Shown one piece after another: positions 1-45,280 of a stretch of DNA of 45,280 nucleotides (position 1 is its first letter; the number at the start of each line of letters is the position of its first letter). A program made the position numbers and the translations under genes. Source of the DNA: a virus. The notes below the pieces were generated by a model. It did not search any database, had not been told where the DNA came from, and saw only the letters and a list, made by a program, of their open reading frames with translations. The DNA is taken from positions 1 through 45,280 of IMG/VR virus record IMGVR_UViG_3300032144_000022; one strand, given 5' to 3'.

Positions 1-1
1 C

Positions 2-124
2 TCGCTGATACTGCCGCACGACGAAGTGCCGGCGCTTAACCCGAATGTTCCTGGAGCGTGTGCCGGCGTGCTGCCGAGCATCGAAGGCGGGCACTACTTC
101 CGCAAGGAGCTACCAGCCTTGTAG
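2..124 (+). CDS. C-terminal end of an unknown protein (partial)
   Basis: An open frame enters from the left edge and runs 40 codons to a TAG at 122-124, with the codon style of the other phage genes. The peptide (SLILPHDEV at the edge, HYFRKELPAL at the end) matches no family I know. It converges with the membrane protein gene on the other strand, and the two 3' ends overlap by 15 bases. The start lies outside the window. Confidence 0.5.
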   Translation, partial: SLILPHDEVPALNPNVPGACAGVLPSIEGGHYFRKELPAL

Positions 125-346
125 CTCTTCGGCTGTAGGCGCCGCACGCTGGCCAGCTTCCGTAGTGGGCTGCGCGACAGCTTGCGGGCTAGCGGAAGCA
201 GCCGGCATGCACAGTTCGATTATCAAGCCTACGGCTGGACTAAGAATCAGTGACCACGCAAGCGCCCAGCCAAAGCTATGCCCGCGAGCACGAGCAAGCG
301 CTGCAACACAGACGGCGAACATTAGCCAAAGCACAATGATAGCCAT
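110..346 (-). CDS. Small two-helix membrane protein
   Basis: 78 aa. Two hydrophobic stretches (about residues 2-18 and 26-46) predict two membrane helices, followed by a short Ala/Pro/Gln-rich soluble tail. The start at 346 is chosen because GAGGAA lies about 8 bases upstream on this strand; the longer frame from 388 has no such site. The gene is divergent from the AlpA-like gene at 387, so the 40 bases between them must hold control signals for one or both. It is one of only two - strand genes, so it could be a lysogeny-expressed gene, but no function can be assigned. Confidence 0.6.
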   Translation of the reverse strand: MAIIVLWLMFAVCVAALARARGHSFGWALAWSLILSPAVGLIIELCMPAASASPQAVAQPTTEAGQRAAPTAEELQGW

Positions 347-386
347 TGCATTTATTCCTCTGCCCGTGAACGGCGAACCGTAGCAC

Positions 387-842
387 ATGCGCGTACTAAC
401 GATACGGGAAGTCTGTCACAAGACCGGCCTTAGCCGGCCTACCGTCTACCGCATGGAGCAGCGCGGCGACTTTCCAAAGCACATCAAGGTGGGCGCTCGC
501 CGCTCTGGCTGGCCGGAAGCTGCCGTAAACGAGTGGCTGGCGGCCCGCGGCGTGCCCACTACGGACAGCCTGCCGCCAGAAGCCATGCCGTGGTTCCCTA
601 GCGCGTTTCTCGGCAGCACCAGGGGCTGGCCCTGCTGCGCTCGCCTGCTTTACCGCGAGCTGCTAGAAGCGCAGTGGACCATGGGCAGCCTGCCCGACGA
701 CGAGCCCGAGCTAATCCGTGTGGCCAATGTCGGCGAAGACTGCTTCCGCCGTGGCTGGCCGTACGTGAAGCGAAAATTCCGCCCTGGACGCGATGGCCGA
801 TTGCGCAATGCACGGCTAGAACAGCACCGCGCCAAGCCCTAA
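387..842 (+). CDS. AlpA/MerR-like HTH regulator, possible excisionase
   Basis: 151 aa. Residues 4-54 form the winged-helix pattern of AlpA-type phage regulators: LTIREVCHKTGLSRPTVYR, then a basic HIKVGARRSGWPEAAVNEWLAAR segment. AlpA proteins are usually 60-80 aa; this one carries about 95 extra C-terminal residues of unknown role. AlpA-like proteins activate integrase or act as excisionases. That fits here, because the gene ends 300 bases before the integrase unit and faces a block of short phased repeats that could be its binding sites. The role is inferred from family and position. Confidence 0.75.
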   Translation: MRVLTIREVCHKTGLSRPTVYRMEQRGDFPKHIKVGARRSGWPEAAVNEWLAARGVPTTDSLPPEAMPWFPSAFLGSTRGWPCCARLLYRELLEAQWTMGSLPDDEPELIRVANVGEDCFRRGWPYVKRKFRPGRDGRLRNARLEQHRAKP

Positions 843-870
843 AGTGTGACGTATCCGTCACTTCTGTGAC

Positions 871-1108
871 CGGGTAACTTACCGGGTAGGTTTTCCGGCC
901 CTTTTCCGATTCCCTAGCGCCTACGCGCACTTACGTGCGGGTAGCCTAAGCCATTTCATTATGGGAGCGCCGGCTCATGGCGTCTCACTGCAGCGCATTA
1001 TTCCGCCAAGTGTTTGTAAACCTTAGCTAGTTGGGATCACAGCGGCTCACGTAGTCTCAGAGCGGCGCGCTTGACGCCGGGTAGGTTAACGGGTAGCTTT
1101 GCGGGTAG
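871..1108 (+). repeat. Six CGGGTAR direct repeats in 12-bp phase
   Basis: Copies of CGGGTAG (first copy CGGGTAA) begin at 871, 883, 938, 1078, 1090 and 1102. Within the two groups the spacing is exactly 12 bases (871/883 and 1078/1090/1102). Short direct repeats at near-helical spacing on both sides of a spacer resemble integrase arm-type or excisionase sites. Confidence 0.6.
1071..1099 (+). promoter_or_regulatory. Predicted promoter for the integrase unit with operator half-site in its spacer
   Basis: TTGACG at 1071-1076 and a weak TAGCTT at 1094-1099 are 17 bases apart. The operator half-site GTTAAC at 1085-1090 lies in the spacer, 14 bases after the start of the -35 box. The promoter at 5563-5591 has the same geometry, which supports this otherwise weak call. 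Confidence 0.45.
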
Positions 1109-1109
1109 A

Positions 1110-1125
1110 GATTAACTCGTTAACC
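1110..1125. promoter_or_regulatory. 16-bp palindromic operator, copy 1
   Basis: GATTAACTCGTTAACC matches the window-wide consensus GGTTAACNSGTTAACC except at the second base. It sits 16 bases before the start of the 59-aa gene, where a bound protein could block transcription into integrase. Confidence 0.65.
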
Positions 1126-1141
1126 CGAAGGCACTAAACCT

Positions 1142-1321
1142 ATGTCCAAGCAAATACCGGAACTAGAAGAGCGCTGCGGCTCGTGGGTCTGCACGTCGCC
1201 TGCTGGTGAAGTCCGGGAGTTCTTCGAGCGTGCGAACGCTGAGAAGGCAGCAGCCAGCGGCTGGCGAGTCGAGACGGCGGCCACTTACCTGGCGCGAATC
1301 AATCGGGAGCTGCGCGCATGA
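1142..1321 (+). CDS. Small protein encoded just before integrase
   Basis: 59 aa, starting MSKQIPELEER and ending NRELRA. Its TGA overlaps the integrase ATG (ATGA at 1318-1321), so the two are translationally coupled. Small hydrophilic proteins in this position occur before integrases in other phages. They are sometimes excisionase-like, but no HTH is obvious here. The operator copy just upstream suggests regulation together with integrase. Confidence 0.65.
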   Translation: MSKQIPELEERCGSWVCTSPAGEVREFFERANAEKAAASGWRVETAATYLARINRELRA

Positions 1322-2538
1322 AGCTGTCAGAAGCCAAAATCAAAGCCGCCAAGCCGGCCGAGCGCGAGTACAAGCTGGCCGACGGTCACGGGCTTACGCT
1401 CATAGTCATGCCGCACGGCTCGAAGCTCTGGCGGTATCGAGACTACCGCAACGGCAAAGAGACCATGCTTAGCTTGGGCGCCTATCCTGTCGTCACGCTG
1501 GCCGCCGCTCGCGACCGCGTGCTGGAGCTGCGCCGGCAGAAGCATGCCGCTACAAATGGCGCGGCTATCATGCTGCCCGCGCCGGCCATGCCCGCGCAAG
1601 AGCTGGAGCGCTCGGCGCACGCTGCCGAGCTTGCGACGCGCACAGCCGGGCCGACGTTCAAGGCGTTCGCGCAAGACTGGCTCGACGGCTACGCGAAGAA
1701 GCAGAGCATTAGCGACGCATTCCGCGCCGAGCAGCAGCGCTATATAAACCACTTCGCCCGCGAGCTAGGCGAAGGCACGCTGCTTGCCAGTCTCACGGCA
1801 CCAGTGCTCTACAAGGCTGCTGTAAAGATCGCAGAAGAGCGCGGCGACAACGCCGCATCGCGCGCCGTGCGCACGCTGCAGTACGTTACTGGCGAAGCTG
1901 TCTTGCAAGGCGTCATAGCTGCCGATCCGGCCGCCGCAATCAAGCTATCTGCACCAAAGGCTAAGGCGCGTACGGCGATCACTGACCCCACGGAGTTAGG
2001 CACGCTGCTGCGAACCATAGACACGTCAGAGAAGCTGCTGCCCGCGTACAAGCTCGGGCTGCGGTTACTGTCAATCGTCTACACGCGGCCGTCGGAGCTG
2101 CGCCTAGCTAAGTGGTCCGAGTTCGACTTGGACGCCAAAGAGCCGCAGTGGATTATCCCTGCCGAGCGCATGAAGCTGCGCCGCGAGCACGTAGTGCCGC
2201 TGCCCAAGCAGGCAGTGGCGATCCTGCGCGAGCTGCACAAGCTCACGGGGCACACGGGCACGGTGCTTACGCTCAACGGCGGCAAGCCGCTTGCTGCTGG
2301 CGCCTTCCGCAAAGCGCTTGCGCAGATAGGCTACAAAGGCAAGCTGGACCCGCACGGCTTCCGTGCCACGGCCAGCACGCTACTGGCCGAGCATGGGCAC
2401 GACGAGACGGTAATAGAGCTGTCCCTGGCGCACGCCATACCTGGCGTTAAGGGCATCTATAACCGCTCGCACAAGCTGCCGCAGCGCCGCAAGCTCGCGC
2501 AGGCTTGGGCCGACTACTTGGACAAGCTGGCAGGCTAG
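1318..2538 (+). CDS. int: P4-type tyrosine integrase
   Basis: 406 aa, normal length for the P4 integrase group. The N-terminal 80 residues look like the DUF4102 arm-binding domain, followed by a core-binding region and a C-terminal catalytic domain. Visible catalytic residues are Arg257 (YTRPSELRLAKW), His346 and Arg349 (PHGFRATASTLL), His372 and the nucleophile Tyr381 (GIYNRS). It should integrate the phage by site-specific recombination, usually in a tRNA or similar host gene. The full set of active-site residues suggests a working enzyme. It is coupled to the 59-aa gene by an ATGA overlap. Confidence 0.95.
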   Translation: MKLSEAKIKAAKPAEREYKLADGHGLTLIVMPHGSKLWRYRDYRNGKETMLSLGAYPVVTLAAARDRVLELRRQKHAATNGAAIMLPAPAMPAQELERSAHAAELATRTAGPTFKAFAQDWLDGYAKKQSISDAFRAEQQRYINHFARELGEGTLLASLTAPVLYKAAVKIAEERGDNAASRAVRTLQYVTGEAVLQGVIAADPAAAIKLSAPKAKARTAITDPTELGTLLRTIDTSEKLLPAYKLGLRLLSIVYTRPSELRLAKWSEFDLDAKEPQWIIPAERMKLRREHVVPLPKQAVAILRELHKLTGHTGTVLTLNGGKPLAAGAFRKALAQIGYKGKLDPHGFRATASTLLAEHGHDETVIELSLAHAIPGVKGIYNRSHKLPQRRKLAQAWADYLDKLAG

Positions 2539-2545
2539 CCATTAT

Positions 2546-2561
2546 GGTTAACTCGTTAACT
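2546..2561. promoter_or_regulatory. 16-bp palindromic operator, copy 2
   Basis: GGTTAACTCGTTAACT, one mismatch to the consensus at its last base. It ends exactly where the CRP-type site begins and lies 8 bases after the integrase stop. Confidence 0.75.
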
Positions 2562-2577
2562 TGTGACGCAGCTCACA
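2562..2577. promoter_or_regulatory. Perfect CRP-type site (TGTGA-N6-TCACA)
   Basis: TGTGACGCAGCTCACA is an exact TGTGA-N6-TCACA palindrome, the consensus of CRP/FNR-family activators. Its centre is 41.5 bases before the transcription start predicted from the -10 box at 2599, the position typical of class II CRP activation. It fills exactly the 16 bases between two phage operators. Confidence 0.6.
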
Positions 2578-2593
2578 GGTTAACCCGTTAACC
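2578..2593. promoter_or_regulatory. 16-bp palindromic operator, copy 3
   Basis: GGTTAACCCGTTAACC, both half-sites perfect. Symmetry extends two bases each way (CAGGTTAAC and GTTAACCTG). It covers the normal -35 position of the promoter whose -10 box is CATACT at 2599-2604, so binding here should exclude RNA polymerase. Confidence 0.8.
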
Positions 2594-2598
2594 TGTGG

Positions 2599-2604
2599 CA
2601 TACT
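2599..2604 (+). promoter_or_regulatory. -10 box of the predicted early promoter; near-leaderless transcript
   Basis: CATACT lies 5 bases after operator copy 3. The predicted start is about 2611, with the ATG of the next gene at 2612, and there is no ribosome-binding site, so the first gene would be read from a leaderless mRNA. The same spacing (operator, 5 bases, -10 box) recurs at 8024-8050. There is no good -35 box, which fits dependence on an activator. Confidence 0.5.
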
Positions 2605-2611
2605 GTGCCCC

Positions 2612-2773
2612 ATGAACCGCCAAGACATTATCTGCAACGTGTTCGCCTTCGGCCAGCTCCAGGCTGTGCTCGGGCTCGAAGTCGCGCTGGCGCTCTTCGC
2701 GCTCGGCGGCTTCGTCGCATACACGCGGTACTTGCTGCGCACTGGCTACCAGGCTAACCCGCTGCTCGGCTAA
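2612..2773 (+). CDS. Small membrane protein, first early gene
   Basis: 53 aa, starting MNRQDIICNVFAFGQ. Residues about 17-38 form one hydrophobic helix, followed by a basic/aromatic turn. There is no Shine-Dalgarno sequence; the ATG coincides with the predicted transcription start, so leaderless translation is likely. It is the first gene behind the operator/CRP-site array and so is probably made early or during lysogeny. Function unknown. Confidence 0.55.
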   Translation: MNRQDIICNVFAFGQLQAVLGLEVALALFALGGFVAYTRYLLRTGYQANPLLG

Positions 2774-2791
2774 CTAAAGGGAGTCCACGCA

Positions 2792-3073
2792 ATGCTTACC
2801 ATCCACTGCACTGCCGAAGCCATCGAGCTTAACGACATGGACGGCGCCATGCGCCGCGCTGGCGTGGACTTCTCGGCGCTGCCGCTTACGAGCAGCTGGC
2901 AGCACGTCACGGCGCAGCGCCAAGCGCGGCTAGTGGGCGGCTGTCTCGAAGTCGCGGAGCGCTCGCCGACGCTGTACCCGATCAGCGGTGCGCGCGAGAT
3001 TCGCTACCCGCTCCGTAATCCGGCCGCGCCGAAGTCGCACGAGCAGCTGCTGCGCTCGCTTCTCAACGGCTAA
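2792..3073 (+). CDS. Hypothetical early protein
   Basis: 93 aa, soluble, no recognisable domain. The start is supported by AAGGGAG 8 bases upstream. It is the second gene of the early + strand series and is followed after 16 bases by another unknown gene. Codon use matches its neighbours. Confidence 0.65.
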   Translation: MLTIHCTAEAIELNDMDGAMRRAGVDFSALPLTSSWQHVTAQRQARLVGGCLEVAERSPTLYPISGAREIRYPLRNPAAPKSHEQLLRSLLNG

Positions 3074-3089
3074 CCAAGGAGCCACTGCA

Positions 3090-3368
3090 ATGAAGCCCGG
3101 AACAATCCTACGCAACGGCGCTACGGCGCTCGCCTACGACTTCGACGTGGTGCTGGCGAAGACGGCTAGCGACGTGGACGAGTACGCCACGTGGCTGGTG
3201 GACCGTAACGGCGTCACTGCGTCGGGCCGCTACTTCTCGGCAGACGAGCACGGCAGCAACGCGGAAGCGCTGCTGGCCGCAGCGGAAGACTTCGCTAGCC
3301 GCGCAGCAATCGAGCGCGGGCGCGATCAGACGCGCGCACAGCCTAACCACTACTACGGGAGACACTGA
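3090..3368 (+). CDS. Hypothetical early protein
   Basis: 92 aa, starting MKPGTILRNGATAL. AAGGAG 8 bases upstream fixes this start against a longer frame that would overlap the previous gene. The middle alternates short hydrophobic and charged segments and no family is recognised. It ends one base before the next gene. Confidence 0.65.
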   Translation: MKPGTILRNGATALAYDFDVVLAKTASDVDEYATWLVDRNGVTASGRYFSADEHGSNAEALLAAAEDFASRAAIERGRDQTRAQPNHYYGRH

Positions 3369-3369
3369 C

Positions 3370-3831
3370 ATGGCAGCCTCACTTCGTATCAAGGTCTACA
3401 CGCAGAGCAACGTCTACGTGGCGGCCTGCCGGCACCCGGAAGAAGCCGCCTGCCTCGCAGCGATGCTTGGCGACGGCGCCACGCTCCGCGACGGGCACGC
3501 CAAGCGCGACACGTTCTGGACGGAAGGGCCGGCGACGCGTGCCGGCGACAGCTACGACCGCGTAGCGGACGCGCTGCAGACGCACCGCGACCAGGTAGCC
3601 GCTAAGCTCGTGGCTAAGGCCGCAGCAAGCAGCACGCGAGTGCTGGAGACAGTGGCCGAGCGCATGCACGAGAAGGCGCAAGAGAAGAAGCTGCGCGAAG
3701 TAGTCGAGCACGTGCGCGAGCAGCTGGCCGACGGCAGCTCGCTGGACGGCGCGCTGGAGCACTCCGCGGCGCTGTACGAGCTGGACCTGGACGCCGTGCG
3801 CCACGAGTGGAGCCTGCACAATGGCAGCTAA
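3370..3831 (+). CDS. Hypothetical early protein with helical C-terminal half
   Basis: 153 aa. Residues about 70-125 are rich in Ala, Glu, Lys and Arg and look like a long amphipathic helix or coiled coil (RVLETVAERMHEKAQEKK). A GGGAG site precedes the start. The last 11 bases overlap the cysteine-peptidase-like gene, so the two are probably translated together and might work together. Function unknown. Confidence 0.65.
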   Translation: MAASLRIKVYTQSNVYVAACRHPEEAACLAAMLGDGATLRDGHAKRDTFWTEGPATRAGDSYDRVADALQTHRDQVAAKLVAKAAASSTRVLETVAERMHEKAQEKKLREVVEHVREQLADGSSLDGALEHSAALYELDLDAVRHEWSLHNGS

Positions 3832-4258
3832 CGGCTACTGCGGACCGTTTGCGCTGGCGTACGTGCTGCGCGTGTCCACTGGCGACGCGGCGGCGATCCT
3901 GCGCAAGCTCACAGGTAAGCGCGCAATCATTGGCGTGACCGTGGCGCAAATGCACGGCGCGCTGCAGGACCACTGCAAGCGTGTGCTGGCGTGGCCGCAA
4001 GGCAAGGCGAAGTGGCCCAGCCAGCTGCCGCCTAGCTACTTCAATGCGCACACGTTCGGCGCAGCGCAGCCGACAGTGCGCGAGTTCTGGGAAGCGTTCG
4101 GCGGACCGGACCGTGTGTACGTGCTCGACGTGCCGGGCCACTATATGGTGCTAGACGGCGACAGGCTATACGATAACAACGGCACCGCGCTGGCGAGCGA
4201 GCACTACAAGAACCGCTGCCACGTGCGCATCGCGTGGCACTGTGCGAGGGCCAAGTAA
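3821..4258 (+). CDS. Cysteine-peptidase-like protein (papain/C39-like fold)
   Basis: 145 aa. The N-terminus NGYCGPFALAYVL has the helix-starting Cys (Cys7) seen in papain-like and C39-type enzymes. His107 in PGHYMVLDG and Asp118/Asn119 in RLYDNNG complete a Cys-His-Asp/Asn triad in the right order. It may cleave a peptide or isopeptide bond, or be a transglutaminase-like relative. No signal peptide is visible, so it probably acts in the cytoplasm. The early position suggests a target in host takeover, or release of a phage protein. The triad is seen; activity and target are inferred. Confidence 0.55.
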   Translation: MAANGYCGPFALAYVLRVSTGDAAAILRKLTGKRAIIGVTVAQMHGALQDHCKRVLAWPQGKAKWPSQLPPSYFNAHTFGAAQPTVREFWEAFGGPDRVYVLDVPGHYMVLDGDRLYDNNGTALASEHYKNRCHVRIAWHCARAK

Positions 4259-4401
4259 TGAGCGACGAAGTAAAGCGTAAACGTATTAACTGGCTTTGCT
4301 TGCTGTGGGTCCACGCGTGGCAGTGCATCTTCATAGCCGACAGCGGCAGCCCGGCAGTGTTCAAGTGCTCGCGTTGCGGAGCGCAGGACGTGGAGCCATG
4401 A
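4258..4401 (+). CDS. Small protein with one CxxC knuckle
   Basis: 47 aa. It starts in a TAATG overlap with the upstream gene and ends in an ATGA overlap with the next. A Trp/Cys-rich N-terminal half precedes FKCSRCGAQDV near the end, a single zinc-knuckle-like CxxC. With only one pair, any metal site would need the Cys/His residues near residues 14-23 or a partner protein. Confidence 0.6.
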   Translation: MSDEVKRKRINWLCLLWVHAWQCIFIADSGSPAVFKCSRCGAQDVEP

Positions 4402-4805
4402 GTAACGAAGCAGTGAAGCGCTACGCGTGCACCAGCTACGAGTGCCACGGCGAAGCCGACAAGCCCGGCGTGTGCCCGGAGTGCAAAGTGCAGCAGCTCG
4501 CCGAGCGCGTGCACGAAGTCTGGCTGCCGAAAACGTTCTGGCTAGACCACGCCGAGCGAGCGCTGCCTGCCGGCGACGTGGTGAAGTGGGCAGGGAACCG
4601 CGGGCTAATCAAGTGCAGCGAGTCCGAGCTGGCCGAGATTGCGAGCGACGCCGATCACTACGCGCACGAGTTCGGACCGGATGCCGACGGGCTCGAAGGT
4701 ATCAAGCGCAGCGCTAAGGCGACGCAGCGCGCAATCAAGCGCTACCTAGAGCGGCGCGCAGAGCTGCAAGCAATCAAAGCGCGGGCTGCGCAGTGGCCAG
4801 CATGA
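4398..4805 (+). CDS. Hypothetical protein with N-terminal zinc-ribbon-like motif
   Basis: 135 aa. Cys11, Cys16, Cys26 and Cys29 (CTSYEC and CPEC) could form a zinc ribbon. The rest is charged and helical, with a basic helix near the C-terminus (AIKRYLERRAEL). This could bind nucleic acid or a protein partner. The start is set by the ATGA overlap with the 47-aa gene; a longer upstream frame would overlap it fully. Confidence 0.6.
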   Translation: MSNEAVKRYACTSYECHGEADKPGVCPECKVQQLAERVHEVWLPKTFWLDHAERALPAGDVVKWAGNRGLIKCSESELAEIASDADHYAHEFGPDADGLEGIKRSAKATQRAIKRYLERRAELQAIKARAAQWPA

Positions 4806-5002
4806 CGCAGCCAACAAAGCAGCGGGTAATGCAGCGCCTTAGCGACGAGCTGGCCGAGCTGGTTAGCCGGCAGCCGAACCTGTCACACCAGGAAGTACTG
4901 CACGGGCTCGCGCTGTTAGTAGAGCTGCACGTTATCGCAGGCACGAGCCAGCGCCAGGAAGAGCCGCGCGGCTTGCTGCTGCTTCCAAATCGGCGCACTT
5001 AG
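4802..5002 (+). CDS. Small hypothetical protein
   Basis: 66 aa, starting MTQPTKQRVMQRL, coupled to the previous gene by an ATGA overlap. Residues about 8-50 look helical. It ends the run of coupled early genes and is followed by 130 bases with no clear gene. Confidence 0.55.
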   Translation: MTQPTKQRVMQRLSDELAELVSRQPNLSHQEVLHGLALLVELHVIAGTSQRQEEPRGLLLLPNRRT

Positions 5003-5132
5003 TCTGCGCATTTTGGTAAGAAACCTGAAGCCGTGACGCATTCGTGCGTCCGCGGGTATCCTACTGCGTGTGCACATTGCCACGTGACACGAGTCGCAGA
5101 CTTATTGCAGACTGCAAGTAAATTTCCAAACC

Positions 5133-5507
5133 ATGGACCGCACCAAACTTGTAGAGCTGGAGCTGCACTGCTGCTGCGAGCCAGGAAAGCTATTAGGCTA
5201 TCTGAAGGTGCCGGAAGCTGCGGCCATTCTCGGCAACACCATTACGCTGCTAGTGAACGAGTCCGCCAGCATCGTGCAGCTGTGCGTCGAGCTGGTTACG
5301 GACATGCGGGAGCACCGCGACTACGCACGCGACCTGGTGCGCATGGGACTGGACGGCGACGCCGAAGCTAGCGCCATGTTCCTGCAGCTGTACAAGCAAG
5401 GCACGCGGCTTGCGCTCCGATTCGCTCACGGCGACTGCGGCGAGGCGGCAGACGCGGACGCCGAGCTGGAACGCTTGCGCACTTTCCGCGGCTTCCGCCC
5501 CGCGTAA
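5133..5507 (+). CDS. Hypothetical protein with Cys-rich N-terminus
   Basis: 124 aa. The N-terminus has three adjacent Cys (HCCCEPGK), followed by helical segments and an acidic stretch near residues 105-115. No ribosome-binding site is evident before the ATG. The 130 bases upstream contain no gene and probably a promoter, but I cannot place it. The LKVPEAAAILGN segment vaguely resembles the first helix of an HTH but is not enough for a call. Confidence 0.55.
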   Translation: MDRTKLVELELHCCCEPGKLLGYLKVPEAAAILGNTITLLVNESASIVQLCVELVTDMREHRDYARDLVRMGLDGDAEASAMFLQLYKQGTRLALRFAHGDCGEAADADAELERLRTFRGFRPA

Positions 5508-5541
5508 TTCTGTAATAAAGCCAGCGCCCGCGCGGGCCAAT

Positions 5542-5557
5542 GGTTAACGCGTTAACC
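5542..5557. promoter_or_regulatory. 16-bp palindromic operator, copy 4
   Basis: GGTTAACGCGTTAACC is a perfect palindrome, and symmetry continues one base on each side (5541-5558). It ends 5 bases before the TTGACA box of the promoter at 5563, so with the half-site in that promoter's spacer it brackets the -35 box. Confidence 0.8.
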
Positions 5558-5562
5558 AGCGC

Positions 5563-5591
5563 TTGACAGCGCGTCCGTTAACCCGGATAGT
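5563..5591 (+). promoter_or_regulatory. Strong sigma70-type promoter with operator half-site in its spacer
   Basis: TTGACA (5563-5568), 17-base spacer, GATAGT (5586-5591): the best promoter in the window. GTTAAC at 5577-5582 lies inside the spacer. The predicted start is near 5598 and it reads towards the 31-aa gene, against the - strand gene at 5786-6442. Confidence 0.7.
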
Positions 5592-5666
5592 TCGCAGCAC
5601 TAACCAAATGCGTGCGCGGCGACAATATCGGCCGCCGTGACGCGCAAAGCAAAGGAGTGCAGCACC

Positions 5667-5762
5667 ATGTCCGCGCATGATGTGCTTTCGCTTACGGTAG
5701 GCGCCGAGCTTCTACTGCTCGGCTATGGATTCATGCTTAATGCGTGGCGCAGCCGTCGCTAG
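5667..5762 (+). CDS. Tiny single-helix membrane protein
   Basis: 31 aa. Residues 5-24 (DVLSLTVGAELLLLGYGFML) form one membrane helix with a basic C-terminus (WRSRR). AAAGGAG 9 bases upstream is a strong ribosome-binding site. It is the first gene after the window's best promoter, which is bracketed by operator elements, so it should be well expressed when repression is lifted. Phage peptides of this type include signalling, membrane-stress or superinfection-related proteins; none can be chosen here. Confidence 0.55.
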   Translation: MSAHDVLSLTVGAELLLLGYGFMLNAWRSRR

Positions 5763-5785
5763 GGACCAGCTGCGCCATGCCGTCG

Positions 5786-6442
5786 CTACTTGTCCGAGAG
5801 AATGCTGGACAGCTCTTCAGCGAAGCGCTGCAGAAGCTCTTCGACACGCTGCACGTTCTTGCCGCGCTTCACGCGCTCTGCGTCGCGCGTAATCGCCGCG
5901 AGCGGTGCAACGAACGAGTGGTACACGCCAGTGCCCGCGAAGACTGCCTGCAAGTCGGCCGGACTCAAAGTGCCGTCGGACAGGTGGCCAATGGCCGGCA
6001 CCTTAGCTGGCGGCAGCAGCTGCGCTTGCACCTTATCCAGCACAGCCTTGCGGTATTCGTACTCGCTGCGGTAGTCGAGCACGTTAACGCCCATCTTCAT
6101 GCCGCGAAGAATGTTCGACTTTTGTACAGCCCAGCTCTTAAGGCCGCGCTCTGGGTCTTTCAGGTTCGTAATCTCGTGCGCTTGCTTCAAGCGCTCTTCG
6201 GCCAGCTCGGTAGCGAGCCGGTACTGGCCAATCTGTACGCCACGATTCTTCGACAGCTTCGCGGCCATGTGCGCCAGGTTCATAAGCCGCTCGCTGCTCT
6301 TGTCCGCCGCTGCGTGCAGCTCTTCCTCTTTCGCACGGAGCCCGCCTGGCCCGTGGTAGTCGTCGTACATAGCCTTAATGGCTTTCCACGCAGCAGCCTT
6401 AAGAGCTGGGTCTATGTCGTCTGCGGTTAGCTGCTTCGACAC
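5786..6442 (-). CDS. Hypothetical helical protein, antisense to the rest of the early region
   Basis: 218 aa with a GTG start, supported by TGGAGG about 8 bases upstream. It is mostly charged and helical (residues about 30-95 and 185-215), with a central hydrophobic or Gly/Pro-containing part. No HTH, membrane helix or catalytic motif is visible. It is divergent from the DUF1376-like gene and convergent with the strong promoter at 5563. This is where a lysogeny regulator might sit, but the sequence itself does not show one. Confidence 0.7.
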   Translation of the reverse strand: MSKQLTADDIDPALKAAAWKAIKAMYDDYHGPGGLRAKEEELHAAADKSSERLMNLAHMAAKLSKNRGVQIGQYRLATELAEERLKQAHEITNLKDPERGLKSWAVQKSNILRGMKMGVNVLDYRSEYEYRKAVLDKVQAQLLPPAKVPAIGHLSDGTLSPADLQAVFAGTGVYHSFVAPLAAITRDAERVKRGKNVQRVEELLQRFAEELSSILSDK

Positions 6443-6551
6443 AAAGGAACCTCCAGTAAATGGTTATTGTTAAGAAGTCCGTTTACACGCGCGCGAAGTC
6501 TACGCACTTCCGCGGCTCGCCGCTAGACCCGTTCCACATATCTGCATAAAA

Positions 6552-6567
6552 GGCTAACGAGTTAACC
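6552..6567. promoter_or_regulatory. 16-bp palindromic operator, copy 5, touching a start codon
   Basis: GGCTAACGAGTTAACC has two mismatches to the consensus. It ends at the base before the ATG at 6568 and overlaps the ribosome-binding region (AAAAGG). It lies in the 125-base gap between divergent genes, so it could affect both. Confidence 0.6.
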
Positions 6568-6972
6568 ATGGCAGAGTTACCAATATCCGAGCTAGTCGCG
6601 CGAGCAGCCGAGCTGCGCATGCAGCTGTCCGGCCGCCTACCCGAGCGCGTCTACTGGGGCTGGAAAGACTTCCTTGTGGGCACCAGCACCATGCCAGGCG
6701 CAGCCGTCGGCGCGTACGTGCTGCTGCTGCACCACCAGCTCGACAAAGGCAGCCTGCCAGTGGACACAGGCGAGCTGCTGCGCATCGGCCGCATTGAAGG
6801 CACCACGGACGTGCTCGGCCATGTGCTAGGAAAGTTCCAGCAGCTCGGCGACCACTTCTACAACGTTCGCATGCTGCAAGAGTTCGTAGCGGCAGCAGAG
6901 CAAGCCGTGCGAGCACGGCGGAATGGCGTGCGCGGCGGCAGGCCGAAGAATGACGAACCTTTCCCGAGCTGA
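6568..6972 (+). CDS. DUF1376/YdaU-like phage protein
   Basis: 134 aa. The pattern VYWGWKDFLVGT, GAYVLLLHHQLDKGSLPVD, a short linker, then GDHFYNVRMLQE follows the DUF1376 family (YdaU of the Rac prophage), as does the C-terminal RNGVRGGRPKN. DUF1376 proteins lie in the replication/regulation part of lambda-like phages and are thought to help replication initiation; the function is not proven. It is smaller than usual because no second replication domain follows. Confidence 0.65.
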   Translation: MAELPISELVARAAELRMQLSGRLPERVYWGWKDFLVGTSTMPGAAVGAYVLLLHHQLDKGSLPVDTGELLRIGRIEGTTDVLGHVLGKFQQLGDHFYNVRMLQEFVAAAEQAVRARRNGVRGGRPKNDEPFPS

Positions 6973-7157
6973 CGGGTTAGGCCGGATTAGTCAGTGCGAC
7001 ACTGCAACACGAACTGCAGCGAGTCGCGAAGTGCCGGTAAATGCGTGGGCGCCTTTCGTTCATAAGTAACTACGCAACACTGACAGCTAGCGGCGGCGCC
7101 CATGGCGCTACCTCCACGCCGCGCGCTAGCACCTTCACTTAGTCACAAGGGAACCGC

Positions 7158-7466
7158 ATGGCAACGCATTACAAGCAACGTCCACCGCTGGAGCTGGAGC
7201 GCCGCGCGAAGCGTGAAGCGCAGACAGCAGCCCGCGCCCAGCTCGTGCTGCACGAGACAGCGCCGGCCTTCTTCTCGCAGTGCTCGCCGTGGCGCGAGTT
7301 CTTGCTGCCGTCCGTGATGCTCGCCGAGCATGCGGGCCACTATCACAGCCTTAAATGGCAGCCGACGCGCAGACGCTGGCGGCTCGTCGTCGTGTGCAAT
7401 CCGCGCGCGTTCGGCGCAGGCAACGTCCACGCCAGACACGCGACGGGGCACTACGCGCATGGCTAA
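7158..7466 (+). CDS. Hypothetical protein
   Basis: 102 aa. A basic, helical N-terminal third (LELERRAKREAQTAARAQ) is followed by a globular part with several Trp and His residues. AAGGGA precedes the ATG. The 185 bases upstream hold no convincing gene. The last 8 bases overlap the next gene. Confidence 0.6.
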   Translation: MATHYKQRPPLELERRAKREAQTAARAQLVLHETAPAFFSQCSPWREFLLPSVMLAEHAGHYHSLKWQPTRRRWRLVVVCNPRAFGAGNVHARHATGHYAHG

Positions 7467-7857
7467 CCTGGAACCGTGGAAGCCGCACGCTCGCAGGCTG
7501 CATGCCGCAGGGCGCAGCGTTCGCGACGTGTGCCGCGCTCTGGAAGAGTTCTACGGCATTCCGTTTTCGTTCGGAAAGGTGCAGCGCTTTCTTGCGAGGG
7601 GCCGCGAATCAGTTTCGGCCTATTCAAGTGTCAGTCTGAAAATTCAACGCGAAAACGAAACGAGTAACAGCCATGGGCACGACGAAGTAACAGGCGCAGC
7701 TCGCGACCATCGCGACGATGACGCCGAGCGCTGGCTAAGCCGGAACGATCCGGCCTACGCCGAAACGCGGCGCCAGTGGCAGCAGTGCCGCACAGATGCG
7801 ATAGCGCGCCAGTCCGGCTCAGGACTGCAGGCCGTCGCGAGCGACGCCGACGAGTAA
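7459..7857 (+). CDS. Hypothetical protein with possible N-terminal HTH
   Basis: 132 aa. Residues 5-45 (HARRLHAAGRSVRDVCRALEEF followed by FGKVQRFLARG) resemble the helix-turn-helix of phage and transposon-type DNA-binding proteins. The remaining half is hydrophilic and low in order. It overlaps the upstream gene by 8 bases. A DNA-binding role is a reasonable guess, no more. Confidence 0.55.
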   Translation: MANLEPWKPHARRLHAAGRSVRDVCRALEEFYGIPFSFGKVQRFLARGRESVSAYSSVSLKIQRENETSNSHGHDEVTGAARDHRDDDAERWLSRNDPAYAETRRQWQQCRTDAIARQSGSGLQAVASDADE

Positions 7858-8084
7858 CAGGGAATGGGCGACGAGCACGCCCAGCAAGCCGGCGCAATGC
7901 TGGCACCGCGGCCGGCCCGGCCAATAAGAAGCCCGCATCCAAGCCGCATTTCTCCCTGGCGGCTGGGCTAGTCAAGAAAGAGCTGGGCCGGCCGCACCTT
8001 CGAGAAAGTGTGACGCAGTTACGGTTTAACTAGTTAACCAGCGGTACGATGGCAGCTACTCGTTAACTTACGGAGCGCACGCAA
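7858..8084. other. Gap with control sites and a possible broken small gene
   Basis: The right end holds operator copy 6 and a promoter. The left part has coding-like sequence in two frames: an ATG at 7864 opens 35 codons, and the frame ending at 8033 (KKPASKPHFSLAAGLVKKEL) looks coding but has no start. One frameshift in the GC-rich run near 7905-7925 would join them, so this may be a decayed gene. Confidence 0.3.
8024..8050 (+). promoter_or_regulatory. Operator copy 6 and -10 box of the accessory-island promoter
   Basis: GTTTAACTAGTTAACC at 8024-8039, then 5 bases, then TACGAT at 8045-8050. The sequence TGTGACGCAG at 8009 precedes it, as before operator copy 3, but the second CRP half-site is degenerate here. 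A further half-site, CGTTAAC, follows at 8061-8067. The promoter would read into the membrane protein gene at 8085. Confidence 0.55.
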
Positions 8085-8369
8085 ATGGATTTTTCGCCAG
8101 GGAGTGCCTTAGCCATCGGCAGCATGCTGCTGCTGATTCTTGCGCCAGCTGCCATTGCGCTTTTCATGGGGCAGCGCGACAGCAAGCTGCCGGGCCGCAC
8201 GGTGCTGCGCCCGCGTCCGTACTACGACGCGCGCAAGGTCGCGCTGGAAACCGAGCTGCCGAACCAGGCCGCGCAGCCGCGCCGCGAGCTGCCGCAGCCG
8301 TCGCCGGAAGACTTCGAGCTGGCGCGGCAGGCGCACGCGGAATACCGAGCGCGCAGGGAGTGTGCTTAA
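8085..8369 (+). CDS. Single-pass membrane protein, first gene of the accessory island
   Basis: 94 aa. Residues 8-28 (ALAIGSMLLLILAPAAIALF) form one N-terminal membrane helix, followed by a basic segment and a Pro/Glu-rich soluble tail. ACGGAG precedes the ATG. It is the first gene after operator copy 6 and is coupled to the next by a TAATG overlap, starting a chain of coupled genes that runs to about 13.4 kb. Function unknown. Confidence 0.6.
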   Translation: MDFSPGSALAIGSMLLLILAPAAIALFMGQRDSKLPGRTVLRPRPYYDARKVALETELPNQAAQPRRELPQPSPEDFELARQAHAEYRARRECA

Positions 8370-8593
8370 TGGATTACTTCGACTACAACGCACGCCGCAC
8401 GGGCGCAGTTACTGGCATCCGTCGCGCCGTCGTGGAGTTCGACCGCAACGTGGACGACACGGCACGCATTCTGCGTAACGAGCGCGGCGAAGCTGCAGGC
8501 TTCGTCGTGGAGCCCGAGCAGCAGGCGCAGCGCCGCTGCAATTCGTGTCTGACGTTCTGCGGCACGTCCTGCAAGTGCGGAGCGACGCGCTAA
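8369..8593 (+). CDS. Small protein with Cys-rich C-terminus
   Basis: 74 aa, starting MDYFDYNARRTGAV. The last 20 residues hold five Cys (CNSCLTFCGTSCKCGATR), a candidate metal-binding knot. It starts in a TAATG overlap with the membrane protein gene and ends in one with the next gene. No family is recognised. Confidence 0.6.
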   Translation: MDYFDYNARRTGAVTGIRRAVVEFDRNVDDTARILRNERGEAAGFVVEPEQQAQRRCNSCLTFCGTSCKCGATR

Positions 8594-8844
8594 TGCCGCG
8601 CACATGGAAGTGGTACACGCCGGAAGGCGTCATAGAGCGCACGCAGATGGCGCATGCCGAGCTGCAAATGCAAGCCGAGCTGCACCGCGTGCGCGCAATG
8701 CAGGCCGCCGCCGAACACGACGAGCCAGCGTATGCACGCGCCGTTCGCCGCATCGAGCGCCTTTCGCACGCGTCGGCGCGCATGACGCAAATTGTTATCA
8801 AGGCTGCGGCGCTGCCGAGCCACGTAAGCAGGACGCTGCACTAG
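8593..8844 (+). CDS. Hypothetical helical protein
   Basis: 83 aa, almost entirely helical by composition (MAHAELQMQAELHRVRAM, then YARAVRRIERLSHASARM). Its stop overlaps the GTG start of the ATP-grasp gene by one base, so the two are coupled and the protein might be a partner of that enzyme. No domain is recognised. Confidence 0.6.
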   Translation: MPRTWKWYTPEGVIERTQMAHAELQMQAELHRVRAMQAAAEHDEPAYARAVRRIERLSHASARMTQIVIKAAALPSHVSRTLH

Positions 8845-9767
8845 TGCTCTTCGTCTACAACGACACACGCTCGCCATACCAGTGGGCGCCAGGGCTCGTC
8901 GCTGCCGCCAAGAAGCGCGGCACGCGGCACAAGCTGCTGCGACAAGGCGACGACTCTTACCGCGGCACCGTCGGCTACTTCTTCGGACGCTGCGAGCAGC
9001 GCGCGGAAGTTCTGCCACACGCACGCGGCTACTGCCAGCGCGTGGCCACTTGGCCCGGCATTACTTCCGTGATTGCGCCCCGCGAGTACCTGCACTACGA
9101 ACGCAAAGACCTGCAGGCGCTGGAGTTCGCGCACTTCATGCCCGAAACATGGAACTGCACGCGCAAAGTGCAGACGCATGCAGCGCTCGACGCGCTCGGG
9201 CTGCCGCTTATCTCGAAGAGCAACCAGGGCAGCAGCTCCAGCAACGTGCGGCTAATCGAGACGCGCGAGCAAGCGCTGCTCGAAGCGTCGCTGGCGCTCG
9301 GCGCGCAGGGACTGCAGACGGCGCGCGGCGTGCAAAAGGGCTACGTGCTATGGCAGCGCTACCTTGCGCAGAACGACTACGCGTACCGCGTGGTGCGTAT
9401 CGGCGGCTGGTACTGGCTCTTGCGCATCTTCAATCGCGACGACAAGCCCATGGCTTCGGGCTCTGGCAAGTTCGAGGCAATCGAGCGCGTACACAGCGGC
9501 AGCCAAGAGCTGGACGTACTGCGCTGGGCGCATGACTTCTGCGAGCAGCACGCCATGCGCTGGGTAGGGCTCGACATTATCAGCGACCCGCGCACAGGTG
9601 CCTGGCGCCTGCTCGAAACGACGCTGGCGTGGAATCTGCGCGCGAAGGGCGCTAACGAAGCGTGCGCCGTCATGAACGAGCACGGCGAGCTGCACCCGAA
9701 TGGCTACCACGGCCGCGACCAGTGGGCGCTGCTGCTGGACGAAATCGAACAGGGAGTATTCGGCTAA
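8844..9767 (+). CDS. ATP-grasp enzyme (RimK/carboxylate-amine ligase-like)
   Basis: 307 aa, GTG start. After a 110-residue N-terminal domain come the ATP-grasp signatures: a nucleotide-binding Lys with Ser/Gly loop (SKSNQGSSSSNV, about 123-134), the QRYLAQNDYAYRVVRIGG strand region (about 170-187), and the metal-ligand segments GLDII (about 241) and LLETTLAWN (about 255-263). ATP-grasp enzymes join a carboxylate to an amine or thiol with ATP. The substrate cannot be read from sequence. Neighbours include a sugar epimerase, a glycosyltransferase and two metallopeptidase-like proteins, so a surface, peptide or nucleic-acid modification pathway is possible. The family call is fairly firm; the role is open. 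Confidence 0.75.
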   Translation: MLFVYNDTRSPYQWAPGLVAAAKKRGTRHKLLRQGDDSYRGTVGYFFGRCEQRAEVLPHARGYCQRVATWPGITSVIAPREYLHYERKDLQALEFAHFMPETWNCTRKVQTHAALDALGLPLISKSNQGSSSSNVRLIETREQALLEASLALGAQGLQTARGVQKGYVLWQRYLAQNDYAYRVVRIGGWYWLLRIFNRDDKPMASGSGKFEAIERVHSGSQELDVLRWAHDFCEQHAMRWVGLDIISDPRTGAWRLLETTLAWNLRAKGANEACAVMNEHGELHPNGYHGRDQWALLLDEIEQGVFG

Positions 9768-9907
9768 TGCCCTACTATCGCCGCTTCTTGCTTCCGATTA
9801 GCACGTGCGTGCGTTACTCGCGACGTGGTGGCGGTACGTTCCACTACTTGCACGTGTACGTCTTCGGTGTACTCGTCGCAGCTATCCACTTGGACCGGCC
9901 GCGATGA
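9767..9907 (+). CDS. Tiny hypothetical protein
   Basis: 46 aa. A basic N-terminal half (MPYYRRFLLPIS) is followed by a hydrophobic C-terminal part (HYLHVYVFGVLVAAIHL) that may be a short membrane helix. It starts in a TAATG overlap with the ATP-grasp gene and ends in an ATGA overlap with the next. Confidence 0.5.
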   Translation: MPYYRRFLLPISTCVRYSRRGGGTFHYLHVYVFGVLVAAIHLDRPR

Positions 9908-10029
9908 AAACACGCCTACGCTTTAACTGGCAGCTAGAGCAGTGGCAGCTCGTGCTCGACGCCGTGCGCATGCAGGCGCTGGTGCCAATTACTCGCACGC
10001 TGCTTCTTAACAGCATGGTGCGGCCGTAA
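9904..10029 (+). CDS. Tiny hypothetical protein
   Basis: 41 aa, starting MKTRLRFNWQLEQWQL, amphipathic and basic. Coupled on both sides (ATGA before, TAATG after). It is supported mainly by tight packing and codon style. No family is recognised. Confidence 0.5.
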   Translation: MKTRLRFNWQLEQWQLVLDAVRMQALVPITRTLLLNSMVRP

Positions 10030-10520
10030 TGCGCACACTCGTAGCACTCGTGCTCGTGGCGCTCGCCGGCTGTGACAGCGGCGGCAGCTCGGCTGACTTC
10101 GACACGTGCGACGTGTCGTACTCGTGGCCGCGCGACGTGTACGGCGAGTCCGGCCTGGTGCTGCACGCTACGGCACCTGCCGTTACCTTCGTGCAGTTCG
10201 AGGAAATGGAGCGCATTTACCGCGACGTGGCCATGTGCGCGGTGCCTGTGCCTACGCCCGGCCCGCGCGTTGAGTTCCGCAGCTTCGAGCACATGGGACT
10301 GGGCGGCGCTTGGGGCGTGTACGCGGCGAACGGCACCGTGTACGTAAACACGGACGAGCGCGACGTGCAGCGTAACTGCCGCTCGGACGCGGCGACGCTC
10401 AAGCACGAGTACGTGCACCACGTGCTCTACATGAACGGCCGCGACTGGCACCACTCCAGCCCGGCCTTCGAGCAGTGCGACGCGCTCGGCGCGAAAGTCT
10501 GCGACGGGAAGGCGTGCTAA
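10029..10520 (+). CDS. Lipoprotein with HExxH zinc-metallopeptidase motif
   Basis: 163 aa. The N-terminus MRTLVALVLVALAGC is a lipoprotein signal with lipobox LAGC (Cys15), so the mature protein should be lipid-anchored outside the inner membrane. HEYVHH at residues 126-131 gives the HExxH zinc ligands and catalytic Glu; a third ligand may be among His141, His142 or a nearby Glu. Several Cys suggest disulfides, as expected outside the cytoplasm. It may change the host envelope or act on a surface protein during lysogeny. It is coupled to the genes on both sides. Confidence 0.65.
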   Translation: MRTLVALVLVALAGCDSGGSSADFDTCDVSYSWPRDVYGESGLVLHATAPAVTFVQFEEMERIYRDVAMCAVPVPTPGPRVEFRSFEHMGLGGAWGVYAANGTVYVNTDERDVQRNCRSDAATLKHEYVHHVLYMNGRDWHHSSPAFEQCDALGAKVCDGKAC

Positions 10521-10714
10521 TGCAGCGATACTTGCTAGCTGCTCTTGCCTTCTGCATCCCAAAGCTGCGTGTGGTGCTGCAGCGTGACGCTGCCGCCCAA
10601 GAGCTACGCGGCATTCTAGAGCTTGACTACCGCGGTTATCCGTACATCACGTCCCGCCATGGCGCACAGCTGTGCGCGATTGTCGCCGCATACGACAGGC
10701 TGCAGGGTAAGTAA
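10520..10714 (+). CDS. Small hypothetical protein
   Basis: 64 aa. The hydrophobic N-terminus (MQRYLLAALAFCIPKL) could be a weak signal or a membrane segment; the rest is soluble. Coupled by TAATG overlap to the metallopeptidase-like lipoprotein gene and to the epimerase gene. No family is recognised. Confidence 0.55.
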   Translation: MQRYLLAALAFCIPKLRVVLQRDAAAQELRGILELDYRGYPYITSRHGAQLCAIVAAYDRLQGK

Positions 10715-11673
10715 TGCGTTACCTAGTCACTGGCTGCTACGGCTTCATAGGCGCGCACTTGTGCTCGGCGCTCGCTTCGCTCGGGCTCGAAGTCATCGGC
10801 GCAGATAGGCTCACAGGCGCACACTCGCCGAAGGGCGGACGCGTCGCAGCGCTCGCGCGGCAGCCGCTCTTCCGTTTCGTGCACGCCGACACTTCCGACG
10901 AAGAGCAAGTGGCGCGACTGTTCAAGCGCGCGAAGCCCGACGTAGTGGTGCACCTTGCTGGCCAGTACGCCGTCGCGCCGCTAACCATCGAGCTGCTGCG
11001 CCGCTACATTGCGACCGTGGAAGGCAACGCGCTTATGGCGTGGCACGCGAACGCAGCCGGCGTTAAGCACTACGTGTACGCCAGCAGCACCTTCGTGGAG
11101 CCGGGCAGCCCGAGCAGCCACGCGTACGGCTGGAGCAAAGTAGCAAGCGAGTTCTTCGCGCACGTTGCGTCCAGCAGCAATAAGCCCTGGCAAGGAATGC
11201 CGTGCACTGGGCTGCGCTACGGCTCGACGTTCGGCCCGCTATGCCGGCAGGACGTGGGCATATACCAGCTCGCCAAGAAGCTGCTATCGGGCCAGGAAAT
11301 CGTAATCAAGCCGGGCTCGGGCTTCCACTACCAAACTGCCTTTCTGCACGTGCGCGACGCCGTGGACGCAACGCTGGCCGTGTGTGCTGCCGGAGTGGAC
11401 GGACGCTTGCGCGGAGCGAACGCGCTAACCATCGTCGCAGACGACCATCGCAAAGACTTGGGCGAGCTGCTAGGCATGCTCGAAACGTTCACGGGCGAAG
11501 CAGCTAAGTGCGACTGGACGCAGTACAAGTCTAAGCCGCTAGGCGGCATTCCGTACGAGCAGCTGGACGAGCTGGAGCGTGCGACTGGCTTCCGTCCGCG
11601 CATCCAAATACACGAAGCAGTACACGACTTCGCAGCGTGGGCGCGACGCGCGCACAGGGCTGGCACGCTGTGA
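10714..11673 (+). CDS. NAD-dependent epimerase/dehydratase (extended SDR)
   Basis: 319 aa, normal for nucleotide-sugar epimerases and dehydratases such as GalE. The Rossmann loop TGCYGFIGAHL is at residues 6-16, and the catalytic pair Tyr138/Lys142 lies in YGWSK, with the SST motif before it (ASSTFVE). These enzymes change the sugar of a UDP-, GDP- or dTDP-sugar. With the glycosyltransferase 1 kb downstream it could make and attach a modified sugar, for example to host surface polysaccharide. The product sugar cannot be predicted. It starts in a TAATG overlap and ends in a GTGA overlap. Confidence 0.85.
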   Translation: MRYLVTGCYGFIGAHLCSALASLGLEVIGADRLTGAHSPKGGRVAALARQPLFRFVHADTSDEEQVARLFKRAKPDVVVHLAGQYAVAPLTIELLRRYIATVEGNALMAWHANAAGVKHYVYASSTFVEPGSPSSHAYGWSKVASEFFAHVASSSNKPWQGMPCTGLRYGSTFGPLCRQDVGIYQLAKKLLSGQEIVIKPGSGFHYQTAFLHVRDAVDATLAVCAAGVDGRLRGANALTIVADDHRKDLGELLGMLETFTGEAAKCDWTQYKSKPLGGIPYEQLDELERATGFRPRIQIHEAVHDFAAWARRAHRAGTL

Positions 11674-12107
11674 ACCTAGCAGCCGAGCTTCGCCACATTC
11701 CACGCTCGCACCTGGCCGGCGATCCGCTGCCGCGTCTCGTGTGCATCCACGTGCCCGGCGCGCAGTACGGCGGCTTCTACGTGCATCCGTTCGACGGCGA
11801 ATACGTGCTGCCGAACGACACAGCGGTGCCTGCAGCTAGCGGCGTGCTCGTGGTGAATGCCTGCGACGGATGCGAAGCGACAGTAACGCACGAGCTGCGC
11901 CACCATTGGCAAGCGCTGCGCGGCCTGCTGCCAGACGCTGGCAGCTCGTTTCGGTTCGACGGCAGCGACCGCGGTTACTGGTGCGCGATCCGCCGCTATT
12001 TCCGCACGTACTGGCACGAGCTGGACGCGCTGCGCTACGAGCGCAAGCACTGCCCGACGCGGCTTAACGAGCAATGGTTAGACGTGACACTGCGGAGCGC
12101 GGCGTAA
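11670..12107 (+). CDS. HExxH metallopeptidase-like protein
   Basis: 145 aa, with a GTG start inside the GTGA overlap with the epimerase gene. HELRHH at residues 74-79 matches the HExxH zinc-peptidase motif, and His116/Glu117 (WHELDALRYE) could give the third ligand. No signal peptide is seen, unlike the lipoprotein at 10029, so this one would be cytoplasmic. Two HExxH proteins in one phage island are unusual. A peptidase fold is likely but activity is unproven. Confidence 0.55.
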   Translation: MNLAAELRHIPRSHLAGDPLPRLVCIHVPGAQYGGFYVHPFDGEYVLPNDTAVPAASGVLVVNACDGCEATVTHELRHHWQALRGLLPDAGSSFRFDGSDRGYWCAIRRYFRTYWHELDALRYERKHCPTRLNEQWLDVTLRSAA

Positions 12108-12394
12108 TGAATGTGCACGTAATCATTTGCCGCAGCCCCGGGCACATCGAAGCCGAAATGCGCGACACGGCACGCATGCTCGAAGCGCTCGGCGTCGAGT
12201 ACAAAGTGTCGCACTCGCATAGGCGAATCGCGACGACAGCTGGCTGCGTGTGGTTCATTCGCGAGGATTACGAGCCGCAGTGCTTGCTAGGGCTCCGTAT
12301 CACGAGCTTCGAGAATCGCGCACGCGAGCACGCCAAGCAGCAGCTGCTCGACATGCTGTGCATGATGGTTAGCCGCGTGCGTGGGACAGAGTAA
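12107..12394 (+). CDS. Hypothetical protein
   Basis: 95 aa. The start NVHVIICRSPGHIEAEMRDTA and later hydrophobic strands suggest a small alpha/beta fold; the C-terminal third is helical. It looks somewhat like the N-terminal part of an enzyme that binds a small ligand, but no motif supports that. Coupled by TAATG overlaps on both sides. Confidence 0.6.
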   Translation: MNVHVIICRSPGHIEAEMRDTARMLEALGVEYKVSHSHRRIATTAGCVWFIREDYEPQCLLGLRITSFENRAREHAKQQLLDMLCMMVSRVRGTE

Positions 12395-12597
12395 TGGGCG
12401 ACATGGTGCCGAAGAAAAAGAAGAAGAAGCGACCGCGCACGAAGACGCGCAAGCCGACGACGCGCGACCCTGCCGTTAACGAGCACGTGACCATGCACCG
12501 CAGAAAGTGGCGTGTGCTGGAAGTAACGTACTTCGGCCGCGAAGGTCTCTTCAGTCCACGCGCACGCTGCCGCATCGTTCTGGAGCGCAGCTGCTAA
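12394..12597 (+). CDS. Small very basic protein
   Basis: 67 aa. The N-terminus has six Lys in a row followed by Arg/Lys/Pro/Thr repeats (KKKKKKRPRTKTRKPTTR), a disordered nucleic-acid-binding-like tail. The C-terminal 35 residues look folded (RKWRVLEVTYFGREGLF). It may bind DNA, RNA or an acidic surface. Coupled to the glycosyltransferase gene. Confidence 0.55.
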   Translation: MGDMVPKKKKKKRPRTKTRKPTTRDPAVNEHVTMHRRKWRVLEVTYFGREGLFSPRARCRIVLERSC

Positions 12598-13367
12598 TGG
12601 GCGACCTTCTAACAATCGTCTTTTGGCTCTGGGGCCAGGGCTCGACGGGCTCGGGCTGGCGTCCCGTGTACAGCGCGGAGCGCGTGAACATTGCCGCGCG
12701 CATGGTGGCCGCTAATCTAACAGTGCCGCATCGCGTCGTCTGCATCACGGACATGCCGCAAGGCATAACGGAGTGCGACACGCTGCCGCTGTGGGACTCG
12801 CACCAGTCGCTGCGCACCATTCGTGAAGGCGGCAAGATGCAGTCGGGCAAGCCTAACTGCTTCCGTCGGCTCGCCATGTTCGACCCGGAGCGCCGCCGCA
12901 TACTGCTGGGCAGCAAGCACATGCTGCACATGGACCTGGACATGGTAGTGCTGGGCTCGCTGGACCCGCTGATAAGCGAGCACTCTTTCCGCATCATGCA
13001 CGGCTATCGCGTGGCCAAGTACAACGGCAGCATGTGGATGCTGCGCGGCGACGCTAACCGGCACGTCTACGACAGCTTCGACCCAGACACAGCGCCCGCG
13101 CTAATCAAGGCTGCCGGCATCGTGGGCAGCGACCAGGGCTGGATTAGCTTGCAGGTGGAAGACGCCGCAACGTACGGCCCGAAAGACGGCTGCTACCAGT
13201 ACATGCGACTGCAAGGGCTCGACGCCATACGCAAGCCCGAAGGCATGCGCTTGTGCTTCTTCGCTGGTGGCCGCAAGCCGTGGGACAGACTGCTGCAGCG
13301 CAAAGGCGCATATCTGCATCGAGAGTATGCCAAGTACGCAGCGGCGCCGCGGAAGAGCGGGAGTTAA
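12597..13367 (+). CDS. GT-A type glycosyltransferase
   Basis: 256 aa. The metal-binding DxD motif lies in HMDLDMVVLGSLDPL (about residues 120-134). The N-terminal strand-rich part and the later GSDQGWISLQV segment fit the GT8-like group of phage glycosyltransferases. It would move a sugar from a nucleotide donor to an acceptor on polysaccharide, protein or DNA. With the epimerase it forms a minimal make-and-attach pair. Surface glycan change that blocks superinfection is the usual role of such phage genes; DNA glycosylation is the alternative. The family is fairly sure, the acceptor unknown. Confidence 0.75.
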   Translation: MGDLLTIVFWLWGQGSTGSGWRPVYSAERVNIAARMVAANLTVPHRVVCITDMPQGITECDTLPLWDSHQSLRTIREGGKMQSGKPNCFRRLAMFDPERRRILLGSKHMLHMDLDMVVLGSLDPLISEHSFRIMHGYRVAKYNGSMWMLRGDANRHVYDSFDPDTAPALIKAAGIVGSDQGWISLQVEDAATYGPKDGCYQYMRLQGLDAIRKPEGMRLCFFAGGRKPWDRLLQRKGAYLHREYAKYAAAPRKSGS

Positions 13368-13623
13368 ACAACGCAAGGCGGACGCGAAGCGCCAGCCACT
13401 GTGCCAGCGTTGCCTAACAGGCAGGTGCGCACACAGGAACGACGGGCAGCGCTGCTTCCGAGTAGGCCAGCAGAGCGACCACATAGTACCGCTCGCACAT
13501 GGCGGCAAAGACACGCCGGAAAACCGGCAGCGCTTGTGCGTGAAGTGTCACAAGCTCAAGACGGAAGAAGACTTCCGCAAGTACAGGAAGGTAGGCGTAG
13601 ACGGATGGCCCGAAGGTTTCTAA
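13327..13623 (+). CDS. HNH endonuclease
   Basis: 98 aa. Zinc-binding Cys26/Cys29 and Cys71/Cys74 frame the HNH core: Asp51-His52 (SDHIVPLAHGG), Asn66 (ENRQRL) and His75. HNH nucleases of this size often help HK97-type terminases, where they lie next to the terminase genes. Here the terminase is 4.6 kb away, so a homing or anti-competitor role is also possible. The start overlaps the glycosyltransferase by 41 bases. A longer upstream start exists but would overlap more. Confidence 0.85.
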   Translation: MPSTQRRRGRAGVKQRKADAKRQPLCQRCLTGRCAHRNDGQRCFRVGQQSDHIVPLAHGGKDTPENRQRLCVKCHKLKTEEDFRKYRKVGVDGWPEGF

Positions 13624-13730
13624 TCGCAGCTGGCAATTTGGCGCTGGTGCTGCTGCCTAGTGCACTAATCGGCTTCGGCGTGGGCGTGTTCGTCTTCTGC
13701 GTGTTATCGCTCGCACTGGGCATGCCATGA
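13605..13730 (+). CDS. Tiny membrane protein
   Basis: 41 aa. Residues 5-39 are hydrophobic (NLALVLLPSALIGFGVGVF) and predict one or two membrane helices. It overlaps the HNH gene by 19 bases and is coupled to the next gene by ATGA. Function unknown; the following gene encodes a lipoprotein-like protein, and together they might form a membrane pair. Confidence 0.5.
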   Translation: MARRFLIAAGNLALVLLPSALIGFGVGVFVFCVLSLALGMP

Positions 13731-14005
13731 AGGCACCGCGCTTCCAAATGCAGGACCGTGCACTGGCAGTAGTGATTAGAGGCGCGCTGTACGGCGTGCT
13801 TGCTTCGGCAGTGGTGCTGACTCTGTTTGCGCTAGCGGGCTGCACGCACGACGAGCTAACCGGCATGCAGCGAGACATGCGCGTGCGCGACGCTAACTGC
13901 AAGCTGTCGCACGACGTGTACGCAGAAGCACTGGCGAATGGTAACGAGCCGTACGCCGAGCGTGCGAAGAATCTAGCTGCAGGCTTGGGCTGCCCGATCC
14001 AATGA
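13727..14005 (+). CDS. Possible lipoprotein
   Basis: 92 aa. Residues 14-37 form a hydrophobic helix ending in a lipobox, LAGC (about Cys39); the n-region before it is long for a lipoprotein signal. The mature part is short, charged and helical, with two more Cys. A small membrane gene followed by a small lipoprotein gene recalls spanin pairs, but no lysis gene is adjacent, so I do not call it one. Coupled by ATGA on both sides. Confidence 0.5.
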   Translation: MKAPRFQMQDRALAVVIRGALYGVLASAVVLTLFALAGCTHDELTGMQRDMRVRDANCKLSHDVYAEALANGNEPYAERAKNLAAGLGCPIQ

Positions 14006-14226
14006 GAGACGCCGCCGCATTTCTGGGCTGCTTAGCCGCCCTTGTGTGGGCGATCTTAGGCATAGGCTATGCCGCAAAAGAAGACCACGAGCGCGACGTG
14101 CGCCGCTGCAGCATCGTTGCTCGCGAGTTCGCGCTAGCCATGGAAGCCCACGACGCGCAGCGCGCAGACCACTGGGCAGCTGTCGCGATTAAGGTTTCTT
14201 GTAGTCGTTATCTAATCAGGGAGTAA
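14002..14226 (+). CDS. Small single-pass membrane protein
   Basis: 74 aa. Residues 5-24 (AAFLGCLAALVWAILGIGYA) form an N-terminal membrane helix, followed by a charged helical segment. It starts in an ATGA overlap with the possible lipoprotein gene. No family is recognised. Confidence 0.55.
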   Translation: MRDAAAFLGCLAALVWAILGIGYAAKEDHERDVRRCSIVAREFALAMEAHDAQRADHWAAVAIKVSCSRYLIRE

Positions 14227-14232
14227 GAGCAC

Positions 14233-14628
14233 ATGAAGTACAACGTTCTGCAACACGTGCCAGGCTTTCGCGGCGAGCTGCTGCAAGAGCAAGGCAAAGA
14301 CGCACAAGGCAAGCCCACGCTGCAGCCGGCGACGTACGCCAGCCTGCTGTCCATGCTCGTGAACGTGCCCGAGCAAGACCCGAAGAAGGCTCGCGGGCTC
14401 GTGCAGATTCTCGACGCCGTGGACGAAGCCGCCTACAAGCGTGGCGCGATCAGCAGCGGCCAGCTGGAGCTGGAAGCCGAGCAAGTCGCCTACATCAAAG
14501 ACAACGCGCTTAAGTGCGGCATGTCGCCCACGGCCTACGGCCGCCTGGTGACGTTCCTCGAAAGCCCGAGCACGGACGGCGCGAACGATTCGCCGGCCGA
14601 GCAGCCGAGCGCAGGCGGCAGCGCGTAA
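14233..14628 (+). CDS. Hypothetical soluble protein
   Basis: 131 aa. AGGGAGT precedes the ATG. Helical throughout (TYASLLSMLVNVPEQDPKKA, then LELEAEQVAYIKDNAL) with a disordered Ser/Ala/Pro-rich tail. The build recalls small regulatory or adaptor proteins, but no motif is decisive. It closes the gene run before the repeat-rich stretch at 14629-14822. Confidence 0.6.
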   Translation: MKYNVLQHVPGFRGELLQEQGKDAQGKPTLQPATYASLLSMLVNVPEQDPKKARGLVQILDAVDEAAYKRGAISSGQLELEAEQVAYIKDNALKCGMSPTAYGRLVTFLESPSTDGANDSPAEQPSAGGSA

Positions 14629-14740
14629 GCGAGGCGCGCGGAAGACGAGAAAACCGGCATAGCGGGCAAGGCGGGCCAACAATCCGCCGCACGCAGTGTG
14701 CTGCCCGCTCGTGCTGGATAACCCACGCGTAAACCGAGTC

Positions 14741-14819
14741 GGTTACAGGACTGGTTACAGGGCCTGCAAGCTGACAGACAGACAGACAGATAGACGGACA
14801 GAACTACAGAAGGGACAGA
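14741..14819 (+). repeat. Direct repeat GGTTACAGG x2 and a GACA microsatellite
   Basis: GGTTACAGG occurs at 14741-14749 and 14753-14761, 12 bases apart. From 14773 four perfect GACA units run into degenerate ones up to about 14819, ending just before the ATG at 14823. They lie in the leader of the HTH gene. The exact role is unknown; a binding site or a slippage-prone leader is possible. Confidence 0.65.
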
Positions 14820-14822
14820 ACC

Positions 14823-15104
14823 ATGTCGAAAGACAAGAACGAAGAGAAAGCCATCATTGCGAAGCCGTCGATTAGCGCGGAAGACTTCGTGCGAGCTTGG
14901 CAGAAGTCCGCCAGCGTCAAGGCTGTGTGCGACACGCTCGGAATTTCCGAGACGGCGGCGAACAGCCGAGCGAGGAACTACCGCAAGGCCGGCGTGCAGC
15001 TCAAGAAGATGGAAGGCGGGCAGAAAGGGCGAAAGCTCGACGTGTCCGGCTTGAACACTCTTGCGGCGTCGCTGCTGGAGCAGCCCGCGGAAGGTTCCAA
15101 GTAA
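14823..15104 (+). CDS. Helix-turn-helix DNA-binding protein
   Basis: 93 aa. Residues 17-50 (SAEDFVRAWQKSASVKAVC, DTLGISETAANSRARNYRK) form a clear HTH with a basic recognition helix, then a Lys/Arg-rich linker and a helical tail. Such small proteins occur in many proteobacterial phages as regulators. Unusual repeats lie directly before its gene and after the following gene, so both may be its targets. GAAGGGA is the ribosome-binding site. It is one candidate for the protein that reads the repeated sites of this phage. Confidence 0.7.
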   Translation: MSKDKNEEKAIIAKPSISAEDFVRAWQKSASVKAVCDTLGISETAANSRARNYRKAGVQLKKMEGGQKGRKLDVSGLNTLAASLLEQPAEGSK

Positions 15105-15521
15105 GTGCTGGTAGACAGCATCACAGGCGCATGGCTGGCAGCAGGGCTTCTGCTGCTAGTCGTGCTGGCCAGTGGAGTGGTAGCAGTGGTGCGTGCCGTA
15201 GTGGGCTTCTGCAGTGCAGCAGTACGCACGTGTAAGCAGATAGCTGCAGCTGCTGGTGGTGGTAGATACGACTGGAGCTGCACTGCAGCCGAAGCACTGC
15301 TGCTGTGTCTACTGCTGTGCTCCATAGGTGGCATGGTGCTGTGGTCCATTACCAAGGATCGGCCCATAGAGCTGCGAGACATGGTGCTAAAGCAGTTCGA
15401 GTGCGGCCAGTACGGCCTGAGTGTGCGTGTTACTGAGTGGACCAGCGACGGGAAGCCCGAGCAGCTGGAGTGCTATAGGCCCGAGCCCGTACCGCGCAAG
15501 CCAGACTGGCTAACCATGTAG
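15105..15521 (+). CDS. Membrane protein with CpG-poor coding sequence
   Basis: 138 aa, GTG start directly after the TAA of the HTH gene. Two membrane helices (about residues 9-32 and 63-82), then a soluble domain of 55 residues with two Cys. Unlike its neighbours the gene uses GCA, AGT, GGT and CTG heavily and few CG-containing codons, suggesting another origin. No family is recognised. Confidence 0.6.
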   Translation: MLVDSITGAWLAAGLLLLVVLASGVVAVVRAVVGFCSAAVRTCKQIAAAAGGGRYDWSCTAAEALLLCLLLCSIGGMVLWSITKDRPIELRDMVLKQFECGQYGLSVRVTEWTSDGKPEQLECYRPEPVPRKPDWLTM

Positions 15522-15571
15522 CTAGCCCTGTAGGCCACTCATTAATAGAGAAGGCATGCAGTGTCGTGTGC

Positions 15572-15713
15572 TGTCGAAAGACTTTACACATAGGGGCGGG
15601 TAGTGTCGAAATGTTTTACAGCAGGGCCGGACACCCCACTGCGAAGGCGTTTACAGCGCAACTTGTATAGCCAGCGTCGAAAAACTTTACACATGCTGTC
15701 GGAAAACCATACA
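15572..15713 (+). repeat. Five 17-bp direct repeats, TGTCG-N6-TTTACA
   Basis: Units begin at 15572, 15604, 15639, 15675 and 15697. The N6 part is A-rich (AAAGAC, AAATGT, AAGGCG, AAAAAC, GAAAAC). Unit 3 has CTGCG, unit 4 CGTCG and unit 5 CATACA in place of the consensus; the rest match. Start-to-start spacings of 32, 35, 36 and 22 bases are close to whole helical turns, so bound proteins would sit on one face. This looks like an activator or replication-initiator array, not a CRISPR. Confidence 0.75.
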
Positions 15714-15756
15714 AGCCCGCGGCCGGCCTGAAGAAAGCCCGCCCGGACTGTGAACT

Positions 15757-15772
15757 GGTTAACGCGTTAACC
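15757..15772. promoter_or_regulatory. 16-bp palindromic operator, copy 7
   Basis: GGTTAACGCGTTAACC, identical to copy 4. A further half-site, GTTTAAC, follows at 15775-15781. It lies between the TGTCG repeats and the next gene, as expected for repression of a promoter here. Confidence 0.8.
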
Positions 15773-15810
15773 CTGTTTAACGGGCCGCCATGGCCCGCGG
15801 AGTCGTACCC

Positions 15811-16107
15811 ATGCGCAAGTACCTTGCCTTAGTCGGAGCCGTCGCAGCGCTCGCCATGGAGCGGGCCGTAGGCGCTGCCGTGGACCTTGGGCGCAGCGTC
15901 CACGACGCAGCCTCGAAGGTGCACAAGAAGCTGTCCCGGCTGGCCGACACGTCCATGCCGCTCGGGAAGAAGGCCGCGAAGCTCAACGGCGCGCGCGCTC
16001 GGCGCGGCAAGTATAAGGGCCGGCTGCACGCTCGGAAGGGCTCGCGCAAGCGCGGCAGCGGGCGCACCGCTGCGCGTATCAAGGCGAAGGCGCGCAAGCA
16101 TGGGTAG
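15811..16107 (+). CDS. Small very basic protein
   Basis: 98 aa from the ATG at 15811, which has GCGGAG 8 bases upstream; an ATG at 15790 would add 7 residues but lacks such a site. A hydrophobic/helical N-terminal third precedes a Lys/Arg-rich C-terminal half (KLNGARARRGKYKGRLHARK and later), typical of nucleic-acid-binding or nucleoid-like proteins. It is the first gene after operator copy 7 and may help package or protect DNA. Confidence 0.6.
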   Translation: MRKYLALVGAVAALAMERAVGAAVDLGRSVHDAASKVHKKLSRLADTSMPLGKKAAKLNGARARRGKYKGRLHARKGSRKRGSGRTAARIKAKARKHG

Positions 16108-16282
16108 CGTGGCGTGGCCAGTGCTGTGGCTCGTGTTCTGGCTAGCGTTCGGGCTCGGCGACATTGCGTGCTACGTGCGCGCTAACGCACCGCGCAAAGT
16201 GTACGCGAGCGTGTGGGCGCGACTCGTGCCAGGCAGCGGTTACTGGCTGCTCTTCAAGTACGGACGTGCACCACATGGCTAG
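16100..16282 (+). CDS. Small membrane protein
   Basis: 60 aa. Residues 4-25 (VAWPVLWLVFWLAFGLGDIA) are a Trp-rich membrane helix, and a second hydrophobic segment lies near the C-terminus (GSGYWLLFKYG). It overlaps both neighbours by 8 bases. Function unknown. Confidence 0.55.
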   Translation: MGSVAWPVLWLVFWLAFGLGDIACYVRANAPRKVYASVWARLVPGSGYWLLFKYGRAPHG

Positions 16283-16487
16283 CACTCGCGACAAGGTGCG
16301 CTCGGCAGTCGAGCAGCTAAACGGCGCGCTGCACGAGCTGGCTAGCGAGGGCGTGGTGTGCGAGCTGTCCGACGTGACGGCCATTGCACGGCTGCAGGGC
16401 GCTGGCATAGAGCCAGGCTCGGCAGAGCGCTACCGCACGCACTACAAGGCGCTGCGCATCCTGGCGTGGCACGAGACGGAGCGCTAA
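16275..16487 (+). CDS. Small soluble helical protein
   Basis: 70 aa, starting MASTRDKVRSAVEQLNGAL. Helical, mildly acidic, no recognised domain. It overlaps the preceding membrane protein gene by 8 bases and ends 2 bases before the RsgA-like gene. Confidence 0.55.
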   Translation: MASTRDKVRSAVEQLNGALHELASEGVVCELSDVTAIARLQGAGIEPGSAERYRTHYKALRILAWHETER

Positions 16488-16489
16488 GC

Positions 16490-16711
16490 ATGGACCGTCC
16501 ACTAATCGCTTCCTGCTACGCCGACGTTACCGAGCTGGCAGGCAAGTGCAAGAAGAAAGACTGCCAGCACGAGTACCGCGACAGCACGTGCTCTGTGCGT
16601 GAGGCAGTCAAGTCCGGCGCTATCACGACTGCTCGCCTGCACGACTACCAGCAGGCAGTAGCAGCGTGTGACAAGGCCGACGCACAGGCAGCTAAGAACA
16701 AGAAGGGCTAA
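16490..16711 (+). CDS. Stand-alone zinc motif like the C-terminal domain of GTPase RsgA
   Basis: 73 aa. Cys20-x4-Cys25-x-His27-x6-Cys34 followed by SVREAVKSGAITTARLHDYQ closely follows the end of bacterial RsgA/YjeQ, where C-x4-C-x-H-x5-C is followed by AVREAVE-G-I--R--SY. In RsgA this zinc domain contacts the 30S ribosomal subunit. Here it stands alone, without the OB-fold or GTPase domain. It might bind ribosomes or compete with host RsgA. The resemblance is seen directly; any ribosome link is inference. Confidence 0.6.
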   Translation: MDRPLIASCYADVTELAGKCKKKDCQHEYRDSTCSVREAVKSGAITTARLHDYQQAVAACDKADAQAAKNKKG

Positions 16712-16714
16712 CAC

Positions 16715-17125
16715 ATGAACGAAGTAGTAATCGTCTGGCTACTCGCGCTAACCGTCGCGGTGCTCGTGTGCTTCGCATGCGCGCACTTCTGGACCAAGAA
16801 GAGCGGCAGCCAGCAGCGACGCGCCGACGCGCTCGACAAGGTGGGCTCGGCTATCTGCGAGCTTGCGATTAAGGCAGCTTCCGCGCGCACGCTCGAAGCC
16901 GGCTTGTGCAAGCCGGATTACGCGCGGTCGGGCTGGCTACATCACAACGCCATAGAGGGCGACCAGGGCGCCACCGAAGTGGCGTACATGAAGTTCTACG
17001 AGCAAGAGCGCGAGCGCTACGCGAAGCTCGTGGTGGACACGCTCGTGCGCATCGCCACGCAGCCGCCATACCTGCCAGTCGTGCACGTGCACGCTGCGCC
17101 CAAGAAGCGCAAGGCGAAGGGCTAG
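16715..17125 (+). CDS. Membrane-anchored hypothetical protein
   Basis: 136 aa. One N-terminal membrane helix (residues 4-25) anchors a soluble helical domain; the last 12 residues are basic (APKKRKAKG). It lies in the run of small coupled or closely spaced genes between the repeats and the terminase. No family is recognised. Confidence 0.6.
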   Translation: MNEVVIVWLLALTVAVLVCFACAHFWTKKSGSQQRRADALDKVGSAICELAIKAASARTLEAGLCKPDYARSGWLHHNAIEGDQGATEVAYMKFYEQERERYAKLVVDTLVRIATQPPYLPVVHVHAAPKKRKAKG

Positions 17126-17128
17126 CAC

Positions 17129-17590
17129 ATGCTCGCACTAGTCATCGCGTACGCCGTCGCGGCGCTCGTGCTGCTGTTCTGCGCAGTGCTCGCGCTGCTG
17201 CCGGTTACTGTCATAGCGTTCTGCGCGCTCGTGTGGCTTCGTGAATGGGTAGAAGAGATACCGCACGAAGGCACGCGCGACGTGTTCACGCTCGCGCTGG
17301 TGCCGCTCGTCGTCTGCTTCGTGCTGCTCGACGTTGCATTTAACGTTACGTGGGGCTCGTACTACTTCCGCGAGTGGCCGAAGCGCGGCGCGCTGCTGTT
17401 TACGTCGCGAGTGGAGCAGCACTACCGCACCATTCCCTACACGGGGCCGGCGCAGTATCCCGTGCTCGCGCCCGACTGGGACGACATGACGCACCAGCAG
17501 CAGCAGGCCGTGTACTGGGCCGAGTTCTTGAACGGTATAGACCCGTGGCACGTGACCATGGCAGGCGGCAAGCCGCCGCAGGAAGCGTAG
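17129..17590 (+). CDS. Multi-helix membrane protein
   Basis: 153 aa. Three hydrophobic stretches (about residues 3-20, 22-38 and 52-74) predict two or three membrane helices; the C-terminal half is soluble with many aromatic residues. It could be a holin or an envelope protein, but no lysis gene is adjacent and no family is recognised. Confidence 0.6.
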   Translation: MLALVIAYAVAALVLLFCAVLALLPVTVIAFCALVWLREWVEEIPHEGTRDVFTLALVPLVVCFVLLDVAFNVTWGSYYFREWPKRGALLFTSRVEQHYRTIPYTGPAQYPVLAPDWDDMTHQQQQAVYWAEFLNGIDPWHVTMAGGKPPQEA

Positions 17591-17592
17591 CC

Positions 17593-17766
17593 GTGCCGAA
17601 GCCGCACTGCTTCTACTGGATCGGGAACCAGCTGTACGTCGCCGCGCGCGACGAGTTCGGCTACTGGCAGGTACATGCGTTCTATGGACCGCTGTCCGAC
17701 CTAGTGGTGCATGGCGTGCCCGAAGTGTCACGCGACACGGCGCGCTCCATGGGCTGGCCGAGCTAA
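17593..17766 (+). CDS. Small hypothetical protein
   Basis: 57 aa, GTG start 3 bases after the upstream stop. The peptide (MPKPHCFYWIGNQLYVAARD) looks like a small beta-rich soluble domain. It ends in a TAATG overlap with the next gene. No family is recognised. Confidence 0.5.
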   Translation: MPKPHCFYWIGNQLYVAARDEFGYWQVHAFYGPLSDLVVHGVPEVSRDTARSMGWPS

Positions 17767-17894
17767 TGCTGTTCACGCTCGGACTACTGCTGCTTCTCGC
17801 GGGCGCCGTGGACAAGAAGCACGGGCGCGGCGCACTGCTCTGCTTCGCAGCAGCTGCGTGCTTTCTACTCAATGGCGGCTGGAAGGCGCTATGA
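17766..17894 (+). CDS. Tiny membrane protein
   Basis: 42 aa with two short hydrophobic helices (MLFTLGLLLLLAGAV and GALLCFAAAACFLLNGGW) joined by a basic turn, a hairpin shape seen in very small phage membrane proteins. Coupled by TAATG before and ATGA after. Confidence 0.5.
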   Translation: MLFTLGLLLLLAGAVDKKHGRGALLCFAAAACFLLNGGWKAL

Positions 17895-18052
17895 ACCTGT
17901 GGCCGCTTGGACTGTTCCTGCTGGTGCTCGGGCTGGTGCTCGCGATTGTGTACCGCCGTGGGCACGCGGCTGGGCGCGACAGCGTGTGCTCGGCGTCGAA
18001 TCCGTGCGCCGAGTGCCGCGCGCAGCTCAAGCTGCCGCCGCGGAAGAGCTAG
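17891..18052 (+). CDS. Small membrane protein with Cys-containing tail
   Basis: 53 aa. One membrane helix (residues 4-23, WPLGLFLLVLGLVLAIVY) then a soluble tail with CSASNPCAEC, a possible metal site. Starts in an ATGA overlap with the preceding tiny gene. Confidence 0.5.
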   Translation: MNLWPLGLFLLVLGLVLAIVYRRGHAAGRDSVCSASNPCAECRAQLKLPPRKS

Positions 18053-18055
18053 CCC

Positions 18056-18241
18056 ATGTGCTGCTGCTGCTGTCACGCCTGCTGCCGCGAGCAGCCGCTA
18101 CGGATCGCAGACGCGGGCGACTTCGACGGCATGCCGCTGGAGCGCGCATTGCGCATCCTGGACGGCTGCATGTGGGCGCTGCTCGCCTTCGCGGTAGCGC
18201 TCGCTGTCTTCGCCATCGTCTGGAGCGTCAAGCACTCATGA
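18056..18241 (+). CDS. Small membrane protein with poly-cysteine N-terminus
   Basis: 61 aa. The first 11 residues contain seven Cys and one His (MCCCCCHACCR). Residues about 39-58 form a membrane helix. The Cys cluster may bind metal or form disulfides. It overlaps the small terminase gene by 4 bases. Its reality rests on packing and codon style. Confidence 0.5.
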   Translation: MCCCCCHACCREQPLRIADAGDFDGMPLERALRILDGCMWALLAFAVALAVFAIVWSVKHS

Positions 18242-18621
18242 CGGCGGACGTTATCGAGCCCGAAGGCTCGCGGCCCGAGCCGCCCGACTACTTGAGCGAG
18301 CGCGCCGCAGAAGAGTGGCGCGCGCTGGTGAAGCTCAAGCCGGCCGGCTTCTTCGACCGCGGCACGTGGGCGCTGCTGGCCGAGCACTGCGAGCTGGTAG
18401 CTACGTGGCGCTGGCACAGCGAGCAGATTAACGCGCTGCGCAAGCAGGCAACGGACGGCCAGGGCGTGGACGCCACAATGCTGGGCTTCCACGAGTACCA
18501 GCGCTCGCAGGCAGGCGGAAAGCTCGCGAACGTGGACACGAAGCTGCGGCTTACGAAGCAAGCGACTACGCGCGCCGAGAAGAAGAACGACGCGCCACAA
18601 GGCAAGGCACCCTGGCAATGA
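18238..18621 (+). CDS. terS: Terminase small subunit, P27 type
   Basis: 127 aa. The pattern LSERAAEEWRALVKLKPAGFFDRGTWALLAEHC followed by a helical region and a Lys-rich end fits P27-type small terminases, which recognise phage DNA and guide the large subunit. (Residue runs are split here: LSERAAEEWRALV then LLAEHCELVATWR.) It starts in an ATGA overlap and lies one small gene before the large subunit, as usual. Confidence 0.75.
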   Translation: MTADVIEPEGSRPEPPDYLSERAAEEWRALVKLKPAGFFDRGTWALLAEHCELVATWRWHSEQINALRKQATDGQGVDATMLGFHEYQRSQAGGKLANVDTKLRLTKQATTRAEKKNDAPQGKAPWQ

Positions 18622-19001
18622 TCGGCGAATTTAGAACACCAGCGCAGCGCGCAGCCCGCGCCCTAGAGTGGCGGCGCTACCATCACGCCGAGCTTACGGC
18701 GCGTGGGCTCGTGGTGCTCGACGCGCGCGGCCGGCGCGTCGGCGCAGTCGTAGAAGCAGAACCAGTCTTTGGCGGCGTCGAAGTGCGCGTGCTGCATTCG
18801 GCGTCCAGCGAAAACGTGGGCGACGGCTACAAAGGGCCAGTGCTTGGACGCACGCGGCGCGGCAGTACGACGCCGTACGAGTGCGTCGAGTTCGTGGGCT
18901 TCATTCGCGGCGGCAGCATCGTTAAGGCTACGCATCACGTCTGCGGTGCGCAGGGCTTCGGGCTGCGGTATGACGACAGCTGCCCGGCTTGTCGCGCATG
19001 A
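18618..19001 (+). CDS. Hypothetical protein between the terminase genes
   Basis: 127 aa. Basic N-terminal helix, central beta-rich part, and a C-terminal zinc-like pattern (HHVCGAQ, then CPACRA). It is coupled by ATGA overlaps to both terminase genes, so a packaging role is plausible. No known family; an HNH nuclease is often found here, but the HNH residues are absent. Confidence 0.6.
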   Translation: MIGEFRTPAQRAARALEWRRYHHAELTARGLVVLDARGRRVGAVVEAEPVFGGVEVRVLHSASSENVGDGYKGPVLGRTRRGSTTPYECVEFVGFIRGGSIVKATHHVCGAQGFGLRYDDSCPACRA

Positions 19002-20521
19002 CACGGGGCGAGCGAGTAATAGCGTGGATCGAAGAGCACCTGCGCATACCGGAAGGCAAGTTCGTGGGACAGCGCGTCAAGCTCGCGCCGTTCCAGCGGC
19101 TAATTATCCTTTCGATTTACGACAATCCGCTGGCCGAGTGGACGCGCCGCGCAATCATTTCGTTTGCGCGCAAGAACGCCAAGACGGCGCTGGTAGCCAT
19201 GCTGCTGCTGTGCCACTTGTGCGGGCCGGAAGCGCGGCCAAACTCGCAGCTGTATTCTGCTGCGCAGTCACGCGACCAGGCGGCCATTCTCTACGGGCTC
19301 GCCGCCAAAATGGTGCGCATGTCGCCGACGCTGTGCGAGTACGTGCAGCCGCGCGACTCGCTCAAAGAATTGTTCTGCCCGGCGCTAGGCACTCTGTACA
19401 AGGCGCTATCAGCAGACGCGAAGACCAAGTACGGCTTGTCGCCCGTGTTCATCGTGCACGACGAGCTGGGCCAGGTTCGCGGGCCGAAGTCCGAGCTATA
19501 CGAAGCGCTGGAGACTGCGACCGCAGCGCAAGAGGCGCCGCTGTCTATCATCATTTCGACGCAGGCCGCGACGGACGCGGACTTGCTGTCAGTGCTGATA
19601 GACGACGCCAAGAAAGGCGCGGACCCGCGCACGGTGCTGTGCTTGTTTACTGCGCCGCTGGAGCTGGACCCGTTCGGGCTCGAAGCGATACGCGCGGCGA
19701 ATCCTGCTTTCGATTACTTCATGAACCAGCAAGAAGTGCTGGACATGGCGGCGAATGCTTCGCGCATGCCATCGCGCGAGCCCGAGTACCGCAATTTAAT
19801 TTTGAACCAGCGCATAGAGTCGCGCTCGCCGTTTATCAGTCGCGCAATATGGACGGCGAACGGGGCGCCAGTAGTCGAGCAGTTTAGTGGGCGCGTCTTT
19901 CTCGGCTTCGACCTGTCCGAGATAAACGACTTAACGGCGTGCGTAGCCATTGGCGACGAAGAGCCGGACGGACTGATACACGTTAAGCCGACGTTCTGGC
20001 TACCCGAAGACGGACTGGCCGAGCGGTCGCAGCGAGACAGAGCGCCGTATGACGTGTGGCACTCGCAGGGCTTTCTGGAGACTGCGCCCGGCCCGAGCGT
20101 GGACTACGAGTACGTGGCGACGTGGTTCCGCGACATTTGGCACGAGCTGCAGATAGAGGCAGTCGGCTTCGACGCGTGGAACTGGCGGCACTTCGAGCCG
20201 TGGCTGCGCAAGCTCGGCTTCCGCGACAAGCAGCTGGAAAAGTTCGTGCCTGTGCGGCAAGGCACGCAAACCATGTCACCAGCTCTGCGCACGCTGGAAG
20301 GCTGGCTGCTCGCGCACAAGATGGCGCACGGCATGCACCCGGTTCTAACCATGTGCATGGCGAACGCCGTAGTTAGCTCGCCGGACGCGAGTAACCGAAA
20401 GCTGGACAAGAAGAAGAGTACAGGACGAATCGACGGCGCAGTGGCACTCGCGAACGCTGCCGCCGTAGCGGGCGAACAGAAGCCCAAAGAAAAACGCGAA
20501 CCACGTATCCGACTTATCTAA
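18998..20521 (+). CDS. terL: Terminase large subunit, HK97 type
   Basis: 507 aa. The ATPase has a Walker A-like RKNAKT loop (residues 58-63) and Walker B VFIVHDE (Asp155, Glu156). The C-terminal nuclease starts near GFDLSEINDLTA, with another acidic residue in RIDGAVALANA. It pumps DNA into the prohead and cuts it. Length and motif order are normal, so it is likely functional. Start chosen at the ATGA overlap with the upstream gene. Confidence 0.95.
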   Translation: MTRGERVIAWIEEHLRIPEGKFVGQRVKLAPFQRLIILSIYDNPLAEWTRRAIISFARKNAKTALVAMLLLCHLCGPEARPNSQLYSAAQSRDQAAILYGLAAKMVRMSPTLCEYVQPRDSLKELFCPALGTLYKALSADAKTKYGLSPVFIVHDELGQVRGPKSELYEALETATAAQEAPLSIIISTQAATDADLLSVLIDDAKKGADPRTVLCLFTAPLELDPFGLEAIRAANPAFDYFMNQQEVLDMAANASRMPSREPEYRNLILNQRIESRSPFISRAIWTANGAPVVEQFSGRVFLGFDLSEINDLTACVAIGDEEPDGLIHVKPTFWLPEDGLAERSQRDRAPYDVWHSQGFLETAPGPSVDYEYVATWFRDIWHELQIEAVGFDAWNWRHFEPWLRKLGFRDKQLEKFVPVRQGTQTMSPALRTLEGWLLAHKMAHGMHPVLTMCMANAVVSSPDASNRKLDKKKSTGRIDGAVALANAAAVAGEQKPKEKREPRIRLI

Positions 20522-20535
20522 CCAAAAGGCAGCAC

Positions 20536-21162
20536 ATGAACTTGCAGAAACTGTTCGCCGCTCGCGGCGGCGATCCGGCCGTAATTGTCCAGCGCGCTTA
20601 CGCGCTTATCACTAAGTCCGGCTTCGAGCAAAGCGAAGGCGGCGTAATCGTTCGCGGCACCGCGACCACGCCTAGCCCGGACCGCTACGGCGACGAAGTT
20701 ATGCCGCTCGGCGCGGAATACAAGCTGCCGCTTTCATTCCTGTGGCAGCACATGAGCGCTAAGCCAGTGGGCAATGTGCGCGCGGCTTCGTTGTCTGCCG
20801 ACGGCATCGACTTTGAAGCATTCATGCCCGAGCCCAGCAAGTCTGCGGCGCTAATCGAGCGCTACCAAGAGGCGCGCGAAAGCGTCGAGCTGGGACTAGT
20901 GCGCGGCGTAAGCATCGGCTTCCGCGCGCTGCCAAACGGTTTTGAAGTCATCGACCACGAGCGCTTTAGCTTGCGGTTTACAAAATGGGAGTGGCTGGAA
21001 TTGTCGCTAGTCACCATTCCCGCGAACGCGGAAGCAACAATCGACAACGTGAAGCACTACGCCAGCGCCGGCTTACCCGCCACTGCGCACCGCGTGACGC
21101 GTCTCACGGCCGAAGACATGCGCCGCACTCGCACAAAAAACCAAGCGACGTACCTAAAGTAA
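20536..21162 (+). CDS. Prohead maturation protease, HK97/U35 type
   Basis: 208 aa. His72 in WQHMS and Ser126 in GVSIGF are the likely catalytic residues of the HK97-type serine protease. It cleaves the capsid's N-terminal delta domain and itself during head maturation. Its position just before the major capsid gene is standard. AAAAGG precedes the ATG. Confidence 0.9.
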   Translation: MNLQKLFAARGGDPAVIVQRAYALITKSGFEQSEGGVIVRGTATTPSPDRYGDEVMPLGAEYKLPLSFLWQHMSAKPVGNVRAASLSADGIDFEAFMPEPSKSAALIERYQEARESVELGLVRGVSIGFRALPNGFEVIDHERFSLRFTKWEWLELSLVTIPANAEATIDNVKHYASAGLPATAHRVTRLTAEDMRRTRTKNQATYLK

Positions 21163-21181
21163 ACACAGGAAAACAGCGCAA

Positions 21182-22558
21182 ATGAATATTGCGGAACTGC
21201 TGAAAATGTGGCGGGACAAGCTGGCGGCGTCGAAGGCTGCGCAGATTGCCGTCATGAAGAAGGCTGGCGACGAGCAACGCACGCTCGACGCCGACGAGAC
21301 GAAAGAGTACGACCGTCTCGGCGTGGACATTTCCAACACGGAAGCCCACATCAAGCGCTTGGAAGAGCTGGAAGCCCGCGAGGCTGCGGCGGCCGTTGCC
21401 GTGCCGCCTGCCGCGACGGCGACCACTGCACGCACGATCACGGGCGCGCCTGCCGTCATCGTTACGCGTAACGTGGACGACGCCTTCCAGGGCCAGTCGT
21501 TTACGCGTCTCGCTATCGCGAAGGCTCTTGCGCACATCAACCAGTCCACGCCGTCGGCCATTGCGGCAGCGCGCTGGGGCAAGACCAATCCGCAGCTGGT
21601 GGAGTGGATTCGCGCTAACGAAGTCTCGGCCGGCAGCACGTCGGGCTGGGGCGCGGAGCTGGTAGCGGCGGACACGCGCTACACGGGCGACTTCATCGAG
21701 TTCCTGCACTCGAAGACGGTTTACGACCGTCTGCCGTTGCGCCCGATTCCCGCGGACGTGAACGTGCGCGGCCAAGACGGCGCGAGCGTCGGCTACTGGG
21801 TCGGCGAAGGCAAGGCGATTCCGACGACGGATGCCAGCTTCTCGGACGTGGACCTGTCGCCTTTGAAGGTCGGCGCCCTCGCTGTCATCACGAAGGACTT
21901 GCTGCGCCGTAGCTCGCCGGAAGCCGAGCGCATGGTGCGCGACTCGCTGCAGAAGGCGAGCACGCAGCGCGTGGATGCGACGTTCTGCGGCGCCGCCGCT
22001 GCTTCGTCCGGCGTCTCGCCGGCCGGCATCTTGAACGGCGTTAGCGCGCTCGGAAGCTCGGGTACGGACTTCGAGGCCGTCGCGCGCGACGTGCAAGAGT
22101 TCTACCAGTACTTCTTGACGCAGAAGAACTTCGGCGAGCTGTACTGGCTCATGAATCCGGGTCTCGCGCTTGCCATCGGCAATTTGCGTAACGACTTCGG
22201 CCAGAAGGTCTTCCCGGACATTCGGCCGGACGGCGGCACGTTCGAGGGCTTCCCTGTCGTCACGGGCGATAACGTCGCCGCAAACGACTTGATCCTGCTC
22301 AAGCCGGGCGATATCTACAAGATTGACGACCGCGGCGTGGAAGTGTCCGTCTCGACGGATGCCACCATCGAAATGAACAGCGTTCCCGTTGGCGACTCCG
22401 TGACGCCGACTGCGGCGGCGGAAGACCCCGTGAACCTGTTCCAGACGGAAAGCATCGCGCTGAAGGTGGTTCGCTCCGCGAACTACGCCAAGCGACGCTC
22501 GACGGCTGTCACGTTCATGACCGACGCGAACTACGGCACGAGCACGCCGACGGACTAA
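21182..22558 (+). CDS. Major capsid protein, HK97 fold
   Basis: 458 aa. The first 80-100 residues are a charged coiled coil (DISNTEAHIKRLEELEAREA), the scaffolding-like delta domain removed by the protease; the HK97-fold shell domain follows, with a typical C-terminus (VVRSANYAKRRSTAVTF). Codon use shifts to more CGT and fewer rare codons than in neighbours, as expected for the most abundant protein. AGGAAA precedes the start and a terminator-like hairpin follows. Confidence 0.95.
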   Translation: MNIAELLKMWRDKLAASKAAQIAVMKKAGDEQRTLDADETKEYDRLGVDISNTEAHIKRLEELEAREAAAAVAVPPAATATTARTITGAPAVIVTRNVDDAFQGQSFTRLAIAKALAHINQSTPSAIAAARWGKTNPQLVEWIRANEVSAGSTSGWGAELVAADTRYTGDFIEFLHSKTVYDRLPLRPIPADVNVRGQDGASVGYWVGEGKAIPTTDASFSDVDLSPLKVGALAVITKDLLRRSSPEAERMVRDSLQKASTQRVDATFCGAAAASSGVSPAGILNGVSALGSSGTDFEAVARDVQEFYQYFLTQKNFGELYWLMNPGLALAIGNLRNDFGQKVFPDIRPDGGTFEGFPVVTGDNVAANDLILLKPGDIYKIDDRGVEVSVSTDATIEMNSVPVGDSVTPTAAAEDPVNLFQTESIALKVVRSANYAKRRSTAVTFMTDANYGTSTPTD

Positions 22559-22571
22559 CGTCCGCCGCGCG

Positions 22572-22620
22572 ACAGCACGAGCTGTTTTTGCATTGGGCTG
22601 GCGTCGCCTTCGGGCGCCAG
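22572..22620 (+). terminator. Terminator-like hairpins after the capsid gene
   Basis: ACAGC-ACGA-GCTGT (22572-22585) runs directly into TTTTT, a short but standard intrinsic terminator shape. A second hairpin with a TTCG loop (CGCC-TTCG-GGCG, extended by CTGG/CCAG) lies at 22598-22620 but lacks a T-run. Partial termination here would lower expression of the portal relative to capsid protein. Confidence 0.5.
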
Positions 22621-22669
22621 CTCCTTACAAAGACTTCTCCAGCTAGCGATAGCAAAGCGAGCGCACTAC

Positions 22670-24334
22670 GTGAACACACTAATACGCACCAGTCGGCGCC
22701 TTACGCGCGCATTCAAGGCTGCCATTAAGGCCGCGACGCTTACGCCAGTAGGCAGCACAGGACGCTGGCTTACTGTGTACGAAAGCTTTAGCGGCGCATG
22801 GCAGCAAGACGTTGCGCTGGACCAGGGCACGATACTTAGCAACACCACGGTGTTCGCGTGCATTCGGCAGATTGCAAACGACATTGCAAAGCTGCCGATT
22901 AATCTAATAGCGCCCATGGCAACGGCGCCGCAAGTGTGGCAGCCGACGGAGAACGCCGCGCACTCGCCTGTGCTGCGCAAGCCGAACCACTACCAAACCC
23001 GCTTCGAGTTCTTCATGTGGTGGCTTACGTCGCTGCTAATCGCAGGCAACACGTACGTGCTAAAGAAGCTCGACGCGTCCGGCATCGTGCGCAAGCTCAT
23101 AGTGCTAGACCCCACGCTGGTTACGGTGCTCGTCTCTACCAGCGGCGACATTTTCTACCGGCTAAGCACGGACCACTTGGCCGGAGTCTTGCCAGACGGC
23201 AGCGGCGACGGCACCAGCGTAACCATTCCTGCGCGCTTCATCATTCACCACAAGTACCTAACGCTTAACCATCCCCTAGTAGGCTGCTCGCCGCTGCAAG
23301 TGGCAGGGCTCGCTGCTACCGCAAACTACAAGATTGCCGAGCACACGAAGCGCTTTTACACGAACTACGCGCGCCCAGCTGGCACGCTCGAAGCTCCGGG
23401 CGAAATCACGGACGAGCAAGCCGACAGACTCAAAGAGCGCTGGGACGAGTTCCGCACGGAAGAGAACGCCGGCCGGCTGCTCGTGCTGGAAGAGGGCTTG
23501 AAGTTCAACGGCATGACCATGAACGCCACGGACGCGCAGCTTATCGAGACGCTTAAGTGGACGGCGGAAGATATCTGCAACGCGTTCGGCGTGCCGGCGT
23601 GGAAGATCGGCGCCGCGGGCGCAGTCGCTCCGAACGGCGCGACGGCGGAAGCTCGCGAGCAAATGTACTACAGCAGCACGCTGCAGCCGCTAATCGAGTG
23701 CATCGAGCTGCTGCTGGACGAAGGGCTGGCGCTGCCAAAAGACTTGGGCGTGGAGTTCGACTTGTGGCACCTGCTGCGGCTCGACACTGCGACGCGGTAC
23801 AAGGCTTACTCCGAAGCAATCAAGGGCGCATGGATGGCACCGAACGAGCCGCGAGCCCGCGAAGGCATGGAGCCGAAGGAAGGCGGCGACGCGCTGTACA
23901 TGCAGCAGCAGAATTACTCGCTTGCTGCGCTCGCGAAGCGCGACGCTGGAGAAGACCCGTTCGGCAAGAAGCCGCCGCCTGCACTGCCCGCTCCGCAGCC
24001 GGAAGCCGGCGAAGAAATCGAGCCACAAGAGGGCCAGCTGGGCTTCCCGATTATTCAGCCGTACGACGCGACGCGCACTTACACCATGGGCGAGTTCTGC
24101 ACGCGCGGCGGCAGCACGTACCAGCTCGTGGTTAACTCGTTAACAGGCGTTGCGCCTGGCACGAAAGACGTGCACGCGTGGACTGTGATTGCTCGCGGCG
24201 GACGCGACGGCAAAGACGCCGTGCCAGACGAAGCTCTGCGCGCAGCGCACGAGCAGCTGCTGCGACGCGTGGACGCGCTCGACGGTCGCACGCAGGTGCT
24301 GGCCGAAGAGCTGCATATGAGCTTCAAGCAGTAA
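22670..24334 (+). CDS. Portal protein, HK97 type, with C-terminal carbohydrate-binding-like extension
   Basis: 554 aa, GTG start. The portal core fills about residues 30-430 (WQQDVALDQGTILSNTTVFA, then ACIRQIANDIAKLPINL). After an acidic Pro-rich linker, residues about 463-506 read YDATRTYTMGEFCTRGGSTY then GVAPG and AWTVIARGG, the pattern of small CBM5/12-like sugar-binding modules of phage tail proteins, followed by a short GRDGKD collagen-like piece and a coiled coil. Such a domain on a portal is odd. Operator copy 8 lies within this extension. Confidence 0.85.
   Translation: MNTLIRTSRRLTRAFKAAIKAATLTPVGSTGRWLTVYESFSGAWQQDVALDQGTILSNTTVFACIRQIANDIAKLPINLIAPMATAPQVWQPTENAAHSPVLRKPNHYQTRFEFFMWWLTSLLIAGNTYVLKKLDASGIVRKLIVLDPTLVTVLVSTSGDIFYRLSTDHLAGVLPDGSGDGTSVTIPARFIIHHKYLTLNHPLVGCSPLQVAGLAATANYKIAEHTKRFYTNYARPAGTLEAPGEITDEQADRLKERWDEFRTEENAGRLLVLEEGLKFNGMTMNATDAQLIETLKWTAEDICNAFGVPAWKIGAAGAVAPNGATAEAREQMYYSSTLQPLIECIELLLDEGLALPKDLGVEFDLWHLLRLDTATRYKAYSEAIKGAWMAPNEPRAREGMEPKEGGDALYMQQQNYSLAALAKRDAGEDPFGKKPPPALPAPQPEAGEEIEPQEGQLGFPIIQPYDATRTYTMGEFCTRGGSTYQLVVNSLTGVAPGTKDVHAWTVIARGGRDGKDAVPDEALRAAHEQLLRRVDALDGRTQVLAEELHMSFKQ
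24130..24145. promoter_or_regulatory. 16-bp palindromic operator, copy 8, inside the portal gene
   Basis: GGTTAACTCGTTAACA, one mismatch. It encodes VVNSLT of the portal extension. No promoter is evident nearby, so a bound repressor could act as a roadblock to late transcription. Confidence 0.55.
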
Positions 24335-24346
24335 GGAGCGCGACAA

Positions 24347-24760
24347 ATGAGCCTCAAAGACTTGCTAACGGGCGGACTGTTTGACAAGGCCGCCGAAGCG
24401 TACAAGGCGAACCAAGAGCGCAAGCAGGCCGAGCACACGCTGGAAGCCAAAATCGTGGCGGCCAAGCAGGAAGGCGAAACGCAGCTGCAGCTGTCCGCGT
24501 TGGAGCGCGACGTGCTCGCGCAGTGGCAGCAGCAAAGCACCTGGAAAGACGAGTACGTTACTGTGTCGCTAGTCGCCATCCTTAACCTGGTGGTAGTCGG
24601 CGGCATTCTCGCGGCGTTCGGCCGGCCGGAAGTGCTCGACGGAGTGCAGCACGCAGTCGAAGCGCTCGTGGCCATGGGCGTGGACGTAGGGCTGCTGCTC
24701 GAAATCACAATCTATTGCGCGCTCGGCTTGTACAGCCTGGTAAAGCTGCGTGGACGTTAA
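24347..24760 (+). CDS. Possible holin
   Basis: 137 aa. A charged helical N-terminal half is followed by two or three hydrophobic helices (YVTVSLVAILNLVVVGGILA, then about residues 92-105 and 111-130) and a basic end. Small proteins of this build near head genes in other phages are often holins. AAGGAG precedes the ATG. It overlaps the TM/coiled-coil gene by 11 bases, a common arrangement of lysis genes, though the lytic enzyme lies 10.8 kb downstream. Confidence 0.45.
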   Translation: MSLKDLLTGGLFDKAAEAYKANQERKQAEHTLEAKIVAAKQEGETQLQLSALERDVLAQWQQQSTWKDEYVTVSLVAILNLVVVGGILAAFGRPEVLDGVQHAVEALVAMGVDVGLLLEITIYCALGLYSLVKLRGR

Positions 24761-25031
24761 CGCCATCGCAGCACTGCTCGCCGCTGGCTGGCCGATCTTC
24801 GCCGCCATCGTGTGCGGCTTCGCCGTCGGCATTTACGTGTGGGCCAACACGAAGCGCGACGTATCCGAAGCACTCAAGCTAGGCGAGCAGAACGCTAAGG
24901 CCATCGAAGGGCTAACGACGAAGCACGAGCAACACGCAGAACGGCTCGCGCGTCTCGAAGCTAACCAAGAGCAAATCTTGGAAGGCATTAACTGGATGCG
25001 TGCCCGCTGGTGGCCGCGAAACAGGAAGTAA
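24750..25031 (+). CDS. Membrane-anchored coiled-coil protein
   Basis: 93 aa, GTG start. One N-terminal membrane helix (residues 12-32) then a heptad-like charged helix (EGLTTKHEQHAERLARLEAN). This shape fits an inner-membrane spanin or an XhlA-like lysis accessory protein. No matching outer-membrane spanin is visible nearby, so the lysis role is uncertain. Confidence 0.5.
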   Translation: MDVNAIAALLAAGWPIFAAIVCGFAVGIYVWANTKRDVSEALKLGEQNAKAIEGLTTKHEQHAERLARLEANQEQILEGINWMRARWWPRNRK

Positions 25032-25036
25032 CGCCA

Positions 25037-25390
25037 ATGATCGTAACTCTACAAGAAGCCAAAGACGCGCTGCGCGTCACGTCGAGCGCAGAAGATGCGC
25101 TTATCCAGAACAAGCTGCACGAAGTGCTAGCGGTGCTGCTGCAGGTCCTGCAGTACGACAGCCTGGACGACTTTCTGTACACAGAGACGGGCAGCACGGA
25201 AGACGAGCTGTACTACGAGTACGGCGAAGAGTGGACCACGACGGGCGACGCCGAGCTAATGCCAGTGCAGATTCTGCGCGCGGGAATCTTCGCGGCTATG
25301 GCTGTCGTGTACGACGACAGAACAGCGTCACCACTGGCCGAAGGCGTTAAGAGCATTCTGCGTCGCTACCGTAACCCGGTCCTGCGCTAA
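25037..25390 (+). CDS. Head-tail connector, gp6-like
   Basis: 117 aa. MIVTLQEAKDALRVTSSAED then a helical region and YRNPVLR at the end fits the gp6-type adaptor that sits under the portal. Start at 25037 is supported by AGGAAG. Followed by a one-base overlap with the next connector gene. Confidence 0.75.
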   Translation: MIVTLQEAKDALRVTSSAEDALIQNKLHEVLAVLLQVLQYDSLDDFLYTETGSTEDELYYEYGEEWTTTGDAELMPVQILRAGIFAAMAVVYDDRTASPLAEGVKSILRRYRNPVLR

Positions 25391-25725
25391 TGCAAACCAA
25401 GTACACGCTGTCCCAGCTAGACCAGCTGGTAACACAGCGGCGACCAGTCAGTACGCCGGACGACATGGGCGGCGTTACTACGACGCTCGCTACCGTCGCG
25501 TCGCACTGGGCGCACGTGCGGCCACTCACGGGCGGCGAAGTGCTCGCTGCCGGACGCACAGAGCAGCGCATTAACTACCTGGTGGTAATCCGCGCTGCAG
25601 GTTCCGACGTGCGAGCCGGCGACGTGTTCACGTGGGAAGGCCGTGACATGCCCGTGCGCGAATCGCCGCCGCCGCAGCGGTCGCCGTGGCTCGAAATCAA
25701 GGTGGAGCTGGGAGCAGCGCCGTAA
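25390..25725 (+). CDS. Head-tail joining (stopper/adaptor) protein
   Basis: 111 aa, beta-rich. DDMGGVTTTLATVASHWAHV followed by RTEQRINYLVVIRA and GDVFTWEGRDMPV follows the SPP1 gp16/HK97 head-closure family (phage head-tail joining). It seals the head and joins the tail. Position between the gp6-like and DUF3168-like genes is standard. Confidence 0.75.
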   Translation: MQTKYTLSQLDQLVTQRRPVSTPDDMGGVTTTLATVASHWAHVRPLTGGEVLAAGRTEQRINYLVVIRAAGSDVRAGDVFTWEGRDMPVRESPPPQRSPWLEIKVELGAAP

Positions 25726-26126
25726 TGGAAGAAGAAGCACACAAGGCCGTGTACGCGGCGCTTACCGAGAATCCGGGCGGACTCACGCTGCGCGACCACG
25801 TGCCCGAGCCCGAGCAGCCCGAAGACGACAGCGCCTTCCCGTATACCGTCATCGGCGAAGGCAACACGGTGCCGCAAGACACAGACGACACGCGCGGCGC
25901 TGATGTGTACTTCGATCTGCGCATCTTCTCGCGCTACAAGGGCTGGAAAGAAGCCGACGGCATCGCGCAGACAATCCGCGACAGGCTGCACATGCAGCTG
26001 CTGGACGTAGACGGCTACTCGTGCTGGGACGTGCTGTGCGAAGCCGCCGAGCGTGTGCCAGAAGTGGCCACGGATAACACACGCGAAATCCGCGTGCGCG
26101 TAAACGTTCGGCTAGACGAAACCTAG
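25725..26126 (+). CDS. Tail completion protein, DUF3168/gp17-like
   Basis: 133 aa. EEEAHKAVYAALTENPG, PYTVIGEGNTVPQDTDDTRG, then a helical IAQTIRDRLH segment is the usual order in DUF3168 tail-completion (tail-terminator) proteins. It caps the tail tube. Starts in a TAATG overlap with the joining protein gene. Confidence 0.75.
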   Translation: MEEEAHKAVYAALTENPGGLTLRDHVPEPEQPEDDSAFPYTVIGEGNTVPQDTDDTRGADVYFDLRIFSRYKGWKEADGIAQTIRDRLHMQLLDVDGYSCWDVLCEAAERVPEVATDNTREIRVRVNVRLDET

Positions 26127-26214
26127 AAGAGCATCGAGCGCATGCGCGGGCTGCCCGCACGCGTGGCGCGAGATACCTAACCGCGGGCGAAAGCAAAAGA
26201 AGGAAAGAGTAACC

Positions 26215-26622
26215 ATGTCTCTAGTGGGACGTTTAATCACGATCACGAAGAACAGCGGCAACGGGCCGGAAGTGGTCGCCGGCATGCGCGCCAAGACCAT
26301 TACGTACGGCGCGGAAACCATCGACGTTACGACCGACGACGACGAGGGCTTCCGCAAGCTGCTGGAAAACGCAGTCGCGCAGCGCCAAATCGACTTGGGC
26401 TTGGAAGGTCTTATCAAAGACGACGAGCTGCTGGAAGTCGCGGCGAGCGCTAACGGCATCTTGGCCGGCGTCTACACCATCACGGTGGGCGGCTTCGGTT
26501 CTATTACGGGCACCTTCGTGTGGTCCGGCTTCGAGTACCAAGGGCCGTATAACGACGCGTCGCAGTACTCGTGCACGGTGCAGAGCAGCGGCGAGTTTAC
26601 GGTTAGCCCGGCGAGCACCTAA
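26215..26622 (+). CDS. Major tail (tube) protein
   Basis: 135 aa. The pattern ITYGAETIDVTTDDDEGFRK followed by several beta strands (GVYTITVGGFGSITGTFVW) matches TP901-1-type major tail proteins, which stack as rings to form the tube. A strong AAGGAAAG ribosome-binding site and codon bias towards common codons fit high expression. A hairpin-like GCGGG/CCCGC repeat precedes it. Confidence 0.85.
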   Translation: MSLVGRLITITKNSGNGPEVVAGMRAKTITYGAETIDVTTDDDEGFRKLLENAVAQRQIDLGLEGLIKDDELLEVAASANGILAGVYTITVGGFGSITGTFVWSGFEYQGPYNDASQYSCTVQSSGEFTVSPAST

Positions 26623-26969
26623 TGGCTAGCCGGTACGTAGACGTACAGCTGGGCGAGCGTAGCTGGCGCATGCCGGCTACGCGCGCCGTCTGGCTGCAGC
26701 TCGCACGAGCGAACCTGGACCCGCTGCGCATCACGTGGCAGCTCGGGCGTGGGCAATTTAACTGGGACTTGGAAACGCTAACGGCAATCGTGCACGCGGG
26801 CGTGTCGGCGGCAGGCTGCAAGATGCAGCGCGACGAAGTGCAGGAAGAAATCTTCCAGCGCGGCGTCATGCCGTTCATTGTCGTGGCTGCCAGCTACGTG
26901 CACGAGCTGGTGCAAGGCGGACCCGAGAAGCCGCTGCCCGGCAGCGAGAGCAACGCGGACCCAAAATAA
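26622..26969 (+). CDS. Tail assembly chaperone, short (G-type) form
   Basis: 115 aa, zero-frame product. It starts in a one-base overlap with the major tail gene. The ETLTAIVHAGVSAAGCKMQR region resembles GTA gp10/tail-chaperone proteins. It ends at TAA directly after the slippery CCCAAAA, so most ribosomes make this form. It should keep the tape measure protein soluble during tail assembly. Confidence 0.75.
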   Translation: MASRYVDVQLGERSWRMPATRAVWLQLARANLDPLRITWQLGRGQFNWDLETLTAIVHAGVSAAGCKMQRDEVQEEIFQRGVMPFIVVAASYVHELVQGGPEKPLPGSESNADPK

Positions 26970-27163
26970 CCGACGGCGAAGGCGAACGCTTCATATGGCA
27001 CAGCTACCAGCTTGCCGTCGGCGCGTGGGGCATGCAGCCGAGCGAGTACTGGGACTTGTCTAACGAAGAGTTCTGGAAGCTCTACGACGTGCGGCGCACG
27101 GACGCGCGGCGCGGGTCTTCGCTGTCAGATAAAGAGCTGGCCGAACTGTACGAGCTTCTTTAG
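26622..27163 (+). CDS. Tail assembly chaperone, long (GT-type) form by -1 frameshift
   Basis: A slip at C-CCA-AAA (26960-26966), one codon before the zero-frame stop, would add 65 codons (about 180 aa in total). The added part, containing IWHSYQLAVGAWGMQPSEYW and then NEEFWKLYD, has the Trp-rich pattern of tail-chaperone second domains and no start codon of its own. Lambda G/GT and many siphophages make the long form this way. Confidence 0.8.
26960..26966 (+). other. -1 ribosomal frameshift heptamer CCCAAAA
   Basis: CCCAAAA is in the X-XXY-YYZ phase relative to the upstream reading frame (codons CCA AAA), directly before the TAA stop. The -1 frame after it is open to 27163. Confidence 0.8.
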
Positions 27164-27172
27164 GCGCATCAC

Positions 27173-27628
27173 ATGGCACGACGAGTACGCGGGCAGTTCG
27201 GCTTCGAGATAGACCCGCAATCACTGGCGGACTTACAGCGCCAGCTCGAAGTCGAACTGCCCAAAGAGTCGAAGCGCGCTGCTACGACAATCGTTAAGAA
27301 AGGCGCGCAAGAGCTAGCGCTGCGCATCGCGCGCGAAGCGCCAGAAGACACAGGCCGATTGTGGCGCGCTGTCTTCTCGATTGCGTACAAGGCTGTGCGC
27401 AACTTGCCAGTGGCTGCTGCGGCGCGAATCAAGTCCGGCAAGAAGTGGGGCGCGGAAGATGCGTTCTATTACCGCTGGTTTAAGAAAGGCACAAAGCACA
27501 TGCCGGCAGACGACTTCGTGGGCCGTGCAAATGCAGCAATGCGTCCGCGGTTCCAAGAGCTAAGCCGCGAGTACGTGAAGCTTCTAGTTAAAGCGTGGGA
27601 GCGGCGACAACGCCGCCGAAGCAGGTAA
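27173..27628 (+). CDS. Minor tail protein, HK97 gp10-like
   Basis: 151 aa, basic. ELALRIAREAPEDTGRLWRA followed by the long basic helix near the C-terminus fits the HK97 gp10 group (tail-associated). These genes usually lie before the major tail gene; here it follows the chaperone, so order is slightly rearranged. The role (tail completion or tape binding) is inferred. Confidence 0.6.
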   Translation: MARRVRGQFGFEIDPQSLADLQRQLEVELPKESKRAATTIVKKGAQELALRIAREAPEDTGRLWRAVFSIAYKAVRNLPVAAAARIKSGKKWGAEDAFYYRWFKKGTKHMPADDFVGRANAAMRPRFQELSREYVKLLVKAWERRQRRRSR

Positions 27629-27633
27629 CGCAA

Positions 27634-29454
27634 ATGTCGGACTTACTAGTAAAGGTCGCCTTAGACGAGTCGGGCGTAAGCTCGCAGCTTAAGGGGATCA
27701 TGGGCAAATTCCGTAGCGCGGCCAAAGCAATGGCTGCCGTTACGGTTCCAGCGGCAGCGGTGCTCGGCATCGCGAAGTCCGTGGACATGCTAGCCAATCT
27801 CGGCGAACAAGCTATCCGTGCTGCCGGCGACTTGCAGGACACTGCAAACCAGCTCGGCCTTACCGCGGAGCGCTTGCAAGAGCTGCGCATAGTCGGCAAG
27901 CAAGCCGGCGTCGAGTTCGACCAAATGGACAAGGCGCTGTCCATTCTGAACAAGACGGTAGGCGAAGCCGCGCTAGGGCAAGGCACGTTCGAGAAGTCGC
28001 TGGCCAGCGTCGGCATTAACCTGCGCGACGGCAGCGGGCAAGTTAAGTCCGTCTCGCAAGTCTGGGAAGAGCTTAGCAAGGTGGTGCAGTCCGGTGCGCT
28101 GACGCAAGCGCAAGCCGTCGCGCTCGCCGCGGACGCCTTCGGCCGTGAGGGCGGCAAGATCGTAGAAGTTCTGCGCATGACGGACGCGCAGCAGCAGAAG
28201 GTTATCGAGACGGCGCGCGAATACGGCGCGATCCTGTCTAACGAAGTCGTAGCCGCCGCGGACGAGTACGCCGACAAGCTCGACTTAATCCAGCAAGGCA
28301 CCGCTGCGCTGGACACGCAAACCAAGCTCGTGCTGGCGCCGCTTACTATCGAGTGGGCGAAGACCAAGAATGAGATAGCCTTTGCCAGCGCGGAGCTGCT
28401 GCGCTTCTTCGGCATGGTGGACGACAACGCCACGCTGCAGCTTAAGCGGCTGCAGAACCTGGAGCAGACGGCGGAAAACGTGCGCATGGCGCTGCGCACT
28501 GCCGGCGTGCAGAACGTCGAAGAGCACCCGAACCTAACGTACTGGACGAAGCAGGCCGACGAGCTGCGCGCGACCATCGAGGCAGCCAAGAAGGCCGCCG
28601 AGTACGACGAGCTAATAAACACTCCGTTTATTCAGACGAGCAGCGACAGCGGCATGTCCGTGGAGACGGACGCGCAGAAGCGCGAGCGCGAGAAGTCGCG
28701 CGAACGTCTTAACGACTGGTACATGGCGGTAGAAGAGGCGCGCCAAGCTGCCGAAGAGCGCGACGAAGAGTACTACCGCAATAACCTGGAAGCAGCGACG
28801 CAGTGGGCGCAGGACGTGGACGCGGCACGGCTCGCCATGCAAGAGCGAGAAGACCAGTGGTACGTCGAGCGCAACGAAAGCGCGCTGGCGTTCCAAGAGG
28901 CACGCGAAGCGCTGGCAGCGCGCGAGCTTGCTTTTCAAATCGAGCACGAAGGGCTGCTTACGCAGGCGAAGCGCGAAGGCGCCGAAGCTCGCGCGCGGTT
29001 CGAGGAAGACGCGACGAGCCGCCAAGTTAAGACCGTTATAGACGGGCTCGTAAGCATGACGGCCGGCGTAGCGCAGCACAGCAAGAAAATGTTCCAGATA
29101 AATAAGCTAGCCGCCATCGGGCAAGCCGTCATGAACACTGCACAGGGCGTTACCAAAGCGCTGGCCGAGTATCCGCCGCCGCTGTCGTTTGCCATGGCTG
29201 CTATGCAGGGCGCCGCTGGCTTGGCACAAATCCAAGCGATTCGCAGTACGCAATTTGGCGGCGGCGGACGCGGCACCACGCCGAGCAGCGCGGGCAGCAC
29301 GCCGGTAGTGAACGACACGCCGGCATCGAGCGAGCCTAAGCAAGTGATACAGATTCGCGGCATGAATCCCGCGCAGCTCTTCTCGGGCCGCCAAGTCGTG
29401 GACCTGCTTAACGCCGCAATGAAAGACGGCGCCAAGCTGCACTTTACGGAGTAG
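27634..29454 (+). CDS. Tape measure protein
   Basis: 606 aa, quite short for a tape measure. N-terminal part with hydrophobic segments (AKAMAAVTVPAAAVLGIAKS), then about 140 residues of charged coiled coil (residues about 355-480, e.g. RLNDWYMAVEEARQAAEERD), then a Gly/Ala-rich end. It sets tail length and helps inject DNA. The start at 27634 has AGGTAA before it; a longer frame begins inside the previous gene. Confidence 0.85.
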   Translation: MSDLLVKVALDESGVSSQLKGIMGKFRSAAKAMAAVTVPAAAVLGIAKSVDMLANLGEQAIRAAGDLQDTANQLGLTAERLQELRIVGKQAGVEFDQMDKALSILNKTVGEAALGQGTFEKSLASVGINLRDGSGQVKSVSQVWEELSKVVQSGALTQAQAVALAADAFGREGGKIVEVLRMTDAQQQKVIETAREYGAILSNEVVAAADEYADKLDLIQQGTAALDTQTKLVLAPLTIEWAKTKNEIAFASAELLRFFGMVDDNATLQLKRLQNLEQTAENVRMALRTAGVQNVEEHPNLTYWTKQADELRATIEAAKKAAEYDELINTPFIQTSSDSGMSVETDAQKREREKSRERLNDWYMAVEEARQAAEERDEEYYRNNLEAATQWAQDVDAARLAMQEREDQWYVERNESALAFQEAREALAARELAFQIEHEGLLTQAKREGAEARARFEEDATSRQVKTVIDGLVSMTAGVAQHSKKMFQINKLAAIGQAVMNTAQGVTKALAEYPPPLSFAMAAMQGAAGLAQIQAIRSTQFGGGGRGTTPSSAGSTPVVNDTPASSEPKQVIQIRGMNPAQLFSGRQVVDLLNAAMKDGAKLHFTE

Positions 29455-29461
29455 CGCGCAC

Positions 29462-30277
29462 ATGATGGTTATTAGCAGCGACGTAGTTCTGCCCGAAGCC
29501 GACGAGCTGGAAGGCATCGGCGAGGATAACCCGCGTATCGGCTGGCACAATCTGCTAACCGAAGACAACGTAAGCGCGGCGGAAGAAGCTATCGGCTTCC
29601 CTGTCGTGCACATCGCTAACCCGGAAACGCACGTACGCTGGAAAGGCGCCACGACAGCGTTGCAGTACGTGCGCGTGACTCTCAGCAGCGCGCAGCTGGT
29701 TAACTACTTCGCCTTCGTCGGCCACAATCTCGGAAGCACTGGCGCCACTGTCGTGCTGCAGGGCTCGTCCGACGGCACTAACTGGACGAGCTTGCACGAC
29801 GAGCAGCTGCTGGCGGACGACTACGCATTTATGTACGAGTTCGCCGACCACGAGTACCAGTATTACCAGCTCTTGATTACGCCGGGCACAGCAGCGCCGG
29901 AAATCTCCGTGCTGTACGTCGGCGCGATCTTGCGCATGCAGCGGCGCATTTACGTGGGCCACGCGCCCATGGTGCTGAATATCCAAAGCGACGTTTCTAG
30001 TGGCTTCTCGGAAGAAGGCCAGTTTCTCGGGCGCGTGCTGCGCTCGCAGCGGCTGGAGACACAGGCGCAGTTCAAGCACCTAACGGCGAGCTGGTATCGC
30101 CAGTACTTCTACCCGTTCGCGCAGCAAGCAATCGACCGGCCTTTTTTCTTCGCGTGGCGTCCGTCGTCGTACCCCAACGAAATTGGTTACTGCTGGTTCA
30201 AGCGCGACCCCGAACCGGAAAACCAAATGGCTAACGGCATGATGCAGCTACGCATGGACATGCAGGGCATTCGCTAG
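29462..30277 (+). CDS. Distal tail protein with discoidin-like fold
   Basis: 271 aa. Residues about 20-150 have the strand pattern of F5/8 type C (discoidin) beta-sandwiches: IGWHNLL, ALQYVRVTLSSAQLVNYFAF, VGHNLGSTGATVVLQGSSDG. The rest contains YQYYQLLI and RYIY-type tail strands. Distal tail proteins in this gene position often carry such folds and form the hub joining tube and tip. Its 3' end overlaps the next GTG by one base. Confidence 0.65.
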   Translation: MMVISSDVVLPEADELEGIGEDNPRIGWHNLLTEDNVSAAEEAIGFPVVHIANPETHVRWKGATTALQYVRVTLSSAQLVNYFAFVGHNLGSTGATVVLQGSSDGTNWTSLHDEQLLADDYAFMYEFADHEYQYYQLLITPGTAAPEISVLYVGAILRMQRRIYVGHAPMVLNIQSDVSSGFSEEGQFLGRVLRSQRLETQAQFKHLTASWYRQYFYPFAQQAIDRPFFFAWRPSSYPNEIGYCWFKRDPEPENQMANGMMQLRMDMQGIR

Positions 30278-32448
30278 TGAACATCGCGGTATATGTTCGT
30301 CTCGACTTGTCGGCTATCGAGCCGACGCTGCAAGACGAATACCTTTTTACTTACGCCAGCGAGACGGTGGAGCACGACGCCATACCGGCGCTGCGTGCCG
30401 TCAGTATCACGCCGGCAGTAATCGACCCTGGCCGCAGCATCGGGCAGCGCGAGTCCGTTAGCGTGTCCGTCGCCGAGTTCCTGCACAGGTTCGACGCGGA
30501 GCCCTACAACGCCGGCACGTTCTGGACGAAGTTCCGCGCGCGTTACGAAAGTATCCGCGGGCTGCCGCTCTACGTGTACCGCGGCGAGCGCGGGCAAGCG
30601 CTGGCGGACATGGAGCTGCGGCAGTACGTCATAGACGAGCTGCAGATAGACGAAGACGGCGCAACGATCACGGCCAAAGACCCGCTTACGCTGCTGCAGT
30701 CGAGCGCGGCGCAGGCGCCCGAGATAAACACGGGCGAGCTGCTGGCGGCGATCACGGCGACAGACGGCAGTTTTACTCTTACGCCTACGGGCATCGGCGA
30801 CCTGGAGTACGAAGCGTCCGGCCGGCTGTGTCTCGGCGGCAAGGAAGTGGCGAGCTTCACGCGCGTGGGCGACGTGGTGACGCTAACGACGCGCGGCGAC
30901 AATCTCGGCGGCGTGGGCGTGGATCACGACGAAGGCACGAAGGTGCAGGCCGTGCTCGTGTACGACAGCAAGACGCCTTCCGAGCTGTTCTACGACTTGC
31001 TTATTAACTACGTGCCGGCGCTCGACCCGAGCTGGATAACGCTATCGGACTGGGAAACGGAAGTAGACGCGTACATAGCGCGCGTGTACGGCGCGTGGAT
31101 CACAGAGCCCACTGGCGTGCAGAAGCTGCTGGACGAGCTGTGCGAGCAAGTCGGCCTTTCGTTCTACTGGGATGCAATCGGGCAAAAGCTGCGACTGCAG
31201 CCACTCGCGCCGCCGAGCAGCGGCACCACGGCGAGCGGCCAGAACATCATGCAGGGCACCTTCTCGATTACCGAGCAGCTAGACAAGCGCGTAACGCAAG
31301 CATGGACGTACTACGGCCAGCGCGACGCCACGCGGCCCGTGGACGAGACGAGCAACTACCAGCGCGTAGTCGTGACGATTGCGGACACGGATAACGACCG
31401 CAACCGCTCCATACGCAAAGTGTTCGCGCGCTGGATCGCGATAGACGCACGCAGCACGGCCGAGCGCTTGGGCGACATGATTATAGGGCGCTACAAGATC
31501 CCGCCGCGCCGCTTCGGCTTCTCGCTCTTCCGCAATAACGACACGCTGCCGAAGCTCGCCAGCGCCGTAGGCGTGGAGCACTGGCGACTGGTGGACCAGA
31601 ACGGCGAGCCTGTCACTGTCACTGCGCAGAACTTCAGCGTCGAAGACACAGACGACAGCGTGCGATACGTTGCCGAGGAAGTTAACTTCACGGCGCCGCC
31701 AGACGACGGCGAGCGCATCATATTTATCGACGGCGACCGCTATAACATCAATCTGCGCGACGCCTACGACAACATTTACAGCGACGTGGGCGACTCGATC
31801 ACGTTTATCGTTGAGCCAGACGCGCGCGTTGGCAGTCTCGACACTTCGCTGCCAGCCATAGACGTAGGCGACTGGCCGGACGGCACCACGCTGCTGCTAA
31901 TCAATAACGGCCGCATACAAGGCAAGGGCGGGCGCGGTGCGTGGGAACTTGGCGAGCTGCCCGTGCACGCGTTCGCGCCGTTCGCGACCACGCCGGGCGA
32001 AGACGGCGGCACCGCGCTGTACACGCGCGAAGCCATCACGGTGGAAAACTACGGACTGATTTACGGCGGCGGCGGCGGCGGCGGACTCGCGCGCCACTTG
32101 TACGTTTACGGCATAGCGCCGCCCGGCGTGCCTAAGTTCACGTGGCGATACTGGGCAGGCGGCGGCGGCTCGGGCTTCGATCCTGGCGCGGGCTGGGCGG
32201 ACGTGCCGCAGAGTGGGCCGAACCAAATAACCATAGGCTCGCCGCCCGGCACCGCGGACGCAGGTGGCGTGCCTGGCTCACCTGGCGGCGCTGGCGGCGA
32301 TCCAGGACAAGCAGGCACCGCAGGCGCGACCGTGCACGGCGATACCGGGCCGGGCACGGCAGGCGGCGCAGCAGGCAACGCAGTGGACGGCGATTCATTC
32401 GTGACATTTACCACGCTCGGCACCGTGGCAGGACCAAGGATTAACTAG
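30277..32448 (+). CDS. Tail tip / central protein with glycine-rich adhesin-like C-terminus
   Basis: 723 aa, GTG start. The N-terminal two thirds resemble central tail hub proteins (GVQKLLDELCEQVGLSFYWD then RPVDETSNYQ). From about residue 595 to the end it is dominated by glycine islands (YGGGGGGGLARHL, AGGGGSGFDPGAG) and a collagen-like stretch (GVPGSPGGAGGDPGQAGTAG), like Gp38-type adhesin tips of T-even phages. It probably touches the host receptor. The adhesin comparison is by composition and motif only. Confidence 0.7.
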   Translation: MNIAVYVRLDLSAIEPTLQDEYLFTYASETVEHDAIPALRAVSITPAVIDPGRSIGQRESVSVSVAEFLHRFDAEPYNAGTFWTKFRARYESIRGLPLYVYRGERGQALADMELRQYVIDELQIDEDGATITAKDPLTLLQSSAAQAPEINTGELLAAITATDGSFTLTPTGIGDLEYEASGRLCLGGKEVASFTRVGDVVTLTTRGDNLGGVGVDHDEGTKVQAVLVYDSKTPSELFYDLLINYVPALDPSWITLSDWETEVDAYIARVYGAWITEPTGVQKLLDELCEQVGLSFYWDAIGQKLRLQPLAPPSSGTTASGQNIMQGTFSITEQLDKRVTQAWTYYGQRDATRPVDETSNYQRVVVTIADTDNDRNRSIRKVFARWIAIDARSTAERLGDMIIGRYKIPPRRFGFSLFRNNDTLPKLASAVGVEHWRLVDQNGEPVTVTAQNFSVEDTDDSVRYVAEEVNFTAPPDDGERIIFIDGDRYNINLRDAYDNIYSDVGDSITFIVEPDARVGSLDTSLPAIDVGDWPDGTTLLLINNGRIQGKGGRGAWELGELPVHAFAPFATTPGEDGGTALYTREAITVENYGLIYGGGGGGGLARHLYVYGIAPPGVPKFTWRYWAGGGGSGFDPGAGWADVPQSGPNQITIGSPPGTADAGGVPGSPGGAGGDPGQAGTAGATVHGDTGPGTAGGAAGNAVDGDSFVTFTTLGTVAGPRIN

Positions 32449-32449
32449 T

Positions 32450-35400
32450 ATGGCACTCAACGTTTGGCAAGCTTCTATCGTGGACGAAGACGGCGACGTG
32501 CAACCGGGCGCGTCTATCGAAGTCCGCGAGCAGAGCGGGCTTACGCTCGCTAGTATCTTCACGGACAGCGCGGGCAGCACGCCGCTAGCTAATCCGTTCA
32601 CGGCCGACGGCGACGGCTTCGCGCGCTTCTACGTCGAAGCGGGGCGCTACCGCATCGTAGCGACCTTCGGCGCTAACTCGCGCACGTGGCAAGACGTTGT
32701 GCTGGGCGTTCCGTTCGGCGAAATCGAGCTGCCCGCGCTTTCCATTGTCGCGAATAGCACGAACGCTACTGCAGTAGCTACGGCACTGCAGGCCGCTAAT
32801 GATGGCGAAGTGCTGCAGCGCAGCAGCAGCGTGCTGGTGTTCGCCGCGCTTGGCCCGTCGTCGCTTGGCAGCGGCTCGGCGTGCTCAGTGCTTGGCCGCT
32901 CTGCTAACAGCAGCGGCGTGCGTGCGGACATTGCCGCGAGCGCTAACGACCGAGTATTGGCGCGCACGAGTGACGCGCTTAGCTTCGTGCAGTTAACTGC
33001 TGGCATGTTCCCGTCGTCGCTGTCGCTGGCCACTGTGCTTACGCTGACGGCATCGGGCGCAGGTGCCAGTACGTCGGCCTTGAGCCTGTCGGCAGCAGCT
33101 CCGTTCCTAAACATTGTCGAGACGGACCAATCTGCCGACGCGCAGCGCTGGCTGTTAGGCATTAGCGCTGGCGTGCTGCACCTTGGACCAGTCGCGGACG
33201 CTGCTACGGGTCCAGCCACTGCGCAGGGAATACACATTACGCGCTCTGGCACGAGTGCTACCGAAGTCCAGCTTGATGCCACGGCGCTGGACTTTAACGG
33301 CGATGCTGATATTAGCGGCACGCTGACGGTAAACGGGGTGCTGACTGGACCTGCTGGCGCCACGTTCACCGCAGATGCGGTGGACGAGTTTACGGTCAAG
33401 CGAACTTCCACCCAGTACCTGTCGTTCTACGGAACCTCCGGCGCAAATTTCATAACCAGCATTGGTAGCACAACAGCCACAAAAAACCTTATCATCCAAG
33501 CGACAACGAATGCCGCCGGTGACGCAGGAACTGCCGAGCCGTCTGTTCTCCTGCGAGCGCGAGCAGGCACTAATGTCGCGTCTTTTGACGCTACAGAAAT
33601 TCAGTTCGACGCGACGCTGTTGGACTTCAACGGCGCCGCAAATATTAGCGGCGTAACGCAAATCGAGTCCACTACTACTAGCACCACTGCGCCAGCTCTG
33701 CGCGTCGGCGGCAGCGACACGACTACGTTTAGCTCGATAATTTCGGGCGTGCGCGCTGGCTCTGCTAACTTGGTCATGCGCAATACGTCTGACTCAGTTG
33801 AAGGGGCTTTTAACGCTTCTACTACATCGGTGCAGATTGGCAGCGTAACCACGCATCCGCTGGTCTTATTTGCGAGCAACTCGACGCGCCTTACTCTTGG
33901 CGCATCCACTAGTGACCCTGCAACATTCGTGCAGTACGGAGTCTTTCCAGCGGCTACCACGTCGATTCCGTCGATTCGCATGCCGCACGGAACGGCGCCA
34001 AGCTCGCCCACGAACGGCGACGTGTGGACGACTTCTAGCGGGCTATTCGTGCGGCTCAACGGCACGACTCACACAGTTGCGACGCTCGAAGCTTCAAACA
34101 CGTTTACCGGCACTACGCAAATACTGCAGAGCAGCAATCCTACGCTGCAGCTCTGGAACAGCAGCGCCGCTGCCGGCCTTATGCGCTGGTCAGTGCGCGC
34201 GGAAACCGACGGCGATTTAGCCGTATTCACGGTTAGCGACGCAGGGAGCGCAGTAGAAAACGCCGTCGTAATCTCGCGTAACAGCAGCTCTGAAGTTACG
34301 AATATTGCACTAACGGCCGACGCGGTTACGATTCAAGGCGTGTCTGTGGCGGACTATGCGCGGCTGTCACAGTCGAACACGTTCACGAATGGCACTAACA
34401 AATTTGCGGCCACTACGCCGCGCCTGCAGTTCGATGCTACAGGCGCGACTACTAACCAGCGCCTTACAGACATTATCCAGACAACTACGGCGTTTTTTGT
34501 GCGCTCGCGCACGGACGCAGACGGCGCAGGCAGCGCGCTTATCGCAGGCACGCGCAGCGGCACGACGTGGACGGAGTTTCAAGCGAACGCTACAACGTTC
34601 GATTTTAACGGCATCATGTCCGTGTCTGGCGACGTGCTAGCGGGCGATGGTTCCGTAACCATTTACGGCGCGTCGCAGTCCAGCTTTCCTGCGTCTAACG
34701 CGAGCCCGCACCTTTACCGTGCTACGACTGGGCACGCCACAATCGGCGGTCTGGCCATTCCGGGCAGCCTAGTGCTAAGTCCGAGAAGCGGCACCGCGAA
34801 TTCTTCGGGCGTGCTGTTCAAGGCAGGGTTAAGCGGCTCAGACGAAGCGATAGTGGCGGGCATTGGCCTAGGCGTTGCCGTTTTCTCACCTTCAACAGAG
34901 TTCGAGATAAACACCACGACGCTAGACATTAACGCCGCGGCAGACATTAGCGGCTCGCTTACGCTGGGCGGCAATCTCATTACCGCTAGCACGCTGACTA
35001 TTGCCGGCACTGGTGAGACGCTTGCCACATTCGCCGACGACGGCGCGGTAACGCTGTACTACGACAACGCGGTAAAGCTAGCTACTGCAAGCGGCGGCGT
35101 GGCAGTTACAGGCACGCTAACGGCTAGCACTGGCTTGGTCGCCACGACAGGCGGCTTAACCGTCTCTGCTGGCGGCGTGAACATCACAGGCAACTGCGTT
35201 ACGCCATACACCAGCGCGTCGGAAGTCGGCCGCGCTGGCAAGCCGTCGCGTGACATTAGCGCGAGCACGAATACTGCGGCGTCAGATATGGGCGGCACAG
35301 TTCGCTTTACTGGCGGCAGCGGGCAGACGTTCACTCTGGACAGCGACCCGCCAGAAGACGCCGTAGTGATACTGCACAACGTGTCTGGCAATTCGTGGAC

Positions 35401-35551
35401 TATAGCCGCAAGCGGCACGCTGACAGTGCTAAGCGATTCCACAATCAACACAGGCAGCCGCACGCTTCTTAATGCTGGTCTCATGTATTGCGTGCACGAA
35501 GGCTCAGGCAATTGGACCTGCATTGGCGGCGGCATTTCGTTTGGCGCCTAA
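32450..35551 (+). CDS. Large tail fibre protein with degenerate repeats
   Basis: 1033 aa. An N-terminal beta domain is followed by repeat units ending in LDATALDFNGDADISG (about residue 276), DATLLDFNGAANISG (387), NATTFDFNGIMSVSG (714) and TTTLDINAAADISG (821). The C-terminus (GSGQTFTLDSDPPEDAVVIL) is a common fibre end domain. These trimeric fibres bind host surface sugars. A stretch near 33385-33560 has lower GC and different codons, a sign of mosaic exchange. Confidence 0.85.
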   Translation: MALNVWQASIVDEDGDVQPGASIEVREQSGLTLASIFTDSAGSTPLANPFTADGDGFARFYVEAGRYRIVATFGANSRTWQDVVLGVPFGEIELPALSIVANSTNATAVATALQAANDGEVLQRSSSVLVFAALGPSSLGSGSACSVLGRSANSSGVRADIAASANDRVLARTSDALSFVQLTAGMFPSSLSLATVLTLTASGAGASTSALSLSAAAPFLNIVETDQSADAQRWLLGISAGVLHLGPVADAATGPATAQGIHITRSGTSATEVQLDATALDFNGDADISGTLTVNGVLTGPAGATFTADAVDEFTVKRTSTQYLSFYGTSGANFITSIGSTTATKNLIIQATTNAAGDAGTAEPSVLLRARAGTNVASFDATEIQFDATLLDFNGAANISGVTQIESTTTSTTAPALRVGGSDTTTFSSIISGVRAGSANLVMRNTSDSVEGAFNASTTSVQIGSVTTHPLVLFASNSTRLTLGASTSDPATFVQYGVFPAATTSIPSIRMPHGTAPSSPTNGDVWTTSSGLFVRLNGTTHTVATLEASNTFTGTTQILQSSNPTLQLWNSSAAAGLMRWSVRAETDGDLAVFTVSDAGSAVENAVVISRNSSSEVTNIALTADAVTIQGVSVADYARLSQSNTFTNGTNKFAATTPRLQFDATGATTNQRLTDIIQTTTAFFVRSRTDADGAGSALIAGTRSGTTWTEFQANATTFDFNGIMSVSGDVLAGDGSVTIYGASQSSFPASNASPHLYRATTGHATIGGLAIPGSLVLSPRSGTANSSGVLFKAGLSGSDEAIVAGIGLGVAVFSPSTEFEINTTTLDINAAADISGSLTLGGNLITASTLTIAGTGETLATFADDGAVTLYYDNAVKLATASGGVAVTGTLTASTGLVATTGGLTVSAGGVNITGNCVTPYTSASEVGRAGKPSRDISASTNTAASDMGGTVRFTGGSGQTFTLDSDPPEDAVVILHNVSGNSWTIAASGTLTVLSDSTINTGSRTLLNAGLMYCVHEGSGNWTCIGGGISFGA

Positions 35552-35553
35552 CC

Positions 35554-36045
35554 ATGCACTACGGCATAAACCCGCAGCAGCTGCTGCAGCACGTCGTGCG
35601 CCCTGCCCTGCAGCACATCGGCTTGCACTCGCGAGCTGCCGAACAGCTGGTGCTTGGCACAGCGCTCGTTGAGTCGCGCGGCGAGTACGTTAAGCAGCTC
35701 GGCAAAGGTCCGGCGCTCGGGCTCTGGCAAATGGAGCCCGCGACGCACGACGACATACTGGGCAATTACGTGGCGTACAAGCCGCAACTAAAGCTCTGGC
35801 TTAACGGGTTAACCACGTCGGCGAAGATCACGGACGGAGCGCTGGAGCTGGTAGGGAACCTCTTCTACGCCGCTGCAATGTGTCGCATCCACTACGCGCG
35901 CGTGCGCGATCCACTGCCAGGCGCAGACGAGTTCGGCGACATGGCAATGTACTGGAAGCGTTTCTATAACACTCTGCTGGGCGCTGGCACCGCGGACAAA
36001 GCGCTGCCGCACTTCTACGCTGCTTGCCAGGCTGTAGCCGAGTGA
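35554..36045 (+). CDS. Lytic transglycosylase-type endolysin or virion protein
   Basis: 163 aa. Glu in ALVESRGEY (about residue 33) and the GKGPALGLWQMEPATHDD segment match the E-S and G-L-M/W-Q motifs of lysozyme-like transglycosylases. It would cleave peptidoglycan, either as the lysis enzyme or as a tail-borne hydrolase. No signal peptide is visible, so release would need a holin. Operator copy 9 lies inside it. Confidence 0.65.
   Translation: MHYGINPQQLLQHVVRPALQHIGLHSRAAEQLVLGTALVESRGEYVKQLGKGPALGLWQMEPATHDDILGNYVAYKPQLKLWLNGLTTSAKITDGALELVGNLFYAAAMCRIHYARVRDPLPGADEFGDMAMYWKRFYNTLLGAGTADKALPHFYAACQAVAE
35799..35814. promoter_or_regulatory. 16-bp palindromic operator, copy 9, inside the transglycosylase gene
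   Basis: GCTTAACGGGTTAACC, one mismatch plus a G centre. It encodes part of LNGLTT. As with copy 8 no promoter is seen, but it lies about 240 bases before the replication module. Confidence 0.55.
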
Positions 36046-36833
36046 CGGACGTACGACGCGTCGGCGCGGAAGTTCTGCAGCGCGGCGAAATGTCCAGCGG
36101 CCACACGTGCCCGCGCTGCGACGGCGGCGCGAAGCGCGAGCGCAGCCTGTCTGTGTGGCCTCACAAAACGCTGCCTGGCTTCGTCGTCGCCAAGTGCTGG
36201 CGCGCGAGCTGCGGCTACGGCGAAGACGTGCTGGTGGGCGCCGAGAGTGCGCACGCTGCTGCGCCAGTGCGCCGGCCGCCAGCGCCTACGCCGAACATGC
36301 GACTAGTAACGGACGCGGCGGCCGAGTTCATGCGCACGCGCTACCGCATAGGGCGCGGCGCGCTCGACTACTGGAAGGTGCGGCAGCACGTGGCGGACAG
36401 CGCGCTGTACTTCCCAGTGCTCGGCCCGCGGCGCGAAGAGCGCGGCTACGTGCTGCGGAAGTTCTGGCCCGGCGCACAGCCGAAGGCAGAGAACATTAAG
36501 CAGCTGCCCGAACAGCCCTTCCAGGGATGGCTGCGGCAGACGAGCACGGCACGCATTGTCGTGGTGGAAGACATGCTTAGCGCCATGCGCGCGTGGGGCT
36601 TGGGCTTCACTGCAGTGGCGCTGTGCGGCACGAACCTTAGCGAAGAGAAGCTGGACGAGATTAAGCGCACGCCGCGTCCGCAGCACACGCCGATATTGCT
36701 AGCGCTCGACATAGACGCGCTGGGCAAGTCGCTGCACCTGGCGAGACGTGACCACGTACCGCTGCAGCCCGTGCGGCTGTGGCGCGACATTAAAGACTGT
36801 TCGGACGAAGAGATAAAAGCATGCTTGAACTAA
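36042..36833 (+). CDS. DNA primase with zinc ribbon and TOPRIM domain
   Basis: 263 aa, GTG start in a GTGA overlap. Zinc ligands Cys23, Cys26, Cys52 and Cys57 are followed by a TOPRIM fold with Glu176-Asp177 (VVVEDMLSAMRA) and Asp223-x-Asp225 (LALDIDALGKS). This is the primase half of T7 gp4-like proteins; the helicase is a separate gene 0.9 kb downstream. It makes RNA primers for phage replication. Confidence 0.85.
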   Translation: MTDVRRVGAEVLQRGEMSSGHTCPRCDGGAKRERSLSVWPHKTLPGFVVAKCWRASCGYGEDVLVGAESAHAAAPVRRPPAPTPNMRLVTDAAAEFMRTRYRIGRGALDYWKVRQHVADSALYFPVLGPRREERGYVLRKFWPGAQPKAENIKQLPEQPFQGWLRQTSTARIVVVEDMLSAMRAWGLGFTAVALCGTNLSEEKLDEIKRTPRPQHTPILLALDIDALGKSLHLARRDHVPLQPVRLWRDIKDCSDEEIKACLN

Positions 36834-37759
36834 CCGAGCCCATGCTGGCGCCGCGAAAGCTGCCGGCCATGATTAAGTACCCGGTCTATGCGTCGCCGAA
36901 AATAGACGGCATGCGCGCCGTGGTGCGGGATGGCGTGGTGCTGTCGCGCTCGCTCAAGCCGATAGCAAACGTGTACGTGCAGAAGCTCTTCGGCCACCTT
37001 CACGGCTTCGACGGCGAGCTGGTAGTGGGTCCGCCGAACGCAAAGAACGCCATGCAAGCTACGCAGAGCGGCTGCCGCTCGCGCGATGGCGAGCCCGACG
37101 TGCGCTTCTTGGTCTTCGACCTATGGACGCATCCCGAGACTGGGTACGGGCAGCGCTACTTGACGCTGCGCCAATGGTTCCGGCATCACGGCGAAGATAA
37201 CCCGCGCGTTAGCGTGCTGGAGCAGACGCTTATAGAGTGCGCAGGACGCTGCGCGGAGTGCGCCAAAGCGGGCCGCGTCACGCTTGAACAGTTCGAGCAC
37301 AACGCGCTGGCGGAAGGCTACGAAGGCGTGATGCTGCGCAAGGTGGACGGGCTCTACGTCTGCGGCCGGCGCTCGGAAAGCGAAGGGCTGCTGCTGAAGG
37401 TTAAGCGCTTCGAGGATAGCGAAGCCGAAATCGTCGGCGCCTACGAGCTGCAGCACAACGATAACGAAGCGACGACGAGCGAGACTGGCCACACGAAGCG
37501 CAGCAGCTCGAAGGCTGGCAAGCGCGCAGGCGGAACGCTCGGCGGCTTCCACGTCCGCGACCTAAAAAGCGGCGTCGAGTTCGACGTGGGCACAGGCTTG
37601 GGCCTTACCAAAGAGCTGCGCCTGCAGCTGTGGGAAGAGCACCTGCGCGGTGAGCTGGTCGGGCGTGTCATCACGTACAAGCACTTCGCCGCTGCCGGCG
37701 TAGTCGATAAGCCGCGCTTTCCTGTCTTCAAATCATTCCGCGAGCGCAGCGACCTGTAA
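36821..37759 (+). CDS. ATP-dependent DNA ligase
   Basis: 312 aa. Lysine 27 in the adenylation motif SPKIDGMRAV, then DGELVVG, YEGVMLRK and LLLKVKRF are motifs I, III, IV and V of ATP-type ligases; the OB-fold follows. It seals nicks on lagging-strand and repaired DNA. It overlaps the primase by 13 bases. Bacterial hosts use NAD-type ligases, so this is a phage-type gene. Confidence 0.9.
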   Translation: MLELTEPMLAPRKLPAMIKYPVYASPKIDGMRAVVRDGVVLSRSLKPIANVYVQKLFGHLHGFDGELVVGPPNAKNAMQATQSGCRSRDGEPDVRFLVFDLWTHPETGYGQRYLTLRQWFRHHGEDNPRVSVLEQTLIECAGRCAECAKAGRVTLEQFEHNALAEGYEGVMLRKVDGLYVCGRRSESEGLLLKVKRFEDSEAEIVGAYELQHNDNEATTSETGHTKRSSSKAGKRAGGTLGGFHVRDLKSGVEFDVGTGLGLTKELRLQLWEEHLRGELVGRVITYKHFAAAGVVDKPRFPVFKSFRERSDL

Positions 37760-38982
37760 TGCTAGAGCTGGAGCAGAAAGTGCTGGCGGCCATGATTGCG
37801 AGCCGCCGCGCCTACGAAGACTTGCAGGCGCTGCTGGACGAAGGCGACCTTACGGAAGTCGGCCGCTACATTGCGCGCACCGTGGGCAAGTACTACGCGC
37901 GCGACAATGACGCCGCGAGCGTGGACAAGCAGCTGCTGCTCGCCATGCTCGAAAAGGCCGCGCCGTCGCCGAAGCAATGCGACGCGCTGCGCGAAGCCGT
38001 TAACGGACTGCCGCCCGACGTGTCCGCGCACAACGTTGTCGGCGTCTACCGCGACTTGCACGCGCGCAACATTCTGCTTAAGAGCGTGGACGCTGCGATA
38101 AAGGGCGACCCGAAAGCCAAGGAGCTAATGCGGCAGTATCTCGACGCCGCGGACGAAGGCGGCGACGAAGACGAGCCGGACCAGCTGGACCCGGATGCAC
38201 TGTTCGCAGAGCGGCACGACAAGATGCGCGTGCACCCGCCCGAGCTAAACGAGCGGCTGTACGGCGGCGTGCGTCCGAGCGAGACGGCGCTCATATTCGG
38301 CCGGCCGGGCATGGGCAAGACTCTGCTTACTACCAATATCGTGGCGGGCTTCGCGCACGACGGGCACAAAGGCTTGTATGTCGGCAACGAAGAAAGCAGC
38401 CGCGCTCTGCACTTCCGGTTCTTGAGCCGGCTAGGCACGGAGAAGCTGGAAGACCTTAACCACATGGACCGCGCGAAGGCACGCGCACACGCAGAGGCTG
38501 CGTACAAGAAAGCGCACAAGCACGGAATGCAGAACGTGCACATACGCACGGGCGCTTCGAGCATGCCGCAGATTCGCAGCTGGGTAGAGAAGCTAAAGCC
38601 GCGCTGGCTGGTGCTGGACCAGGTGCGCAATGTCGGCATGGGCGGCGAAGGCATGACGCAAAACTTAGAGCTGGTGGCGCGCGAGCTGCGCGTTATCGCC
38701 GACGAGTGCCAGCTGTTCGCTATCGGCGTCTCGCAGGCTGCCGCGTCGGCCGATAACAAAATCTTTCTTTCGCTGCTCGACTTGGACAGCAGCAAGACCG
38801 GCGCGCAAGGAGCGTGCGACCTAATGCTGGGCGTGGGCGCCGACGTGGCCATGCTGGAGAAGGACAGCCAGGGCCGTAACCAGCGCGGCATTGCAATCTG
38901 CCGCAACAAAGTTAGCGGCGTCTTCGCTAACTTCAAAGTGACGGTTAACGAGTCGTACACGCAGGTGGTAACGAACGCATGA
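37759..38982 (+). CDS. Replicative DNA helicase, DnaB/T7 gp4 type
   Basis: 407 aa. Walker A GRPGMGKT is at residues 181-188, followed by the RecA-like core with KPRWLVLDQVRNVGMG and CQLFAIGVSQAAAS. The N-terminal 170 residues are helical and may bind the primase, like DnaB. It unwinds the fork. Coupled to the ligase by a one-base overlap and to the polymerase by ATGA. Confidence 0.9.
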   Translation: MLELEQKVLAAMIASRRAYEDLQALLDEGDLTEVGRYIARTVGKYYARDNDAASVDKQLLLAMLEKAAPSPKQCDALREAVNGLPPDVSAHNVVGVYRDLHARNILLKSVDAAIKGDPKAKELMRQYLDAADEGGDEDEPDQLDPDALFAERHDKMRVHPPELNERLYGGVRPSETALIFGRPGMGKTLLTTNIVAGFAHDGHKGLYVGNEESSRALHFRFLSRLGTEKLEDLNHMDRAKARAHAEAAYKKAHKHGMQNVHIRTGASSMPQIRSWVEKLKPRWLVLDQVRNVGMGGEGMTQNLELVARELRVIADECQLFAIGVSQAAASADNKIFLSLLDLDSSKTGAQGACDLMLGVGADVAMLEKDSQGRNQRGIAICRNKVSGVFANFKVTVNESYTQVVTNA

Positions 38983-41006
38983 CGCTGGCGCCGCACCCGC
39001 TGCCGCTGTCGCACCTTCGTGGCGAGCATTACCTGTCTGCGCCATGGGTAGCGTTCGACTTCGAGACGACGAACATACGCAAGGGCGACGCACGCGAGCC
39101 GGATAACCGCATAGTCTGCGTGGCGTGGCTGTCCGGCGTGGGCGACAAGATCACGGGCCGCATGCAGTCGCACTACGGCGAGCTATTCGAGTGCAAAGAG
39201 TTCTGGGCCGAGCTGGAGCGTGTGCGCAAGGCTGGCGGCTTCTTTATCGCGCAGTCCTGCAAGTTCGAGTCGCACTGGCTCTGGCGGCACGAGTACGACT
39301 GCGCCGCCGCGCTGTGGGGCGACCCGCTGCTATTCGAGTGGGTCTTGCTTGGCAACAATCCACACAGCCTTAGCCTGTCGCTGGACGAGCTGGCCGCGCG
39401 CTACTGCCCGACGCTGCGTAAAGACCGCTTCGTGGCGGCGCTCATGAACGGCGGCATATGTCCGTCGGAGATTCCGCGCCAGCACCTGCTGCGCCGCTGC
39501 GAGCGCGACGTGTACAGCACCGCGCTAATTGCGCTCGCGCAGATTGCGACGCTGGCGCGCCGCGGGCAGCTGCACCTTGCCGCGCTGCGCTGCACGCTCG
39601 CGCCGATCCTCGCCGACATAGAGCGCCAGGGAATCGCGCTCGACGCGGAGCGCGTGAAGGCAGAGCACGAGCGCTACACCACAAAGTACCTAGGGCTTAA
39701 AGAGAAGCTGGACGCCATGACGGGCGGCGTTAACGAGCGCTCGCCTAACGAAATGATTCCATTCGTGTACGGCGTGTTCCCTGCGAATGCGACGGACGAA
39801 GACAAGGCGCGCATTAAGCCGCTGGGCTTTAAGGAAGTGACGAACGCGCGCGGCGCGCCGAAGCGGGGCAAGGCGACGAAGAGCTGGCCGGACGGAAGGC
39901 CGAAGCTTAACAAGCACGTGCTGCTCGACTTGGCGAAGCAGGCGAAGACGCAGCGGCAAAAAGACTGGGTACAGCTGCGTAAGGATATTGGCCAAGCGTT
40001 CGCTGCGCTTAGCAAGAATCTCGACTTCTACTTGGGCGTGGTCACGGAGAAGGAAGGCTGGTTCTTCGCGAACCTAATGCAAGGCATCGTGGCGACGCAT
40101 CGGCTAAGCGGCACGGGCATGCCGCAAGAGTTCGCCATGTTCGACGGCGCGACGAAGAGCGCGCAGCCGCAGAACCAGCCGCGCGAGTTCAAGGGACTAG
40201 TGCGCGCTCGACGCGACAAGCACAAAGTGTCTGACGCGGACGCGAAGCAGCTGGAGTTTCGCGTAGCTGCAATGCTCGGTAACGACAAGAAGGCAAAGGC
40301 CGACATTGCTAACCCGCACTTTGACGCGCACATACAGACGCTAACCACGATGCTGTACGGCGCCTTCTCGCAAGAGAAGTACGACGAGCTGCTGCGCCGC
40401 TACAAGGCCGGCGACGCGGAAGTAAAGTTCCAGCGCAACGATAACCAGCTATGCAAGTCGCACACGTATAAGCCGCTCTTCGGCGGCGAGTATGGCACGC
40501 CGCGCGAGGAAGCCTATTACCGCTGGTTCCGAGAGAACTACGACGGCATAACGAAGGAGTGCACCAGCTGGCTGCGCCAGGTGGAAGCTACCGGCGAGCT
40601 GCGCTGCGCGACTGGGCTTATCTTCCGCTGGAAGGTTACGTACGACCGCAACGGCGACAGCATAGACGCGCGCAGCGGCAAGAAGCTCAAGCCGTCTGTG
40701 TTCAATTACCCAGTGCAGCACCTGGCCGGCGAAATCATGGTGCTGGCCGACGTGTGCTTGTACTACCTGCTGCGCCAGCTCGCGATACGCGCCGTAATTA
40801 TAAACCTGGTGCACGACAGCACGCCGGGCGAAGTGCACGACGAAGACCGGGACAAGTGGTGCGCAGCAGTGGCGCAAGCGTTCACGGTAGAGACGAAGTA
40901 CTACTTGCGCGAAGTCTACGGCATCGAGTTTGACGTGCCGCTGGGCTGCGAAGTCACGATAGGCGACCACTTAGGCGAAGGCGACCACTTCGCCGCAGAT
41001 AACTAG
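38979..41006 (+). CDS. DNA polymerase I (family A)
   Basis: 675 aa. The 3'-5' exonuclease starts with Asp27 and Glu29 (VAFDFETTN). The polymerase has motif A DADAKQLEFRVAAML (Asp419 region, Glu426), the O-helix region near KPLFGGEYGTPREEAYYRWF, and motif C VHDSTPGE (His612, Asp613). Length and motifs resemble T7-like replicative polymerases. It probably replicates the phage genome with the neighbouring helicase and primase. Confidence 0.95.
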   Translation: MTLAPHPLPLSHLRGEHYLSAPWVAFDFETTNIRKGDAREPDNRIVCVAWLSGVGDKITGRMQSHYGELFECKEFWAELERVRKAGGFFIAQSCKFESHWLWRHEYDCAAALWGDPLLFEWVLLGNNPHSLSLSLDELAARYCPTLRKDRFVAALMNGGICPSEIPRQHLLRRCERDVYSTALIALAQIATLARRGQLHLAALRCTLAPILADIERQGIALDAERVKAEHERYTTKYLGLKEKLDAMTGGVNERSPNEMIPFVYGVFPANATDEDKARIKPLGFKEVTNARGAPKRGKATKSWPDGRPKLNKHVLLDLAKQAKTQRQKDWVQLRKDIGQAFAALSKNLDFYLGVVTEKEGWFFANLMQGIVATHRLSGTGMPQEFAMFDGATKSAQPQNQPREFKGLVRARRDKHKVSDADAKQLEFRVAAMLGNDKKAKADIANPHFDAHIQTLTTMLYGAFSQEKYDELLRRYKAGDAEVKFQRNDNQLCKSHTYKPLFGGEYGTPREEAYYRWFRENYDGITKECTSWLRQVEATGELRCATGLIFRWKVTYDRNGDSIDARSGKKLKPSVFNYPVQHLAGEIMVLADVCLYYLLRQLAIRAVIINLVHDSTPGEVHDEDRDKWCAAVAQAFTVETKYYLREVYGIEFDVPLGCEVTIGDHLGEGDHFAADN

Positions 41007-41021
41007 AACGGAGTAACCCGC

Positions 41022-41378
41022 ATGGACCTTGCAAAGATTCTCGCCGAAGCCCGCGCACTGCTCGACATGGAGCTGCAGCGCGAAGTCTGGACGCTGCCCA
41101 CGAAGAAACCCGAGCGCATGGAAGCGTACGAAGCACGCTACGTCGCGCTCGTGGAAAGGCTAGTGGCGCTGGCGCGCCAGTACGGCGGCGCAGCGCCGCC
41201 CATGGAGCAGCCGCAGCAGAGCGCGACGGCTAGCGCTGCTGCCACTGTCGCGGTAGCAGCTGAACCTGCGCCGGCTCCAGCTTCCGCGCCAGCGCCCGCA
41301 GAGCCCGAGACGCTACCAGCTGCCGAAGATGCAGCGGCCAGCGACTTGGCAGACGAGTTCGATAGTCCCGCGTTCTAA
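41022..41378 (+). CDS. Hypothetical protein with Ala/Pro linker and acidic tip
   Basis: 118 aa. A helical N-terminal 60 residues, an Ala/Pro-rich linker, then an acidic end with DLADEFDSPAF. This end resembles the acidic tip of SSB proteins, and the gene lies beside a real SSB-like gene, so it may bind the same partners. CGGAGT precedes the start. No family is recognised. Confidence 0.6.
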   Translation: MDLAKILAEARALLDMELQREVWTLPTKKPERMEAYEARYVALVERLVALARQYGGAAPPMEQPQQSATASAAATVAVAAEPAPAPASAPAPAEPETLPAAEDAAASDLADEFDSPAF

Positions 41379-41397
41379 CCACAAGGAAACCTGCACC

Positions 41398-41991
41398 GTG
41401 AAAATCAAAGCAAACGGCGGCGGCGGGGCTGGCACCTGTCCGGCCGGCGACCATCCCGCAATCTGCATTAGCGTTATCGACTTGGGCGTGCAACGCACGG
41501 CGAACGGAAACAAGCCGCTGCTTATGCTTACGTTCGAGCTGCCCGGCTCGCTCGTCACGTTCAAAGACGACGACGGCAAGGAGCAGACGCGCCCGCGCGT
41601 TATCTCGCGCCGCTTCACGAAGTCCATGCACGAGAAGTCGAGCTTGCGCAAGTTCATTGAGCGCATGCGCGGCGCGAAGTTCACGGACGCGCAAGCGTCG
41701 GACTTCGACGTGGCCACGCTGACGGGCAAGCCCTGCATGCTCGAAATCGTGCACAACGTGAAGGGCGACAAGACGTACGCCAACATCGAGCTGGTTTCGC
41801 GCTACAAGGGCGAAGCGCTCAAGCAGACGCACGCGAGCTGGGTTTACGACTTGGCCGCGCCTAACGACCAGCTCTTCCAGCAGTTCCCTGCGTGGCTGCA
41901 GAAAGTCATCGGCGAGCGCATCCAGACGGCACAGCGCGGAGCTACGCCGCTGCCTGGCGCCGACGACATGGACGACGACATTCCTTTCTAG
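41398..41991 (+). CDS. Single-stranded DNA-binding-like protein with DDDIPF tip
   Basis: 197 aa, GTG start with AAGGAA upstream. The N-terminal domain (CPAGDHPAICISVIDLGVQR, then LLMLTFELPG) resembles DUF669-type phage OB-fold proteins. The last residues MDDDIPF match the tip of bacterial SSB, which recruits repair and replication proteins. It should coat single strands at the phage fork and, through the tip, call host helpers. The OB-fold call is by pattern only. Confidence 0.75.
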   Translation: MKIKANGGGGAGTCPAGDHPAICISVIDLGVQRTANGNKPLLMLTFELPGSLVTFKDDDGKEQTRPRVISRRFTKSMHEKSSLRKFIERMRGAKFTDAQASDFDVATLTGKPCMLEIVHNVKGDKTYANIELVSRYKGEALKQTHASWVYDLAAPNDQLFQQFPAWLQKVIGERIQTAQRGATPLPGADDMDDDIPF

Positions 41992-42121
41992 GCGCGCGCC
42001 GCCCGCGGAGTGTCGCCGCAAGCCAGGGCCACGCTGCCCAGCTAGTAAGGCTATTTCGGCATAGAGACCACGCACGGCCCGTGCGCGAGCCACGACTACA
42101 GGGCACTAACACAGAGCACAC

Positions 42122-43021
42122 ATGAAGCACGCAATAATTGACAGCGACAGCCTAACGTACGCAGCAGCGTTCGCCGTCGAGCAGAACCGCTACGCCGCGG
42201 TGCGCGAAAGCCAGAACGTGCAAGAGCTGCTAATAGCGGGCTCGGATTACGAGTTCGCCAAGAAGCTGGCCGAAGAGCCCGGCGTGCGCGTCTACAAGCG
42301 CACAGACGTGGAGCCGCTGGAGAACGCCATACACGCGCTGCGCTCCATGCTGCGGACAATCCGCGAGCAGATAGAAGAGCGCTTCGGCAAGCCCGAGCGC
42401 GTGACGCTTCTCCTTACCGGCTCGGGTAACTTCCGCGACAGGCTCGCCACGCTCGCGCGTTACAAGTTCAATCGAGTGGAGCGCGCGAAGCCAGTGCACT
42501 TCGGGCAAATGCGCAAGTACCTAGTGGACGAGCTGGGCGCGAAGATTGTGCACTGGTACGAAGCCGACGACGAAGCGGCCATGGCGTTAACCGAGTCGCC
42601 AGCCGACACGCTCGTGTCTTCGCTCGACAAAGACTTGCTGCAGGTGCCGGGCTGGCACCACATACACGGCAAGGGCTTTCTGCGCATTAGTGAGAAGTCC
42701 GGCTTGCTGCGCTTCTACATGCAGGCGCTGCAGGGCGACAGCACGGACGGCGTGCCAGGCTGCAAAGGCATCGGCCCGAAGAAGGCGCAAGCCATCGTGC
42801 TGAAGGCGGCACAGAGCGCGACGAGCTACACGGAGCTGGAGCGCGTTGTGTGGCGGGCAATCGTGGGCGCGTACCGCGCGTCGCTCGACAAGCACGGCCC
42901 GGACGCGTGCGGCTACAACGATCCAGAACAAGCCGCACTCGAAACTGCGCGGCTGGTGTATCTGCTGCGACAGCGCCCCGCGGACCCGAGTAACCCGCCG
43001 CTGTGGGAACCGACGAAGTGA
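42122..43021 (+). CDS. 5'-3' exonuclease, FEN/PIN type
   Basis: 299 aa. Acidic metal sites: Asp7 and Asp9 (IIDSDSL), Glu147/Asp149/Asp150 (YEADDEAAM), and the pair in SLDKDLLQV; the DNA-binding H3TH region is GDSTDGVPGCKGIGPKKAQA. It resembles the 5' nuclease of Pol I and the T5/T7 exonucleases. It removes RNA primers and flaps. The 130-base gap before it holds a short GC-rich inverted repeat and no gene. Confidence 0.9.
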   Translation: MKHAIIDSDSLTYAAAFAVEQNRYAAVRESQNVQELLIAGSDYEFAKKLAEEPGVRVYKRTDVEPLENAIHALRSMLRTIREQIEERFGKPERVTLLLTGSGNFRDRLATLARYKFNRVERAKPVHFGQMRKYLVDELGAKIVHWYEADDEAAMALTESPADTLVSSLDKDLLQVPGWHHIHGKGFLRISEKSGLLRFYMQALQGDSTDGVPGCKGIGPKKAQAIVLKAAQSATSYTELERVVWRAIVGAYRASLDKHGPDACGYNDPEQAALETARLVYLLRQRPADPSNPPLWEPTK

Positions 43022-43143
43022 GTAACCACGACATACCGTGCAGGTACTGCGGCGAAGACACACGCGGCTTGTGTGCACACAACGAAGAGACGTGCCCGTA
43101 CCGCAAGCAGCACGCAGCTAGCTGCGACTTATTTCCGCAGTGA
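43018..43143 (+). CDS. Tiny zinc-finger-like protein
   Basis: 41 aa, GTG start in a GTGA overlap with the exonuclease. CRYCGEDTRGLC, then CPYRKQH and CDLF, give five Cys and several His, enough for one zinc site. It is coupled to the next small gene by GTGA. Confidence 0.55.
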   Translation: MSNHDIPCRYCGEDTRGLCAHNEETCPYRKQHAASCDLFPQ

Positions 43144-43310
43144 AAGAGAAGCGGCCCGAGCCGCCTTACACGTGCCACGACTGTGGCGCCGTGGTGCAAG
43201 AGTTCTTCCAGCGCTTGATTGCTGGCGAGTGGCGCAACGTCTGCGCCGAGCATTTCGAGACAAGGCGCAGAGCGACATGGAACGAGCGATATCACAACGC
43301 CGCTACATAG
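43140..43310 (+). CDS. Small zinc-finger-like protein
   Basis: 56 aa, GTG start. CHDCGAVVQEFFQ followed by CAEHFETRRR gives a CxxC...CxxH site typical of small nucleic-acid or protein-binding fingers. Its end overlaps the HAD gene start by 34 bases. Confidence 0.55.
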   Translation: MKEKRPEPPYTCHDCGAVVQEFFQRLIAGEWRNVCAEHFETRRRATWNERYHNAAT

Positions 43311-43693
43311 GCGTGGACCTGGACGGAACGCTGGCGCACGACGCCGGCTTGCCTTACGTCGGCGAGCTGCTGCCGATAGGCCGGCCCATTCCAGCCATGC
43401 ACATGCGCGTACTGCGCTGGCTGGACGAAGGCAAGGCCGTGCGAATCATTACGGCCCGCGTGTCGCCGGACCAGCCACGCGAAAGAGTTCTGCGCGCTAC
43501 GGGCGCAATCGAAGCTTGGCTGCTAGAGCACGTTGGACAAGTGCTGCCCGTGCAGGCGCACAAGTGCCACCTAATGCTGGAGCTGTGGGACGACAGAGCA
43601 CGACCAGTCGAGCACAACACGGGGCGCATTCCGTGTTACCGCTCGCCTGCATGCAACGAACGAGACTATCAAGAAGAAAGGACGACGAAGTAA
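43277..43693 (+). CDS. HAD-family phosphatase
   Basis: 138 aa. Motif I GVDLDGTLA (Asp14, Asp16), motif II ITAR, and the acid pair WDDRA are the catalytic sites of HAD hydrolases. It may be a 5'-nucleotidase or a 3'-phosphatase for DNA ends. The substrate is not readable; neighbours are DNA enzymes. Confidence 0.8.
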   Translation: MERAISQRRYIGVDLDGTLAHDAGLPYVGELLPIGRPIPAMHMRVLRWLDEGKAVRIITARVSPDQPRERVLRATGAIEAWLLEHVGQVLPVQAHKCHLMLELWDDRARPVEHNTGRIPCYRSPACNERDYQEERTTK

Positions 43694-44025
43694 TGGGCGC
43701 TAAGAGCAGACGGAAAGGTGCGGGCGGCGAGCGTGAAGTGTTCACGCTGCTAAACGTGAAGCTGGGCCGCAAGGAGTACGAGCGAAACCTGGAGCAGACG
43801 CGCGCAGGTGGCTGCGACCGCAAAGGCAGCAAAGTGGTGGCCATGGAAGTGAAGCGCTGCGAGGCATTGAACCTGCAAGCGTGGATCGAACAAGCCGAGC
43901 GGCAGGCCGGACCGGGACAGCTGCCCGTGCTCGCGTACCGTCGCAACGGCGAGAAGTGGCGCTTCTTGGCTATCTGTGACTTGGAATGGATGGCCAGCTT
44001 GCACGAGCTGCTGGAAGGCACCTAA
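43693..44025 (+). CDS. PD-(D/E)XK nuclease, possible Holliday junction resolvase
   Basis: 110 aa. GEREV (Glu13) is followed by Asp42 (GGCDRKGSK) and Glu52-x-Lys54 (AMEVKRC), the PD-(D/E)XK spacing of resolvases and VRR-type nucleases. It could cut branched DNA before packaging. Starts in a TAATG overlap with the HAD gene. Confidence 0.75.
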   Translation: MGAKSRRKGAGGEREVFTLLNVKLGRKEYERNLEQTRAGGCDRKGSKVVAMEVKRCEALNLQAWIEQAERQAGPGQLPVLAYRRNGEKWRFLAICDLEWMASLHELLEGT

Positions 44026-44027
44026 CA

Positions 44028-44435
44028 ATGTGGACCACTGAAGAAGCAATAGCGCTCGCGCGCTTTGTCGAAAGCATCGCGCCGCAGTACGGCGCGCACG
44101 TCGCGCTTAGCGGCGGCCTGCTCTACAAAGACGGCGAGCGGAAAGACTGCGACCTGGTGCTGTACCGGCACAGGCAGGCGGCCTTCCTGGACAAGTCCGG
44201 GCTGCTCGAAGCGCTGCGCAAAGCTGCGCGCGAAGCGGCGGACCTGGAGTACGAGCCGCACCCGTTCTACGTCGCGACAGATTACGGCTTCTGCGTTAAG
44301 GCGAGCTGGCACGGCAAAGACGTGGACTTGCTATTTCCAGAAGTGCATCCGAGCGCTGTCTACCCTGACGGAGAGAACAGCGAAGACGCGGCGGCATGGG
44401 ATGACTCTGTTACATGGGAAACGCTGGTGCGCTAA
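44028..44435 (+). CDS. Nucleotidyltransferase-fold protein
   Basis: 135 aa. SGGLLYKDGERKDCDLVLY contains the GG...DxD motif (Gly29-Gly30, Asp40, Asp42), and VDLLFPE gives the third acid, the pattern of minimal nucleotidyltransferases. It could add a nucleotide to a protein, drug or RNA. Similar small proteins occur in toxin-antitoxin pairs and phages; no partner HEPN-like gene is seen. Confidence 0.65.
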   Translation: MWTTEEAIALARFVESIAPQYGAHVALSGGLLYKDGERKDCDLVLYRHRQAAFLDKSGLLEALRKAAREAADLEYEPHPFYVATDYGFCVKASWHGKDVDLLFPEVHPSAVYPDGENSEDAAAWDDSVTWETLVR

Positions 44436-44836
44436 TGGCGAACTACAAGAAAGGCAAGCGCGTGCTGGTACGTCGGCCGCTCCGTCAGTGCACGGACGAA
44501 CACTGCACGCTGCCGCACGCACACGAAGCGCACGACAAAGCGTACAGCGTCTCGGCGCACCTGGACCGCGTTAAGGGAATCATCGGCGAGCGCGGCGCAA
44601 CGCGCGACAAGCCGGGCGGCGAGCGCAGCATGGCGCGCTGCGTGCGCATCTTTAACGCGAAGACTAACCGCGACCTGTCCGCCGCCGAAGGCTGGATATT
44701 CATGATGAGCCTTAAAGAGTCGCGCATGGCCACGGGCAAGTACAAGGCCGACGACTACGACGACTTGACCGGCTACAGCGCACTGCTGGCAGAAGAAGCT
44801 CGCGCGGAGAACGACGCGCGGAAGGTGGCCAAGTGA
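44435..44836 (+). CDS. DUF6378-like phage protein
   Basis: 133 aa. ARCVRIFNAKTNRDLSAAEG, then MSLKESRMATGKYKADDYDD and LTGYSALLAEEA follow the DUF6378 pattern found in phage genomes, a MazG-like helical shape. Function is unknown; a nucleotide-related role is a guess. A basic, Cys/His-containing N-terminal part is extra. Confidence 0.6.
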   Translation: MANYKKGKRVLVRRPLRQCTDEHCTLPHAHEAHDKAYSVSAHLDRVKGIIGERGATRDKPGGERSMARCVRIFNAKTNRDLSAAEGWIFMMSLKESRMATGKYKADDYDDLTGYSALLAEEARAENDARKVAK

Positions 44837-45246
44837 TTCTCTGGAACGACAAAGACGGCGGACCCGAGTCGCGCGTGTGGTGCTGGGGCTTAGAGTTCAA
44901 GCGCGCTTTCTCCGTGCTGCTGCTGAAGTTCGGCGAGGGCTCGCGCGAAGCGTTCCACACGCACGCGTTTAACTCCGTGTCGCTGGTGCTACGTGGCGCG
45001 CTGCACGAAGTCCAAATGCTGCCGGAAGAAGAGCGCCGCACGGGACACGTTACGCGCCACGTTCGGCACAAGCCTTCGCTGCGTCTCGTGCGCACGTACC
45101 GCGACACGTTCCACATGGTAGAAGGCCGGGCGCCTGCCACTTGGGTACTGACGTTGCGCGGCCCGTGGATTGATAACTGGCGCGAGTTCATACCAGAAGG
45201 CGCGCGACACATTCGCCTAACGCACGGACGCAAGGAGCTGCGCTAG
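44833..45246 (+). CDS. Cupin-fold protein
   Basis: 137 aa, GTG start in a GTGA overlap. His42-x-His44 (EAFHTHAFNSVSLVLRG) and His58 (ALHEV) match cupin motif 1; a further His lies in YRDTFHMVEG. It may bind a metal and a small ligand. Such small cupins are found in several phages next to replication genes; the reaction is unknown. Confidence 0.7.
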   Translation: MILWNDKDGGPESRVWCWGLEFKRAFSVLLLKFGEGSREAFHTHAFNSVSLVLRGALHEVQMLPEEERRTGHVTRHVRHKPSLRLVRTYRDTFHMVEGRAPATWVLTLRGPWIDNWREFIPEGARHIRLTHGRKELR

Positions 45247-45280
45247 TGAAGATTCTAGGCAATCGGCATTTGGTAATCCC
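45246..45280 (+). CDS. Start of an unknown gene (partial)
   Basis: A GTG start overlaps the cupin stop (TAGTG) and opens the peptide MKILGNRHLVIP up to the window edge. Codon style is like its neighbours. Too short to classify. Confidence 0.4.
   Translation, partial: MKILGNRHLVI

Follow-up and report, generated by a model that had tools for sequence, protein, structure and literature searches.

A putative class II promoter with a CRP-type site between two abutting operators in the genome of a probable temperate phage

The segment 2546-2611 of the phage genome analyzed here is read as a class II promoter which would be activated by a CRP-family protein and repressed through the phage operators flanking the activator site. 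We give this reading a probability of about 0.55, and the binding is inferred from the letters. The window, i.e. the whole stretch of DNA which was analyzed, is the IMG/VR record IMGVR_UViG_3300032144_000022 with 45,280 bases and 62.7% G+C.

The window carries genes for a P4-type integrase, an AlpA-type protein, terminase, capsid, portal, ligase, a DnaB-type helicase and a PolA-type polymerase. Because integrase, AlpA-type, terminase, capsid, portal and replication genes are encoded together, the virus is most likely a temperate tailed phage. A GTG-started ORF runs unbroken across both record ends (approximately 45247-45280 joined to 1-123), which suggests that the genome is complete and circularly permuted. 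No tRNA genes were found in the window, and the search for an attP core through 20-mers common to integrase relatives gave none. Kin of the phage were sought by DNA, terminase, PolA, the 6568 protein and the composite pattern, and none was present in the collections searched; hence the CRP-type site itself was tested in viral contigs, instead of cross-species footprinting of the promoter. Some further features were recorded near the integrase. Direct repeats of CGGGTA with 12-bp spacing flank the region between the AlpA-type gene and the integrase (two copies at 871-895 and three at 1078-1107) and may serve around attP as arm sites of the integrase or as boxes for an excisionase. Directly past the AlpA-type gene, GTGACGTATCCGTCAC at 846-861 is a perfect 6+6 dyad followed by TGTGACCGGGTAACTTACCGGGTA, and its spacing is not that of CRP. 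The AlpA-type protein (387-842) and the protein of 6568-6972 have in common a DUF1376-like domain, which occurs elsewhere in phage primosomal proteins.

An earlier note on this DNA had described an operator, a CRP-type site and a second operator joined without a gap. The letters bear out these coordinates and the abutment, with three 16-bp dyads covering 2546-2593 after the integrase stop at 2538. The segment reads GGTTAACTCGTTAACT, TGTGACGCAGCTCACA, GGTTAACCCGTTAACC and then TGTGG CATACT GTGCCCC up to the ATG at 2612, the bases between the last dyad and this ATG being TGTGGCATACTGTGCCCC. The features of the promoter are as follows:

2546..2561, no strand assigned, operator O2, GGTTAACTCGTTAACT, predicted at -65 to -50
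2562..2577, no strand assigned, CRP-family-type site, TGTGACGCAGCTCACA, centre predicted at -41.5
2578..2593, no strand assigned, operator O3, GGTTAACCCGTTAACC, within a 24-bp dyad at 2574-2597, predicted at about -33 to -18
2596..2604, + strand, extended -10, TGG CATACT (TGGCATACT)

The centre site is, as had been claimed, a perfect TGTGA-N6-TCACA, and it is the sole one in the window (0.02 expected from dinucleotide-shuffled windows). The description of both operator copies as 16-bp palindromes holds for O3, which is perfect over 7+7 bases and extends to 11+11 (CACAGGTTAAC/GTTAACCTGTG); O2 is perfect in its 14-bp core only and has G/T as its outermost pair. The TCACA arm of the CRP-type site is also within the extended dyad of O3, so its match could serve O3, and this counts against the CRP reading.

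The box CATACT agrees with the -10 consensus at four of six positions, A2 and T6 included, and has TGn before it; an extended -10 of this grade is rare in the window (4.4e-5 per position). No -35 was found at 16-18 bp spacing upstream of CATACT, the hexamer at 17 bp being CAGGTT. When the start is predicted at 2611, 12 nt past the base which opens the -10 box, the centre of the CRP-type site falls at -41.5, and the class II placing of the earlier note would hold for this predicted start, with a -10 box which has TGn before it and no -35. The position -41.5 is the classical activating class II position, and a promoter with an extended -10 can do without a -35. The latter property would also suit a promoter which runs on its extended -10 alone, with the dyads for negative control only and the CRP-family protein as a repressor or neutral. 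The activating position and a -10 with only four matches of six speak against such a promoter, and we regard it as quite improbable. A parallel for it is phage T1, where the pir promoter is inhibited by host cAMP-CRP, so that the decision to lyse depends on the sugar supply, Pir being autoregulatory (PMC6737242).

O2 and O3 lie 32 bp apart, or some three turns of the helix, with the CRP centre at 16 bp from both; from this geometry the two operators would lie on the same face of the helix and the activator on the opposite face. The region may also be considered as RNA or as a cruciform, where a long imperfect hairpin ends or regulates the read-through from the integrase. The segment 2530-2625 does fold at -35.5 kcal/mol (z -4.3), but any symmetric set of dyads folds in this way, no U-run follows and most operators are single elsewhere in the genome. 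As there is also no Rfam match, and the sole terminator-like site found is a weak one at 2526-2539, we hold this explanation to be very improbable.

The first gene after the promoter is as follows:

2612..2773, + strand, ORF of 53 aa with a hydrophobic segment, supported by its coding score, first of a run of small + strand genes

Its product gave no family match. Shine-Dalgarno pairing is absent before the ATG at 2612 (-1.5 kcal/mol), whereas the three genes which follow, at 2792, 3090 and 3370, have values of -7.4 to -7.9, which fits a leaderless or near-leaderless first gene from the predicted start at 2611-2612.

The operators belong to a family which is spread over the phage. The core TTAACNNGTTAA has 8 perfect copies in 45 kb against 0.01 expected per dinucleotide-shuffled window. 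Seven of the nine operator copies are fully intergenic in a window of which only 9% is intergenic, by our own, partly approximate, gene calls. The copies besides O2 and O3 are as follows:

1110..1125, no strand assigned, operator O1, upstream of ORF 1142-1321 and the integrase
5542..5557, no strand assigned, operator O4, adjoining a TTGACA-N17-GATAGT promoter-like pair
6552..6567, no strand assigned, operator O5, one mismatch, between the divergent genes 5786-6442 (-) and 6568-6972 (+)
8024..8039, operator O6, in the sister promoter 8009..8050 (+)
15757..15772, no strand assigned, operator O7, upstream of the ATG at 15790
24130..24145, no strand assigned, operator O8, within the portal gene
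35799..35814, no strand assigned, operator O9, within ORF 35488-36045

Ten genomes carrying related integrases (Dyella, Rhodanobacter, Stenotrophomonas, Xanthomonas, Solimonas and others) were used for comparison; only the integrase, with about 40% identity at best, marks them as host-like, and they may not include the true host. In their 54.6 Mb the core TTAACNNGTTAA occurs 3 times, below the reversed control, so the operator does not belong to the motifs of such bacteria. Repeated dyads at promoters which are absent from the host are the mark of temperate-phage operators, and this is the pattern found here with host-like genomes for comparison. In this respect the interpretation of the earlier note is supported, the operators being a phage-wide, promoter-associated family foreign to the host-like genomes. 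Two other arrangements were observed around these copies. A single GGTTAACGG half-site stands exactly 26 bp from a full operator twice (1085/1111 and 5543/5577), in the same relative orientation. At 5543-5600 a perfect -35 TTGACA, a 17-bp spacer and GATAGT lie beside O4 and are directed into a stretch without a recognised + strand gene, towards the lone minus-strand gene 5786-6442; the pair possibly gives an antisense transcript or serves a small gene.

The regulator of these operators was sought within the window. The earlier note had supposed a phage repressor acting at them, and no CI/Cro/XRE-type gene was recognised in the window by Pfam, PHROGs or structure; of the overall reading, the sites, the operator family and, on the predicted start, the class II geometry are supported, whereas the early timing of the promoter, a matching CRP-type protein in the host, the repressor itself and any effect of competition or cAMP are suppositions. 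The candidate regulators are the AlpA-DUF1376 protein (387-842), an HTH-like protein at 7459-7857, another HTH-like protein at 14823-15104 with weak Pfam matches, and the minus-strand gene 5786-6442. The 7459-7857 protein (modelled over 7459-7854) has an N-terminal three-helix HTH-like fold, predicted with fair confidence, and no significant structural match. The promoter region of 5786-6442 (-) holds O5, and the structure model of its product (pLDDT 45) is too poor for use. The HigA operator of P. aeruginosa, TTAAC GTTAA, is read by an HTH dimer (PMC6987408), and the operators here have the same half-site letters. A HigA-type operator was nevertheless rejected, as the published sequence is printed without a spacer whereas two extra central bp separate the halves here, and no HigA-like or other XRE-type gene was recognised in the window.

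A second promoter of similar plan was found further along the genome:

8009..8050, + strand, sister promoter with TGTGACGCAG, O6 (8024-8039) and -10 TACGAT (8045-8050)

Its order is TGTGACGCAG, operator, 6 nt and -10, with the order and the -10 spacing being the same as at 2546, and there is 1 nt less between TGTGACGCAG and the operator. Only the promoter-distal CRP half-site is kept, the right half-site being changed to TTACGG. When positions are drawn at random, about 10% of the sets contain two flanks with a 10-mer in common; the shared 10-mer of 8009 and 2546 alone is only moderately significant, and the order and -10 spacing also agree. Either one half-site suffices at 8009, or the reader of TGTGACGCAG is not a CRP dimer; at the E. 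coli promoter galP1 one CRP half-site is enough.

The retention of TGTGACGCAG without the full dyad is also what would be seen if TGTGA..TCACA were not a host CRP site at all. It could be a part of a phage operator array, made of hexamers in 8-bp phase and read by a single regulator of the phage; also, or instead, TGTGACGCAG could be read by a phage activator. The hexamers at 2547, 2555, 2563, 2571, 2579 and 2587 are indeed phased exactly by 8 bp, half-site-like matches occur at 2555 and 2571, and the O3 dyad reaches into TCACA. However, the middle hexamers GTGACG/GCTCAC fit GTTAAC poorly (3-4 of 6) and the CRP consensus perfectly, and the 16-mer pattern is found again in viral contigs which are unrelated and have other operators; we consider the array somewhat unlikely.

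This recurrence favours the CRP-type site and was surveyed in IMG/VR viral contigs. The pattern TGTGACGCAGNTCACA was present in at least 120 stretches, of which the listed sample is non-random, against 15 (a full listing) for the control with scrambled right arm. Among the matches listed, 56 of 120 sites (47%) are wholly non-coding and 55 of 120 fully coding, while 81% of random positions in those contigs are fully coding and 13 of the 15 scrambled control sites are coding. Contigs with one listed site often have further TGTGAN6TCACA with other inner bases. Among the matches listed, a second perfect dyad lies within 45 nt in 20 of 54 non-redundant non-coding contexts (5.4 on average in shuffles), and dyads lie on both sides in 5 of the 54 (0.17 on average in shuffles); some of these flanking dyads may be terminators or unrelated repeats. 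In an unrelated contig (L179) an operator, a CRP-type site and a related operator stand upstream of a Cro-like gene (YdaS, phrog_35), and in another (L201) an HTH-like gene (4635-5000) is on the other side of the CRP-type site. Contigs like L169 have GAACNNNNGTTC-type boxes, which are SOS-like, on both sides of the CRP-type site. As a separate observation, several TGTGAN6TCACA each were seen in the unrelated contigs L169, L173, L188, L230, L180, L234, L243, L171 and L223, where some sites are interleaved with GAACNNNNGTTC boxes or placed directly upstream of TTGACA -35 boxes. A search for the phage operator beside GTGA in viral contigs gave 7 matches which look like chance, with no dispersed family, and was set aside.

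Few regulators and several terminases were found among 79 proteins beside the listed viral sites, several sites being upstream of terminase genes, so the CRP-type site also occurs outside immunity regions. In the viral contexts among the matches listed, the class II distance did not stand out by a clear -10 peak (6 of 99 in both directions, against about 3 per offset), a point which weighs against the class II reading. In the ten host-like genomes TGTGAN6TCACA occurs 36 times against 3 for the controls, which makes the CRP-type site a part of the vocabulary of such bacteria. TGTGACGCAGNTCACA was absent from the same ten genomes; its inner bases are therefore no habit of the bacterial group, whereas TGTGAN6TCACA generally is. 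With its perfect consensus, and its kind recurring, often in non-coding positions, in other viral contigs, the centre dyad can be upheld as a CRP-type site.

The proposed mechanism may be summarized from these data. The promoter would be of the sigma-70 kind, with its -10 extended and its -35 missing; it would depend on a host CRP-family protein (CRP/Vfr/Clp type) at -41.5, and would drive the small genes past the integrase with a transcript starting at the ATG at 2612 or one base before. A phage-specific dyad-binding regulator on O3 would cover the -35/spacer region, block the polymerase and crowd the activator; bound also at O2, on the same face as O3, it would silence the promoter. Binding by the CRP-family protein, the start site, activation, repression and competition are all predictions of this scheme.

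The closest precedent is the pir promoter of phage T1, which is controlled by CRP; the authors of that study regarded it as the first case in which a phage was seen to eavesdrop on the metabolic signalling of its host (PMC6737242). The likeness is of host CRP on a phage promoter with a phage regulator on the same promoter, both being predicted here. However, CRP inhibits in T1, whereas the position here predicts activation and phage operators abut both sides; T1 is also unrelated, as this phage has a terminase, a capsid and a polymerase which are similar to those of other groups. The plan of E. coli galP1, a chromosomal promoter, is similar, with CRP at -41.5, an extended -10 and no -35. Its CRP site has a single strong half-site, TGTGA, as does the 8009 copy, and adjoins an operator on the upstream side. 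The GalR operators of galP1 act by looping from -60.5 and +53.5, whereas O3 here lies between the CRP site and the -10. Cluster O mycobacteriophages have more than 30 copies of 17-bp dyad repeats, many intergenic and some near promoters, with predicted leaderless transcripts (PMC4351075). They share with this phage the phage-wide symmetric repeats, many of them intergenic, and the predicted leaderless genes, and the cognate protein is unknown there; they differ in copy number and sequence, in having most copies away from promoters and in that no CRP-type site is described. The stoperators of Cluster A are repressor sites dispersed over the phage genome, some in genes, and are asymmetric and oriented with transcription (PMC4351075). 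Putative repressor sites are scattered here too, some inside genes, but they are symmetric dyads, mostly at promoters, and lack the asymmetry of stoperators.

CRP at a T1 promoter, phage dyads with leaderless promoters in Cluster O and the galP1 plan are thus known already; what is new is the abutting operator-CRP-operator sandwich, together with the fact that CRP-type sites seem to recur next to phage operators. Similar sites in the control regions of unrelated viruses suggest that phages may often tie their own genes to the host metabolic state. Only tentatively, many unrelated phage lineages may have independently set sites for host CRP-family proteins into their operators or between them, with cAMP input a general feature of phage switches and the promoter at 2546 a very compact case. 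If CRP-type sites are common beside phage operators, as the viral contigs suggest, nutrient control of lysis or lysogeny would be written in phage promoters, and, if true, such control would be predictable from sequence.
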